This document shows, one piece after another, positions 1 to 64,000 of a stretch of 64,000 bases of DNA. Every line of letters begins with the position of its first letter. Position 1 is the stretch's first letter. A program made the position numbers and the translations under genes. Under the pieces are notes generated by a model. That model saw only the letters and a program-made list of their open reading frames with translations, was not told the origin of the DNA and ran no database searches. Source of the DNA: an uncultured Mycoplasma sp. (GTDB lineage Bacteria > Bacillota_I > Bacilli_A > Mycoplasmatales > Metamycoplasmataceae). The stretch is from positions 1 through 64,000 of the forward strand of contig CAMRBN010000003.1 of NCBI GenBank assembly GCA_947040455.1, given 5' to 3'.

Positions 1-2207
1 CACAAGATATTGATGCAACTAAATTAGCAATTATGAAAAAAGCATTTGATACAATGCCTGCTCGTACTACTGATGCTCAAATAATGGCAGGATTACAAAT
101 TCAAAAATTTGGTCCTGATATTTTTAATCAATATACAATTAATTTAGTTGCTAAACCAGGTTATTTAATTAATGAAGATTTGGAAAATTTAGAATCAAAT
201 ATTTTTATTATTAATATTAATTTTACAATATCACGAAAAGAAATTTTTGATGAATTGATCACATCTACAGAAATGAAGAATTTTAAAACAGAACCTTCAG
301 CAATTGATATAAATAAATTAGCTATAATTAAAAAAGCATTTGATATACAAACATCTTTGGATGAAGATATTATTGATTGATTATTAGTTTCAAAAACAAC
401 TTCTGAAATAGGTGAACATACACTTGTTCTAACTGCCAAACCAGGATATTTAATTAATAATTTTGAAGTATTATCATCAAAATCTTTTGAATCAATTATT
501 AATTTTAATGTAACCAACCAACCAACATCAAATATAAACATAACCAAAAAAGAATTAATAACATTGATTAATACTATTCCTAATAACATTAATTTAACAG
601 TACTTCCTATAATTAAAAAAATATTTATAATTAATGAATCAATTGATACACGAGATTTAATTGATGGATTACAATTTAGTGTAATCAATTTAGAAGCACC
701 AAACACACACAAACTTGCTCTAACTGCCAAACCAGGATATTTAATTAATAATATAAATTCATTTGAATCAAGTGAATTTACATTGCCAATAATTGATTTA
801 GCAATAGGGATAAAAGATAATCTAGGAATGATTACTCCAAATGATATGTCTAATATTACTGAGAGTAATCAATCAATTGATGAAGAAAAATTCAATATTA
901 TTTCAAAATTATTTGAGATAAATCCTCAAGACAAAACAATGGTGATGGATGGTCTGATGGTAAAGAGAACTATTCAACAATCAGGCAACAAATATAACCT
1001 TATTTTAACTCCTAAACCAGGATTTACAATTAATTCTCAAGAAGATTCTTATGTTTCAGTAGAATTTACTGTTATTATAAATATATTAGTAACTTCTAAA
1101 TTATCTGATGAGATGACTATTGCTAGAAATGAAATAAATTTAGTATCTGAAAGTTATCAAAATATAACTCCGGAAATGTTGGAAATAATTAGAAAAGTAT
1201 TTAATTTCAACCAAGCATCTTCAGAAAATATCATTACTGGATTAAAAATTAAAAAAATTAATTTAGAAGCACCAAACACACACCAATTAGTTCTAATTGC
1301 AAAACCAGGATTTGAAATTAATGGACAAGTAACAGAATTACTTTCAAATACAATAATTGATACTGTTAATTTGATAATTTCTAAAAAACCCGTATCTGAA
1401 ATATTTGTTAAATTAGATGAATGAAAAGCTTCTGAAATAAATAATGGAATTTTAGATATCGTTCCTTTGAATATAAGTGTTATTAGAAAAGTTTTTAATT
1501 TAGATGATAATATAAGTGATGATCAATTAATGTCTGCGGCAAGTATTCAGAAAACAATTTACGGTGAACACAAATTTATTTTATCTTTAATTCCTAAACA
1601 AGGATACACAATTAATGAAGAAATAACCCCGTTGTTATCAGAAAAATTCATCATTAAAATAAATATAGAATTATCAAGTAAACCAACAGAATCAATAGAC
1701 AATTTAACCGTTACAAATATTAAAAGATTCTCAAAATCATACAGTAAAATACCAGAAGTATGAATAATTAAGAAAGTATTTAATATGAATTTTGATGTAA
1801 TAAGCAATAACGATGTTCTTAATGCATTTAAAGTTCGTAAAATACAAATTTCTAGCAATATGTTTCAATTACAAATGAAGATTGTTGATGAAAATTATTA
1901 TCTTAATGGTTATGATAATGGAGTTGGAACTGAATTCTTGTCAGAAAAATTCAAATCTGTTCCAAATTTTAAAATAAGTCCTATATATAATCAAGAAGTA
2001 ACGAAAGAAGAAATAACAAGTATAGGATTGAGTAATGAAAACATTGACAAACCCAAACTTGAAATTATTAAAAAAGTTTTTAATATAACAAATTTTAATG
2101 ATGATTTAATCATTAAGGGATTACAAGTTAAAAGAATTTATTCAGAATTAGAAAATGCTAATACCATTATTTTAATTGCAAAACCAGGATATACTATAAA
2201 TCAATAA
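1..2207 (+). CDS. Large repeat surface protein, C-terminal part (5' end outside window)
   Basis: The frame is open from the first bases (codons start at base 3) to the TAA at 2205-2207, about 734 codons, crossing in-frame TGA (Trp) at for example 378 and 1422. It consists of about eight degenerate units of roughly 96 residues. Each has a helix-like stretch (IIKKVFN, IIKKAFD), a Gly-Leu-x-Lys/Gln strand and a motif ending in AKPGYLIN or KPGFTIN. The protein stops right after the last motif (AKPGYTINQ), with no membrane segment or sorting signal, so any anchor must lie in the missing N-terminal part. No enzyme motif is visible. The unit length resembles that of the 1460-aa repeat protein at 35.4 kb, but the motif differs. 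Likely a secreted or surface repeat protein; function unknown. Confidence 0.8.
100..2207 (+). repeat. Tandem in-gene repeats, about 289 bp each
   Basis: The KPG-type motifs recur near 150, 435, 728, 1013, 1304, 1593, 1880 (degenerate) and 2180, a spacing of about 285-300 bp. Some units share long exact nucleotide runs. The stretch from TAACTGCCAAACC onward is the same at about 430 and 721, and a 24-nt run beginning AATTTAGAAGCACC occurs at about 687 and 1259. Other units are diverged. This mixture suggests repeated duplication with local homogenisation. Confidence 0.75.
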
Positions 2208-2250
2208 ATAAAACACTTAATTGATAAAATATTTATCTAATAATTAAACT

Positions 2251-2280
2251 AAAAACTCATTATGCAGTGAGTTTTTATTT
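2251..2280 (+). terminator. Rho-independent-type terminator after the repeat protein
   Basis: A perfect 9-bp stem (2251-2259 with 2268-2276), an 8-nt loop and a T-rich 3' side lie 44 nt after the stop codon at 2207. Confidence 0.7.
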
Positions 2281-2330
2281 TAATTGTAATTATTAATATA
2301 TTCAAATAAATTTATAGAAAATATTTGATA

Positions 2331-2336
2331 TATAAT
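2331..2336 (+). promoter_or_regulatory. -10 box of the helicase-nuclease gene
   Basis: A perfect TATAAT stands 47 nt before the ATG at 2384. The leader carries a GGGGAA ribosome-binding site just before the start. No good -35 is visible. This gene therefore has its own promoter after the upstream terminator. Confidence 0.5.
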
Positions 2337-2383
2337 TTAATTAATAATAAATTTAAAGTTAATATTATATTGGGGAATTATAA

Positions 2384-5300
2384 ATGTCTAAAAAAGATGA
2401 GTACTTAAAAAACAAAATAATTAACTTGGTTTCAATTAGCACTAAAGATAGAACAATTTTTACCAAACTGAATTCAAATGATATTTACAATCCCTTAATT
2501 TTTTATAATCTTAAAGATCTTAATAATTTGTTTAAAAATAATAAAATTGCTAAATTATCACATAAAAATGATTGATCAAAAATCGAATCCGATTTATCAA
2601 AAATAGATAATGTAAAAGAGTTCTTGAAATTTTTAGAGGATAAATCATTGTTTATTCCTAAAAGTAAAGTTAATTTATTGCTAAATTCATTTACTTTTAA
2701 TAAAGATATTGTTTTAGACTATTTAAAATCAAAATTTGAAATATTAGATAAAAAATTAGCTAATTTAGACACTATGGCTAAAACTAGGGAAGTTGATACT
2801 GGTGATTGATGTTTATATTTGGCAAGATATTTTTTAACTGGTAGTTTGACCAATGGCGAAATGATTAAAGCGCCAATTATTTTTAAAGAAGTAAATATTG
2901 ATTTATTGGATGCTTCTTTGAAAGATAAAGAAGGAGATATGAGGATTAATGAAAAATTAATTGTTCATTTAATTAAACAAGAAAAAAAGAGCGCTCTACT
3001 TCTTAAAGAGTGAAATGAAATAAATAATATAGATGATGCAATAAATTATCTTAACCTTCATTTTGATTTTAATTTATTTATTCCTTCTGGACAAAATGAA
3101 TTTGTTAATGAAGATATGCCAAAAGCAAGATCTAGAATGTTGGGAAAATTAATGATTGAAGATCAATATATATTCGGATTTTTTAGACCAAATGGTGGAA
3201 AACTAAAGCAAGATTTAGAACATATAATAGACATCAAAGCTGATGTTTTTGGTGATGAAACAAAAGTGAAAATTTTTGACCCTGAAAAGCTTATTTTAGA
3301 CAAAGACAGTAAGTGAATTCAAATAAGTTCATTGAATTTATCGCAGTTATTTGCTTTGAATTTATCAATAAATTCTAATACTATTATTCATGGCCCTCCA
3401 GGTACAGGAAAAAGCGAAACAATCGCTAATATTATAGCCAATATTATGATGAATAATAAAACAGCTTTAATGGTTTCTGAAAAGAAAGCCGCACTGGATG
3501 TTTTATTGGATCGACTAGGACCGTTAAAAGATTTTGGAATGTTTTTTCAAGATACTAAAATAACAAAAGATAAAGTAATTTTCTATAAAATTATAAAAAA
3601 TTTGGGAGATATTTATGCAAGTCCCAACTTAGTAATGCCAGACTTTTCATATAGTGAAAATATTTTAAATTATTTAATAAAAGAAAAAAATAATTTAAAT
3701 AGAGCATATAGAATTACCCAAATTATGAAACAATGAAATATTGGTAATTTTGACTACAATGACTATTTAGCAGCAAAATATGAGATTTTAGATGAAAATA
3801 CATTAACGTTAATTAAAAAGCATAAATTACAATATTTAACAAAAATAGAATTCTTTTCTTTGGAACACTTGGCAATTTTATTGTTGCATAAAAATATTTT
3901 GAATCCCATTGATGCTGAAATATTTCATCTTCAAATGAAAAAAAGTTTTGATGATTTTGAAAATGATATTGAAAATTTAAATAATTTTTGAAATCCATTA
4001 GGAAAATTTGATTTAAGAAACTTAACAATTATGGAAATTAAAAGTATTGAAAGAGCTCAACCCAGAATTAGTGAATTGTCTCAAAAACATCCAGATATTA
4101 TTAAGATGTTTGAAAAAGATATTTTTATTTATGAAGATTTGGAAAAATATTATTTTGAATTAGAAAAATTTTGCGATGAATTAAAAATAAAAAGAGATAT
4201 TTTGATAAAGATTATGGTTGATAATCAAGCTCATAAAATTTTAGATGCAGTTAATAAAGTGGGAATACTAGAAAAAAAATATGTTATTAGTAATTGATAT
4301 TTAATGGATGAAATCAAAACTAGCAATTTGAAAAAAATAAAAATTACAAATTGAAAACAAATAATTTTATTGATCGAAAAAATTGTAAAATATATTATTA
4401 ATTTTGATGATTTCTTTGTTTATTTGAAAAATAAGAAAATATTGAGTTCACTAAATGTTTTCTTTTTTATCAAGGGATTTGTTTTTGTTGAATACTTAAC
4501 AGACTTTATTGAAAACCACTGATTAAAATTTGACTCTATTTTACCTGTTGTAATTTACTCAAATAAAATAACTTTTGTAAAAGCTGAATTAGCAAGCAAG
4601 GTATTTAAGTTTGAAAAATATTATAATGACGATGAAAATCAAGCATTAATTTACAAGTATGCTCAGATAAATGATTCTGTATATAGTGAAAAAGACATTG
4701 ATTGAAATATTATTATTCAAGAAATATATCAAAGATTAATAATTTCATGAAAAGAAAAAATCAATAACACTTCTAATAAAGAAGATATTATTGAAATTTT
4801 TAGATTGAGTAATTTGAAAAGATTTCCTAAAATTAAAACATTTATGAAAAAATACTTTTCATCTTTATTAGAATTATTCCCCATATGAATTTCTCGTCCT
4901 GAAGATGTTTCTGACATTATTGAATGTGAAGGAAAGATTTTTGATTATGGAATTTTTGATGAAGCTAGTCAAATGTTTTTGGAAAGAGCGTACCCAATTT
5001 TATATAGAACAGATATTAAGATTGTCGCTGGAGATGATAAACAATTGAAACCTTCCTCTTTTTTTAATACTAGATACAACGAAAAAGAAGATGAAGATGA
5101 AGAAGAAAATGAAGCAGAAGAAACATTATATAAAATTCAATACAAGGATTTGGATTCGTTGCTATTAAGAGCAATTGTTTCAAATTGAAATGAAATTTTA
5201 TTGAACAACCACTATCGCTCAATTTCTCAAGATTTAATAGAATTTTCTAACAAAAATATTTATGACAATAACTTGAATGTAGCTTCCTTCAATAAAAGTT

Positions 5301-6160
5301 TTAATAGCAAGCCATTTGAAGTCATTGATGTTGATGGATTCTTTGTGAATAGAGTTAATAAAGAAGAGGCTCAAAAAGTGTTGGAAGTTATTGTGGGAAA
5401 TCTAGATAATTATCAAAAGATTTTGGTTATTACTTTCAACGAATCACAAGCAGGTTTAATAATTTCTCAAATATTATCAAGTAAAAATAAAGAAATTATT
5501 ATGAAGATGAGGGAGTCTAGATTAATAATCACCAATCTAGAAAATGTACAGGGAAACGAAGGTGATTTAGTTATTTTATCCATAGCTTATGGAAAACCTT
5601 CAGCAATTAAAAAAATGAGAAACTCTTTTGGACCTTTAAATATGGAGGGAGGGAAAAATAGACTAAATGTTGCAGTAACAAGATCCAAACATAAAATGAT
5701 TGTTGTTAAATCATTTAGGAGTGAAGATATGTCTGTTTCGCCAACTAATTTAAATGCACAGTGTTTTAAGGAGTTTATAGTTCATTGTGATAATGTTTCA
5801 GCCAACATAGAGTTAGAGAAAAAATGACTAACTTTAGATTCGGCTTTTGAAAGAGATGTGAGTGATTCCTTATCAAAATTTATTTTAGAGAGAAATGGAT
5901 TATTTTTATTGCCCAAATATAAAATTGGAACTAAGAGAATAGATATTGCCATCTTTGATAAATATACCAATAATGTTTCTTTAGGAATCGAACTACATCA
6001 ATGATCTTATGATAATTATGAAGCATTAAAGAATTTTGACAACCAAGCATTTATAAAAACAAGAGGTTATCATATTTTCAACATTTTTGAAATTGATTGA
6101 AGAAAAAATAAACAAAAAATAATCAGAGAAATAGTTAATGAAGTTAAGTTAAATAGATAA
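2384..6160 (+). CDS. DUF4011 / SF1 helicase / PD-(D/E)XK-type nuclease protein (Hhe-like)
   Basis: 1258 codons with many TGA Trp codons. The N-terminus resembles DUF4011: a start like NKIINLVSISTKDR and, near residues 145-200, LYLARYFLTG followed by KAPIIFKEV. A Walker A (GPPGTGKSETIAN) lies at about residues 337-349. An insert of about 500 residues follows, then the Walker B (IFDEAS, about 857-862) with AGDDKQLKPS as motif III. Motif IV-like NHYRS, NVQGNEGD and the motif VI-like NVAVTRSKHK follow. The last 100 residues match the DUF559/MTES_1575 type of nuclease fold, with acidic residues in RIDIAIF (D about 1187) and LGIELHQ (E about 1203). The same order, DUF4011-helicase-nuclease, occurs in proteins reported as the single-gene antiviral system Hhe and in many uncharacterised bacterial proteins. 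It stands alone with its own promoter; the next gene is convergent. A role in DNA repair or in phage/plasmid restriction is inference. Confidence 0.85.
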
Positions 6161-6162
6161 TA

Positions 6163-7029
6163 TTACTTAATTAAATCAATTAAAGCGTTTTTAACAAACT
6201 TAGAAGCTCCTCCTGGAAATATCATAGTTGCTCTTTCTTGGATTTCAGGTCTAGAATCATGGCGAGTAATTGATGTTCCTGCATAATCCATCATTTCTAC
6301 ATCATTACCAGAATCTCCAAAAACCAAGATTTCTTCCGGAAGAACGTTGTAGTGTTTTTCATTAATATATTCTAGAGCAGTTCCCTTATTAATTCCCTTA
6401 ATAATTATTTCGATAAATTTTTCACCAGTATTTGCAAAATCAACTTTATCACATATTTTTTTAAGATTTTCAATCAAAAGTAAAGGATCCTCAATTATAT
6501 TCAAAAAATCTATACAAAATTTAGTTATATTTTTTAAGTCACTTGCATTTTCAACGATTGTGTAATCAAATACACCATCATTATCTTCATGTTCTAATAC
6601 AGATTGAGACATTGTTTCAAACTGACTAGAGTTATTTTTGACAAAATAAATGTTTTCCCTTTTTCCATAAGCAAAAATTAGTGTTGAGTTAGGTAATATT
6701 TCATCTAGGTAAGATATTATTTTTGGAATTTCAATTTGAATAATATCATCAGTTAAAGTTTTGTTTAAAATTAATTTTTGAGAATTCATAGAATAAATTT
6801 GACAACCATTTGCGGCAACTATAAAAGAATCTTTTGGTAAATTAATACCAAACTTATTTGCAATACTTAAAACATCTTTAAAGTGTCTTCCTGTAGCTAT
6901 TGAGAAGTATTTGTTTTCAACAGCTTTATGCAACTCATCAATCACATCACTATAAATGACATTTTTATTATCCTTATGATGTATTAATGTTCCATCCAAA
7001 TCTGTTACTATTCATTTAAATTTATTCAT
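6163..7029 (-). CDS. HAD-superfamily Cof-type sugar/nucleotide phosphatase
   Basis: 288 aa. The start at 7029 gives MNKFKWIVTDLDGTLIHH, so the HAD nucleophile motif DLDGT is complete; a start at 6999 would cut it. A GAGGTGAT ribosome-binding site lies 4 nt upstream. Other HAD motifs are SIATGRH (motif II), a Lys in the cap region and VFGDSGNDVEMMDYAG (motif IV, Mg binding). The length is typical of the Cof/YidA family, which removes phosphate from sugar phosphates or flavin precursors. It is the last gene of the parE-parC-nadE-azoR run, 41 nt after azoR. The substrate is not visible from sequence. Confidence 0.85.
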
Positions 7030-7070
7030 ATTATCACCTCTGTTTTATACATTAAAATTATATTCTATAT

Positions 7071-7661
7071 TTAAAATGTTTTAGATAATTTAATTAATTC
7101 TTCTTTATTAATTAATTCTTCAAAAGAAAGTGCTGATTTCTCATTGGTTTTAGTTCCGTCATAAATAATGGTGTTGATATTTTTTAAACCAATAAAATTC
7201 AGCAATCCTTCAAGATATTTATCGAATAACGCAAATGGATATCATCCTAAAGAAGCTCCTTGAGATAAAATTAATTGTACTTTTACATCTGAGTTAAGTA
7301 ATCCAATACTTTCACCATTTCCTTTGTATTTATATTCAAATGTTTTATTTGCTTGCAAAACATTATCAAAATATGATTTTAGTGATGTTGGAATATTGAA
7401 ATTTACCATTCCTGCAGAAATAATTATTTTATCAGCAGATTTCAATTGTTCAATTAAGATATCTGATTTATCATCAAAAAAAGTAGGAAGGTTTTCTGAT
7501 GTTAATGGTTTTAAAATATCTTCATTGGTATTTAAGTTTAAAATATCAATCTGATCGTTTGGATTAATGCTTGTATAATTTTTAAGAAAAATATCAACAG
7601 CCTTATTTGTTATTGAGTTTTGTGGAGATATACTACTTTGTATTACTAATATTTTTTTCAT
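7071..7661 (-). CDS. azoR: FMN-dependent NADH:quinone oxidoreductase / azoreductase
   Basis: 196 aa after reading through TGA at 7242-7244. It begins MKKILVIQSSISPQNS, the N-terminal flavodoxin-like strand and phosphate loop of the AzoR/FMN-reductase family. It also carries AGMVNFNIPTSLKSYFDNV, the conserved MYNFxxPxxLKxxxD block, and SQGASLGW near residue 140. The length equals that of bacterial AzoR (about 200 aa). It would use NADH to reduce quinones or azo compounds, a two-electron detoxification. A good AAGGAC ribosome-binding site precedes the ATG. It lies 12 nt after nadE in the same run. Confidence 0.87.
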
Positions 7662-7673
7662 TTTTTGTCCTTT

Positions 7674-8402
7674 TTATTTATCTAAGTTAGTTGGGTGAAG
7701 TGGTTTCGGAATTGCATTTCTTTTGTGTTGTGTACTTTGATGTTGTTTTATAATTTTAGTTACAATTTCGTTATCCAATTTTTTATTTTTTATAAATGAT
7801 TCAAAATCATTATAGGTAAAACCCAATTCTCCTTCATCTTCTTGATTATCTCATAAACCAGCAGATGGGGCTTTATTTATTATTGAACTAGGTAATTTTA
7901 ATAATTCAGAAATTTTAAATACTTCTGATTTTTGCAGATGTACTATTGGCAATAAATCGCAACCACCATCACCATATTTGGTGAAATAACCCAAATAATA
8001 TTCAGCATAGTTATCAGTTCCTAAAACCAAATATTTTTTTTCCTGAGCCAAGGCATAGAGGGTGGTCATCCTTAATCTGGCTTGCAAATTAGCTTTTGTA
8101 AGATTGTTCGAAAGTTTCAATTTCTCAGACATTAATTCATACTCATGTTTTAATTCAATAATGGTATAATCCAAATTAATGGTTTCACACAATTCAATAC
8201 CATCAACTTGATCATTTGGTCTATTTGATATTGGCATAATTACACCAAATGAATTATGAGGAAAAGCATCTTTTGCAATAGATGCAACAAGGGCCGAATC
8301 TATTCCGCCACTTATCCCAATGATAACTCCTTCGCTTCCAGTTTTATCAACTTCAGTTTTCAATCATTTAACTAAATAATTATAATATCTTAAATCTTTC
8401 AT
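7674..8402 (-). CDS. nadE: NH3-dependent NAD+ synthetase
   Basis: 242 aa. The start at 8402 (MKDLRYYNYLVKWLKTEV) is preceded by AGGAAT; the later Met at 8363 would delete the first helix. The ATP-pyrophosphatase P-loop is GISGGIDSALVA. Other family blocks are ARLRMTTLYALAQ, LGTDNYAEYYLGYFTKYGDGG and APSAGLWDNQEDEGELG, whose Trp is TGA. It makes NAD from deamido-NAD with ammonia and ATP, the last step of the pathway to which the NadD domain at 42-43 kb contributes the preceding step. Gaps of 9 nt to parC and 12 nt to azoR suggest one transcript. Confidence 0.95.
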
Positions 8403-8411
8403 AATTCATTC

Positions 8412-11006
8412 CTATATCTTGTATTTTTTCAATATTTCGTCGATATTTAATTCATCAACTTCTTTGATCTTATTTTGTGTTTTTTCAAAAGCATTATCAA
8501 TTATATTTTTGGATTTAGACATTGTCTCATCACCAGTCTTTATTGTAGGAACAACATTAAAGTATTCTTCATTTTTATCAATTAACATATCACTTTGGAT
8601 TTCTAAATTTAAAATATTTTTAGAAATTTTAGCGAAATTATTTTCTAAAATTTGACGGTTATTATCTATTTTGTATTTTTCTATTTGAATTCCAGTTGTA
8701 TTTTTAATAACAAAAGTTGTGTCATTAGCCCTTGTTATAGATTTTATAATCATTGGTTTTGAACTTAATAAAGTTGAAATTTTCCCACCTTTTGTAGCTT
8801 TTCCAGAATATGCTATAGTAGAAAAATTAATTTGTTTCATTTGATTTTTGTCATTTATAAACAATATTTTTTCTTTATTACTAGAAAGAACAAAAGATGT
8901 AACAATATTTTTGTCCAATTTAATCAAAGTATTTCCTGCAGGTCTTAAACCAAAAATAGGAATATCATTTTCGCTAAATTTAACGGTATATGTTCTATCT
9001 GTTGTAATTAAAATATCTTGCATTCCATTTGATAATTTAATTGAAACAAGTTCATCTTGGGGTTTTTTGAAACCGATTGCTTTAATTGGTTTGGAAATTC
9101 TGCTAACATCAAAATCTTTTATTAATACTTTTTTACCGATACCTTGTTTTGTTACAAAAACAATATAGCCGTTGGTTTGAAAGTCTGATATATCAACGCA
9201 ACCAATAATTTTTTCTCCTGATTCAAAACTAGCAAAATCAGATATATATTGACCGGGCTCCTTTCATTTACCTTCATTTATTTTGTAAATTGGTACAGAT
9301 ATATAATTACCTCTATTTGAAAAAACAAGCAATTTATTTGTTGTATTAGATTTATTTAAATATAATAAATAATCATCATCTTTGGTTCCGAATTTACTTA
9401 AATCATTTGAATCAAATATTCTTTGAGAAAATCTTTTAAGATATCCATCTTTAGATAAAGAAATGTGCACTGGTTCAGATTTCACTAATTCACTTTGATT
9501 TATTGAGATTTCTAATTCATTTTCATTGATTATAGTCTTTCTTGGAATTCCAAAATCTTTCTTTATTTGTTTTAAAATACTGATTAAGTATTCATTAAAT
9601 TTGTTTTCATCTTTTAAGACATCTTCGCAAAATTTAATTTTTTCTTGCAGTGTTTCACGATCACTTAAGTAAATGCTTACGTCGGTTTTATTTAGACGAT
9701 AAAGTCTTAATTCTGCAATAGCAATAGCTTGAATTTCAGAAAAGTGTAATTTTGTCATCAGGTTCAACACAACACCTTTTTTTGAATCAGTCGATTCTCT
9801 AATTACTCTAATTACTTCATCAGGGATTTCACTAACTCTTATTAATCCATTAACTATCTCTAATCTTTTAACATATTTTTCATAATCAAACTTAATTGCT
9901 TTTCGTTTAATATCTTTTATATGAGAAATATATGACTCAAGCATTTTGATGATTCCCAAAACTTTTGGAGCATTATCTTTGATAGAAATCATGTTGTATG
10001 AGTAATAAACTTTAATGTCGGTTTTTTGAAGTAAAAAATTCACAATCATTTCTACATTGGAATCTTTTTCTAAGAAAATTGCAATTGATATTCCATTCCT
10101 ATCCGTTTCGTCTCTTATTTCTTTTATGCCATCTATTTTTCCATTAAATCTTAATTCATCAATTTGTCTAACTAATTTTGATTTAACAACTCCATATGGT
10201 ATTTCTGTAATGTTTATTCAAGTTTCTTTTTTATCAATAATTATTTCATATTTAGAACAAATGGTAATTCTACCTTGTCCTCTTTCAAATGATTGTTCAA
10301 TACCCTTGGTTCCATATATTGTTCCACCGGTTGGAAAATCAGGGCCCTTTATATGTTTTAACAAAGTCTTCAAAGTTATTCCTGGATTTCTAATCATTGC
10401 TATTGAACTATCAATTATTTCCATTAAATTGTGAGGAGGTATTTCGGTTGCAAAACCAGAAGCTATTCCTCTAGCTCCATTAACTAATAAGTTGGGTAAA
10501 TAAGATGGCAAAATTACAGGTTCTTTTTCTGTATCATCAAAGTTTGGAGCATAAGGCACTGTGTTTTTGTCTAATTCATCAAGCATTAAATTAGCTATTT
10601 TTTCCAATTTGGTTTCTGTGTACCTCATTGCAGCAGCGGGATCATCATCAATAGAACCTTTATTTCCGTGCATTTCAATTAAAGGCATATTCATTTTTCA
10701 ATCTTGTCCCATACGAACCAATGCTTCATAAATTGAACTATCACCATGAGGGTGATATTTACCAATTACATCACCTACAATACGTGCTGATTTCTTGAAA
10801 GTTTTGTGACTTTGAAGACCCAATTCTGACATAGAAAATAAGATTCTTCTTTGTACAGGTTTCAATCCATCTCTAATATCTGGAAGAGCTCTTTGTTGGA
10901 TTATGTATTTTGAATAACGAGCAAAACGATCAGACATAATGTAGTCTAATGACTGATTTTCAAGTTTTTCATTATTTATAAAATCATTTTTATTTTCTTT
11001 AGCCAT
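8412..11006 (-). CDS. parC: DNA topoisomerase IV subunit A
   Basis: 864 aa in one frame once TGA is read as Trp. The N-terminal winged-helix/tower domain has [31 protein letters not shown] and the catalytic tyrosine in AAAMRYTE (about Tyr129). A long coiled-coil region with a gate follows, then a C-terminal beta-pinwheel with GyrA-box-like repeats and a charged tail. The [17 protein letters not shown] block and the following [13 protein letters not shown] fit ParC better than GyrA. It pairs with ParE just upstream to decatenate daughter chromosomes. An AAGGAAA ribosome-binding site precedes the ATG at 11006, 25 nt after parE. Confidence 0.95.
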
Positions 11007-11031
11007 AATTTATTTTCCTTTATTTTTTATC

Positions 11032-12963
<1,932 letters not shown>

Positions 12964-13082
12964 TTAATTTAAATTAATAAATGTAATTTAAATAAATATT
13001 ATTTTTTTAATCATTTATAATAAATTAGTTAAAATCAATGCAAATAAATAATTTGCATAATTAAATTTGGAGTTGATATATT

Positions 13083-13808
13083 ATGAATAAGCAAATATAT
13101 AGAACAAAAAAAAGTTTAATAATCAAAATAGTAAAAATATTATTTTGATTATTATTACTTGTTGGATTAATATTAACATCAATAGGTATTTATAAATTTG
13201 TTGATTCGGTTTTTACTATTAATCAATCTTTAATTGATTTAGAATCAATTACTACTCCTGAACTTGGTTATAAAGCTTTTGAAGATCTTTCGGGTTTAAT
13301 TCAAAATGCAAACATCAACTTAACTTTGTTCATAATTGGTGTTTTGTTAATGATTTTTTCTCGAATTGTCTCAAAACCTCCGTTAATAATTGTGAGCATA
13401 TTTGTTTGAATAGTTGAAAAAGATGAAAATTATAAAAGAAATTTCAAAAAGAAAGCAATAGTTGGAACTATTTTTTTAACAATGAGTTTGATTTGTGCAA
13501 TCATGACCCTAGTCGGTTTTGTTTGGATTTTAACACCTTTCACAGAAATCATTTCAAATGTTCAAAAAATTGTGGATACAAGTCTGATGGAAATTAATAA
13601 TAATTCTGCCACTATGACACCAGATCAACTATTTGAAATAATTGAAACATCAGCGGTTAGAGTGAATGATTATTTTCAAGAAATAAGTTTAGATTCAATT
13701 ATTAAAAAAAGTTTAGATATGTTTATTTTATTTATAATTGGTCTAACAAGTTGAATGATTATTGAGTTAACTCACGGAATTGTTGTTAAACTAAGAAAAA
13801 TAAAATAA
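13083..13808 (+). CDS. Integral membrane protein, four predicted TM segments
   Basis: 241 aa, start ATG at 13083 with GGAG about 12 nt upstream. Hydrophobic segments lie near residues 17-38, 80-110, 128-152 and 210-232, with a polar loop of about 50 residues between the last two. No transporter or enzyme motif is visible. It is divergent from parE and is followed 18 nt later by a soluble protein of unknown function, so the two are probably cotranscribed. I do not recognise the family. Confidence 0.75.
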
Positions 13809-13826
13809 TATTAACAAGGAAAATAT

Positions 13827-14414
13827 ATGAAAGACAAAGATATACCAAAAAATATACTTCAGGGACTTGAAAATTATCAATCCCAAATTATTAATTCAAA
13901 TATTTTGTTGAAAAAATCACAAGATTTAATTTTGAAAATATTTGATAATAAAACTAAAATCAACGCAAGTCAAATTCATATAAAAGGAATTGCAATTCTT
14001 TTAAAAAGTGTTTTTGATGTAATTATTTGTTCTAGTTTAATTTTAGAATCGAAAGAATATTTAGAAAATAAAAATTACTTTGATAAGATGTTGCAAGTTG
14101 AAAAAATTAATGTTAATTGAATTCCAAAAACGTTGAATGAAAATAATGTTGAATTTAAATTAAATTATTTTTCTCAAGAAGTTATCAAAGAAAATTATTC
14201 ATTTTTGTTGAAGATTTCCTCTGATGATTCTATAAAAAATTTAAATGAATTAGATTTAGAAAAGGAGCAAGAAATAGTGAACAAACTAAATTCCATAGTT
14301 GATAATATTTCTAAATTAATCATTGCTCATAAAATTAAATTACACAATCTTCCATATTTTTATACAATTCAAATAAAAAATGATGATATTGAAGTCGATA
14401 TTGAAACAGTGTAA
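13827..14414 (+). CDS. Conserved-looking soluble protein of unknown function
   Basis: 195 aa, crossing a TGA Trp at 14118-14120 (VNWIPKTL). An AAGGAAA ribosome-binding site precedes the ATG. The protein is mostly helical with Ile/Leu/Asn/Lys-rich composition, no signal peptide, no membrane segment and no motif I recognise. It follows the membrane protein gene by 18 nt and may act with it. Confidence 0.7.
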
Positions 14415-14503
14415 ATGTTTGTTTTGAATAATAGAATAAATAAATTGTTATAATGACTTTGAAATAAAATTTAAATTTAAATTTTAAATAAATAAGGATA
14501 AAA

Positions 14504-14821
14504 ATGAAAAATACTAACACAAAAAACACAAGTCTTTTATCTCCGAAAAAACATTATAAGGAGTTGAGTTTTGAAAATAAAAAAATAAAAAAAATATTAA
14601 ATAAAATTTTAAAACACATTAAGTATCTAGACAAAGAAATTACTTACTTTACAAAATTTGAAAAGAAAAACTCTAATTTAGACAAATCTTTAGATTTATT
14701 GATTTTAAATTTTAAGGAAACTCTATTTAATCTTAAAAAAGAACGCGATTTTATGGAACAAAAATATTTAGATAATAAAATTTTAATAGATAAATTGAAA
14801 GATCAAATTAAGGAAGATTAA
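14504..14821 (+). CDS. Small Lys-rich coiled-coil protein, unknown function
   Basis: 105 aa with an AAGGAT ribosome-binding site 6 nt before the ATG. From about residue 20 it is a continuous helix-forming, Lys/Glu/Leu-rich sequence with heptad-like Leu/Ile spacing and no Trp or Cys. There is no signal peptide. A cytoplasmic structural or nucleoid-type role is possible but unsupported. The gap of 89 nt from the preceding gene contains a TATAAT (14449-14454), so it may have its own promoter. Confidence 0.6.
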   Translation: MKNTNTKNTSLLSPKKHYKELSFENKKIKKILNKILKHIKYLDKEITYFTKFEKKNSNLDKSLDLLILNFKETLFNLKKERDFMEQKYLDNKILIDKLKDQIKED

Positions 14822-15151
14822 ATTATGATAAAAAATCATTTATTTACAACTTTCTCAATTATTCCAACAACTTAATATCTTTGTGTCAAATAACTATTGA
14901 TGAATAACTGTGCATTGATGAATTTTTGTCATTGGAAACTTAGAATGAATATATAGCAAATTTAAAAATTATAAATTCACAATATTTCTTTTTGTTTTAA
15001 AGACAATAAGTGAAAATCAATAATAATTCCTAATTCTGGAAATATTCTTTTGATTACATCATTCTTGCAAAACAATTATTATGATAGTTGTAAAGAAAAA
15101 AAATTTTAATTATAACGGTTGATTTTGTGGTATTATAATTTTAAAATAATT
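14822..15151 (+). other. 330-bp gap, possibly a decayed gene fragment
   Basis: No intact gene is visible. Read on the minus strand, the part from about 15080 to 14960 codes for a protein-like run including KNDVIKRIFPELGIIIDFHL. It stops, then resumes in another frame with HSYSSIVIWHKDIKLLE. That looks like a short remnant of a coding sequence with frameshifts and stops, but it could be chance in AT-rich DNA. The right end holds the fruA promoter. Confidence 0.3.
15134..15139 (+). promoter_or_regulatory. -10 box of fruA-manA
   Basis: A perfect TATAAT ends 12 nt before the ATG at 15152. Transcription would begin at about 15146, after the first in-frame ATG-like start upstream, which rules out a start at 15119. 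Confidence 0.5.
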
Positions 15152-17377
15152 ATGAAATTGGATTTTATTTACCTTATGTTAGAACAAAAAAATGTCTTTT
15201 TGACAAAAGATTTAAAAACTAGAGATGAAATTTTTGATTTTATATCAAATCAAGCAATTTCATTAAAGATAATTTCTAAAACTAATAAGACAAAATTAAT
15301 TGATGCTTTTATTAAAAGAGAAAATGAATCAACAACAGGTTTTGAAGATGGTTTTGCAATACCTCATGCAAGAATAAAAGAAATTAAAACCCCTGCAATA
15401 ATAGTTGTTCGTTCATCGAATGATGTAAAATGAGATTCTATGGATGGCAAACCCATTAGAGTTATGATAGCTTTGTTAATACCTGAAAATCAATCATCAA
15501 CATTACATATGGATACACTTTCCAAAGTAGCAACCTTATTGTTGGATTCAGAATTTAGAAAAAACATGCATACTTTGAAAACAGAAATGGAACTTTTTGA
15601 ATATTTAAATAAAAAAATGTATGAGAAAAAAGAAGTTATTGAGCAATCAGGAACTAATGGACTTATAGTTGGTGTTTCCGCTTGTGCAACAGGAGTTGCT
15701 CATACTTTTATGGCAAAAGAATCTCTTGAAAATGCAGGAATTGATTTAGGCTATAAAATAAAAATAGAAACACAAGGTCAAAAAGGTGTTGAATCAAAGT
15801 TATCTGATGAAGAAATCGAGCAAGCTGAAACAATAATTATTGCGGCTGATATATATATAGATTTAGATAGATTCCAAGGAAAAAAACTTTTAAAAGTTAA
15901 TACAAATGATGCAATTAGCAAGCCAAAAGAATGTATAACAGAATCTTTTAATCAACCAATTTTTGGAAGTGTCGGAAGTTCTAGTGCTGCCAAATCATCA
16001 AATAGTTTTCAACAATCAAAAACAAAGATTTTTATGGGGCATTTATTATCAGGTGTTTCTAGAATGATACCTTTCATAGTTTTCTCAGGAATTGTGTGGG
16101 CTATAATCAATTCTTTAGGAGCTATTCCTTCACTTGCAGAGGATCCTATTTATGTTATATTTAAAGGTATTTCAGAAATAGGATTTGCAGTTTTTATTGC
16201 AATGATGGGTGGATTTATCGCAGAATCAATTACAGGAAGGGCGGGGTTTGCTCCTGGTTTTATCTCCACTTTTGCCGCGGCAAATACTACCTTTACATTT
16301 TGATGAAATGTTCCAGGAATTAAAAATCCAATTCCACAAATTGAGTACTTCTTCCCTGAAGCTGCTACATCTGGAATTTCTAATGTTGGTTTGTCTTTGT
16401 TTGCAGCTATCATTATGGGATTTAGTGCTGGTTATTTAGTTAAATGAATTTTGACTTGAAAAACACATAAGTTAATTACACCTATAATTTCAATAATTTT
16501 TATACCAGTTGTTGCAACTTCTGTACTAATTTTCCCATTTATTTTACTTTTGTCAGGACCACTAGGATTTATTATGAACTCTATTGTTTATGGTCTTTCT
16601 GAAGCCGCAAAAATAAATGGTGTTAACTTTTTAATTGGATTCTTATTGGGATGTATGATTGGTTTTGATATGGGTGGGCCTATAAACAAAATTGCCGGAA
16701 CTTGTGCGACAGCTTTAATTGTTGTTGATCCAAGATTGATGGGTTCGGTTGCTGCAGCTATTCCTATAGCTCCTATTGGTTGTGGTTTAGCAACAATATG
16801 AGGAAGAAAAAAATTCACTGAAAAAGAAAGAGCTGAAGGAATATCGGCCTTAGGTCTTGGTTTCTTTGGAATTTCGGAAGGGGCGATACCTTTTGCTGTT
16901 AATCGTCCAAAACAAGTTTTAATTGCAAATGTAATTGCATCTGGTTTAGCTGGTGGATTGTCTTTCCTATTCTTTGTTGGTGGTTATGTAGGGATGTGAG
17001 GTGGACCAATTACTGCAATTGTCGGTGGTGTGAGTGCTCCAATATCAGAATTGGATAAATTGGGTCAAGCAATACCTTTTGCTTTTGGTGGTTCAGGTAA
17101 TGGAATGCAATACATTTCAATATTGTGATTCTTTTTAACTATTATTGCAGGATCAATTCTTCATTCGTTAATATTCGTTTTCGGAATTAAGTTATCTACT
17201 AAAGAAGGAAAAACAGAATTTAATAATAAATGAAATAACTTTAGAAGTAAAGTGACTTCAACTTTTAATAAAAAACAAAAAATACAAAAAAATAATGATA
17301 AAGTTTTTTATTATTATGAAAATACACATTCATATTTTTATAATTTGAATAAAAATTTAACTTTTGGGAGACACTAA
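15152..17377 (+). CDS. fruA: Fructose-type PTS transporter, EIIA-EIIB-EIIC fusion
   Basis: 741 aa. The EIIA domain (about 1-150) has the phospho-histidine in GFAIPHARIKE (about His72). The EIIB domain (about 165-265) has GVSACATGVAHTFMAKE with the phospho-cysteine at about 178. The EIIC domain (about 285-720) is a multi-TM channel with GGFIAESITGRAGFAPGF and GFDMGGPINKIA. It imports fructose, or a close sugar such as mannose, as the phosphate ester at the expense of phosphoenolpyruvate. The start at 15152 is chosen because the -10 box excludes an earlier one; Met at 15176 is an alternative. No clear Shine-Dalgarno is visible. manA follows after 1 nt, so fructose-6-P or mannose-6-P handling is probably coupled; no fruK is present here. 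Confidence 0.92.
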
Positions 17378-17378
17378 A

Positions 17379-18290
17379 ATGAAAAAAGAAATAATTTTTT
17401 TAAATCCTTATTTTGATTATAAAATATGAGGTGGAGATAGATTGAAGGAATTCGGTTATATTGGTAATGAAAAAATTGGCGAAGCTTTAATGATAAGCTC
17501 CCTTGAAGGAAAGGGATCTATTGTAAGATCGGGTTTTTTTAAAGGTGAATTGTTGAGTGAAGTTTTCAAAAACAATAAACATCTTTTTGGTAATTTTAAA
17601 GGCCCATATCCTCTATTAACAAAAATTATTGATGCAAATGATGATTTAAGTGTTCAAGTTCATCCTGATAATGAGTATGCAATTAAAAATTTCAAAAAGT
17701 TAGGTAAAACAGAGTGTTGATATATTTTGGATTGTCCTAAAGATGCAAAGATTATTTATGGTTCGAAAGAAAAAGATATCAAAAAAATAAAACAATATAT
17801 TTTAGATGGTTCTTGAGATAGCTTTTTAAAATATGTATCAGTTAAAAAAGGAGATGTTATATATGTTCCTTCAGGAACTATTCATGCAATTACAAAAGGA
17901 ATTTTAACTTATGAGATACAACAATCATCTGATTTAACATTTAGATTATTTGATTATAATAGACTAGAAAATGACGGAAAACCAAGAGATCTACATATCG
18001 AAGATTCATTAAAATGTATTAAAATAAATGATGATTTAAAAGTTGTTTCTTCTCAAGATGGTATTATTATTGATTCTGAAATATTTAAATTAAGAAAAGA
18101 AACTGTTATAAATGAAAAAAATATTTATATTCCTAATGCATATTGATTAGAATGTGTGATTATTGAAGGCCAAGGCGAAATTAATGGTGAAGAAATTAAA
18201 AAAGGCGATGCTTTTATTATTACTCATAAAAATGAAGGAATAATAAAAGGGAATTTAAAAATTCTAATTGGCTATAAAGAAATAGTATAA
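17379..18290 (+). CDS. manA: Mannose-6-phosphate isomerase, type I
   Basis: 303 aa, beginning 1 nt after the fruA stop, with GGGAGA overlapping the end of fruA as ribosome-binding site. The N-terminus has FLNPYFDYKIWGGDRL, and the zinc-site motifs are VQVHPDNEYA and VPSGTIHAITKG, followed by YEIQQSSDLTFRLFDYNR. It interconverts mannose-6-P and fructose-6-P. Length and motif order match the short Gram-positive ManA class. Translational coupling to fruA implies that one sugar operon imports and isomerises hexose phosphate. Confidence 0.93.
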
Positions 18291-18308
18291 AAATAAAAAT
18301 TAATTTAA

Positions 18309-19550
<1,242 letters not shown>

Positions 19551-19573
19551 TTTTTTCCTTTTTGATACTAGAA

Positions 19574-20155
19574 TTAAAAATTAAATTCATCCAGTTCTTC
19601 ATTTTTTTGAATTAATATTATTCCATCTTTTTCAATTCCGATTGACCTATATGAACATATCATTCCTTGAGATTCAATTCCCATAACTTTTGATTTTTCA
19701 ATAACAGTTCCTGATGCCAAAAATGCTTTTTCCATTGCAAATAAGTGGCTATTACCTATCATCAAACCATCTATATTAGTCACTATTTGGTAAATATCTT
19801 TATTTATATTAACTGACAAAATTTTTAATTTTTCACTTTTTGGATGTTTTTCAATTTTTGATATTAATCCTATCTTAAAAAAACTATCATTTTTAAATTC
19901 TTTCATTTCCTTAGGAAATTTTTTAACAATTTTATCAAAATTAATGTTTGAAAAATTATGATATCCTTCTTTAATATCGGTGAAATCATTTTTATAATCA
20001 AAAATATTAATTCCAATTAAGTTATTGTCCCCATAGATAAAAACATAATTATCTCTGCTTATTGTTTTTATTTTTTGTGAAAAAGAACTAAAAACAATGA
20101 TTAAATTTTTTTTATTGTTGAAAAGTTCATTTGATGTAGTTATTGAAATAGACAT
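19574..20155 (-). CDS. ytpR: YtpR-like tRNA-binding (EMAP/OB-fold) protein
   Basis: 193 aa. The N-terminal half is variable; the C-terminal half (about 95-193) is a tRNA-binding OB fold with GLISKIEKHPKSEKLKILSV, IVTNIDGLMIG and the Gly/Met-rich block GIESQGMICSYRSIG. The same domain is found at the N-terminus of PheT and in free-standing YtpR proteins of Firmicutes. The exact role is not established; it may bind tRNA. It precedes tyrS on the same strand. A TATAAT 8 nt before the ATG and no Shine-Dalgarno suggest a leaderless start. Confidence 0.8.
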   Translation of the reverse strand: MSISITTSNELFNNKKNLIIVFSSFSQKIKTISRDNYVFIYGDNNLIGINIFDYKNDFTDIKEGYHNFSNINFDKIVKKFPKEMKEFKNDSFFKIGLISKIEKHPKSEKLKILSVNINKDIYQIVTNIDGLMIGNSHLFAMEKAFLASGTVIEKSKVMGIESQGMICSYRSIGIEKDGIILIQKNEELDEFNF

Positions 20156-20163
20156 ATTAAAAT

Positions 20164-20169
20164 ATTATA
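20164..20169 (-). promoter_or_regulatory. -10 box of ytpR-tyrS, predicted leaderless
   Basis: TATAAT on the minus strand ends 8 nt before the ytpR ATG; no Shine-Dalgarno is present between them. Confidence 0.55.
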
Positions 20170-20246
20170 ATGTAAAAGTTTTAATAAAATGGAATTTTTA
20201 TCTCTATAATTTAATTAATTAACAACCAAAATGAGAATCGGAGAGA

Positions 20247-20933
20247 ATGATGTTAGAAAATAAATTTCAAAAAATAAAGGTTTCTAATAGTTATGCCATT
20301 GGCGGAATGATAGGTGCTGGAAAATCAACCTTAACAAGAGCTTTAGCAACAGAACTTGAGGCGGATTCTGTATTTGAACTTAATGAAGATGATAAATTAC
20401 AAAATTTATTACTAGAAAAATTATATGAAGGAGATAAAACTTCTGCAATAGCTTTTCAAGTTTACTTCTTTTGTTCTAGATTTGATAATTATAGAAATGG
20501 AATTACTGAAAATAATTTAACTGTTTTTGATAGAACTATTTTTGAAGATAGATTATTTGCACATCAAAATATGACGGCAGATCCTATTTTATTTGGATTT
20601 TATGATAATATGTGACACGATAAAGTGAAAGAATTGATATATTCTGTAGGAGTTCCAAAATTATATATAATATTGGATTTAAAATGAGAAGAATTCAAAG
20701 ACAGAATTTTTAGAAGAGGAAGAAAATCAGAAGTTGATAATTTTTCTAAGAATGAAGCTTACTTTAAGTCCATCCATAATATATATTTAAAATATTTATT
20801 AGATATATGTCAAGTTTATGGAATTAATCACATTGTTGTTGATGCTTCTCAAACGACAGAACAACAAATACACTTAATTAAAAAAAGAATTAAAAAAGAT
20901 AAATTAGAAATTTTAGAAAATATTGATAAATAA
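20247..20933 (+). CDS. Deoxynucleoside kinase (dAdo/dGuo kinase type)
   Basis: 228 aa. The P-loop is GGMIGAGKSTLTRAL, the DRS-like motif is FDRTIFEDRLFA, and the LID is FRRGRKSEV. These are features of the dNK family that includes Mycoplasma deoxyadenosine kinase and Bacillus dGK/dCK. It phosphorylates salvaged deoxynucleosides, important in mollicutes that make few nucleotides de novo. Two adjacent ATGs (20247, 20250) follow a GGAG; the second has the better spacing. The next gene starts 3 nt after the stop. Confidence 0.88.
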
Positions 20934-20936
20934 ATT

Positions 20937-21734
20937 ATGGAAATATTTAAAAATAAAGTTGGTTCATATAAATTTAAACCTTCTCAAAATAACCCTAAAG
21001 GAACAGTAGTGTTTATTCACGGATTTGCTACTAATAGTGATTATCATGATGAAATAGGCGAAAAATTGGATACATATGATTATTATTCTTTTGAACTTCC
21101 TGGTCACGGATATACCGAAATTGATCAAAAGAAAGTGTTTTACTTAGATCTTTTTGTAGATTATTGCGTTGCTATGATTATTGAATTGGAACTAGATAAC
21201 ATTATTTTAATTGGTCATTCTATGGGTGGCAGTTTAGCGATGAGAGTTAGTAATTTAATTTCTGATAAAATTGAAAAATTAATTTTGGTTACTCCGATGA
21301 ATTCTTCAATTACTCCTTATGCATTAAGGATGTTCTTCTTATTTACTCCAAAAAGTTTTAATAAAACATTGGCCTTAAATAATGTTTTGTACAAAGATTT
21401 AACCAAAACATTAGATTTAAATGTCGAGAATTATATTAGCAAAGAACATGAGTATCAAGTTGAACATATTAATTTTTTTAGAAAATTAAAAAGAAATCTA
21501 TATAGTTTCAAAAATTTAAAAACATGTTTTAAAGCAGAAAAAGCATTAAAAATACCCACTTTATTAATATTAGGACAATTTGACAAAACTATTAATTACA
21601 AATTTGCAATTAGAGCCATAAAAAAAGCAAATAAACCCTTTATTCAAGTTTCAATATTCAAAAACTCATCTCATATACCTTTCAAAGAAGAAGAACAAAA
21701 ATATTTTAAAGAAATTACAGACTTTATAGAATAA
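20937..21734 (+). CDS. Alpha/beta hydrolase (monoacylglycerol lipase/esterase type)
   Basis: 265 aa. It has the oxyanion-hole HG in VVFIHGFATNSDYH, the strand-turn SFELPGHGYTE, the nucleophile elbow LIGHSMGGSLAMRV (Ser about 96) and late acid/base residues in LGQFDKTIN and NSSHIPFKEE. This is the complete triad of an active alpha/beta hydrolase with a cap domain. It may hydrolyse host-derived lipid esters; the substrate is unknown. It is 3 nt after the deoxynucleoside kinase and probably translated from the same mRNA. Confidence 0.87.
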   Translation: MEIFKNKVGSYKFKPSQNNPKGTVVFIHGFATNSDYHDEIGEKLDTYDYYSFELPGHGYTEIDQKKVFYLDLFVDYCVAMIIELELDNIILIGHSMGGSLAMRVSNLISDKIEKLILVTPMNSSITPYALRMFFLFTPKSFNKTLALNNVLYKDLTKTLDLNVENYISKEHEYQVEHINFFRKLKRNLYSFKNLKTCFKAEKALKIPTLLILGQFDKTINYKFAIRAIKKANKPFIQVSIFKNSSHIPFKEEEQKYFKEITDFIE

Positions 21735-21739
21735 TTTAA

Positions 21740-21985
21740 TTAATCTATAAAGTGCAATTTTGTTAATGCACTTGATTTTTCTTCGTATTTTTCTCATTTT
21801 GTTGTTGTGCCATCTTTCGCCTTCACTTCGCCCTTATCACTAAATAACAACTTAAATGATGAAACAAAAGAAGTTATTGCTGGAAGAATTATGGGAAATA
21901 AAGCACCCAAAAACATTAAAGAACTACCACCATAAATTTGAGAAGCTTTATTATCACTTATTTTTACAAATCCCTCATTTTTCAT
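21740..21985 (-). CDS. Small double-glycine-leader peptide, bacteriocin-like
   Basis: 81 aa after reading one TGA as Trp (KWEKYEEK). It begins MKNEGFVKISDNKASQIYGG. Counting back from Gly-Gly, hydrophobic residues stand at -4 (Ile), -7 (Ala) and -12 (Ile). That is the spacing of double-glycine leaders cut by C39-peptidase ABC exporters in class II bacteriocins and related peptides. The predicted mature 61-residue peptide starts with a hydrophobic helix of about 24 residues (LMFLGALFPIILPAITSFVS), then a charged tail with KGEVKAKDGTT. An AGGGAGGT ribosome-binding site lies 5 nt before the ATG, so it is well translated. No exporter or immunity gene is adjacent. Bacteriocin or signalling function is inference. 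Confidence 0.7.
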
Positions 21986-22078
21986 TCACACCTCCCTTCC
22001 ACATATATATTCCGCAATAAAGATGATTTAAATATTAAAAATAATAATTTGATACAAATGGTGTTTTAATTCCCTATT

Positions 22079-22107
22079 ATTTAAATTTAATTTAAATAAA
22101 TTGTCAA
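22079..22107 (-). promoter_or_regulatory. Possible promoter of the double-glycine peptide gene
   Basis: On the minus strand a perfect TTGACA (22107-22102) is followed after 17 nt by TTAAAT. That leaves an untranslated leader of about 85 nt before the AGGGAGGT site. The -10 is weak. Confidence 0.35.
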
Positions 22108-22115
22108 CAACTCTT

Positions 22116-22121
22116 TATAAT
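22116..22121 (+). promoter_or_regulatory. -10 box of holA, predicted leaderless
   Basis: TATAAT ends 6 nt before the ATG at 22128 with no Shine-Dalgarno between. Confidence 0.55.
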
Positions 22122-22127
22122 TAAAAT

Positions 22128-23054
22128 ATGTATTTTATTTATGGAGAAGAATTATTTTTAATTGATAAACAAATTAAAAAGATATTAAAAAAAAACAATG
22201 ATGCAAAATCTATTTTTTATGATGCAAATTCCACAATATATGAAGCCATAAATGAAATGAATACTTTTTCAATATTTGATGATAAAAAAGTAATTATCTT
22301 CAAAGATTTTTATTTGTTATCAAAATCTACTGCAACACATGATCAAGAAATGATTAATTCAATTAAAAACAAAAACGAAAACATCATTTTGATATTTTCG
22401 TTTTCAGAAGTTAAACCAAAGTCCCCAACCCCTTTATTTAATTATTTATTAAAAGAGACTCAAGCAATAGAAGTTAAAAAGTATACTCAATTGCAATTAG
22501 CTGGTGTTATTAGAGAAATAATCACTTCTAAAGGTGGTTCTATTGCTAATATAGATTCAATTCTTCTTTCTACAAAGTTACCTAATGATTTAAATATTAT
22601 AATTAGAGAAATTGATAAATTATTACTAGAAGATAAGGAGATTACAAAAGAAATGATATATACTTCAATCTCAAAATATAACTCAAATAACATTTTCGAA
22701 TTTATTAATTCATTTCAAGACAATGATGTTGTAGGGTTATTCAGGAGTTATAAAGAGCGAATTGAAAACGGAGAAGTTATTATCAATTTAATATCTCAAT
22801 TATCTAATGCATTAATTCTTTGTAGTACAATACAATCTTATAAATCTTTACGAAAAAGAGTTGAAGAAATCTCTGAGGAAATGAAGATTCATATATTTAG
22901 AGTTAAAAAAGCTGATGAATTATTAAGAAATCTCGGTTTTAAAAGAATTAAAATATTAATTGAAATGTTATCAGATTTAGATTATAAAATTAAAAGCGGA
23001 GAAATTAATGAAGTGATTGGTTTTGAGAAACTTCTTTTAGAAATCATACGTTAA
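22128..23054 (+). CDS. holA: DNA polymerase III delta subunit
   Basis: 308 aa. It starts MYFIYGEELFLIDKQIKKIL, the typical HolA opening (YGEExFLI). The weakly conserved AAA+ body has NTFSIFDDKKVIIFKDF and ends with the C-terminal collar domain (LGFKRIKILIEMLSDLDYKIKSGE). It is the clamp-loader subunit that opens the beta clamp. Length is normal (about 310-340 aa). The gene has a perfect -10 and no Shine-Dalgarno. The divergent double-glycine peptide gene shares its upstream region, and a GH13-like gene follows 17 nt after the stop with its own -10 box. Confidence 0.88.
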   Translation: MYFIYGEELFLIDKQIKKILKKNNDAKSIFYDANSTIYEAINEMNTFSIFDDKKVIIFKDFYLLSKSTATHDQEMINSIKNKNENIILIFSFSEVKPKSPTPLFNYLLKETQAIEVKKYTQLQLAGVIREIITSKGGSIANIDSILLSTKLPNDLNIIIREIDKLLLEDKEITKEMIYTSISKYNSNNIFEFINSFQDNDVVGLFRSYKERIENGEVIINLISQLSNALILCSTIQSYKSLRKRVEEISEEMKIHIFRVKKADELLRNLGFKRIKILIEMLSDLDYKIKSGEINEVIGFEKLLLEIIR

Positions 23055-23059
23055 TTTTG

Positions 23060-23065
23060 TATAAT
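23060..23065 (+). promoter_or_regulatory. -10 box of the GH13-like gene, predicted leaderless
   Basis: TATAAT begins 6 nt after the holA stop and ends 6 nt before the ATG at 23072. No Shine-Dalgarno is visible. Confidence 0.5.
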
Positions 23066-23071
23066 TTTTAA

Positions 23072-24625
23072 ATGTTGAAAAATCAAAATACAAAGAAAAT
23101 ATTTTATGAACTTAATCCATTATTTTTTTATGATGATAATGGTGATGGTTTTGGAGATTTTGAAGGTGTCTCAAAAAAAATGAAATATTTTTCCTTTATT
23201 GGTGTTGATTGTGTCATAATACCAGATATTTTTAATAACTACAGCACACTTCTTTTTAATTCATTTGTTAATTTAAAAAATAAATACGGAAATATGAGCG
23301 AATTAAAAAAAATGATATCTAATTTTCAAGATAAAAATATTGATTTTGCTGTTGAAATAAATATTAAAGACATTAAAAAATCATTATTATTTTCAGTTGA
23401 TGGGACAATTAATCAAGATGAATTTAAAGAATCTACCAAGGCTTTTTTTTTAGATAAAAATCAATCAGAAAATCAATCAGAAAATTGAAATTCACGAGCT
23501 ACTTTAGAAGCTTTTGATAAAATTATTAAATTTTGATTATCCTATAATGTTACTAATTTTGTATTTGTTAATTTTGAAAAATTATTTAATAAAAATGAAG
23601 TATTTAGTAGCGTTACAGAAGAGCAACTACAACAACTATACAAAATTACTAAAGAAATTGAATCTTCAATATCAGTGATTATAAAATCCGCTGCATTATC
23701 ACCAAATAATGTCAAAAATATTTTAGATCCAAATAATCGTTCTGGAGATTTATTTATTGATACATCATATTCTTTAATTGGAACACATCCAAAATATTCA
23801 AATGATAAAATCGACAAATTTAAACCTGCCAAATTATTTAAAAAAATAAAACAAAATTCCAAAGCAAAGATTTTAAAAGAGAACGTTGTTATGTCGTTGG
23901 GTTCATCGCTAACAGGAAGAATAAATTCAAGGTGAGGAAATGAAAAATCTTCAAACTCTTTGGCTTCAAAAGCATTGATGAGCATTTCTTTAGCAAGTTC
24001 ATCATCATCATTAATTTATTATGGAGATGAGCTAGGAATGTTGAAAATTAATATTAAAAATAACTCTGATTTTCATGATATTTATGCGATTGAAAGAAGA
24101 AGGTTGATGCAATCTCAAGGCCAAAATCAAAAAGATTTTTATCATGCCCAACAATATTTATCGCCAATAAATACGCAATCTTTATTCCAATGAGATAAAA
24201 CTAAAAATGGTGGGTTTTCTAATAATGACACAACAATTAGACAATTATCTACAACATATAAAGATATAAATGTTGCCAATCAATATAATAATCCAGATTC
24301 CTCATTGGCATATTTGAAGAAATTTATAGAATTTATTAAAAACCCTATTTATAATCATTTTTTTAATAGTTCCAAAAGTAACACAAAAATTAAATATATG
24401 TCAAAGGGAATTATTAAATACACTCATATATTTGGTGAAGAAAAACTATTTATTTTTATAAATATTTCTGAAAATTGAAAAAAAGTCAAGATTAGTGATA
24501 AATTGACTGTTGTTTTATCTAATTATTCTAAAAAAATTTATAACCACAAAATCAATATGCTTTCACCATTTGAATCAATTATTTTGTTCTCAAAAAAGGA
24601 TTATATTCAAGAAAATTTGTTATAA
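23072..24625 (+). CDS. GH13-family (oligo-1,6-glucosidase-like) protein lacking catalytic residues
   Basis: 517 aa. The N-terminus is clearly GH13: FYELNPLFFYDDNGDGFGD followed by KMKYFSFIGVDCVIIPDIF. Later blocks match MalL-type enzymes: LIYYGDELGML and QSLFQWDKTKNGGFS. But the three catalytic regions are changed. The region with the nucleophile Asp (normally like GFRMD) reads VTNFVFVNFEKLF. The Glu region reads SSISVIIKSAALS. The NHD region before SRWGNE reads MSLGSSLTGRINSRWG. The reading frame is open and the TIM-barrel outline is kept, so this is a maintained paralogue, not decay. It probably binds sugar, or another protein, without hydrolysing it; that is inference. Confidence 0.8.
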
Positions 24626-24745
24626 TTCTTTTACAATACATCAAGAAAGTAACTGTGAAAACTTAATTCGTTACCTAGTGTATAACTTTATTTTAAAAGA
24701 TAAGGTCTAAGTATTGTATAAAACAAAATTTTAGAGAGGAGCATT
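24621..24745 (+). promoter_or_regulatory. Promoter and L10-type leader of rplJ-rplL
   Basis: An extended -10 (TGT-TATAAT, 24618-24626) overlaps the stop codon of the preceding gene. The transcript would begin at about 24632, where an 8-nt run (24632-24639, TACAATAC) is perfectly complementary to 24711-24718 (GTATTGTA). Inside are a GTAAC/GTTAC pairing and a 7-bp stem (24685-24691 with 24700-24706, one G-U). This long-range stem enclosing inner hairpins is the architecture of the ribosomal L10 leader, to which L10 or the L10(L12)4 complex binds to repress its own synthesis. An AGAGGAG ribosome-binding site lies before the ATG. Confidence 0.55.
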
Positions 24746-25243
24746 ATGGGTGTTTTAAAAGATAATAAAAAAGCTGTTGTTGTTGAAATTTCAAAAAAAC
24801 TTGAAAAAGCTGAATCGGTCATAGTTGCAAACTATGAAGGAATCACAGTTAAACAATTTCAAGAATTAAGAAACTTGGCAAAAGCTGAAGATGTAGAACT
24901 TAAAGTTTACAAAAATAGACTTGTTATAAAGGCTGTTGAGAATAGCAAACATAAAGATTTATCTCAATACCTTGTAGGAGCAAATTTATTTGCATTTGCA
25001 AACTCTGATTCATTATCAGCAGCAAAAGTTCTTGCGAACTTTGCAAAGAAAAATAAAAAGCTAGAATTAATAGCAGGTATATTTGAAGATGAAGTGATTA
25101 ACCGTGATAAAGTTATGGAAATAGCCTCACTTCCTTCATATGAAGAAGCATTGACAATTTTGGCTGGTTCATTACAAGGTGCAATCAGACAAGTCGCTGT
25201 TGGACTTAAAATGTTAGTTGATGAAAATCATATTAAAGAATAA
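24746..25243 (+). CDS. rplJ: Ribosomal protein L10
   Basis: 165 aa. Family features are KKLEKAESVIVANYEGITVKQ at the N-terminus, VYKNRLVIKAVE (the conserved KNTL-type block) and the C-terminal helix that carries the L7/L12 dimers. It forms the base of the ribosomal stalk with L7/L12 and binds 23S rRNA with L11. AGAGGAG precedes the ATG. The L10-type leader upstream suggests feedback control of this and the next gene. Confidence 0.96.
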   Translation: MGVLKDNKKAVVVEISKKLEKAESVIVANYEGITVKQFQELRNLAKAEDVELKVYKNRLVIKAVENSKHKDLSQYLVGANLFAFANSDSLSAAKVLANFAKKNKKLELIAGIFEDEVINRDKVMEIASLPSYEEALTILAGSLQGAIRQVAVGLKMLVDENHIKE

Positions 25244-25274
25244 AAAATAAAAAAGAAATAATTAGGAGAAAAAA

Positions 25275-25640
25275 ATGGCAAAATTAACAAAAGAAAGCTT
25301 TATCGAAAGCTTAAACACAATGACAATTAAAGAAGTAATGGAATTAGTGGAAGCAATGAAAGAAACTTATGGTATTGATCCTTCTGCAGTAGCAGTAGCG
25401 GCAGGACCAGTAGAAGTTGCTGAAGTTAAAACAGAATTCAAAATTATGTTACATTCAGACGGAGGAAACAAAGTACAATGTATTAAAATAGTTAAAGATC
25501 TTACAGGTCTAGGACTAATGGAAGCAAAAAAACTTGTTGAATCAGCACCAGTTGCAATTAAAGAAAATGTAAAAACAGATGAAGCTAATGAAATAAAAGC
25601 TAAATTAGAAGCTGTTGGAGCAAAAGTTACACTAGATTAA
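25275..25640 (+). CDS. rplL: Ribosomal protein L7/L12
   Basis: 121 aa. The N-terminal dimerisation region begins [20 protein letters not shown]. An Ala/Val-rich hinge follows (about 38-50). The C-terminal domain has the invariant [20 protein letters not shown] and ends [13 protein letters not shown]. It recruits translation factors to the stalk. It lies 31 nt after rplJ with an AGGAGAA ribosome-binding site and is followed by a terminator. Confidence 0.97.
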
Positions 25641-25676
25641 TTTTATATTAAAAATAGCGCATAAAATACGAAAATA

Positions 25677-25705
25677 AGAAACTCTTAGGGGTTTTTTATT
25701 GTTTT
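25677..25705 (+). terminator. Terminator of rplJ-rplL
   Basis: A stem of about 8 bp (25677-25684 with 25689-25696, including G-U pairs), a 4-nt loop and a following T run. Confidence 0.6.
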
Positions 25706-25820
25706 TTTCCAAATATTACATATTTTAATTTTTAGGTTTATAATTTCTAAGGATTCATTTTTATAAATAATAAAACAATGAATCCGGAAAAGTTAACTTA
25801 AAGAGGGGAATAAATAAAAT

Positions 25821-27029
25821 ATGAAAAAGAAATTATTAGGGGTTAGTGCTGTTACATTATCACTAATTCCCGTAATAGGTGTTGTTTCATGTTCAAATGA
25901 TCCAGTAGCCGCAAAAAAAAGTCAGACAATTCCAATAAAATTTCAAAATAGTATCACAAAGGATGATTCTGTTGATGCGATTTATGTTAAATCAGCAATT
26001 AATTGTGGAAGAAATCTCGATATAAAGAAAAAAGAATTAGCAAAATATTATGATATACCAAATTTAGGAAATAAATTAAGTATTGAAAATATAGAAGCAA
26101 ACATTGATTCTACACAAGGGCAAAATGTAAAAATCAATATTTTTATAAAAAATAAAGATCAAAAAATACCAAAAATGATGGAATTTATTATTAGTGGATT
26201 CAAGGAATTAGAAAGTGACATCATAAAAATGGATATTCATCCTAAACCAGCAATTTGATTAAATCAATTCAATAGTCTTTTAAGCAAATATAAAACTAGT
26301 GAAAACGCAAAAGCACAAATCAATATTCTAAATCAAATTTTTAATGGAATCAATATTGATAATTTGAATTCAATGATTATTGATACATCGAATAACAAAT
26401 TTACGTTAAGAGCAAAATTAGGATTTACATTTAGAACGTTAAATTCTAGTTCATTAAATACTATTACATCAGAAAATCCAAAATGATCTAGAGGAGAATT
26501 GACAAGAGATATAGTAGAAGAAAATTTAAACACTATTTGAAAAAATAAAATAATGCTTCATGCTTCTGATTTGGAAGGATATACATCTATTGGTGAATAT
26601 GCTTTTTATAAAATCACTGAATTCAATAGAATAGAAATTCCTGATTCAGTAATTGTTATTAAAAAAGCAGCTTTTGAATCAACGAGATTAAATGGAGGAG
26701 TTTTAATTCCTAATTCTGTTGTAGTTATTGAAAAATTTGCTTTTAGTAATAGTAATTTATATGAATTAGTACTTCCGACTTCCTTAGTTGATATTGGTGA
26801 ATTAGCCTTTGGATACAATAGACTAAGAAAATTGATAATTCCTAATTCAGTTATTAATATTGGTGATTCAGCATTTTTCCAAAATGATTTAGAAGATGTT
26901 CAATTTGGAATTTCTGTTAATAATATTGGTCATCATGCATTTAATAGAAATAGATTCATTGTTAACCCTAAATTGCCAAATAAAATCATTACTAGAGATG
27001 TGTTTGGAATATCATTAACTAGAAATTAA
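25821..27029 (+). CDS. Lipoprotein with BspA-like leucine-rich repeats
   Basis: 402 aa, crossing TGA Trp codons (for example 26257-26259). The lipoprotein signal is MKKKLLGVSAVTLSLIPVIG followed by VVSC, with the lipid-bearing Cys at about 24. Residues about 45-120 form a Mycoplasma-type globular region. About 240-400 hold at least five LRR_5 units of about 23 residues, each with IPNSV-x-IG-x-xAF (for example LIIPNSVINIGDSAF). BspA-like LRRs mediate adhesion or binding of host proteins in other bacteria; the role here is inferred. A GAGGGGAATAA ribosome-binding site precedes the ATG. Confidence 0.85.
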
Positions 27030-27048
27030 TAAATTATTTCTTTTTAAA

Positions 27049-27095
27049 AGAACATAAAACTCAACATTTATCGTTGAGTTTTATGTTCTATTTAT
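27049..27095 (+). terminator. Strong terminator after the LRR lipoprotein
   Basis: A perfect 17-bp inverted repeat (27049-27065 with 27073-27089) and a 7-nt loop lie 20 nt after the stop. The U tract is short, so it may also act from the other strand. Confidence 0.75.
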
Positions 27096-27155
27096 TAATT
27101 GTGTTATTTAAATGGCTTTAATCGTTTTCTAATTAAAAAGTTAAAAATAAATGGT

Positions 27156-27380
27156 ATGAACAATGATAATACTGAAAATGAAATTATATTTTTAGCATCT
27201 TTATATTTTTTAGAAATACTAAAAGATTTAAAAATAAATAGAATTGAAGAAATAAGAGCAATAAATCAAAAAAAACCAATAGATATTTTCATTAATAAAT
27301 CTGTTAATTCGGCAGAAGAATTTTGAACTAATAAAAGTGTTGTTAATGTTGTTGTTAATATTCAGTTTAATAAATTGTAA
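27156..27380 (+). CDS. Small hypothetical protein, possibly real
   Basis: 74 aa from the ATG at 27156 (MNNDNTENEIIFLASLYF), crossing one TGA (EEFWTNKS), to the TAA at 27378. It has a helix-like N-terminal half and a C-terminal VVNVVVNIQFNKL strand. No good ribosome-binding site is seen, and the region lies between a terminator and a tRNA. I recognise no family; it may be a gene remnant. Confidence 0.35.
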
Positions 27381-27566
27381 GAACCTGATATTCTATTATA
27401 AATTAAATATTTTTGTAGGGAAGTTTTATTCTTTAGCATATTATTTTATTATTATATATTATATTTGTGCTTTATAATAATTTTTAATTAAAAATATATT
27501 TCCATATATAATTATATTTATGACTTATTAATATGTTAAAAACAGATTTAATTTGTTCTATAAAAT
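27381..27566 (+). other. Non-coding gap before tRNA-Ser
   Basis: 186 bp of very AT-rich sequence without a plausible gene. TATAAA just before the tRNA (about 27559) is a candidate -10 box, though very close to the 5' end. Confidence 0.4.
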
Positions 27567-27658
27567 GGAGAATTGTGTGAGTCCGGTTAAAACAATTAGT
27601 CTCGAAAACTAACGATGTGTTAAAACATCCGAGGGTTCAAATCCCTCATTCTCCTCCA
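27567..27658 (+). tRNA. tRNA-Ser (anticodon CGA)
   Basis: The acceptor stem GGAGAAT pairs with ATTCTCC (27648-27654). A 3-bp D stem (TGT/ACA) is present. The anticodon stem TTAGT/ACTAA encloses the loop CTCGAAA, so the anticodon is CGA. A long variable arm (GATGT...ACATC) marks class II, and the T arm is GAGGG-TTCAAAT-CCCTC. CCA is encoded (27656-27658). It reads UCG serine codons. The base at the discriminator position is T rather than the G usual for bacterial tRNA-Ser. Confidence 0.93.
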
Positions 27659-27675
27659 AATGTAAAAATCACCAA

Positions 27676-29088
27676 TTATTTTTTATTTTTTATTTTTTTA
27701 ATTCAAAAAATATTTAATGATCCTAGAGCGATAAATTCTGTAAATAGCAAACCAAAAATTATTCAAGTACTTTTAGAAAATCGAGACAAACCAAGATTAT
27801 TATTCGAATGAATATCAATTAAGCTCATTTTTTTTGTTTTAAACCCCCCTAAAATAATTTTGATAGGTTCACTTGTTGTATTTTGGATATTTCCTTTTTC
27901 ATCATAAAAATTTAGCATATTTAAAACAAAACTAACCTGTCCTAAATCTTCGTTTATATTTCATGAACAATTTATAAATTTAAACTCAAAATTTTCTGGG
28001 ACATCACCAATTTTAGATTTTAAAAATGATAAAATTTGGTCATCATTATAATCTTGTGGTTTGATATGATCAACATTATCCAATCAAAAAATTTCTGAAT
28101 TCAAAATATTGGAATTTATTTTTTTGAAGCCACTTAATTTTATTGAAGAGGGTTGATTTTTTTTCAAAGACTCTACACCATTCTGATTAAAATATTTATT
28201 CAAAACAACATCAACAGTTATAACTCCGTTTAAATTATCTCTACTTATAAAAGGTAAATCAATATTTGATAAATCAAAATCCAATGGTGTATATTCCAAT
28301 AATTGATTAAAGATAAGGTTTTTGATTTGCTCATCACTATATAAACTTGGCAGTACCTCCTTAAAATCATTAATTTCAATATTGTGGTTTTTCAAGTTTG
28401 TTTTTTGTAAAAGCCAATTAATTTGGCTTAATTGTTCTTTTTTCAAACCTAAAATGTGGTAATTTTCTTTGAAAAGATTTGATAGATTTAAGTGTTTTAA
28501 ATTTATTAAACCAAAAAATGCATCATTACCTATCGAAGTTAAGTTATTAGATGTTGATATATTAGACAACATCAAACAATTTTTAAATGCTGAATTACCA
28601 ATAATATTTATTGAATCAGGAATATTTATGTTTGTTATAGATGAAGAATCAAACGCTGAATCTCCTATAAATTTTAATGAAGAATTGTCTTCAAATTTTA
28701 TTGAAGTTAATTTTTTTGTTTTTTCGAATGCTGACTCCTGAATAATCAATATATTATTAGGAATTTCGATAGATATTAAATTCTGATTATTGGCGAAAGC
28801 TTTATTGCCAATTTCAACAACTTCAGGCAGGTATTGCTTTCAATCATTCAATAAAATTGAGGTTTTATTGTCTCAATTCATTTTTTTCACCATTTCTGGT
28901 GTTAATATTTTTTTGTTTGCATATTCATTAGCAAAATTATCACTATAAAGATTTGGTTGATTTTTAAAAATTACCTGTTTACTAATTTTAGTTTCAGTAT
29001 TATTGGAATTTGATGTCATAATCAACATAGTTCCCAAACTTGATAGTGATAAAATTGAAAATAAAATGCGTTTAACATTTTTATTCAT
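27676..29088 (-). CDS. Membrane-anchored BspA-like LRR surface protein
   Basis: 470 aa through several TGA codons. The N-terminus (MNKNVKRILFSILSLSSLGT) is a signal or membrane segment without a lipobox Cys. Residues about 85-175 hold LRR_5 units (ISIEIPNNILIIQESAF, NINIPDSINIIGNSAF). The middle part (about 190-400) has the spaced hydrophobic strand pattern seen in mycoplasmal surface proteins. A C-terminal membrane segment (IIFGLLFTEFIALGSLNIFW) with the basic tail KKIKNKK fits a stop-transfer anchor. It lies opposite the LRR lipoprotein at 25.8 kb and uses a different anchor. Likely an adhesion or binding protein. Confidence 0.8.
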
Positions 29089-29248
29089 AAATTATCCTTT
29101 ATAATTAAATATATTTTAAAATATTTAATTCGTATTAATATTATAAAGCAATAATTGTTAAAATGTTTTAAATATATCTTTATTTTTTTGAATTTATTGA
29201 AATAAACTAAAATATCTAATTAATATATGGTATTATTAATTTTGCATT

Positions 29249-30976
29249 ATGTGAGTAGTTTTTAAATTAGTAAATAAATATTTTTGAAAAGGTTTGATTG
29301 GACCACTATTTTCTTATATTCTTCCACTATTAATGTTATTGTTTTTAGGTTTAACTTTAGGTTTTGAATTCTTTTTTCCTGGTGGAGTAGCAATTAGTGT
29401 ATTGACAATCGGTTTGGTATTTATGCCCCAAAGTATTTTTGAATTTAAAAATTCCTCTTTGTTGAAAAGAATTGGAACAACACCAATTAATCCTTCAAAA
29501 TTTTTAATAGTAATTGTATTTTTTAACTTATTAATAATGGCTTCATCAATTTTATTTATGTTTTTATTTTCATTTTTAGTTTTTAAAGATAATTTATATG
29601 AATCAAGAATTTTCCCTGCATTTGACGGATCTCCTTATGTTGCACTAGGTTGAGTTGATACTCTTAAACATGTTGAATGAGGATCGTTCTTATACTCTAC
29701 ACTTTTATTAATTTTACTTACAATGATTATTGGGTTGTTGATAGCTTCTGTTGCAACATCTACTCTATTTATTCAAGGTGTAGGAATAACTTTAATGATG
29801 CTTGCATTCTTTATAGCTCCAGCTGTTCTACCTGTGGGAATGGTCGCGTCAGTTGATGCAATAAAATACTCTGGTTACATATTACCTTTTAAATATCCAA
29901 TTTCATTAATGATTGAAAGTTTTAATGGTTTTAATCCTGGCAATTCACATGAAGGCTTTATAATGAATGTTAATCATTCAAGTATTTGAGATATTAATAC
30001 AGAATATTCAATATTGAATACATTTGCAGGGTTAACTGGAGATCCAGAAAGTGAACTGGTTGTATTTGAAAAAATTGATAAAATTCTAAATCAAGTAATG
30101 CCTTACTTCTTTATAATTTTATTTGGATACTTTGCAATTGGTAAATTTTCATGAAGCACCAGATCATCAAATAAAATGAATTGAAACTTCTTGCCAACTT
30201 TTATTACAGCATTTAACAAAAATAAAAAGGCAATTAAAAATGCCGAAACTAAACCAGACTTAAATTCAGATTATATTATTCAGACTCACAACATTACTAA
30301 AACATTTACTGTTAAACGCAAGGATTTTGTTGCCAATAAAGATATTAGTATTAATTTCAAAAGAGGAGAATCTGTCGCCTTATTAGGTAGTAATGGTGCT
30401 GGAAAAACCGTTTTTGTTGAAATGGTTATGGGTTTAAACAAACCTGATGTTGGACATTTTAAATATAATTTTGAATTTAAAAAAACTTTTCAAGAATCTT
30501 TGGGTATTCAATTCCAAGATTCATCATATCCTGTTGGACTTAAATGTAAAGATATTGTCTTGTTTATGGTAGATGCTTACAATATCAAGTTGAAAAAGGA
30601 AGATCTTGAAAAATTAGTGGAAGAGTTTGGTGTTAAAGATTTTTACAATAAAGGTGCTCGTTCTCTTTCTGGAGGTCAACAACAAAGATTGAATTTGTTG
30701 TTGAGTATTATCCACAAACCCAAATTAGTATTCCTTGATGAATTATCAACTGGATTAGATATAAAAATTAGAACCAGTATTAAAAAATTTATTAAGAGTT
30801 TTGCAGAAGAAAATAATATGACAATTGTTATCATTTCTCACGATATGGAAGAAGTTGACTATTTAGCAGACAGAATAATTGTTTTAAAAGAAGGAGAAGT
30901 AGTTTCTGATAAACCAAAATCAGAAATAAAATCTCAATATCCTTCAATTGAACAATATTTAGAACAATATTTATAA
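29249..30976 (+). CDS. ABC-2 type half-transporter, permease fused to ATPase (copy 1)
   Basis: 575 aa. The N-terminal 300 residues are an ABC-2 type permease with about six TM segments (GPLFSYILPLLMLLFLGL near the start, LIASVATSTLFIQGVGI in the middle). The C-terminal domain (from about 345) is an ABC ATPase. It has the Walker A LLGSNGAGKTV, signature SLSGGQQQR, Walker B LVFLDELS and switch His IISHDMEEVD. Permease-ATPase fusion of the ABC-2 class is unusual in bacteria, where the two are usually separate genes. The ATG at 29249 has no Shine-Dalgarno; a TATTAT box lies 12 nt upstream. It may export drugs, lipids or peptides; the substrate is unknown. A paralogue follows directly. Confidence 0.88.
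30490..30976 (+). repeat. Near-identical block, copy A (ATPase 3' part)
   Basis: These 487 bp match 32298-32784 at all but two adjacent positions (30941-30942 CC versus 32749-32750 TT, giving Pro versus Phe). Upstream, the two genes differ at many positions. The boundary is abrupt, which indicates recent gene conversion or a recent partial duplication. Confidence 0.9.
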
Positions 30977-30982
30977 AACTAG

Positions 30983-31009
30983 AAATCACTAATAATTAGT
31001 GATTTTTTT
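30983..31009 (+). terminator. Terminator between the two ABC genes
   Basis: A perfect 10-bp stem (30983-30992 with 30996-31005) with a 3-nt loop is followed by TTTT. It lies 6 nt after the stop, so the second ABC gene is probably transcribed separately. Confidence 0.7.
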
Positions 31010-31038
31010 ATATTGATTATGATAAAATTACTACTTAT

Positions 31039-32784
31039 ATGTTGGTGGTTTTTAAATTAGTAAATAAATATTTTTGAAAAGGTATGATAGGTCCAATTTT
31101 TGCTTTTGGACTACCTTTGATAATGTTACTTCTTTTGGGTTCGATGTTAGGTAGTGAATTATTTTTTCCTGGAGGAGCTGCAATTAGTGTATTTACAATC
31201 GGTTTGGTATTTATGCCCCAAAGTATTTTTGAATTCAAAAATTCTTCTTTATTGAAAAGAATTGGAACAACACCTATTAATCCTACAAAATTTTTAATCA
31301 CTATTTTATTGTTTAATTTGATAGTAATGATTTCAACGATTATTATTGTCTTTTTATTTTCGTTTTTAGTTTTCCAAGATAATTTATACGAATCAAAAAT
31401 TTGACCAGGTTCTAAAGTTGTCAATGATGGAATTACCGAGATTGTTGGAATAGGTTGATTAGAAACGCTCGCTAATGTTGATTGAGGTTCATTCATATAT
31501 TCGATGTTTTTATTAATTTTACTTACAATGATTATTGGGTTGTTGATAGCTTCCGTTGCAACATCTACTCTATTCATTCAAAGTGTAGGAATAACTCTAA
31601 TGATGATGGGATTTTACCTTGCTCCTGCGGTTTTGCCTGTGGGAATGATTTCTTCGGTTGATACCCTTAAGTATATGGGTTATATATTGCCATTTAAATA
31701 CCCTGTTTCTTTAATGGTAGAAAGTTTTAATGGTTTTATGCCATCACCAAATTCTGGTCAATATATCACTAATATGTATAATTCAAATATTTGAGATATT
31801 GATGTAAATTATGCTATTTGAAATACAATAGGAACCGATAAAGAATTGATTGTCTTTAACAAAATTGATAAAATCCTAAATCATGTTATGCCCTATTTCT
31901 TTATTGTTTTCTTTACTTATTTTGCGATTGGTAAATTTTCTTGAAGTACCAGATCATCAAAAAAAATGGATTGAAATATTTTCCCTAACTTTATTAGTTT
32001 TGACAAAAAACAAAAAGCAATTAAGGGTTCTATATCAAAACCCGATTTAAATTCTGGATACATCATTGAAGCTCATGACATTACCAAGAGTTTTGTTGTC
32101 AAAGAAAAGAAATATGGTTTGAAAACTAAAAAAATAATTGCAAATAACAATGTTAATATTAACTTTAAAAGAGGAGAGAATGTAGCTATATTGGGCGGAA
32201 ATGGTTCTGGAAAAACTGTTTTTGTGGAAATGATTATGGGTTTAAACAAACCTGATGTCGGACATTTTAAATATAATTTTGAATCTAAAAAAACTTATCA
32301 AGAATCTTTGGGTATTCAATTCCAAGATTCATCATATCCTGTTGGACTTAAATGTAAAGATATTGTCTTGTTTATGGTAGATGCTTACAATATCAAGTTG
32401 AAAAAGGAAGATCTTGAAAAATTAGTGGAAGAGTTTGGTGTTAAAGATTTTTACAATAAAGGTGCTCGTTCTCTTTCTGGAGGTCAACAACAAAGATTGA
32501 ATTTGTTGTTGAGTATTATCCACAAACCCAAATTAGTATTCCTTGATGAATTATCAACTGGATTAGATATAAAAATTAGAACCAGTATTAAAAAATTTAT
32601 TAAGAGTTTTGCAGAAGAAAATAATATGACAATTGTTATCATTTCTCACGATATGGAAGAAGTTGACTATTTAGCAGACAGAATAATTGTTTTAAAAGAA
32701 GGAGAAGTAGTTTCTGATAAACCAAAATCAGAAATAAAATCTCAATATTTTTCAATTGAACAATATTTAGAACAATATTTATAA
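31039..32784 (+). CDS. ABC-2 type half-transporter, permease fused to ATPase (copy 2)
   Basis: 581 aa, with the same plan as copy 1. The N-terminal permease has GPIFAFGLPLIMLLLLGSM, the ATPase Walker A is ILGGNGSGKTV, the signature is SLSGGQQQR, and Walker B and the switch His are identical to copy 1. The TM part differs from copy 1 at many residues, mainly in the extracytoplasmic loops after TM2 and TM5, so the pair may form a heterodimer or handle different substrates. The ATG at 31039 lies about 15 nt after a TATGAT box and lacks a Shine-Dalgarno. Confidence 0.88.
32298..32784 (+). repeat. Near-identical block, copy B (ATPase 3' part)
   Basis: Partner of 30490-30976, offset 1808 bp; see copy A. 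Confidence 0.9.
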
Positions 32785-32885
32785 AGATTTTTAACCTATT
32801 ATATTGTTAATGAGTTAAAATAATAGATTACAAAGGAATTTCACAACTTCTTTGATTATATTTTAAAAGTAAGGTGGTTTGTTTG

Positions 32886-33602
32886 TTGTATATGGAAGAA
32901 ATAAGAATTCAAAAAATTATATCTCAAGCTGGTGTAGCGTCAAGACGAGAAGCTGAAGAATTAATTAAAAAACAAAAGGTTAGTATTAATGGAATAATTG
33001 CTTCTTTGGGACAAAAGGCTAAATCATCTGACAAAATTGTTGTTAATGGTAAAGAAATACCTCAGCAACAGGATCATAAATATTACATTATCAACAAACC
33101 AAAAAAAACAATTTGTACATTGAAAGATAACTTTAATAGAACTATAATTACAGACTTAATTGATGAAGAAACTTACATCTACCCCATTGGAAGACTTGAT
33201 TATAATACGACCGGTGTTTTACTTTTAACAAATAACGGAGAATTAGCAAATAGATTAGCACACCCTAGTTTCGAAGTAGTAAGAAGATATCGTGCTCGAT
33301 TAGATTTTAAATTGGATAAAAATGAGTTAATATATCTAAATGGAGATAATGTTATTGTTAACGGAAAAGTATCAAAACAAATTATTGAGTTAATCGAAAG
33401 CAAAACATACTTAATAACTTTAAGGGAAGGATCTTATCATCACATTAAAAAAATTTTTGAATTAGTTGAAAGAGAAGTCATTGATTTAAAAAGAATTGAA
33501 TTTGCAGGTTTGACTGTGGAAAAAATGATGGTCGGAGAATATCGTAAATTAAAATCCACAGAAGTTAAAAGTCTTAAAAAATTAGTAGGAATGAGAGAAT
33601 AA
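32886..33602 (+). CDS. rluB: 23S rRNA pseudouridine synthase, RluB/RsuA family
   Basis: 238 aa from a TTG at 32886 (codon 3 is the ATG at 32892). The TTG is chosen because AAGGTGG lies 8 nt upstream, whereas the ATG would be 14 nt away. An N-terminal S4 domain (RIQKIISQAGVASRREAEEL) is followed by the catalytic core with PIGRLDYNTTGVLLLTNNGE, where the Asp of GRLD is the nucleophile, and LREGSYHHIKKIF. It isomerises a uridine in helix 89 of 23S rRNA in homologues. A small gene follows 1 nt after the stop. Confidence 0.9.
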   Translation: MYMEEIRIQKIISQAGVASRREAEELIKKQKVSINGIIASLGQKAKSSDKIVVNGKEIPQQQDHKYYIINKPKKTICTLKDNFNRTIITDLIDEETYIYPIGRLDYNTTGVLLLTNNGELANRLAHPSFEVVRRYRARLDFKLDKNELIYLNGDNVIVNGKVSKQIIELIESKTYLITLREGSYHHIKKIFELVEREVIDLKRIEFAGLTVEKMMVGEYRKLKSTEVKSLKKLVGMRE

Positions 33603-33603
33603 A

Positions 33604-33936
33604 ATGAAATATAAATATGTACCAGCAATCAACCCAACCCCAATGTTGATGTATCAAATAGAGAGTAACAAAAGTGTGTTTAATGAAGAACATAGCATTT
33701 TTCAAAAAGGTGAATTCGTTCATGATTTAAACCACATATGAAATATGGGGGCTTATTTGATTTACAATAATGAATCGGAAATAGTTACTTATAGGATTTC
33801 TAATCCTTATAATTTTTTATGACTATTAAGAATTTTAAACAAAGAAATAATCATTGAATTAGATGATGAATTTATAGAACAAAACAGCAAGTTTCTAGAA
33901 GAAGCTTGAAAAGAATTAATCATATGTGAGAAATAA
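33604..33936 (+). CDS. Small conserved-looking protein, unknown
   Basis: 110 aa, starting 1 nt after rluB and crossing three TGA Trp codons. It begins MKYKYVPAINPTPMLMYQIE, is mixed in composition with no signal peptide or membrane segment, and has an acidic C-terminal half (IIIELDDEFIEQNSKFLEE). Translational coupling to rluB is likely. I cannot assign a function. Confidence 0.65.
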
Positions 33937-33950
33937 TAACAATTAAAAGT

Positions 33951-33956
33951 TATAAT
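33951..33956 (+). promoter_or_regulatory. -10 box of obgE, predicted leaderless
   Basis: TATAAT ends 8 nt before the ATG at 33965, without a Shine-Dalgarno. Confidence 0.55.
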
Positions 33957-33964
33957 TAATTTAT

Positions 33965-35224
33965 ATGAAATTTATTGATCAATCAACATTAGAAGTAATA
34001 GCTGGAAAGGGAGGCAATGGTATTGTTTCTTTTCGTCGTGAAGCTAGAGTAGCATTTGGTGGACCGGATGGTGGAGACGGCGGCAATGGTGGTTCTGTGT
34101 ATTTTCAAGGTTGTACAGGAATGAACACATTATTAACTCTACACATTATGAAACATGTTCGTGGTGAAGAAGGTGAATCTGGTGGACCTAAAAATATGTA
34201 TGGAGCTAGAGGTAAGGATGTCATTGTCAAAGTCCCATTTGGAACTTTGGTATTTGAGGGTGAAAAGTTAATACACGATATTGTTGATGACCAAAAATAT
34301 TTGCTTGCAAAAGGTGGACGTGGTGGACACGGGAACACTCGCTTTAAATCTTCTAAAAATAATGCTCCTAAAATATCAGAAAATGGAACATTTGGAGAAA
34401 CAAAGAATGTTAGACTAGAATTGAAAGTTATGGCTGATATAGGGCTTGTTGGCAAGCCTTCTGTAGGTAAATCAACTCTACTGGGTATTTTATCAAATGC
34501 AAAGCCTAAAATTGCTGATTATCACTTCACTACTCTTGTTCCTCAATTGGGTTTAGTTAAACATTTTGATAATTCATTTGTTATTGCTGATTTACCAGGA
34601 TTAATCGAAGGAGCATCTTTAGGAAAAGGATTGGGAACCAGATTTCTAAAACATATTGAAAGATGTAAAGTTATTGCCTTTATTTTAGATTTTGGCGACT
34701 TGGAGAGAGATCCAATTGTTGAATTTGAAGTTTTATCTAAAGAACTAAATTCCTATAATCTAAAACTATTAGAAAAATCTTTTTTAATTATTGCTAACAA
34801 AATGGATTTACCAAACTTTGAAAAAAACTATAAAAAATTTGTGAAAAAATATCCAGATTTACCAATTGTGAAAATTTCAGCAATCAAAAAGGAAAATTTA
34901 GATAAGTTAAAAGAAGAAATGTTTCAAACATATTTAAGTGCTAAAAATATTGTTTTAGAAGACCAAAAAGATGAACTTTTCATAACTATGGAAGAAGATT
35001 TTGTGATTACTAAATTATATGAAGGAATGTTTGAGATAGAAGGAACAACAATTGAAAATCTTTATAATAAAATTCCATTAAATACACATGATAATATTAT
35101 TAGATTTAACAAAAAGGTCAAAGATATTGGATTATGAAAAGCATTAATCAAAGAGGGAATTGAAAAAGGTGATACAGTTAGAATTTTAGGTTATCAATTC
35201 ACTTGAGAAGATGACGGATTATAA
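33965..35224 (+). CDS. obgE: GTPase Obg/CgtA
   Basis: 419 aa, finishing beyond two TGA Trp codons (GLWKAL, FTWEDDGL). The Gly-rich Obg fold (1-158) has GGPDGGDGGNGGSVYF and RGGHGNTRFKSS. The G domain has GLVGKPSVGKSTLL, ADLPGLIEGA, NKMDLP and the SAI box (KISAIKK). The C-terminal OCT domain (about 345-419) is present. It assists 50S assembly and growth control. The length is typical. Only a weak A/T hairpin (about 35226-35260) follows as terminator. Confidence 0.95.
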
Positions 35225-35353
35225 AAAAACATTGCTTTTTTTATTTTTTTTAAGCCAACTTGTTACTAAAATAAAATAAAGTAAATAAAAACAAAATTTT
35301 AAAATTTATATATACTTTATTATACATAAAGTATTTTGTACAAGGAGTTTTAT

Positions 35354-38300
35354 ATGAAAAAGAAAAAGATATTTCAATCAATTATCGCAATTTCTGCAAT
35401 AATTTCACTACCTTTAGTAATTATTGCTACTAACAATCCAAATAATATAAACAATATTAATAGTAAAGAGAAAAAATTAGATAAATCAAAATTTAAAAAT
35501 CTAAAAAACGCTGAACAAATTTTTATTTCTAACCCAAACGCTCTAAAAGATTTAGATTTTGGACAAATAAGAAACTTATTAGAAACTATTGTCATGACTG
35601 AAGAGATATTGACTCAACTCTCTATCACAATGCCGATAGAAAGTGATCCTGCTAAAGTTTCTTTTACCAATATTAAAAATGAATTGTATAAAATAACATT
35701 TACCATAAATTACAATGGAGTTCCTAAGAGTACTTCTGATTTCCTAAATACAACACCCACAGATCAAGACATAGCAAATTTTATATATATTGAAAACACT
35801 GATGCATTAATTGATAAAAATACAATGTTCATCAAAGATTTGTTGGAAACTCCTAATATGACGTCAGAAATTTTGAATCAAACATCAGTTACAATACCTG
35901 TAGGTTCTGACCCTACAAAAATTTCATTTACCGAAATTAACATTGACAACCCATTAAGAGTTTCTTTCAAAATTAATTACAACGGCACTGCAAAACAAAC
36001 TTCAAATTTTCTAAATGCTTCTGCAACGGATTTGGAAATTGTAAATAAAATATCAGTTGTTGATCAAAATATCTTAAAACAAATGGATGTCATTTCTATA
36101 AGAAGAATTTTAGAGACAAGTCCAATGACATCCGAAATTTTGAGTCAACTTTCAATCAAAATTCCTGAAGGAATAAATATATCTTTGATTTCTTTTTCTG
36201 AAATTAACATTAGCAATCCATTTATGATCACTTTCATCATTAATTACAATGGAACTCCTAAAACATCTTCAGATTTTTTAAATGCCACATTAACTGATCA
36301 ACAAACCGCTGAAAGAACAATAATTGAGAATGTTAATATTTTACAAGATCAAAATATTAATAACATTAATAGCCTTTTAGAGACAAGTCCAATGACAAGA
36401 GAAATTTTAGAAAAAATTTCTTTGAAATTACCACAAGGTGCCGAACCTAAAAAAGTATCGTTTACTGATATAAATATTGACAATCCCTTTAAAATTACTT
36501 TTGTAATTAATTATAATGGTGTTCCAAAATCAACACCAGATTTTTTGAAAGCTAAACCAACAGATAAAGAAACAGTGGAATCGATAATGGTAAGTAACCC
36601 GGATATTCTTAAAGACAAAAATATTACCTTTATTAAAAATTTATTAGAAGCTCCTGTGATGACACAAGAAATTTTGAATCAACTTTCAATTTCATTGCCA
36701 GAGGGTGGACAAGCAAGTAAGGTTTCGTTTACAAATATTGACTTATCAAATTTATATTCTATTTCATTCAAGATTAATTACAATAGAGTATCAAAACGCG
36801 AAGTAGATTTTTTAAATGCTACACCAACAGATAATGAAGTTGCATTAGCAACTACATTAACTAATCCAGACATTATTAGACAAGAAACTGTGAATTTTAT
36901 TCAAACAATTCTTGAATCTCCAACTATGACACAAGAAATTTTAACCCAATTGTCAGTTAAAATTCCTGAAGGTTCTCGTCCTGAATTATTTTCTTTTACA
37001 AATATTAATATCAACAATCCTTTTAAAATAACTTTTACAATTAATTACAATGGCTCTCCTAAGAATACTGTAGATTTTTTAAACGCAACACCCACCGACT
37101 CTGAAATATCTAGCACAATACTAATTACTAATAATGAAATTATGAAAAGTAGAAAAGTAGGTGAAATTAGAAATATTTTGGAAACCAAAGTAATGACAAA
37201 AAAAATTCTAACTAGTCTTTCAATAAATTTGGCAGAAGGTGTTGATTCATCTTTAGTTACTTTTTCGGATATTAATATTGACAATCCATTAAGAATTACT
37301 TTCACCATTAATTATAATAGAGTGCCAAAGAGAACACCAGATTTTTTGATTGCAGAAGCTAGTGATGCAGAAGTTGTTGATTCAATAGTTATTGCTAATG
37401 TTGATGCATTAAAAGATTTAAGTGGTATTGAAATAAGAGATTTATTAGAAACGAGTCCAATGACAATGGAAATCCTTGACAAACTCACCATTAAATTTCC
37501 TCTAGGTGCAGACGTAAGCAAGCTTTCCTTTACAAAAATAAATATAACTAATTTATTCAAAGTTACTTTTACAATTAGCTATAACTCTGTTGTTAAAACA
37601 TCTCCAGACTTTTTAAGCACTACACCAAAAGATCAAGAAATTGTAAATAAAATAAGTGTAAGCAATACAAATATTTTGAAAAGTCAAGATGCACTTTATA
37701 TTAAAGGATTATTAGAAACCAATCCAATGACTTTACAGACCTTACACAAACTTTCGATAATCTTTCCTGAAGGGGCTGATTTATCTAAAATATCAATTAC
37801 AAATATCAATATTGACAATCCATTAAGAGTTACTTTCACCATTAATTATAATGGAGTTCCCAAAACAGCAACAAACTTCTTAAATTCAACACCAAATAAT
37901 CAAGATGTTGTAAATTCAATAATTGTTACAAATGTTGATGCGGTATCCAATTTAGGTGTTGAAAGAATTAGAGATTTATTAGAAACAAAACCAATAACTC
38001 AAAATATCTTGAATCAACTTTCAATAGAAGTTCCTGTGGGTACTGAAATTTTTAGAATTGCATTTGAAAATATTGTAATTACTAATTTGTTCCAAGTAAC
38101 TTTTACAATAACTTATAATGGAGTAGCTAAAGATACAAGTGATTTATTAACTTCAACTCCCTTAAATCAAGATATTGCAAATTCTTCAATTGTGCTTGAC
38201 AAAAACATTTTAATTAGTCAAAATGTAAAATTTGTTAAAAATCTTCTAGAAAAAAATCCGATGACTGCAACAATATTGGAAACACTTTCTATTGCAATAC

Positions 38301-39736
38301 CTGAGGGTTCATTGCCTGAAAAATTTTCATTTACAAATATTAACATTGACAATCCATTAAGAGTTACTTTCACCATTAATTATAATGGAGTGGCTAAAGA
38401 AACAAATGATTTCTTAAGAACCACAGCAACTGACTTGGAAGTAGTAAATGTTATTAGTGTTAAAAATAAAGATATTGTAAGATTGGAAAATGCTGATTAT
38501 GTCAAAAAATTATTAGATAAATACCCAACCAACAAAGATATACTTAAAGAACTTTCTATAGAATTTCCTGAAGGAGTTGATTTATCTAAAATATCATTTA
38601 CAAATATCAATATCGAAGATCCCCTTAAAGTTGTATTTACAATTAATTACAATAATGTACCCAAACCAACTAACGACTTATTAAATGTAACTCCTACACA
38701 AGTTATTGCTGATGCCATAATAATTGAAAATGTTGATGTTTTGAAAAAAGAAAATGTTGATTATATTAAAAGTTTATTAGAAACAAATCCAATGACTGCA
38801 GAAATACTTGAAAACCTTTCTATAATATTGCCAAAAGGTGTTAATCCAAACAAAATTTCCTTTACTAATATTGATACTAGTGATTTATTTGTAATAAAAT
38901 TTGATATTAATTATAATGGTGTTGCTAGCAGTAAAGATACCTTCTTCAACGCTACTCCTACAGACAAAGATATTGCAAATGCGATTTCTATTGAAAATTT
39001 TGATATATTTAAAGAAAAAGATGTTGAATTTGTTAAAGCATTGTTAGAAACAAATCCAATGACTGCAGAAATTTTAACTCAACTTTCTATAAAAGCTCCA
39101 AGTGGAATTGATATTTCTAAAATTACTTTTACAGAAATTGATATCAATAATCCAGACATGATTACTTTTAAAATTAATTACAACGGAATTGTAGGAGATA
39201 AAGTATTTTCATTTAATATAAAAGCTCCTCATTCAAATACCATTTTAATTGTGTCAATAGTGATTCCGATCAGTATACTAATTATCGTGGCCGCATTAGC
39301 TACAGCATTATTAATTAGAAAAAGAAATGGAGAAAATTTTAATTCTTCAAAAAAACTTGAAAATAAACCTATTCAACTTGAAAGTAAAAAACCTATTGAA
39401 AATAAAAATAAATACCAAGAATACACTAATGAAATATTTAATAATCCAGCAGATAATTCATTTGGTTTTGATAATAATAATCAGCAAAATGGTCAAAATG
39501 ATCAATGATATCAAAATCCACAAGATGGTCAATGATATCGAAATCCACAAAATGGTCAAGGTGACGAAAACAATAACCAGTGAGATGATAACCAATGATA
39601 TGGTGATCAATCAGAAACTGGTCAATGAGATAATGGACAATGATTTGACAATGAAAATTATGATGACAATGGTCAATATATAGGTGATTCTCCTGAAGAT
39701 GATTGAGATGATGGCATCCAAATGATTGAAAAATAA
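35354..39736 (+). CDS. Giant repeat surface protein with membrane anchor and Q/N/W-rich tail
   Basis: 1460 aa. The start is set by AAGGAG 7 nt before the ATG at 35354. A signal sequence (about 1-30, IIAISAIISLPLVIIATN, no lipobox Cys) is followed by 14 repeats of about 90 residues covering about 45-1295. Each has a stretch like IKNLLETNPMTAEIL, then LSIxxPEG, SFTNINIDNPLRVTF, INYNGVPKxTxDFLN. A TM segment (TILIVSIVIPISILIIVAAL) and basic RKRN follow. The last 130 residues form a cytoplasmic tail rich in Gln, Asn, Asp and Gly with seven TGA-coded Trp in QWY/QWD/QWF settings. The repeats suggest a rod-like extracellular region; function unknown. Confidence 0.85.
35480..39230 (+). repeat. Fourteen in-gene repeats of about 270 bp
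   Basis: The INYNG-type motif recurs 14 times. Several units share long identical nucleotide runs, for example the stretch starting TTGACAATCCATTAAGAG at about 37273, 37813 and 38343, while others are diverged. This points to intragenic recombination that could change repeat number between strains. Confidence 0.8.
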
Positions 39737-39778
39737 TTTAAAATAGTAAGGTGAATATAATATAATATAAAAAAACTT

Positions 39779-40681
39779 ATGAATAAATCAACAAAAAAAA
39801 TTAAAAAATTAATAATACCGGCAGCTGGATGAGGAACTAGATTTTTGCCAATGACAAAAATTGTTCCTAAAGAATTACTCCCCATCTTAAACAGACCTTC
39901 TATCGACCTTTTGGTAGATGAAGCTATTGAATCAGGAATTGAAGAAATTATCTTGGTTATTTCTACTAGAAAACAAGAAATAATGCAATATTTTGAACCA
40001 AATATTCCATTGGAAAATGAATTAGATTCGAAAAATAAAAATGAACTTTTAAAAAGCCTTAAAAAAACAAATAGACAGGCCGTTATCAGAGTTGTTTATC
40101 AATATGAACAATTAGGTTTGGGTCATGCTATTTTGACAGGTGCTAAGTTTTTTAACGATGAACCATTTGCAGTAATTTTAGGAGATGATTTAATTCAATC
40201 AGAAGTTCCCGTTATCAAACAATTAATCTCTAAGTATGAAGAGTGTAATTCTTCTATTTTGGGTGTCCAAACTGTCTCAAGAGAAGATCTTAATAAATAT
40301 GGGATAATTATTCCTAAAAATGATTCAGAAAAAAATAATAAATTTTTCGAAATAAAAGGAGCTATTGAAAAACCCAAACTTAAAAATGCCCCTTCAAACA
40401 AAGCAGTTTTAGGAAGATACATCTTTAATTATTCGATTGTAAAACATTTGGAAGAACGTTTAAGAAATATTGATACCTCAAAAGAATTTGATTTGATAGA
40501 TGTTTTTCCTAACTACATGAAAGAAGAAAAAATATATGCTTATGAATTTGATGGTTTGAGATTCGATTTAGGTTCAATTAAGGGTTTTGTATTAGCTACA
40601 ATACATTACGCCCTTAAAAATGAAGAAATTGGCGGTGAAATTGCTGCCAATATTAAAAAAATAGCAGAGACTTTAAAATAA
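39779..40681 (+). CDS. galU: UTP-glucose-1-phosphate uridylyltransferase
   Basis: 300 aa. The nucleotide-binding loop is LIIPAAGWGTRFLPMTKIVP (the Trp is TGA), and other family blocks are LPILNRPSIDLLVDEA, GLGHAILTGAKFF, AVILGDDLI and LGRYIFN. It makes UDP-glucose for glycolipid or polysaccharide synthesis. A TATAAT at 39761-39766 lies 12 nt before the ATG. plsY begins 3 nt after the stop. Confidence 0.95.
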
Positions 40682-40683
40682 TT

Positions 40684-41382
40684 ATGGACATCACAAATAC
40701 AATATTATCTAATATCATTTGAGCTTTTGTGGGTTATTTTGTGGGTTCAATTAATTTTTCTATTTTGTTAACTTTGAATAGCAAAAAAAGACAAAGTATA
40801 GTTTCTGTGGGCTCTGGTAATCCAGGAGCGACTAATGCTCTAAGAAACTATGGTTTAAAATTCGGTTTACTCATTTTTTTACTAGATGTTTCAAAATCAT
40901 TTTGATTTACCTTTGTTGGAGTTATTTTGTTGCAATATACTTATTTTTTTGAAAACTTATTTGTGCAAGCAATTTCCATCTCTGTTATTATTGGTCATAT
41001 ATTTCCAATTTTCTTTAAATTTAAAGGTGGAAAGGGTGCTGCTACAAATCTTGGGATTGTTTGTTCTATATCATTATTGTTGACTTTAGTTGGACTTGTT
41101 TTGTTCTTAGTTATTTTTCTTACTACAAAATATGTTTCTTTAGCTTCTATGACAACTCCATTTCTGATAGCTCCATTTACATTTATTCCACAATTTAATG
41201 GTTGGTATGATTCATTCCTTTATGGGACTCAAGTAAATGGTTCTTCAGAATTATATTGATTATCATTTTTAACATTATTAATTGCAGGGATTATCACGCT
41301 TTTATCTCATATTCCTAATATCAAAAAATTAATAAAAGGAACTGAAACAAAAACAATCTTAAAAAACATCTCTAAAAAATAA
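40684..41382 (+). CDS. plsY: Glycerol-3-phosphate acyltransferase
   Basis: 232 aa, five to six TM segments. The PlsY motifs are VGSGNPGATNALRNYG (motif 1), FFKFKGGKGAATNLG (motif 2) and a C-terminal LSHIPNIKKLIKGTE (motif 3 region). It transfers an acyl group from acyl-phosphate to glycerol-3-P, the first step of phospholipid synthesis, in the membrane. It follows galU by 3 nt, so both lipid-precursor genes are probably cotranscribed. A loop of about 35 residues around QFNGWYDSFLYGTQ is longer than in the Bacillus protein. Confidence 0.93.
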
Positions 41383-41383
41383 C

Positions 41384-42037
41384 TTAATTATAAATTTTGA
41401 TTTCATCAAATAAATTAATTAATTTAACAAAAGATTTTTCAGAAGATATTGCAATATTTTTATTAATATCTTGGATTTCGGTATTGGTAATATTAATAAT
41501 ATCACTAACCCCTTTAACAGAGAAAAAAGGGGTTTTATTTTTACTACATACTTGAGCAATGGCGCTCGATTCCATATCAAACAAATCAACATTTAATGTT
41601 TCTGTGATATCTTTTAAATGATCTGATTTGTGGACAAAACTACTTCCACTAGCAATATTAATATTGCTTGTTTCTCGAAAAGAATTAAGATAATATTCTT
41701 TTTCTCCAGGAGTTTGACCTCGTGGATATCAGGGAGTTTCTACATCATGAAAATAAAATTTATGTGGAATGATGACATCGAATAACTCCACTTTATTCGT
41801 AGCTCCGACAGCTCCATAATTTAAAATTTTATTAACTTCAAAAATATCAATTAATTTTTGAGTCATCATCGATGCATTAACAATGCCAATTCCAGATTCA
41901 ACAACAATTATTTCCACATCTGTTCATTGATAATGAACAAAAGTTGTTTCTCCTGATTTGGTTTCTTTTAAAAATGTTAATGAAGAATTATGAATTTCAT
42001 TTGGATCAGCAATTATTAACCCTCAAGTTTGCTTCAT
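41384..42037 (-). CDS. mtnN: 5'-methylthioadenosine/S-adenosylhomocysteine nucleosidase
   Basis: 217 aa from the ATG at 42037 (MKQTWGLIIADPNEIHNSS), which lies inside the end of the nadD-yqeK gene and has GAGGAG upstream. Family features are IIVVESGIGIVNASMMTQ, ILNYGAVGAT, and the active-site region FDMESSAIAQVC followed by FFSVKGVSDI. It splits MTA or SAH to adenine and the ribose thioether after methylation reactions. The 22-bp out-of-frame overlap with nadD-yqeK suggests translational coupling. Confidence 0.9.
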
Positions 42038-43101
42038 TTGTTATAAATCTCCTCTTGTTCAGGAGTTATTAACACCCCTTTATCTTTGATGAAGTCGCTT
42101 GTTTTTTTAACAGTTAGTGAAAAAGCTTGGTTAAAATCTTCGAAACACATTTTTCTTATTTGTTGAATTCCATCTCATTTTCTTCCCAAGCATAATTTGT
42201 CAGCCATAAAAACAACTTTATCCATCTCAGTTAGTTCTAAAGAAAGTGAAGTGTGTTTGGCTATTGCATCTGTGATTTCTCTATCTCTAATCACAAAAAA
42301 TTTCTTCAATCATATGGAACCTGTTGCTTGATGTAGTTGATAATTTTCTAAGTTCGATTCATCAACTAAAAAATATCTCAAAAAAGCACGTTGTTTATCA
42401 ACGTCTCACTCTTTTGTTATATCATGCAATAAACAAGCGTAGTAAGCCTTTTTGGCATCCAATTTAAGGTGTTTGGCAAGTTCAACTCCAAACTTGGCAG
42501 CATAAAGAGAGTGTTTGTATCTTTCTACACTTAAAGTACTTTTGACAATATCATTAAAATAAAGTTTGTGAGCACCAATATAATGTTTAACTTTAGATTC
42601 GACAAACTTATAATTTCCTGATAAGAATCCAGTACTAGATTCTTCTGTTATTTCATTGTCAATGAGCATGCAATCATATTTCTTTAAATTGATTTTTGAA
42701 AATAAATTACTTCTTTTAAAGACAACAATTTTTGCCAACTCGGTAATTTCCTCTATTTTTGCTCATTTATTTAATTTTGCTAAATGATCAGAACCAATAA
42801 TCAAAAATAGTTCATCTTCTTTATATTTGTTTTTAAAATATTTAATGGTATCAATGGTATAGCTAACACCTTTTCTATTTATTTCAAATGCTGATACTTC
42901 CATTTTATCTTCTAAAACTAATTCAATCATATTAATTCTATCTTCACCAGAAACTAAGTCAATGCTTTTTTTGAAAGGACTTTTAAAAGAAGGTACAAAA
43001 ATTAATTTTTCAAGACCTAAAAAATCAATAACATATTTTGCTATTTTAACGTGCCCTTTGTGAATTGGGTTAAAAGCTCCCCCGTATATACCTATTTTCA
43101 T
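42016..43101 (-). CDS. nadD: Fused nicotinate-nucleotide adenylyltransferase and YqeK-like HD hydrolase
   Basis: 361 aa, one frame crossing TGA codons. Residues about 1-190 are NadD: GIYGGAFNPIHKGHVKIA with the (H/T)xGH nucleotidyltransferase motif, FVPSFKSPFKK and LIIGSDHLAKLNKW. Residues about 195-361 are an HD-domain protein like YqeK: RYKHSLYAAKFGVELAKH, ACLLHDITKEW and DAIAKHTS. In Bacillus the two are adjacent separate genes, and YqeK hydrolyses Ap4A. The start at 43101 is used for its NadD N-terminus; Met at 43116 is possible. No Shine-Dalgarno is seen. It feeds NadE at 7.7 kb. Confidence 0.9.
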
Positions 43102-43143
43102 ATTAAATATAATCATAATTTAAAAAGTGGTTTTTTTTTAATT

Positions 43144-44376
43144 TTATCGAAATTTATTTTGATTGGAATTTTGAAAATCTTTAAACTCTTTGCCTGACAT
43201 CACAATTCTATCTTTCATCTTAGCATTAACATTTTCAATAACATTTGCTATTTTGTTCAAATTTCTTGCTTCTTGAGAGTCAAACAATGATTGATTCATA
43301 AAATTTTGAAAAGAGTTTTCGATTTTTGAAATTGTAACACCCATACAAATTAAAGGTTCATTATTTCACAATTTTTTTAATAAAAAAGAAGCATATAAAT
43401 AAATATCATCAACTGAATTTATTAATTTATTAATTTGCATGGATTTAGATTTTGTCTGATTCTTTAAATCAATATTGACAGAAATATTGCTACCACATAT
43501 ATTTCTTTCCAATAATGCTTTGGATACCTTTAAGCAAAGGTTATTTAAGCTAGCATATACTTCTTTGTTATCTTCAGTCATTCCATTAATAAAAGTTTTT
43601 TCACGACTAACGGAAGACAACATATTATTTTCTAATTTTAAAAAATCATCACCAACAGCATTTGCATTGTTTAAGTACTTTTCAGTTTGTTTTAAAAATA
43701 TTTTTCTGATCTTAGGATCATCATGTTTGCATTTTGCAAGCTCTCCAATTGTAGTAATACCTAGATTCTGTAATTGGGAATGTTTAACCTTACCCAAACC
43801 ATAATAATTAGTTATTGGCATAGGTCAAATAACATCCTGAAAATTATTATAAGTAATAAAAGATATTCCTAATGGTTTGTTAATTGCTGTGGCCATTTTA
43901 GCTAAAAATTTATTAAATGATACACCAATTGAAACTGGCATAGAAAGTTCTTGTAATAAATTTTTTTGAATTTCCAAGACAAGATTTTTGATTGAACCAT
44001 ATTTTTGTCAAATATTAGTCGCATCTATATATCATTCATCTATAGATACTATTTGAATTAATTTCGAATAATTTTTATATAAAAAATCATAAATTTTTTT
44101 AGAAAAGTTTCGGTAAAGTTTCAAATTAGGTTCAATGACAATCAAGTTTTTGCAATGCTTTTTAATTGAAGATATGGTAAAAGGAACCCTTGCACCCTTA
44201 TTTTTCGCTTCATAACTTATGGAAACGGCAATAGAGTTTGGGATATTTTGACCAATGGCAATTTCTTTGTTCAACAATTCTGGTCTCAAGGCAGTTTCAC
44301 AACTCACAAAAAAAGAATCTACATCAATGTGCAGTATCACTTTATTTGTTTTGAAATTATTTTTTGAATTATGCAT
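43144..44376 (-). CDS. dinB: Y-family DNA polymerase IV-like
   Basis: 410 aa, crossing TGA Trp codons at several points, so the last 66 residues belong to the same protein. It has HIDVDSFFVSCETALRP (metal-binding Asp), SISYEAKNKGARVPF, and QIVSIDEWYIDATNIW, where the catalytic SIDE is kept but the next residue, usually Ala, is Trp. The thumb has MPITNYYGLGKVKHSQLQNL, followed by a little-finger domain. The C-terminus shows no clear beta-clamp motif. It would perform translesion synthesis. The 1-nt gap to the SufU gene shows that they share a transcript. Confidence 0.87.
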
Positions 44377-44377
44377 A

Positions 44378-44812
44378 TTATTTTATTGCTTTATCAAAAA
44401 CTTCCACAATCATTAAGGCACACTCAACTCTATTGAGATGTTTTTTAACATTGGAATATATTGATAGTTTACCAACTAATTCAATTTCTTCATCATTCAT
44501 TTCATTTTGATTAATTAATTTTCGAAAAGCTGATGATAAATTTTCGATATTTTTAAATTCATGTTTTTTTCCTTCTTCTAAAAATATTTCTATTGAGGAT
44601 AAAGAAATTGCACAACCAATTGCTTTATATGAATAATCATTTTCATCAGGTAATTTTATCAATGTTATTTCATCAACACAAGCTTTACTGTGATAATAAT
44701 AAGTTTCTAAAGTATCGATCGCTAATTTTGAATCAGGTTTTTGCTTCCTTCTGGGATTCATATAATAATCCATAATAATTTCTCTTTTTTGAGAACTATT
44801 ATATGAATCCAA
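44378..44812 (-). CDS. sufU: Fe-S cluster assembly scaffold/sulfur acceptor, SufU type
   Basis: 144 aa from a TTG at 44812 (LDSYNSSQKREIIMDYYMNP), chosen because AAGGTGG lies 8 nt upstream; a GTG at 44821 or 44824 is possible. The IscU/SufU pattern is present: NPRRKQKPD, first Cys in SKACVDEITL, second Cys in KAIGCAISLSSIEIF, third in NRVECALMIVEV. The Gly-Asp zinc ligand position appears to be a valine-aspartate (CVDE). It accepts sulfur from SufS and builds Fe-S clusters. It overlaps the end of sufS. Confidence 0.88.
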   Translation of the reverse strand: MDSYNSSQKREIIMDYYMNPRRKQKPDSKLAIDTLETYYYHSKACVDEITLIKLPDENDYSYKAIGCAISLSSIEIFLEEGKKHEFKNIENLSSAFRKLINQNEMNDEEIELVGKLSIYSNVKKHLNRVECALMIVEVFDKAIK

Positions 44813-45950
44813 GGAAATCACCACCTTTTTTTATGGCCTCACATATTTTATCAATATCTTCTTTGGTATTGTAAAAAGATAAGGAAATTCTCACATATGT
44901 TTTATCTTTGATTCTATTTAAATATTGATTACAAAAAATGCCAGATCTAACATATATATTGTTATGTCCCAAATAAGAAGAAACATCTTGTGGTTCAATA
45001 CCTTTAACTACAAAAAGAATAATTGAATCTCCAATTCTGGAAGAAATTCTAACATTATCAATTTTTGATAATTTATGAAATAAATAGACTGATAAATCAT
45101 TAATATATTCATTTATTTCTTTTAAGTTTAAAGAATTAAAATAATCTAATGCAGCATTGAATCCAAAAATTCCTGCTAGATTCATTGTTCCTGGTTCATG
45201 CATAGAAATACTATCTTTGCTTTTCCATTCGTTATTAGCAGATATGTATTCAGTAGCTCCTCCACCATATCTTTTGGAACCGCATTTATCAAGGATTTCT
45301 TTTTTTATCGCCAAAATACCAAGACCTGTTGGTCCATAAAATTTATTAGTACTAAAAGCGATAACGTCAGAGTTTTTAAAACTAACTTTTTGATAAGCAA
45401 TTGCTTGAGCTGCATCATTTATTAAAAAAGCCCCTACCTCTTGTGTTTTTTTATATATATCATCTATTTTTTCCAATACTTGGAATGAATTATTTACTTG
45501 GGCAAAGCAAACTAGTTTTGTTTTTGCGTTAATGTCTTTTTTTAAATTTAATGAAAGAATAATTTTGGCTCCTGTTTTTTTGGCTAATTCTATTCAAGGA
45601 ACAATATTTGAAGAATGATTTAATTTTGACAAAATTATTTCATCATCTTTTTTAATTATATTCTCAAATAAAGAAGATGCATAATTTAATGAATCTGTTG
45701 TTCCAGATGTAAATATAACTTCGTCATCTTGGCAATCTAATAATTTAGCAACCTTACTTCTGGTTTGGTTTATTTTAGAATTAATTTGAATGCCAATTAA
45801 TGAATCTTGTGTCCTGTTAGAAATTGAATTATTGGTGTAAAAATCAGTAATTGCATCAATTACTTGTTTGGGTTTTAACAACAATGCTGCATTATCAAGA
45901 TAAACCAGATTTTGTTTCAACATTGGAAAATCTTTAATTCATTTATTCAT
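44799..45950 (-). CDS. sufS: Cysteine desulfurase
   Basis: 383 aa. The start at 45950 (MNKWIKDFPMLKQN) follows AAGGAAAAAA. Family features are YLDNAALLLKPKQV, IFTSGTTDSLNYASS, AQVNNSFQVL, the PLP lysine in FSTNKFYGPTGLGILA and the active Cys loop VRSGIFCNQYLN. It takes sulfur from cysteine for SufU. It overlaps tlyA by 8 nt upstream and sufU downstream. Confidence 0.93.
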
Positions 45951-46665
45951 TTTTTTTCCTTTTAAATAACGTTAAGTATTCTATATTTTTTGATTTATTG
46001 CCGAGAATAGGAGATTTTTTTAATTTAATAAATTCAAAATCATCTTCACTATACATTATTATTTTATCAATTATTTCCTTATGTAATTCAACTTTTGCAA
46101 AACCGCCCTCAGAAATATCATTACTGTTGGCTTCATATTGAGGTTTTATTAAAGCAATAAAGAGTGATGAAGGTTTTAAAAGTGGTGATATTACATCAAA
46201 TACATGCTTCAAACTAATAAAAGAAACATCACAAACTATTAAATCTATTTGTTGGTCAAACATTTTTTGATTAATTAATTTTAAATTTGTTTTTTCTAAT
46301 GTTTTAACCTTAGGATTTGATCTTAATTTATATGCTAATTGATTAGTGCCAACGTCAAGAGCATAAACAAATTTTGCTTCTTTTTCCAAAAGAACTTGTG
46401 TAAATCCGCCCGTTGAAGAACCTATATCTAGACAAACTAAATTTTGAGGATTTACTTTAAATTCCTCTAATGCGGATAAAAGCTTATATGCTCCTCGGCT
46501 AACATATTTTTTACTTTCTTTAATTTTGATTATTGAATCTTCTTTAATTTTGGTTTGCGGCATGGTAACTGCCATTTCATCAACAAAAACACTGCCGATT
46601 CTTATTAATGAATCAGCTAATTTTTCATCATAATTCATTGCTATTAATTTTTTTATCAAAGTCAT
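45943..46665 (-). CDS. tlyA: rRNA 2'-O-methyltransferase TlyA-like
   Basis: 240 aa. An N-terminal S4 domain (about 1-60) is followed by YVSRGAYKLLSALEEF and a Rossmann-type SAM site VCLDIGSSTGGFTQVLLE. IVCDVSFISLKHVF carries the DVSF motif. Mycobacterial TlyA methylates 16S and 23S rRNA; older annotations call it hemolysin. A GGAG about 12 nt upstream serves as ribosome-binding site. It lies 1 nt from the end of the preceding unknown gene. Confidence 0.9.
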   Translation of the reverse strand: MTLIKKLIAMNYDEKLADSLIRIGSVFVDEMAVTMPQTKIKEDSIIKIKESKKYVSRGAYKLLSALEEFKVNPQNLVCLDIGSSTGGFTQVLLEKEAKFVYALDVGTNQLAYKLRSNPKVKTLEKTNLKLINQKMFDQQIDLIVCDVSFISLKHVFDVISPLLKPSSLFIALIKPQYEANSNDISEGGFAKVELHKEIIDKIIMYSEDDFEFIKLKKSPILGNKSKNIEYLTLFKRKKNE

Positions 46666-46666
46666 A

Positions 46667-47143
46667 TTAAATTATGTTCTCCAAAACTTGAACAACATAA
46701 TTATTAAAATCAATATTTTTTAAATTATAAAAAGATTTTAATCACTGTGAAAAAGCATTTCTTTTAATATTGTTTAAAGTAACGAAATTATCAAATGTGT
46801 ATTCGCTGTTAACTTTTTTATTATAAAAAAGAGAATTTTGAAAAGTATATCAAAAACAAATAGCAAGACTTTCTCATTTTAATTTATGGAATTTGTTGTC
46901 AAAAGTTTTTGCTAATCTTTCCAATAAAAGTATAAAATTTTCTTTTGTGGGATTATAAAGGAGAGATAATTCAATATTTGCCAAATGTTTCTGAGAAATT
47001 GATGAATCAAAAATGACAGATATTTTAGTGAATAAAAATCTCATTTGTTTATTTTTAAATATCTTCTTATATTTTTTTAAATTACTATCTTTTTTTAGAT
47101 ATTTTTTAATGCTATTAATTGTTTTGCGTTTTTTTCTTTTCAT
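46667..47143 (-). CDS. Basic protein of unknown function between nusB and tlyA
   Basis: 158 aa, crossing TGA at 46872-46874 (KLKWESLAICFWYTF). It starts MKRKKRKTINSIKKYLKKDS, strongly basic, and then is alpha-helical with several aromatic residues. The start overlaps the nusB stop by 29 nt. In Firmicutes this interval can hold xseA/xseB, but no exonuclease VII motif is visible here. I recognise no domain. Confidence 0.65.
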
Positions 47144-47537
47144 ATACTATCCCTATTTTATCTAATATATTATTGATAAACTTATATGTATCATCCGGAA
47201 TAAAATCTTTTGTTATTTCAACATATTCATTTAATACAATTTTTTTATCTAATGTTCATAATTCAACCGAAGCACATAAAATGATTGCTCGTGTTAATGG
47301 GGATATTCTAATTCATGTTCAATCTATATCTAAAAATAATTTTGCTGTTTTTATAAATTTATCATAGTTTTTTTGGATAGATGTCAATATTTTTAATTGA
47401 TCATTATTAATGTTTTCCTCAACAAAAATTTTTTCTAAATTCAATAATTCATCCAATAATTCATATTTATAAACTATTTCTACATTTTGCATTCTTTTAA
47501 TTCTGCGTTTTGTATAATTTTGGCTTTTATTGTTCAT
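47115..47537 (-). CDS. nusB: Transcription antitermination factor NusB
   Basis: 140 aa. The N-terminal helix is KRRIKRMQNVEIVYKYELLD, and the C-terminal NusB block is ISPLTRAIILCASVELW, KIVLNEYVEITKDF and KFINNILDKIGIVYE. It binds boxA RNA with S10 during rRNA transcription. The ATG has no Shine-Dalgarno but a TATAAT 8 nt upstream, so a leaderless start is predicted. Confidence 0.88.
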
Positions 47538-47545
47538 GATTTTAA

Positions 47546-47551
47546 ATTATA
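47546..47551 (-). promoter_or_regulatory. -10 box of nusB, predicted leaderless
   Basis: TATAAT on the minus strand ends 8 nt before the nusB ATG. Confidence 0.55.
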
Positions 47552-47567
47552 TATTAAAAAAAATGAA

Positions 47568-48401
47568 TTATATTCTATTAGAATAATAATTTGCCTTACT
47601 AAGAGATACTACAGAAAGAGTAGGGACAAGAATTACTACAAATATTGGTAATACAAAACTTGTTTTCATAGCAATTCCAGATAGAGTAATTGGATATTGA
47701 GTTGCCATTATTTTATCAGGATTATTTTCTGATGATAAAAATCTATTAAAAAAATTTACATAAGCAAATGGTCCTCACAATCACCTAAATATAATTAATA
47801 TAATAGCAACAACGGCGACTAAGTAAAGAATTTTAATATAAATGTCTTTCTTTTTTATTTTATACAAAATAAGGGTTATAAGAATTGTTAATATCAACAG
47901 TATACATAAAGTAATCATCAACCAAAAAACCAAAAGAGGATCGACCACACTATTTTCAAAAACAAAAGAATTATTGATGAATTGATAAACAAAAAATGCT
48001 ATCACCCCAATTATTGTTAATGCTAAAATTACTATAGGGAAAATGAATTTAAAATTATTGTTTTTCTCATAAAAAAACATCAATCCTCATGAAGCCAAAG
48101 AGATTAACGGCGGAACAATGGCATATTCTATCATTCAAAAGGCAATAGCGCCAAAAAATAACTGATATGCAGTATCACACATTATAGAAAATATCGGGCC
48201 CTTTATGGGACCAAATAAAATTCCGAATATAATATAAAAAAGTGTTTCAACACTTATATTAAATTTTCCAGGTAAGAATTGCTTTAAAAGAAACACTACC
48301 ACAAAATACATTGTCATCATGATACCCATAAGAGCAATATCAAATGTTGTAAATTTAAAGTTGTTTTTTAGATTCTTTTTAAATTTTTGAATTGATGTCA
48401 T
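47568..48401 (-). CDS. folT: ECF transporter S component, probably folate (FolT)
   Basis: 277 aa with six or seven hydrophobic segments, including ALMGIMMTMYFVVVFLLKQF, a typical ECF S-component N-terminal helix, and LFYIIFGILFGPIKGPIFSI. The gene overlaps the end of folC by 23 nt. The pairing with folC is the reason for calling folate as the substrate; the sequence alone supports only S-component. It works with the shared EcfAA'T energising module encoded elsewhere. It is longer than most FolT (about 180 aa) because of extra TM segments in the C-terminal half. Confidence 0.75.
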
Positions 48402-49503
48402 ATTTCACCAACCTTAAAATTTCTTCAATAAAATAAAATGATCCGATAAAAAGAATTTTTTTATCTAGAGTTTTAATAAAATTTTGCAAAGAATATACTT
48501 TGCCAAATTCATGAGGATAATCAAAATGACTCAATGCTCGATCGCTTTTATTTTTATATATTAATGTATTTTTTTGATCAAAGTTTTTCATAATTTTTTT
48601 AACATTTTTATCTGATGATAATGAAACAACATAATAATCAAATTTGATATTATTTTCTTGAAAATAATTTAAGGTTTTCTGAATAGCTTCTTCATTATGA
48701 CCTACATCGATATAACAATCAATATTATTAACTTTAATTTCTTGGGCTCTTCCGGTTGGTAAATTAAATATACGCGCTTCTATCTCGAATTCTTTTTGTA
48801 AAATATATTTTGACAGTTCTTGATTTTGTTCATGAATATTTTTAGATTTAATCTTTACAATTTTCAATGATTTATTATGCATCATTTTAGCTCTATCTTT
48901 TAATATTTTTTCACTTATTTTATTGATGGTGTTTGGATAATATACTTTATTTTTTTCTTTAATTGCAAAAGATTTATCTTCAGATATTTTTTCTATTTTA
49001 GACCCCAATATTTTTTCATGATCAATGCTAATTGATGTGAATATGGTAATATCAAAATCTAAGTAATTTACTATATCTTTTTTAGCACCAATTCCTGATT
49101 CGAAAATTGCGATATTAATTCTCTTTGTTTCTAAATAAGCTAAACAAGCTAAAAACATTAATTGAAAAAAACCAAATGAATATTTAGGGAACTTTATATA
49201 AATATCAATTATGTATTCTTGTAAATCTAGAAAATGAATATTTTCGTTATTAACTTTAATTCTTTCTTCAAAATTCAAAATGTGTGGAGAAGTAAACAAA
49301 CCCACTCTATTTCTATCTTTCACTAAGTTATCACTTAAATATTTTGAAACACTTCCTTTTCCGTTAGTACCGACAACATGAATTTTTTTATAATTCATTT
49401 TTCAACCCATTTTTTTAACTATATTCCTAAATTGCGGTAATGTTAATTTTCCCGTTAATTTAAAAAGTGTATTTCCCATTAATTCATTTATTTTAGATTC
49501 CAT
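48379..49503 (-). CDS. folC: Folylpolyglutamate synthase/Mur-ligase family
   Basis: 374 aa from the ATG at 49503 (MESKINELMGNTLFKLTGK), preceded by GAGGGAATGTT; this supplies the N-terminal helix missing from the Met at 49398. The P-loop is IHVVGTNGKGSVSKYL, followed by LFTSPHILNFEERI. The omega-loop region and IYYPNT-like block follow, and the C-terminal domain has CYIDVGHNEEAIQKTL. It adds glutamates to folate so that it stays in the cell. Linked to the S component that overlaps its end. Confidence 0.88.
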
Positions 49504-49719
49504 AACATTCCCTCGATAAAAAATTAAGTATATATAACAAAATTAATGAAAGATACTAAAATGATTATTCAAAATTGTTTCCAAAAAATAATTAAAATTA
49601 CTACAAAAAATGATGAACGATAAGATATTTTCTCTTTTGTTTAATATGTCAAAAAAATTATAACATTATTTAATTAAAATACCTTAATATCAAATTATAA
49701 GTAAATTTGATAAAACTAT
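49504..49719 (-). other. Non-coding gap between the divIVA-like gene and folC
   Basis: 216 bp, very AT-rich, with no credible reading frame. A TATAAT-like element on the minus strand (about 49659) may serve the folC operon. Confidence 0.4.
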
Positions 49720-50007
49720 TTATTTTGACTTAGTAATCTTTACAACTGCATCTTGAGCTTTAACCACATTATTAGTATTTTTATTTTTTGCATTAAGCTC
49801 TTTTTCAGTTGATTTTAAACTCTTTTTCAAAATAGTATTTTCTTTTTTTAAATCTTCCACTTCTAAAGATAATGTTGATATTGATTCATTATATTCAATA
49901 TAGTCAGAACAAACTTGATCCAGATAAATATCTACTTGTGTTGGAGAATATCCATTAATAACTGTTTCAAATTTTTTATTTACTATTTTTTTATAATTTA
50001 ATTTCAT
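49720..50007 (-). CDS. DivIVA/GpsB-like cell-division protein
   Basis: 95 aa. The N-terminus MKLNYKKIVNKKFETVINGY followed by SPTQVDIYLDQVCSDYIEY matches the DivIVA lipid-binding domain (F..vxxGYspxqVDxfLdxVxxDY). A coiled coil of about 30 residues and a short basic tail follow. It probably marks membrane curvature or the division site, notable in a wall-less cell. A TATAAT 8 nt before the ATG and no Shine-Dalgarno predict a leaderless mRNA. Confidence 0.8.
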   Translation of the reverse strand: MKLNYKKIVNKKFETVINGYSPTQVDIYLDQVCSDYIEYNESISTLSLEVEDLKKENTILKKSLKSTEKELNAKNKNTNNVVKAQDAVVKITKSK

Positions 50008-50015
50008 ATTTTCAA

Positions 50016-50021
50016 ATTATA
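50016..50021 (-). promoter_or_regulatory. -10 box of the divIVA-like gene, predicted leaderless
   Basis: TATAAT preceded directly by TG; it ends 8 nt before the ATG at 50007. Confidence 0.55.
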
Positions 50022-50134
50022 CATTTAAAATTTTTCCCTTTCTTAATTTTTAATATTTAAAATAATCTTGTTTTGTTTGCTATAATTCTATAACTTAAAA
50101 ATTAAATTATAGAAAATGGATTAATAAAAAAAAT

Positions 50135-50473
50135 ATGATAGCAAAAAATAAATATAAAATTATGATTTTGGCGAGTTCTTTGATACCTATGGTAATTACA
50201 AGCAACTTTATTCCTGAAACAAAAATTGTTGAAACCGCAAATGTAAATCAGATAATTGTAGAAAAAAGCAAAATTATAACTTTTGAAGATGATTTTGAAC
50301 AAGAAAATCAAAAAGATTCTTGAAGTGAATTACCTACAAGAGCAACAAATAATGCACAAACTTATTTTATTATAACAGTTTCCATTTTGGGTGGTGCCTT
50401 CTTTTCTTTAGTTGGATTATTAGTTGCTATAAAAATTAAGTTAAAGAAAATGAAAAAGCAAGAGCAAGAATAA
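50135..50473 (+). CDS. Small two-TM membrane protein, unknown
   Basis: 112 aa, crossing TGA at 50321-50323 (DSWSELP). An N-terminal hydrophobic segment (KIMILASSLIPMVITSNF) and a second one near the end (YFIITVSILGGAFFSLVGLL) with the basic tail KIKLKKMKKQ enclose an acidic extracellular loop of about 50 residues. No known motif. A TATAAT at about 50083 gives it a leader of some 45 nt. Confidence 0.65.
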
Positions 50474-50502
50474 AATTTACATAATTATTATTGTTTTGAT
50501 AA

Positions 50503-50508
50503 TATAAT
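50503..50508 (+). promoter_or_regulatory. -10 box of the exonuclease-like gene, predicted leaderless
   Basis: TATAAT ends 7 nt before the ATG at 50516, without a Shine-Dalgarno. Confidence 0.5.
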
Positions 50509-50515
50509 ATAAATC

Positions 50516-51391
50516 ATGAAATTATATGACATATTTATTGATTTTGAATGTATTTGTGGTGGTTTTGCAAGAAGAGTAAATAAGTCTTTTAATCAAATAC
50601 CATTATCTTATACACTCGGATACAGAAACAAGAAAAAAGAAATAATTACTCTTTTTGAAATTTTTGACTTCAAAAAGAAAATACCTTCCAATAACAATTT
50701 TGTAAATTGTATTTTAGAAGATTTTTCCAAAAGTTTAATTACTAACATTAATAAAATAGTAAACAAAAAAGAAACTATTAAAATTGAAGAAATAAATTTT
50801 ATAGGATGAAATCCGTCACTTGAAGAAAAGTTATTATCATCGATATTCAAAAGAAAAATCCCTATTAATTCTTTAATAAATACATGTTTTGAAGAAGGTA
50901 TTTTAAGCTCTAAAAGAGAAATATCGCTTTCTAAAGTAACTAAAAATGGATATAAAAATAAAAAATATTTTATTGAATTTAGAAAAGAAGTTGAAAAAAA
51001 TTTGAGTGATGATGAAATTGCTAAATTTAATTTGAAACACGACGGAGCTATTGCTTCTTATGCTGGTTTTGTCTTATATAACATTATAATGAAAACTCGT
51101 AAAACCAAATTCCATATTTATATGAGTGCTGAAATACTAATGAAAGAATTAAAAGAATATTCGTTAGATGATATTCACAGAATGTATTATTTTGCAGATA
51201 ATTTATTAGAAGTAAAAGAAATAATTAGAAAATTTAAAATTATAGATTCTTTGAAAAAAGAAATTAATTCAAACATCAAATTATTGGAATTATTGGAAAA
51301 TTACAATCCAAATATAAAGATAAAAGATTTAATTAAGAAATTAGAAAAAAGTAATGAAGAAAACAAAAACAAAATTATATTATTTGAATAA
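50516..51391 (+). CDS. DEDD-exonuclease-like protein (DUF2779-like)
   Basis: 291 aa through one TGA (FIGWNPS). The start MKLYDIFIDFECICGGFARR looks like exonuclease motif I (Asp9, Glu11), followed by IPLSYTLGYRNKKKE as in DUF2779. A later NLKHDGAIASYAGFVLY resembles the H-x-D motif III of DEDDh enzymes. The C-terminal 60 residues are coiled-coil-like. This suggests an RNA or DNA 3'-5' exonuclease fold, but no characterised homologue is known to me. It is convergent with ffh, with a 2-nt gap. Confidence 0.55.
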
Positions 51392-51393
51392 AA

Positions 51394-52731
51394 TTACATC
51401 CCGAACATTGAAGGATCAAAAGAATTGCCTTTCAGTCCTTTCGACATTCCTTTCATTCTTTTTTTCATAGAATCAAATTCTGTAACCAAATTATTGTATT
51501 CTTGAACATTTCTACCCGATCCGGCAATAATTCTCTTTTTTCTAGATGCATTTTTCAATAAACGAGGATCTTTTCTTTCTGCAAGAGTCATGGAAGAAAT
51601 CAAAATTTCAAATAATTCGATTTTACCCTCAGCTTTCGCTATTTTATCATCATCAATTTTTGCTGTACCTGGAAGTAATTTAATAATTTTTGAAAGTTTG
51701 CCAAGCTTTCTTACTTGTTTCAAATTATCCAAGAGATCATCTAAATCAAATTCGCCTTTCATCATTTTGTTTAGCATTTTTTTGCCAGCTTTTTCATCAA
51801 TAACAGATTCCGCTTTTTCAATCAAAGTTAAAACATCACCCATACCTAAAATACGTTCAGCCATTCTTTCAGGATGAAATAAGTCTAGGTTTGCTGTTTT
51901 TTCCCCAGTACCAATAAAACAAATGGGGATATTTAATAAATATCTAATACTTAAAGCTGCTCCTCCACGAGCATCAGAATCTAGTTTAGTAATAATTGAT
52001 CCAGTTAGTTTTAAATATTCATTAAATGTTGTTGCGACATTTATTATGTCTTGACCACTCAATGCATCAGCCACAAAAAGAATTTCATTTGGTTTGGCAA
52101 TCTTCTTAACATTAACCAACTCATCCATTAAAGCATCATCAATTGATAGACGTCCAGCTGTATCAATAATAACTAAATCATATCTTTCTTCTTTAGCTTT
52201 CAGCAAACCTTTAGAAACTATATCTTCGACACTAGATGTTGTTCCCATATCAAAGTAATCAACGCCAATAGATTTAGCTAATGTAATTAATTGCTCTACA
52301 GCTGCTGGTCGATAAATATCTCCGGCAATCAATAAAATTTTTTCTGCTTGTTTTTTAGATTTATAATAATTTGCTAATTTTGCAACAGTGGTTGTTTTTC
52401 CTCCACCTTGCAATCCTGTCATCATAATGATAAAAGGTTTGGAAGTCAGTTTAATTTCTTTTGTTTTGGTACCTAAAATATGAATTAATTCATCTTTAAC
52501 AACTTTAACCATTTGCTGTCCAGGATTAAGTTTAGACATTAAATCTTGACCAATAGTTTTTTCCTTAACGTTATTAACAAAATCTTTAACAACCTTTAGA
52601 TTGACATCAGCCTCTAAAAGAGACATCTTTATATCTCTTGTTATTTTTAAAATATCTTCTTCTCTTAATGTTGTTTTTTTGTTTGCATCATTTAAGCTTT
52701 TTTGAAGTTTTTTTCCTAAAAAATCTAACAT
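51394..52731 (-). CDS. ffh: Signal recognition particle protein Ffh
   Basis: 445 aa. The N domain begins MLDFLGKKLQKSLNDANKKT. The G domain has TGLQGGGKTTTVAKLA, IIDTAGRLSIDDALM, TKLDSDARGGAALS and GTGEKTANLDLF. The Met-rich M domain (about 330-445) ends FDPSMFGM, with KKRIIAGSGRNVQEYN binding 4.5S RNA. It targets nascent membrane proteins. GGAGATAAG precedes the ATG. It is the last gene of a set beginning with the phosphodiesterase. Confidence 0.96.
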   Translation of the reverse strand: MLDFLGKKLQKSLNDANKKTTLREEDILKITRDIKMSLLEADVNLKVVKDFVNNVKEKTIGQDLMSKLNPGQQMVKVVKDELIHILGTKTKEIKLTSKPFIIMMTGLQGGGKTTTVAKLANYYKSKKQAEKILLIAGDIYRPAAVEQLITLAKSIGVDYFDMGTTSSVEDIVSKGLLKAKEERYDLVIIDTAGRLSIDDALMDELVNVKKIAKPNEILFVADALSGQDIINVATTFNEYLKLTGSIITKLDSDARGGAALSIRYLLNIPICFIGTGEKTANLDLFHPERMAERILGMGDVLTLIEKAESVIDEKAGKKMLNKMMKGEFDLDDLLDNLKQVRKLGKLSKIIKLLPGTAKIDDDKIAKAEGKIELFEILISSMTLAERKDPRLLKNASRKKRIIAGSGRNVQEYNNLVTEFDSMKKRMKGMSKGLKGNSFDPSMFGM

Positions 52732-52750
52732 CTTATCTCCTTTATGTTCA

Positions 52751-53224
52751 TTATACTAATTTTTTTTCAAAAACAATTTTCCCGTCCTCAATAGTAGCTA
52801 TCAAGTATGATGCTTTTGAGGTGCCTCTTGGTAATCATGTTGAACCAGCATTAACAATGTATTTTTGATTGTCCAATTCAACAACCTTTGTTTTATGTGT
52901 GTGACCATGAATAATAACATCAACATTTAATTCATTAATTAAATTGCTCATTAAATCATCATTATCTAAATCATCATATGAACCTATTAAGTGACCATGT
53001 TGTAAATGAAATTTAATGCCTTCAATTTCAAAAGTTAATTTATTAGGTTGGTTGTCTAAATCACAATTTCCTTGTACAAAATAATCAAAATTTTTAATCA
53101 TATAATTTGGATCACATTGATAATCTCCAGAATGAATAGCAATATCATATTTATTAGAATTTAAAATATTATCTATGATATCGTTATCACCATGTGTATC
53201 AGATAGTATGATTATTTTTTTCAT
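52751..53224 (-). CDS. YfcE/MJ0936-type metallophosphodiesterase
   Basis: 157 aa through one TGA (GSTWLPRGT). Motifs of the calcineurin-like family: IIILSDTHGDND, IHSGDYQCDP, VQGNCDLD, LQHGHLIGS and IIHGHTHKTKV, ending VNAGSTWLPRG. It hydrolyses phosphodiesters with Mn. Length is typical of YfcE. No clear ribosome-binding site; it is 3 nt after the last lipoprotein stop and probably shares its transcript. Confidence 0.88.
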
Positions 53225-53227
53225 ATA

Positions 53228-54091
53228 TTATACTTTTGCAAATCCTTGAATGTCAAAACTTGAAGTTAATCCTTCAGGAGGTAATGCGGTTGGACTTATT
53301 AATGGATTTGATAATATAAATTTTAAAGTTATTGATTCAGGATCGGTAGAAGCTTCTGCAACAACTTCATAACTTCAACCAGTTACCAAAACACTTGGAA
53401 ATGGAACTACCATTTTAAATATTTTTTCAAAATCCGCTTTATTTGTTATTGACAAAATTGCATCTACAGGAGTTTTGGCCAAAAATTCTTTCCTAATATT
53501 AGAATCAATAAAGCTAAAAAAATCTCTTCCAACAAAATTACTTATTCAATTTATTTCTAATTTTAATTCTTCTGTATTTGCAGCAGGAATTGCAGTTCTG
53601 AATTCCATAGAAAAAATATCGGTTTTTAATGTTTCAAGAGAACTGGTGGGAGATTCCACAATTATGACTTCGGGAGCATATTTTGATTTTAGATTAAATG
53701 AGAATTTTATTGTTTCAAAAGTTGGCAATAATTTGTTTGAAAAAAGCTCTAACTCAAATGCCAATTTGGATTCAGATTGATTTAATATATTTTCTTCAAA
53801 TTTATTTATATCTGAGTCAATAAAAGGAATTACTCCAACAGGAGCTTCTGCTGTAGAAGATATAAAATAATTTTTAGGATTTTCATTAAAACTTGTAATA
53901 AATTTTTGGATGGATTCTAAAGTAAATGTTGTGTCTTCGTTTTTCACTAAATTTTCAGCCATTTTAGTTCTATCTATTGAAATACTAGCAACTTCTAAGG
54001 GTACACCTTCAGAACATGATATCAAAAATAACGGAGCCGCAATTGTTATTGATGTAGTTGCTGTTAATAACATTTTTAAATTTTTTAACAT
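53228..54091 (-). CDS. Lipoprotein, tandem cluster member 4
   Basis: 287 aa from the ATG at 54091, which follows AGGAGG by 7 nt. The signal peptide ends LFLISC (Cys about 26), then a Ser/Asp-rich exposed body with no known domain. The body has repeated beta-like stretches typical of mycoplasmal surface lipoproteins. One TGA occurs at 53546-53548 (EINWISNF). It is the last of four lipoproteins transcribed together and precedes the phosphodiesterase by 3 nt. Confidence 0.8.
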
Positions 54092-54141
54092 ATTTAGCCT
54101 CCTAAGCATTTTACATAACTTTAATTATATCAAAAAAATAT

Positions 54142-54891
54142 TTAAGATTGTTTTTTTAATAAACTCAAAACAACTTCTTTTCCAGGACCTTTAATTTTTG
54201 AGTTATTCTTTAAATAAATATTGAATTTAATGATTTTATTTTCATCATCTACCAACAATTCTTGAAATGAACCAATTTCAAAATCAGGAATAGGAATAAA
54301 TTTAAATAATTTTTCCAAATAATAGGGAGAGGCGGGATTATGAAATGAAATATTGTTTATTATGTTTTGATTCTCGAAAAAATCCTTGCCAGCCGGAGTT
54401 AAATCATAAGTAGGCAAAACTTTATCATAGGCACTTGCAAATTTTTTGACATCATTTTCAGTGGCTTTCAAAAATCCTTTAATTGAAAAAGATATTATTG
54501 GCTCTTTATCTTCAATATCCTCACTAATTAATTGTGGCGTTGGAAGATAAGTAATGGTATTTTCTTTGTTTCTTAAATATATAGTATAAGTTGACTGTCC
54601 AAATTTATCTTCTATAGTGGTAACATCTAAATGAATTGAGAATCCCTTTGCCAATAATTCTTCATCTGTTGGTAACTGGTCCTTAAAAACTTTTCTAAAT
54701 GTAGTCAAATCATAAATAGATGATGGATAAATATCGCCATTTCCTGTTCAATCTGTTTTTTCTGTAATTGTTTTGTAAAAATTATCAACAAATTTTTGAT
54801 CTACAGAAGAAGAACAAGACAACATAATAGCCATTGGACTAATTGTTAATATAATACCAGATGAAAATAAGGTCATTCTCTTTAAATTCAT
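54142..54891 (-). CDS. Lipoprotein, tandem cluster member 3
   Basis: 249 aa, starting at 54891 (MNLKRMTLFSSGIILTISPM), with lipobox IMLSC (Cys about 26). The start overlaps the preceding stop by 4 nt (ATGA-type), so translation is coupled. The extracellular body has TGNGDIYPSS, FSIHLDVTTIED and ISFSIKGF, spaced strand-like segments without a known domain. It ends in KKQS. A Gly/Trp pair (TDWTGNG) uses TGA for Trp. Confidence 0.8.
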
Positions 54892-56054
54892 GATTTGCTC
54901 CTTCTATTTTTTTCTACTTGTGACAAAGAAGAATTATTAGACCTAATAAAATCAATAATTCCTGGAGAGTAGTTGGTAATTTGACTTATTCTAACTTTAT
55001 AATTTCCACGAATAGCACTACTATATTTTCTAGAATAAATCTCGATAGTGATTTCAAAATTTTCATTAGAATTAGGTGGAATAACAATAGAAGTATCGAT
55101 ACCAATTCCAAAATCTTCGTTTGCATTTAAATCATCAGGCATGAAAATACTCAAATTTTTATATATTTCACTTATTTTAATTGGAACAATTTCTCCTATA
55201 AGTAAAGTTGGTTTAATGTTTTCTTGCAATAATATAATTAATTGTTTTTCTAAATCAAAATATTCAGTAGAAAATGTTGAAATTGGAAATTCAACTAAAC
55301 TATAAACGCTATTAGAGCCAAAAACAATGTCTAAACTAATAAACCCTTCAATTCTAGATGGTTCTTTTCCAAGTTGTATATCTTTAACTTGTATTTTCAT
55401 TTCTTTTTGTAAAGCTATTTCATTCATTCCGTTCAAAACAATTGGAGAAATTAAATTTTGAAATTTATTTTGAAAATCAATTTTGCTTTGAGGGATATCG
55501 AATATAGAAGTCGGAATGCCATTAGTCACTATTTTCTTGGTTATATCAAGATCATCTGAAGATTGTTTTACTCTTACTGAAATATCATTGATAATTTCTG
55601 ACAAAAGTTGCTCATTAAAATAAGTTTCTTTGACTCTGATATCAAAGTCATTTTTTGTCATTGGTTCAATTTGGAATGAATTCGGAATAATTGTTGAACT
55701 AATTTTAAATGAATATGTTTGATAAATCTCTTCATCTAATTTAGAAGACACCTTAACATTAACACTACTATCAACAGAATCAACAAGAGGAATTTCAAAA
55801 TTAATAATTTCAAATAAAAGATTTTCATCATTTAGCTTTTCGATTTTGATAATGTTTTCTTGAATATCATTAATGTTAGTATTTTGCTTCAAAGTTATTG
55901 ATGGAGCCAATTGTTTCTTAGCTGCTTCGCTAACGAGAAAAGTTTGTTCAGTAATTTGTTCTTGAGTTAGAGGATTGCCAGAACAAGAGATTAAAGAAAT
56001 GGCCGGTAATGTTATTAATGATAATGATGCTATAGTTAAATATTTAAATTTCAT
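54888..56054 (-). CDS. Lipoprotein, tandem cluster member 2
   Basis: 388 aa. Signal peptide MKFKYLTIASLSLITLPAIS then LISC (Cys about 24). The body is a series of beta-like segments (IVKVSSKLDEEI-type, VKDIQLGKEPSR, SIVIPPNSNENFEI) with no recognised domain and no TGA. The end RRSKS is basic. AAGGAAA lies 9 nt before the ATG. Between members 1 (2-nt gap) and 3 (4-nt overlap). Confidence 0.8.
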   Translation of the reverse strand: MKFKYLTIASLSLITLPAISLISCSGNPLTQEQITEQTFLVSEAAKKQLAPSITLKQNTNINDIQENIIKIEKLNDENLLFEIINFEIPLVDSVDSSVNVKVSSKLDEEIYQTYSFKISSTIIPNSFQIEPMTKNDFDIRVKETYFNEQLLSEIINDISVRVKQSSDDLDITKKIVTNGIPTSIFDIPQSKIDFQNKFQNLISPIVLNGMNEIALQKEMKIQVKDIQLGKEPSRIEGFISLDIVFGSNSVYSLVEFPISTFSTEYFDLEKQLIILLQENIKPTLLIGEIVPIKISEIYKNLSIFMPDDLNANEDFGIGIDTSIVIPPNSNENFEITIEIYSRKYSSAIRGNYKVRISQITNYSPGIIDFIRSNNSSLSQVEKNRRSKS

Positions 56055-56056
56055 AC

Positions 56057-56824
56057 TTAGAGTTTCCTTGTTTGAAAAATGTCAATTGGTTTAGTTATTG
56101 TAATAACTTCCTCAGGACTACCATTAATGGAATTACCAAATATAAAATCAAAAACTATTATATTGTTTTCAATACTCTTAAAAATCATATGAACATTTTG
56201 TTGATAACCATCAAAAATATATTGATTTATATTAGATGTTGTAAGTCTGTCATTTAAGGGTTTTGGATCTTGTTCCAAAGTCGAAGTATCTATTGAAGTT
56301 TCTCCTTCAAATTCATCTATACCAAAAATAGCATTTGATACAACTTTAGTTATATTTCCCAAATTTGGTTCTAATAATTCATCAAATAAAATTTTAAGAC
56401 TTTCATATGGAATAGAATTAATTGTTTTATCTTTAATCTCAAGTATTTCAGAGAAATTAATAGAATAAAAACCAGAAATTTCTGGAGCTATGTCTAATGT
56501 ATCTGTCGATGTTACTTTTAATCAAATCAATAAATCATTTGAATTAACTACAGGAAGTTCAATATCATTTATTTCAATTTTTACGCCACTTATTTCTGTA
56601 ACAGGATTATTAAATGATTGTATTTTTAAATAATTTTCTAAATCAACTATATTGGTTGTTGGTTTAGTTGATAATGTTGGAAGTGGCTTTTCCAAAATTA
56701 TTTTTTGAATTTTTTCTTCAGCTTCAAATATTCTATCTTCAGTACTATTTTGCGAACAAGATAATAAGGTTATAGGGAATATTATAACTAATGGTGCTGA
56801 TAAAATAAATAATAATTTCTTCAT
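56057..56824 (-). CDS. Lipoprotein, tandem cluster member 1
   Basis: 255 aa. Signal peptide MKKLLFILSAPLVIIFPITL then LSC (Cys about 23). The exposed region is acidic, with VKIEINDIELPVV and a Glu/Asp-rich stretch DEFEGETSIDTSTLEQD. One TGA (LLIWLKV). An AAGGAGCAG site precedes the ATG. First gene of the lipoprotein operon that runs to 53228. Confidence 0.8.
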
Positions 56825-56880
56825 AAAAATACTGCTCCTTACACACTAATAATTTATTATTAATTTTATCATTTTTTCAG

Positions 56881-56886
56881 TATAAT
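56881..56886 (+). promoter_or_regulatory. -10 box of the DhaM-like gene
   Basis: TATAAT; transcription would start at about 56893, which excludes an in-frame TTG start at 56886 and supports the start at 56928. Confidence 0.45.
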
Positions 56887-56927
56887 TGTTTAAAATAAAG
56901 TTAAATAACTTAAAAGATTGGAATATT

Positions 56928-57302
56928 TTGTACGCTTTCATAATAATAACAAATAAAATTAACTTTTCAAATTCTGTGAAAGATTATTTTCTTTCCATGT
57001 CACCAATTAATTTTAATTCCACCAAAATATATACTTTTGGTTTAGATAAAACTGATGAATCATTAATTATAAAAGAATTAAAAAATATAATAGATACCAA
57101 CAATAAAATTACAAAAAGTTTTATCTTTTCTGATTTTGGTGACTCATTATTTGCATCAAAAATAATCGAAAATTCTATTGAAAATACAATTTATTCAAAT
57201 AATTCATTGATTGAATCAGGGTTTTTGGCATTCACTTTAATTAATGGTGGAGCACCTATTGAATCAATTATGATTTCCCTTGACAGAGAATTTAAAAAAT
57301 AA
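56928..57302 (+). CDS. DhaM-like EIIA-type phosphotransfer protein without the active-site His
   Basis: 124 aa from a TTG at 56928 with GGA 6 nt upstream. The sequence follows the order of the DhaM (PTS-EIIA-man) fold. FIIITNKINFSNSV stands where IVIVSHS is found, then TFGLDKTDES, FIFSDFGDSLFASKII (like MDMGSALLSAE), NSLIESGFLAF (like APLVEGTLAA) and GGAPIESIM. The phosphorylated His of SHS is Asn here. DhaM normally passes phosphate from the PTS to dihydroxyacetone kinase; no dhaK or dhaL lies nearby. It may be a regulatory or inactive remnant; low certainty. Confidence 0.5.
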   Translation: MYAFIIITNKINFSNSVKDYFLSMSPINFNSTKIYTFGLDKTDESLIIKELKNIIDTNNKITKSFIFSDFGDSLFASKIIENSIENTIYSNNSLIESGFLAFTLINGGAPIESIMISLDREFKK

Positions 57303-57304
57303 AA

Positions 57305-58072
57305 TTATTTTTCTTCTTCTGCTAATATTTTATCTATTTTTTCTGTAGTTTTAAAACTAATTTTTGCCAAAGAGTAAAGCGCCTTACGTCCATAAGTTTT
57401 AATAAATTCCATCGCAAACTTTTCAACAATTTCATTTGTACCTAATGGGGTTTTCATGTCTAACTCTTCATCTTGATCTTCCATCATTTTTAGGAAGTGG
57501 TATCTAGCAATAACCGAAGCAGCAGCAACAGAAATATGTTTTGATTCAGCTTTTTCTAGCAACATAACGGGTTTGACAAAAGAGTCGGCACTTAATTTAC
57601 CGCCAACTAAAGATTCATAATATTTTATGATACTTGATTCATTACTAAATTGATCAATAATTGTCATGTCACTTTTAACTTTTAATTTTAATTCAAGGTG
57701 GTTGATTGATTTAATGTGCAAGAACATTTTTAGCTCATTGGCATTCATGTATTTGTTTAAATTGTTATATCCTTTTTGAGTTAAGTGATTAACACGAAAA
57801 ACTAAAAGATCTTTTAACTTAGGGAAAACTTCTAGAATTTTTTTGTCTGTCATTAATTTTGAATCAGTAATTCCTAATTGCTTAATTTTTTCTATGTTTT
57901 CAGTTTCTACAAAAGCAGCACAAGCAACTAATGGTGTTAAATAATCGCCAACACCAGTTTCATCTACTCCTATTATATTTTTATTATCAAAAATTCCATC
58001 TGTATATTCCAAAAATGTAATGGGTTTCACTTCTGTTTTAGTTTGTGTTTTTTTTGTTGCTGGTTTTGCCAT
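57305..58072 (-). CDS. rnhC: Ribonuclease HIII
   Basis: 255 aa. An N-terminal low-complexity tail (MAKPATKKTQTKTEVKPITF) is followed by the type 2 RNase H core. The signature is NIIGVDETGVGDYLTPLV, with the active-site acidic residues of HIII (DE..G..DYL). DSKLMTDKKI and the late AESKHISVAAASVIARY follow. It removes RNA from RNA-DNA hybrids. The usual N-terminal TBP-like domain of RNase HIII is absent or replaced by the tail, which is shorter than in Bacillus (about 310 aa). Confidence 0.88.
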   Translation of the reverse strand: MAKPATKKTQTKTEVKPITFLEYTDGIFDNKNIIGVDETGVGDYLTPLVACAAFVETENIEKIKQLGITDSKLMTDKKILEVFPKLKDLLVFRVNHLTQKGYNNLNKYMNANELKMFLHIKSINHLELKLKVKSDMTIIDQFSNESSIIKYYESLVGGKLSADSFVKPVMLLEKAESKHISVAAASVIARYHFLKMMEDQDEELDMKTPLGTNEIVEKFAMEFIKTYGRKALYSLAKISFKTTEKIDKILAEEEK

Positions 58073-58114
58073 ATTTATCCTTTAAACTTATGAAAAGTTA
58101 TTTCCATTATATTA

Positions 58115-58996
58115 TTATTTTTCTAGATTATTTAGAAATTTAATAATAAAATCACCAACACCACCTTCTTTATTAGATAATTCAGAGACAAAAGTTGCTG
58201 AGTTTTTGACAATTGGATCGGCATTTGACATTGCTACTGAATTCTCGACAACTTTTAACATTGAGATGTCATTAAATCCATCACCTATTGCAACTGTATT
58301 TGTAACTTCGATGTCATAAAATCTAATTAACAAAGAAATTACTTTTGCTTTTGAAACTCCTAAAGCTGTAATATCAAAAATTTTTGAAGTACTTCCTGTT
58401 TTTGATCAATAGTTAAATTCTGCAAGATCTCCATATTTAATATCTAAATATCTTTTTAAGTCTTGAGCACTTTTTATGTGGCTTTCTTTATCCTTTTTCA
58501 TTTCTTCAAAATTAATATCTAAGATAACACTAATTGGTTTTAAGGGGATTCTAGTAAGATCAATTCCTTCCACAAATTTTGGTAATTTATTAAAACCGAA
58601 TATTTGTTCTAGTTCTGGATTTCGATGTTGCAATTGAACTCATCCGGGTCCTTCAATAGCATAATTTTTAGTAACTTTTTTTAAAAATTCATCACCAATA
58701 ATGTAAAGCATCTCGTTTAAGTTAACATATCTTATGTAATCAATAAAAAATGGATCACAAGGATTATGAATGTGAGCACCATTAATATTTCCAACTATTG
58801 TATCTAATTCTAGTTTTTCATAAATTTCTTTTGTTGAAACTCACGGTCTTCCTGTAATGATGGCAACAATGTGCCCTCTCTCTCTTGCCATTTTAATACC
58901 CTCAATAGTTCTTGGGTGAATTTCGTTTTTAAGTGAATCAGATAAAACAGTCCCATCCAAATCAATTGCAAATAAATATTTTTCTTTTTTTAACAT
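58115..58996 (-). CDS. HAD-superfamily Cof-type phosphatase
   Basis: 293 aa. The start at 58996 gives FAIDLDGTVLSDSLKNE, the nucleophile motif. IITGRPWVSTKE is motif II, a cap domain follows, and AIGDGFNDISMLKVVENSVAMSNAD is motif IV. A purine-rich AGAGGAG site lies 11 nt upstream. It is a second Cof-like enzyme besides that at 6.2 kb, and about as long as typical members. The substrate is unknown. Confidence 0.88.
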
Positions 58997-59064
58997 GTTT
59001 TTACTTCTCCTCTTTAAGTTATTAGTATATATAATTATAAAGAATAAAATGAATCATAACAATA

Positions 59065-59070
59065 TATAAT
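59065..59070 (+). promoter_or_regulatory. -10 box of trmL, predicted leaderless
   Basis: TATAAT ends 8 nt before the ATG at 59079; no Shine-Dalgarno. Confidence 0.55.
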
Positions 59071-59078
59071 TAATAAAT

Positions 59079-59600
59079 ATGATCAACATTATTTTATATC
59101 AACCAGAGATACCACCTAACACAGGAAACATAATTAGAACTTGCTATGCAACCAATGCAATATTACACATCATTAAACCTTTGTCTTTTGATTTATTCCA
59201 TCCATTAATAAAAAGAGCTGCAGCAGGTAGGTCAATCGAAGATATTGAATATTATGTTTATGAAAGTTATGATGATTTTTTTAAATTACATGGAGATAAA
59301 AATATATTTTATATATCAAGATATGGCTTAAAAAATTATGCTGAACATGATTACAAAATCCAAAAAGATGTTTGAGTTATGTTCGGCAGAGAATCAACAG
59401 GCATTCCTAAAGATATTTTAAAAAAAAATATTGACAAATGTTTTCGAATTCCAATGAGTGAAAAATGTCGAAGTTTGAATTTAGCAAATAGCGTCAACCT
59501 TGTAGCTTATGAAATTTTAAGACAAAATGACTTTAAGGACCTATCTTTATTTGAAGTTCAAAAAGGTAAAAACTTCTTATTAGAAGGTGAAGATGAATAA
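59079..59600 (+). CDS. trmL: tRNA (cytidine/uridine-34-2'-O)-methyltransferase
   Basis: 173 aa. A SPOUT-fold protein with NIILYQPEIPPNTGNIIRTC at the N-terminus, KPLSFDLFHPLIKRAAAG, MFGRESTGIPKDIL and the knot motif RIPM...RSLNLANSVNLVAYE. It methylates the wobble base of tRNA-Leu in homologues. Length is typical (about 160). Overlaps the next gene by 8 nt. Confidence 0.92.
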
Positions 59601-60336
59601 CAAAGAATATTTAATTGAAATGCATAGAGATTATTTAACTAAGAACGAAATTATCGAATATAAAAAATTATTACAAAAAAAATATCGTTTAGAAAAAGGT
59701 ATTTATATAATTGAAGGCAAACATCTTGTTGAGGAAGCTTTGAAAGCAAATATTGTTCAAACAATTATTTCGACTGAAAAAATATTTGATTTTGAAGAAA
59801 CTCTTTATGCAAGAGAGAGTGAAATTAAAAAACTTTCTACCACTACCACACCGCAAAATATTATTGCCATTTGCAAAATGATAAAACCAAAACCGTTGGG
59901 AAATAAGATTTTATTTTTAAACAAAATAAATGATCCAGGAAACTTAGGAACCCTAATCAGAACTGCCAAAGCATTTGGTTACAATGATATTGTTTTTGAG
60001 GGAGTTGACATGTACAACTCAAAAGTTTTAAGGTCAGCTCAAGGAGCTATATTTTCTACAAATTGTTTTAATGTTGAAAATTCTGCAATATGAATCAAAG
60101 AAAGAAAGAGTGAAGGATATAAAATATATGGTGCTTTACTAAGTAAAACTTCCAAGGAGTTTGATAAAGTAGAAAAACAAACAAAAAATATTATTGTTTT
60201 AGGTAATGAAGCTACAGGAATCGAATTTCCTGTAGAACAATTATTAGATGAAAAAATTTACATACCCATTCAATATGAGTCATTAAATGTTGCTGTTGCT
60301 GGTGGAATAATTCTTAACTACTTTAAAAGGGACTAA
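59593..60336 (+). CDS. TrmH/SpoU-family RNA 2'-O-methyltransferase
   Basis: 247 aa. An N-terminal substrate-binding domain (KKYRLEKGIYIIEGKHLVEEAL) is followed by the SPOUT domain with LNKINDPGNLGTLIRTAKAF, VLGNEATGIEFPVE and the knot IPIQYESLNVAVAGGIILNY. Motif I (NPGN-like DPGNLG), II (GNEATG) and III (ESLNVAVA) are all present, so it should be active. It resembles the 23S rRNA methyltransferase YsgA/RlmB group. Its target is not certain. The start at 59593 overlaps trmL. Confidence 0.88.
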
Positions 60337-61241
60337 CTTTTTTTAGAAAAAATTAAATCATTGTATTGAAAAATATCATTTCTTGAAAATTTGTATTGAT
60401 AAACTCCTTCATCACCAGAGTTTTTAGCTTTTGAAAAATTGTTGACAAAAATTCCTTCTTTAGTAATTCCTTCTTTAGTAATTTCATCAATTAAAATTGT
60501 ATTTTCAAAAGAAGACATCATTCCTAAAATTTCCTTGTTCTTTAGTTCAAAATAATTTTCATCAACTTTTGATGAGCTTAAGAAAATATTAAAATATTCC
60601 TTACCTTCTAAATCAACACTTCATAATTGGGAATTTAGAAAAGATAATCGATGAATAATTAGCGGCATTAATGAAGAGATTGTTATGGCAATTTCCAATG
60701 TTTTTTTGATTGTAAAAACATCTGAGATTAAAAATTGAAATTTTAGTTCTGTTCTAGAAAAGTTTTCATTATTAACATCAAAGGAAATCATTTCTTTAAA
60801 ATTTTTCAAATACTCAATAATATAGTTACTGAAAACATTGAAAATATCTGATTGCATTTTTTTGAAAGCGATAATCATAAATGAATATTCTTTTTTTTGG
60901 TAAGTATTTATTTTATTATTCAAAAATAAATCAAAATTAATCGGGCAATTTTCATCAGTTATTTTTGAAGTTGATAAAATAGAAAAATTATAATTTGGAT
61001 TTTTAGTGATAATGTATTTGTTGCCATCAATTTCAAACATTGATTTTTTATCTCTAATTTTAATTGTTTCAATATTGGCTATAAAACTTCTTTTTTCATC
61101 TTCGTTATAAGGTTCTGTATTCCATGCAAAAGGTGAATCTGTTTGATATTCACTTTTAATAATTAATTTGCCAGCAAAATCAAAAGCATATTCTTCTTTT
61201 TCATATTTTTCTTCTCACAGTTCTATTGGTTTAATTTCCAT
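60333..61241 (-). CDS. Conserved-looking protein of unknown function
   Basis: 302 aa, crossing TGA codons (IELWEEKYE, QLWSVDLE) and using one TGG (AWN). The start at 61241 has AGGAC 6 nt upstream. N-terminal half MEIKPIELWEEKYEKEE then KSEYQTDSPFAWN. C-terminal half has a beta-rich pattern and the direct internal repeat ITKEGITKEGI. No membrane segment or signal. Convergent with the TrmH-family gene, overlapping by 4 nt. I recognise no domain. Confidence 0.7.
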
Positions 61242-61313
61242 TTTTGTCCTAACGTTTAATTGGCATTAATAAACCCAATTATTTTTTATCATATTTATAT
61301 TATCATTCTTTAA

Positions 61314-62147
61314 TTAATCTCAAATAATATTTGTAAAGTTTAGTATTTGTTGTCTAATAATTTTGAGTCCTTTATTAACATCCGGTTCTCCATTTTTAAT
61401 TAGCAAATTTCTTTTTTTGGTAAACTTAATCAACTCATTATATTTACCAATTTCATCATCACAATAATCAATACCAATTTCATCAAATTTTTCAGGCGCA
61501 TGTTTGTGCATAATTTTTGTAATTTCATAATAAAAATCCAAATCACTAACAACATCAGCTTTAATTGCGCCAGTGGCAACTAATTTTAAAGCATCCTTTT
61601 GATTGATTAATTTTGGCATTAATATTCCTGGTGTATCTAGTAATTGAATCTCTCCAGCAGCAATTCATTGTAAAGAACGTGTAGTTCCTGCGAAGTTCGC
61701 AACTTTCGTTTTTTTAGCTTGCGCCAACAAATTAATCATCGTTGATTTACCAACATTTGGCATACCAACAACAAAGCATCTCAACCTTGGTTTTAGTAAT
61801 CCTTTTTTAGCATCTTTCTCTCTTTTTTTTGCTAAAACTTGTTCTAATTTAGTTAATATCTTTTTTCTTGATTGCGCTTTTTTTAAATTAACAACCACCG
61901 ACATATCATATTCATTATTAAACTTAGGTAGTATTTTGTTTAATTTATCAACATTAGTATAATCACTTTTGGTAAAAACAAATAATCTTGGTTTTCTTGA
62001 ACCAATTTTATCAAATTCATCATTATATGAAGATAGGGGCACTCTTCCGTCCAATAGCACAATAAAACAATCAACAATTTCTTGTTTATCTTTTATATCG
62101 TTAAATGCCTTTGCCATATGGCCAGGAAATCAATTTATTAAATCCAT
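61314..62147 (-). CDS. rbgA: Ribosome biogenesis GTPase RbgA (YlqF)
   Basis: 277 aa, starting MDLINWFPGHMAKAFNDIKD, the typical YlqF opening. The motifs are in circularly permuted order: FTKSD (G4), then VVGMPNVGKSTMINLL (G1), and QLLDTPGILMPKL (G3). A C-terminal RNA-binding domain with KPGNEPDVNKG-like sequence follows. It helps to finish the 50S subunit. A TATAAT 6 nt before the ATG and no Shine-Dalgarno predict a leaderless start. The neighbour on the other side is convergent-free, so it is probably monocistronic. Confidence 0.92.
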
Positions 62148-62153
62148 TTTTTA

Positions 62154-62159
62154 ATTATA
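62154..62159 (-). promoter_or_regulatory. -10 box of rbgA, predicted leaderless
   Basis: TATAAT on the minus strand ends 6 nt before the rbgA ATG. Confidence 0.55.
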
Positions 62160-62208
62160 TATTAATATATATGTAATTGTTGGTTTGTTTGAAAGAACAA
62201 ATATATAA

Positions 62209-62991
62209 TTAATATTTTTTTAAGTAATCATTTTTATAATCTAAAATTATTTCTGTCTCATTTGATAACTTATCTTTTAAAAATTCATGAATTCCTTCAA
62301 TAAAGACTTCTTCAACTTTATGCGATACAATCATAAAATTAATTCCTAAATTTTGTAACACCACTTGTTCATTTCATTTGATGTCTGAAGTAACTAATAA
62401 ATCACAATTGTCAATTTTATTGTGCTCAATAAATTCATAGATATCTCCAGCTCCAGGGGCAAAATAAATTTTTTGAACCAAAGATCCAATTGGTTGAGAT
62501 CAATTAGAAATAACATAATCTAAATTCATTTGCTTTTTAATTAATTCCACTAATGAATTAAATGAAGAAGAATATTTGATAATTGAATTAAATTTATAAC
62601 GCTTGATAATGTTGTCCAATAAATTTAATTTTTTTAACAAGTAGTAATCAGTACCCATGGTATGAATATCAAATGCTGTGTGAAGACCATAAGTTGCAAT
62701 GTTGTTTTCTTCAATTAAATCAAATAATTCTTTTTTAGCAGGATCTAATATAATAGCTTCTAATTTTGAAGGAGCAAAGCAAAATGGGTGATGGGAAATA
62801 ATTATGGAAACATCTTCTCTAATGGCTCTTAAAATTGTTTTTTTATCAACATCAAGAGTAATAATAATTTTCAATCTTTTATTTTTGGATTCAGAAAAGG
62901 AAAAACCACCAAAATCTCACACTTCTTGAGATTTCAATGGAAATTCTTTTTCCAATAATTTAATTAAATTTGCTTGGTTATTAATTTTCAT
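62209..62991 (-). CDS. Nif3-like dinuclear metal centre protein (YbgI/YqfO type)
   Basis: 260 aa from the ATG at 62991. The Nif3 metal motif is SIIISHHPFCFAP, followed by TYGLHTAFDIH (the H..D), and late LVTSDIKWNEQ and IVSHKVEEVF. It is the short form, without the YqfO insert. The function of the family is not settled; GTP cyclohydrolase-like roles have been proposed. It overlaps the end of sigA by 11 nt and is probably in the same operon, as in Bacillus (sigA-yqfO neighbourhood). Confidence 0.88.
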
Positions 62992-64000
62992 TTTGGTAAA
63001 AATCTTTTAATTTCTTTCTTCTTTGAGGGTGTTTTAATTTTCTTAAAACTTTTGTTTCAATTTGACGAACTTTTTCTCTAGTATAACCTAATTCCAAAGC
63101 AATCTCATCTAATGTATGAGATTTAATTCTTTCGCCATTAGCATCGATTCCAATACCATATCTTTTTTGAATAATTTCTTTTTCAAAATCATCTAAATGA
63201 GATTCAATCATTTCTTCTAAAATAGCTGACAGTTCTTCTTGAGCTGCAAAATCAATTGGAGATATAACATTATTATCTTTAATAAAATCACTGAATGATG
63301 AATCATCTTCTTTTCCGATTGGCTTATCTAATGAAATAGGATCAATATTTATACGACGAATATATTGAACTTTTTCTGCAGTAAAATCTTCACCATATCT
63401 TTCGGCAATTTGTTGGTCTGTAGGTGTTTCATTTAATTCTTGTTGTAATTCTCTTTTAATCTTAATAATTTTATTAATTGTTTCAACCATATGTACTGGA
63501 ACTCTGATTGTTCTTGCTTGATCAGCAACAGCTCTTGTGATTGCTTGTCTAATTCATCATGTGGCATAAGTAGAAAACTTAAATCCTTTTCTTCAATCAT
63601 ATTTTGACACAGCTTTAATAATTCCGGCATTACCTTCAGAAATAAGATCTATAAAAGAAAGTCCTCTATTTTTATATTTTTTAGCATTATTAATAACAAG
63701 TCTTAAATTTCTTCTAATCAATATTTCTTTTGCTTTTTTTCCGTCACGTCCACCTTTTTCAATACGTTTGGCAAGTTCAATTTCTTCTTCAGCTGTCAGT
63801 AATTGCCCATATTTACCAATTCAACGCATATATCACTTAACAATATCACTTGTTTCAGATAGTTTGTTTTTCATATTTTTATCAGAAACTCTAACATGTT
63901 TAATATTGTCGTTAATATCCAATTCATCTGTATCATCATAATCTTTCAATTCTAAATCATCCATGGCATCAAAATTTTTCAATTCAAATTCATCAGTATC
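62981..64000 (-). CDS. sigA: Primary sigma factor, 3' part (start outside window)
   Basis: The frame is open from base 64000 down to the TAA at 62981, 339 codons shown. Region 1.2/2 has [38 protein letters not shown] and region 2.4/3 [20 protein letters not shown]. Region 4 has [20 protein letters not shown], which contacts the -35 element. An acidic N-terminal stretch ([20 protein letters not shown]-like) is visible at the window edge. It directs RNA polymerase to the -10/-35 promoters, such as the many TATAAT boxes in this window. Confidence 0.96.

Follow-up and report, generated by a model that had tools for sequence, protein, structure and literature searches.

A conserved double-glycine peptide as candidate cargo of the C39 exporter of wall-less bacteria

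Does a wall-less bacterium export a double-glycine peptide and, if so, through which transporter and as what kind of product? This question is raised by a small gene in the window, i.e. the stretch of 64,000 nucleotides from an uncultured Mycoplasma sp. (Metamycoplasmataceae) that was analyzed here as a whole. A first-pass annotation had described an 81-aa product with a leader ending in Ile-Tyr-Gly-Gly, and indeed both the product and the coordinates given for it proved to be exact. From the sequence comparisons described below we consider it probable (roughly 0.85) that the gene encodes an orphan core-genome substrate of the mollicute C39 exporter (PCAT) of the Mbov_0121 family, which would be cut after Gly20.

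The precursor gene extends from an ATG (21985-21983) to a TAA stop codon (21742-21740) on the minus strand of the window and has to be read with code 4, since its single TGA (21796-21794) encodes Trp64. The strong ribosome-binding site that had been claimed for it, AAGGGAGGT, is present, and AGGAGG-like sites were also found upstream of the starts of most homologues. The leader of the window peptide is MKNEGFVKISDNKASQIYGG. Hydrophobic residues had been claimed for its positions -4, -7 and -12, which is true for -4 and -12 (both Ile) and weakly so for -7, where the weakly hydrophobic Ala is located; position -8 is Lys, with Glu being usual there. The hydrophobic helix and the charged tail with KGEVKAKDGTT are likewise present, the hydrophobic segment comprising residues 23-41 with a mean KD of 2.19. 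An AF2 model of low confidence (mean pLDDT 57.9), which was too poor to be used for a fold search, predicts a helix (residues 18-48) and two strands (51-55 and 61-65). Comparison with orthologues from three congeneric genomes gave dS values of 0.49 to 0.91 and dN values of 0.04 to 0.23 (dN/dS about 0.08 to 0.26); as dN is well below dS, we conclude that purifying selection acts on the reading frame. The features of the gene are compiled in Table 1.

Table 1 Features of the double-glycine peptide gene in the window.
Feature	Coordinates	Strand	Basis or remark
81-aa double-glycine precursor gene	21740..21985	minus	code 4; family in 131/135 genomes; dN/dS 0.08-0.26
Ribosome-binding site AAGGGAGGT	21990..21998	minus	4 nt 5' of ATG; read from sequence
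Leader, residues 1-20, ...Ile-Tyr-Gly-Gly	21926..21985	minus	register kept in 69 homologues
Predicted cut, 3' of the Gly20 codon	21926/21925 boundary	minus	inferred
Hydrophobic core helix, residues 21-48	21842..21925	minus	KD and AF2 model (low confidence)
G-E-V-K-x-K ... K-W-E hairpin-like motif, residues 51-65	21791..21835	minus	conservation in 69 homologues; model strands
Variable charged tail, residues 66-81, aromatic near C-terminus	21743..21790	minus	homologue comparison

In the window, the peptide gene is flanked by holA and a hydrolase gene. A hairpin with a 7-bp stem followed by a T-rich run overlaps its 3' end on the plus strand (21750-21773; -7.2 kcal/mol, z -1.8); it was missed by the pattern scan and is possibly the terminator of the convergent hydrolase gene. 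Elsewhere in the window, we noted a 517-aa glycosidase-like protein (23072-24625, plus strand), which reached 119.7 of 799 bits with a phosphotrehalase model, far under the cut-off, and which may represent a family 13 enzyme that is degenerate or has diverged. Next come two surface proteins with BspA-like leucine-rich repeats (25821-27029, plus strand; 27676-29088, minus strand), the first of which is lipoprotein-like (SCSN) and matched the model of the adhesin HupY with 51 bits. Two tandem ABC-2-type transporter genes on the plus strand (29249-30976 and 31039-32784), whose C-terminal ATPase parts are near-identical, apparently go back to a recent duplication or gene conversion. Finally, a 1466-aa surface protein (35336-39736, plus strand) is built from numerous repeat units, each some 80 residues long (...LLETxxMTxEIL...SFTNINIDNPxxxTFxINYNGVPK...) and has a transmembrane segment at its C-terminus, together with a tail rich in Q, N, W and D.

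Searches of Pfam and NCBIfam gave no match to the window protein with E values up to 1. A single-sequence search revealed one copy in the window genome and matches in 83 of the 135 genomes of the GTDB family (referred to as f1), and profile searches increased this number first to 130, with 122 of the 124 near-complete genomes among them, and then to 131; G124, G132, G134 and G090 are among the weak members within the final count. The suggestion of the annotation that the tail may define a family was borne out, as the tail and the open reading frame occur together once per genome in these 131 genomes, and nearly always there is one peptide locus per genome. Among the 69 peptides over which residue conservation was counted, the residue at -1 is small without exception (Gly in 44, Ala in 22, Ser in 3) and Gly is located at -2 in 53, i.e. 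the Gly-Gly is conserved in homologues. The signature of the family lies in the tail, which reads G-E-I-K-x-K ... K-W-D with an aromatic C-terminus: G52 is conserved in 67 of the 69 peptides, E53 in 61, K55 in 66, K63 in 67 and W64 in 66, and all 69 have an aromatic residue within the last five positions.

The peptide gene has no constant functional neighbor. The adjacent genes differ by genus and are mostly housekeeping genes such as rplU, directly 5' of which the peptide gene is located in 16 loci of f1; rplU thus represents a recurrent position and not a constant partner. A mobile or viral origin was rejected, since a plasmid search with the peptide gave no match and the lone match to a viral contig, comprising 24 residues, was taken as chance. 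Models of defense systems gave no match either.

The annotation had likened the leader to those of peptides processed by C39-peptidase ABC exporters, and indeed a complete exporter of this type is encoded in the window genome. With such an exporter and with Gly-Gly-bearing homologues both found, the annotation's view of the leader is supported. The single C39 domain of this genome lies within a 677-aa protein together with ABC membrane and ATPase domains, the C39 motifs are complete (Gln, DCG, His-Tyr and Asp-Pro), and the protein reached 673.9 bits with NCBIfam NF045998 (Mbov_0121 family; cut-off 500). Across the family, 133 of 135 genomes have C39, among them every one of the 124 near-complete genomes, and the best solved relatives, both over full length, are PCAT1 (7e-41) and ComA (8hf4, 3e-38). 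The exporter gene is followed by genes for a MAG1140-family small membrane protein, ybeY, cdd and era, which were named by inspection, and a similar gene order with small changes is present in the M. genitalium-like genome G289 and in a Spiroplasma/Mycoplasma-like family (f7). A genetic linkage of peptide and exporter was rejected, as the two are not neighbors. As a side observation, the MAG1140-type gene is located right behind the PCAT gene in f1 and in a further family, f8 (L032:6102-6545; L298:4489-4890; L295:2148-2531), and none was seen in f7; its product is a possible accessory subunit, and a ComB/HlyD-type accessory was rejected for want of a structural match.

Peptides of this kind are found beyond the family of the window. 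They were detected in 51 of 60 genomes of f7 with a profile seeded from weak matches, and in 65 of 95 genomes of f8 with a further, weak profile; as the profiles A3 and A4 were made from earlier matches, both counts are to some extent circular. In several f7 genera, the peptide gene has rsmI on one side and rplU on the other, and an hhalign comparison of f1 and f7 gave 98.5% over 66 columns. The order rsmI-peptide-rplU in f7 together with peptide-rplU in f1 supports orthology independently of the profiles. The comparison of the window group with f8 gave 96.2% over 41 columns, comprising the leader and the helix only. One f7 genome that still has C39 carries a frameshift that splits its peptide gene at the rsmI-rplU position (L310, G195:C2:260466-260740), and in two f8 genomes (G295 and G216; L304 and L306) tandem pairs of different GG-leader peptides are encoded, so that the rule of one copy fails there. 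G289, which we take to be M. genitalium, has a gene for the exporter and, 5' of mraZ at the place of MG220, one for a GG peptide. This peptide reached 138.9 bits with NCBIfam NF045747 (MPN313 family; cut-off 100); the window protein did not match this MPN313/RrlA model, and G043 from its family encodes a peptide with 16.5 bits (E 0.0085) against the same cut-off. Overall, relatives of the window peptide are common to nearly all of its family and to much of its order.

Peptide and exporter are lost together. In f7, 49 genomes encode both C39 and peptide, 1 has C39 only, 2 have the peptide only and 8 have neither (Fisher p=1.5e-7, kinship ignored), i.e. C39 is absent in 8 of 9 peptide-less genomes and the peptide in 8 of 10 C39-less genomes. 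The joint table of f7, f1 and f3 reads 179/4/3/19 in the same order (p=4e-20, kinship ignored), and when only the genus g30 is considered, 13 of 14 genomes are concordant (p=0.005); the association in f8 reached p=0.02 only. All these p-values are inflated by shared ancestry. One partner without the other was encountered in G159, G153 and G164, and in the last of these, which is without C39, the retained peptide has GV in place of GG.

The cleavage site and the protease also changed jointly. In 14 genomes of the genus g12, Pro, Val or Ala occupies position -2 of the peptide, and in the same genomes His-Met or His-Leu replaces His-Tyr in C39 and, with one exception, DCS, DCA or the like replaces DCG, these residues adjoining the catalytic Cys and His. 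The association between Gly at -2 and Tyr at His+1 of C39 was significant (p=2e-8). In an exporter tree built without the C39 domain, however, the 14 genomes are found on one branch (support 97/85), which corresponds to one change, and this p-value therefore overstates the joint change. Three genomes deviate in part from this pairing: G093 and G092 have GG peptides together with DCS and His-Phe or with DCA, respectively, and G055 combines Ala at the site with DCG and His-Tyr.

Taken together, the complete exporter, the occurrence of exporter and peptide as single copies in nearly every genome of the family, their joint loss, the joint change of the -2 residue and C39 residues, and the small -1 residue in all 69 peptides support the view that the peptide is cargo of this exporter, and the best reading of the sequences is that it is the main exporter substrate and vertically inherited. 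The leader would dock on the C39 domain, whose catalytic Cys, within the motifs Q, DCG, HY and DP, would cleave after Gly20, and ATP-driven transport would bring the 61-residue peptide across the membrane, the sole envelope of these cells, to its outer face. The mature product, with its hydrophobic helix, hairpin-like motif and aromatic C-terminus, may be membrane-active and, with one membrane and no wall, would reside in or on the cell surface or be released. Because of its single copy, vertical inheritance and lack of a fixed partner gene, it is most likely a conserved envelope factor or short-range signal and not a bacteriocin that kills rivals.

Among the alternatives, we regard it as a tentative possibility that the peptide is secreted and works as a signal or regulator similar to ComC; it would be matured by the exporter and, outside the cell or in its membrane, would turn on gene transfer and recombination, MG220 (RrlA) being the signal for sigma-20. 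The full-length resemblance of the exporter to ComA and the peptide of G289 at the MG220 position are consistent with this. In a review, RrlA (mg220) is described as a transmembrane sigma accessory protein, which is required for the activation of sigma-20 in a feed-forward loop (PMC9262362). It is reported to be required for sigma-20-dependent recombination. However, an MG428-like sigma factor was convincing only in the genus g45, and for this reason the signal function is kept as a rival; in the family of the window, the candidate for sigma-20 was rejected, as the match to PF08281 is an unconvincing 72-aa open reading frame. The restriction of the homology with the f8 group to leader and helix further argues against this function. 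That an ancestral competence-like circuit is common to wall-less bacteria, in which a PCAT-matured orphan peptide steers recombination or gene transfer and which was kept through extreme genome reduction, appears to us quite unlikely; so far, the action of RrlA on sigma-20 in M. genitalium would be its only known instance.

A class II-like bacteriocin or a cannibalism peptide aimed at other mollicutes, the former being one of the two kinds of product named by the annotation, is unlikely. The type of leader and the Gly/Ala-rich hydrophobic core would fit, with TIGR03949, a model for class IIb bacteriocins, a relative in G208 scored 21.5 and thereby just reached the cut-off of 21.5, and a further relative matches Pfam Bacteriocin_IIc weakly. 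However, neither an immunity gene nor an exporter adjoins the peptide gene, whose neighbors vary as described above and which gave no plasmid match; unlike the genes of usual bacteriocins, it is conserved as a single copy almost throughout the family, and dN/dS within the genus is low. It is very unlikely that the Gly-Gly is left uncut in a small membrane protein while the exporter handles a different substrate or takes up lipoyl-lysine, the function proposed for gene 0401 of JCVI-syn3A for want of a peptide candidate (PMC6609329): some homologues are without Gly at -2, but nearly all of these pair with changed C39 residues, the -1 residue is always small, and peptide and exporter are lost together.

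The reading as orphan exporter cargo can be compared with several known systems. ComC-ComA has in common with the window a GG-type leader and a PCAT with C39, the exporters being alike over their full length; it differs in that the window peptide is unlinked to its exporter, has a helix of transmembrane length and a conserved tail, and is near-universal in its family. PCAT1 (4ry2, 6v9z) has the same architecture as the exporter and is its best structural match, a likeness between the exporters, and differs in that it does not serve a wall-less cell with an orphan cargo from the core genome. With RrlA/MG220, the window peptide shares the GG-type leader, the hydrophobic helix, the single orphan gene and an exporter of the same kind in the genome, but the tail of RrlA is different and RrlA is tied to sigma-20, for which the window's family gave no convincing match; the RrlA/sigma-20 system corresponds in outline to ComC-ComA-ComX. 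Class II bacteriocins (PF10439, TIGR03949) share the type of leader and the hydrophobic core, but the window protein matches neither model, is encoded in a single copy and has no immunity gene.

The closest counterpart of the exporter problem is gene 0401 of JCVI-syn3A (M. mycoides), an exporter of the same kind that appears to belong to the Mbov_0121 family; in the genus g35, probably the M. mycoides group, the order at the exporter is DJ-1-PCAT-ybeY-era-recO. No double-glycine peptide candidate was identified for the C39 transporter 0401, and lipoyl-lysine import was tentatively assigned to it (Breuer et al. 2019, PMC6609329); the same paper, citing Dirix 2004, states that other C39-bearing mycoplasmas are likewise without peptide candidates. 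In the literature searched, we found no account that presents these peptides as substrates of a PCAT. PCATs, double-glycine peptides, NF045998, MPN313 and RrlA are already known; what is new is the connection of these parts and the order-wide orphan cargo. The rsmI-rplU interval on the Mycoplasma/Spiroplasma side of the order and MG220 in M. genitalium are the loci to inspect, and the series of cleavage sites from GG to PG and VG, matched by changes of the protease, provides a natural set of variants. The function of the orphan exporter thereby becomes directly testable. The peptide family also suggests that the export of peptides belongs to the core functions of wall-less cells. A C39 exporter is kept even in the synthetic minimal cell, and the family supplies, once per genome, a candidate cargo of the kind that was reported absent there.
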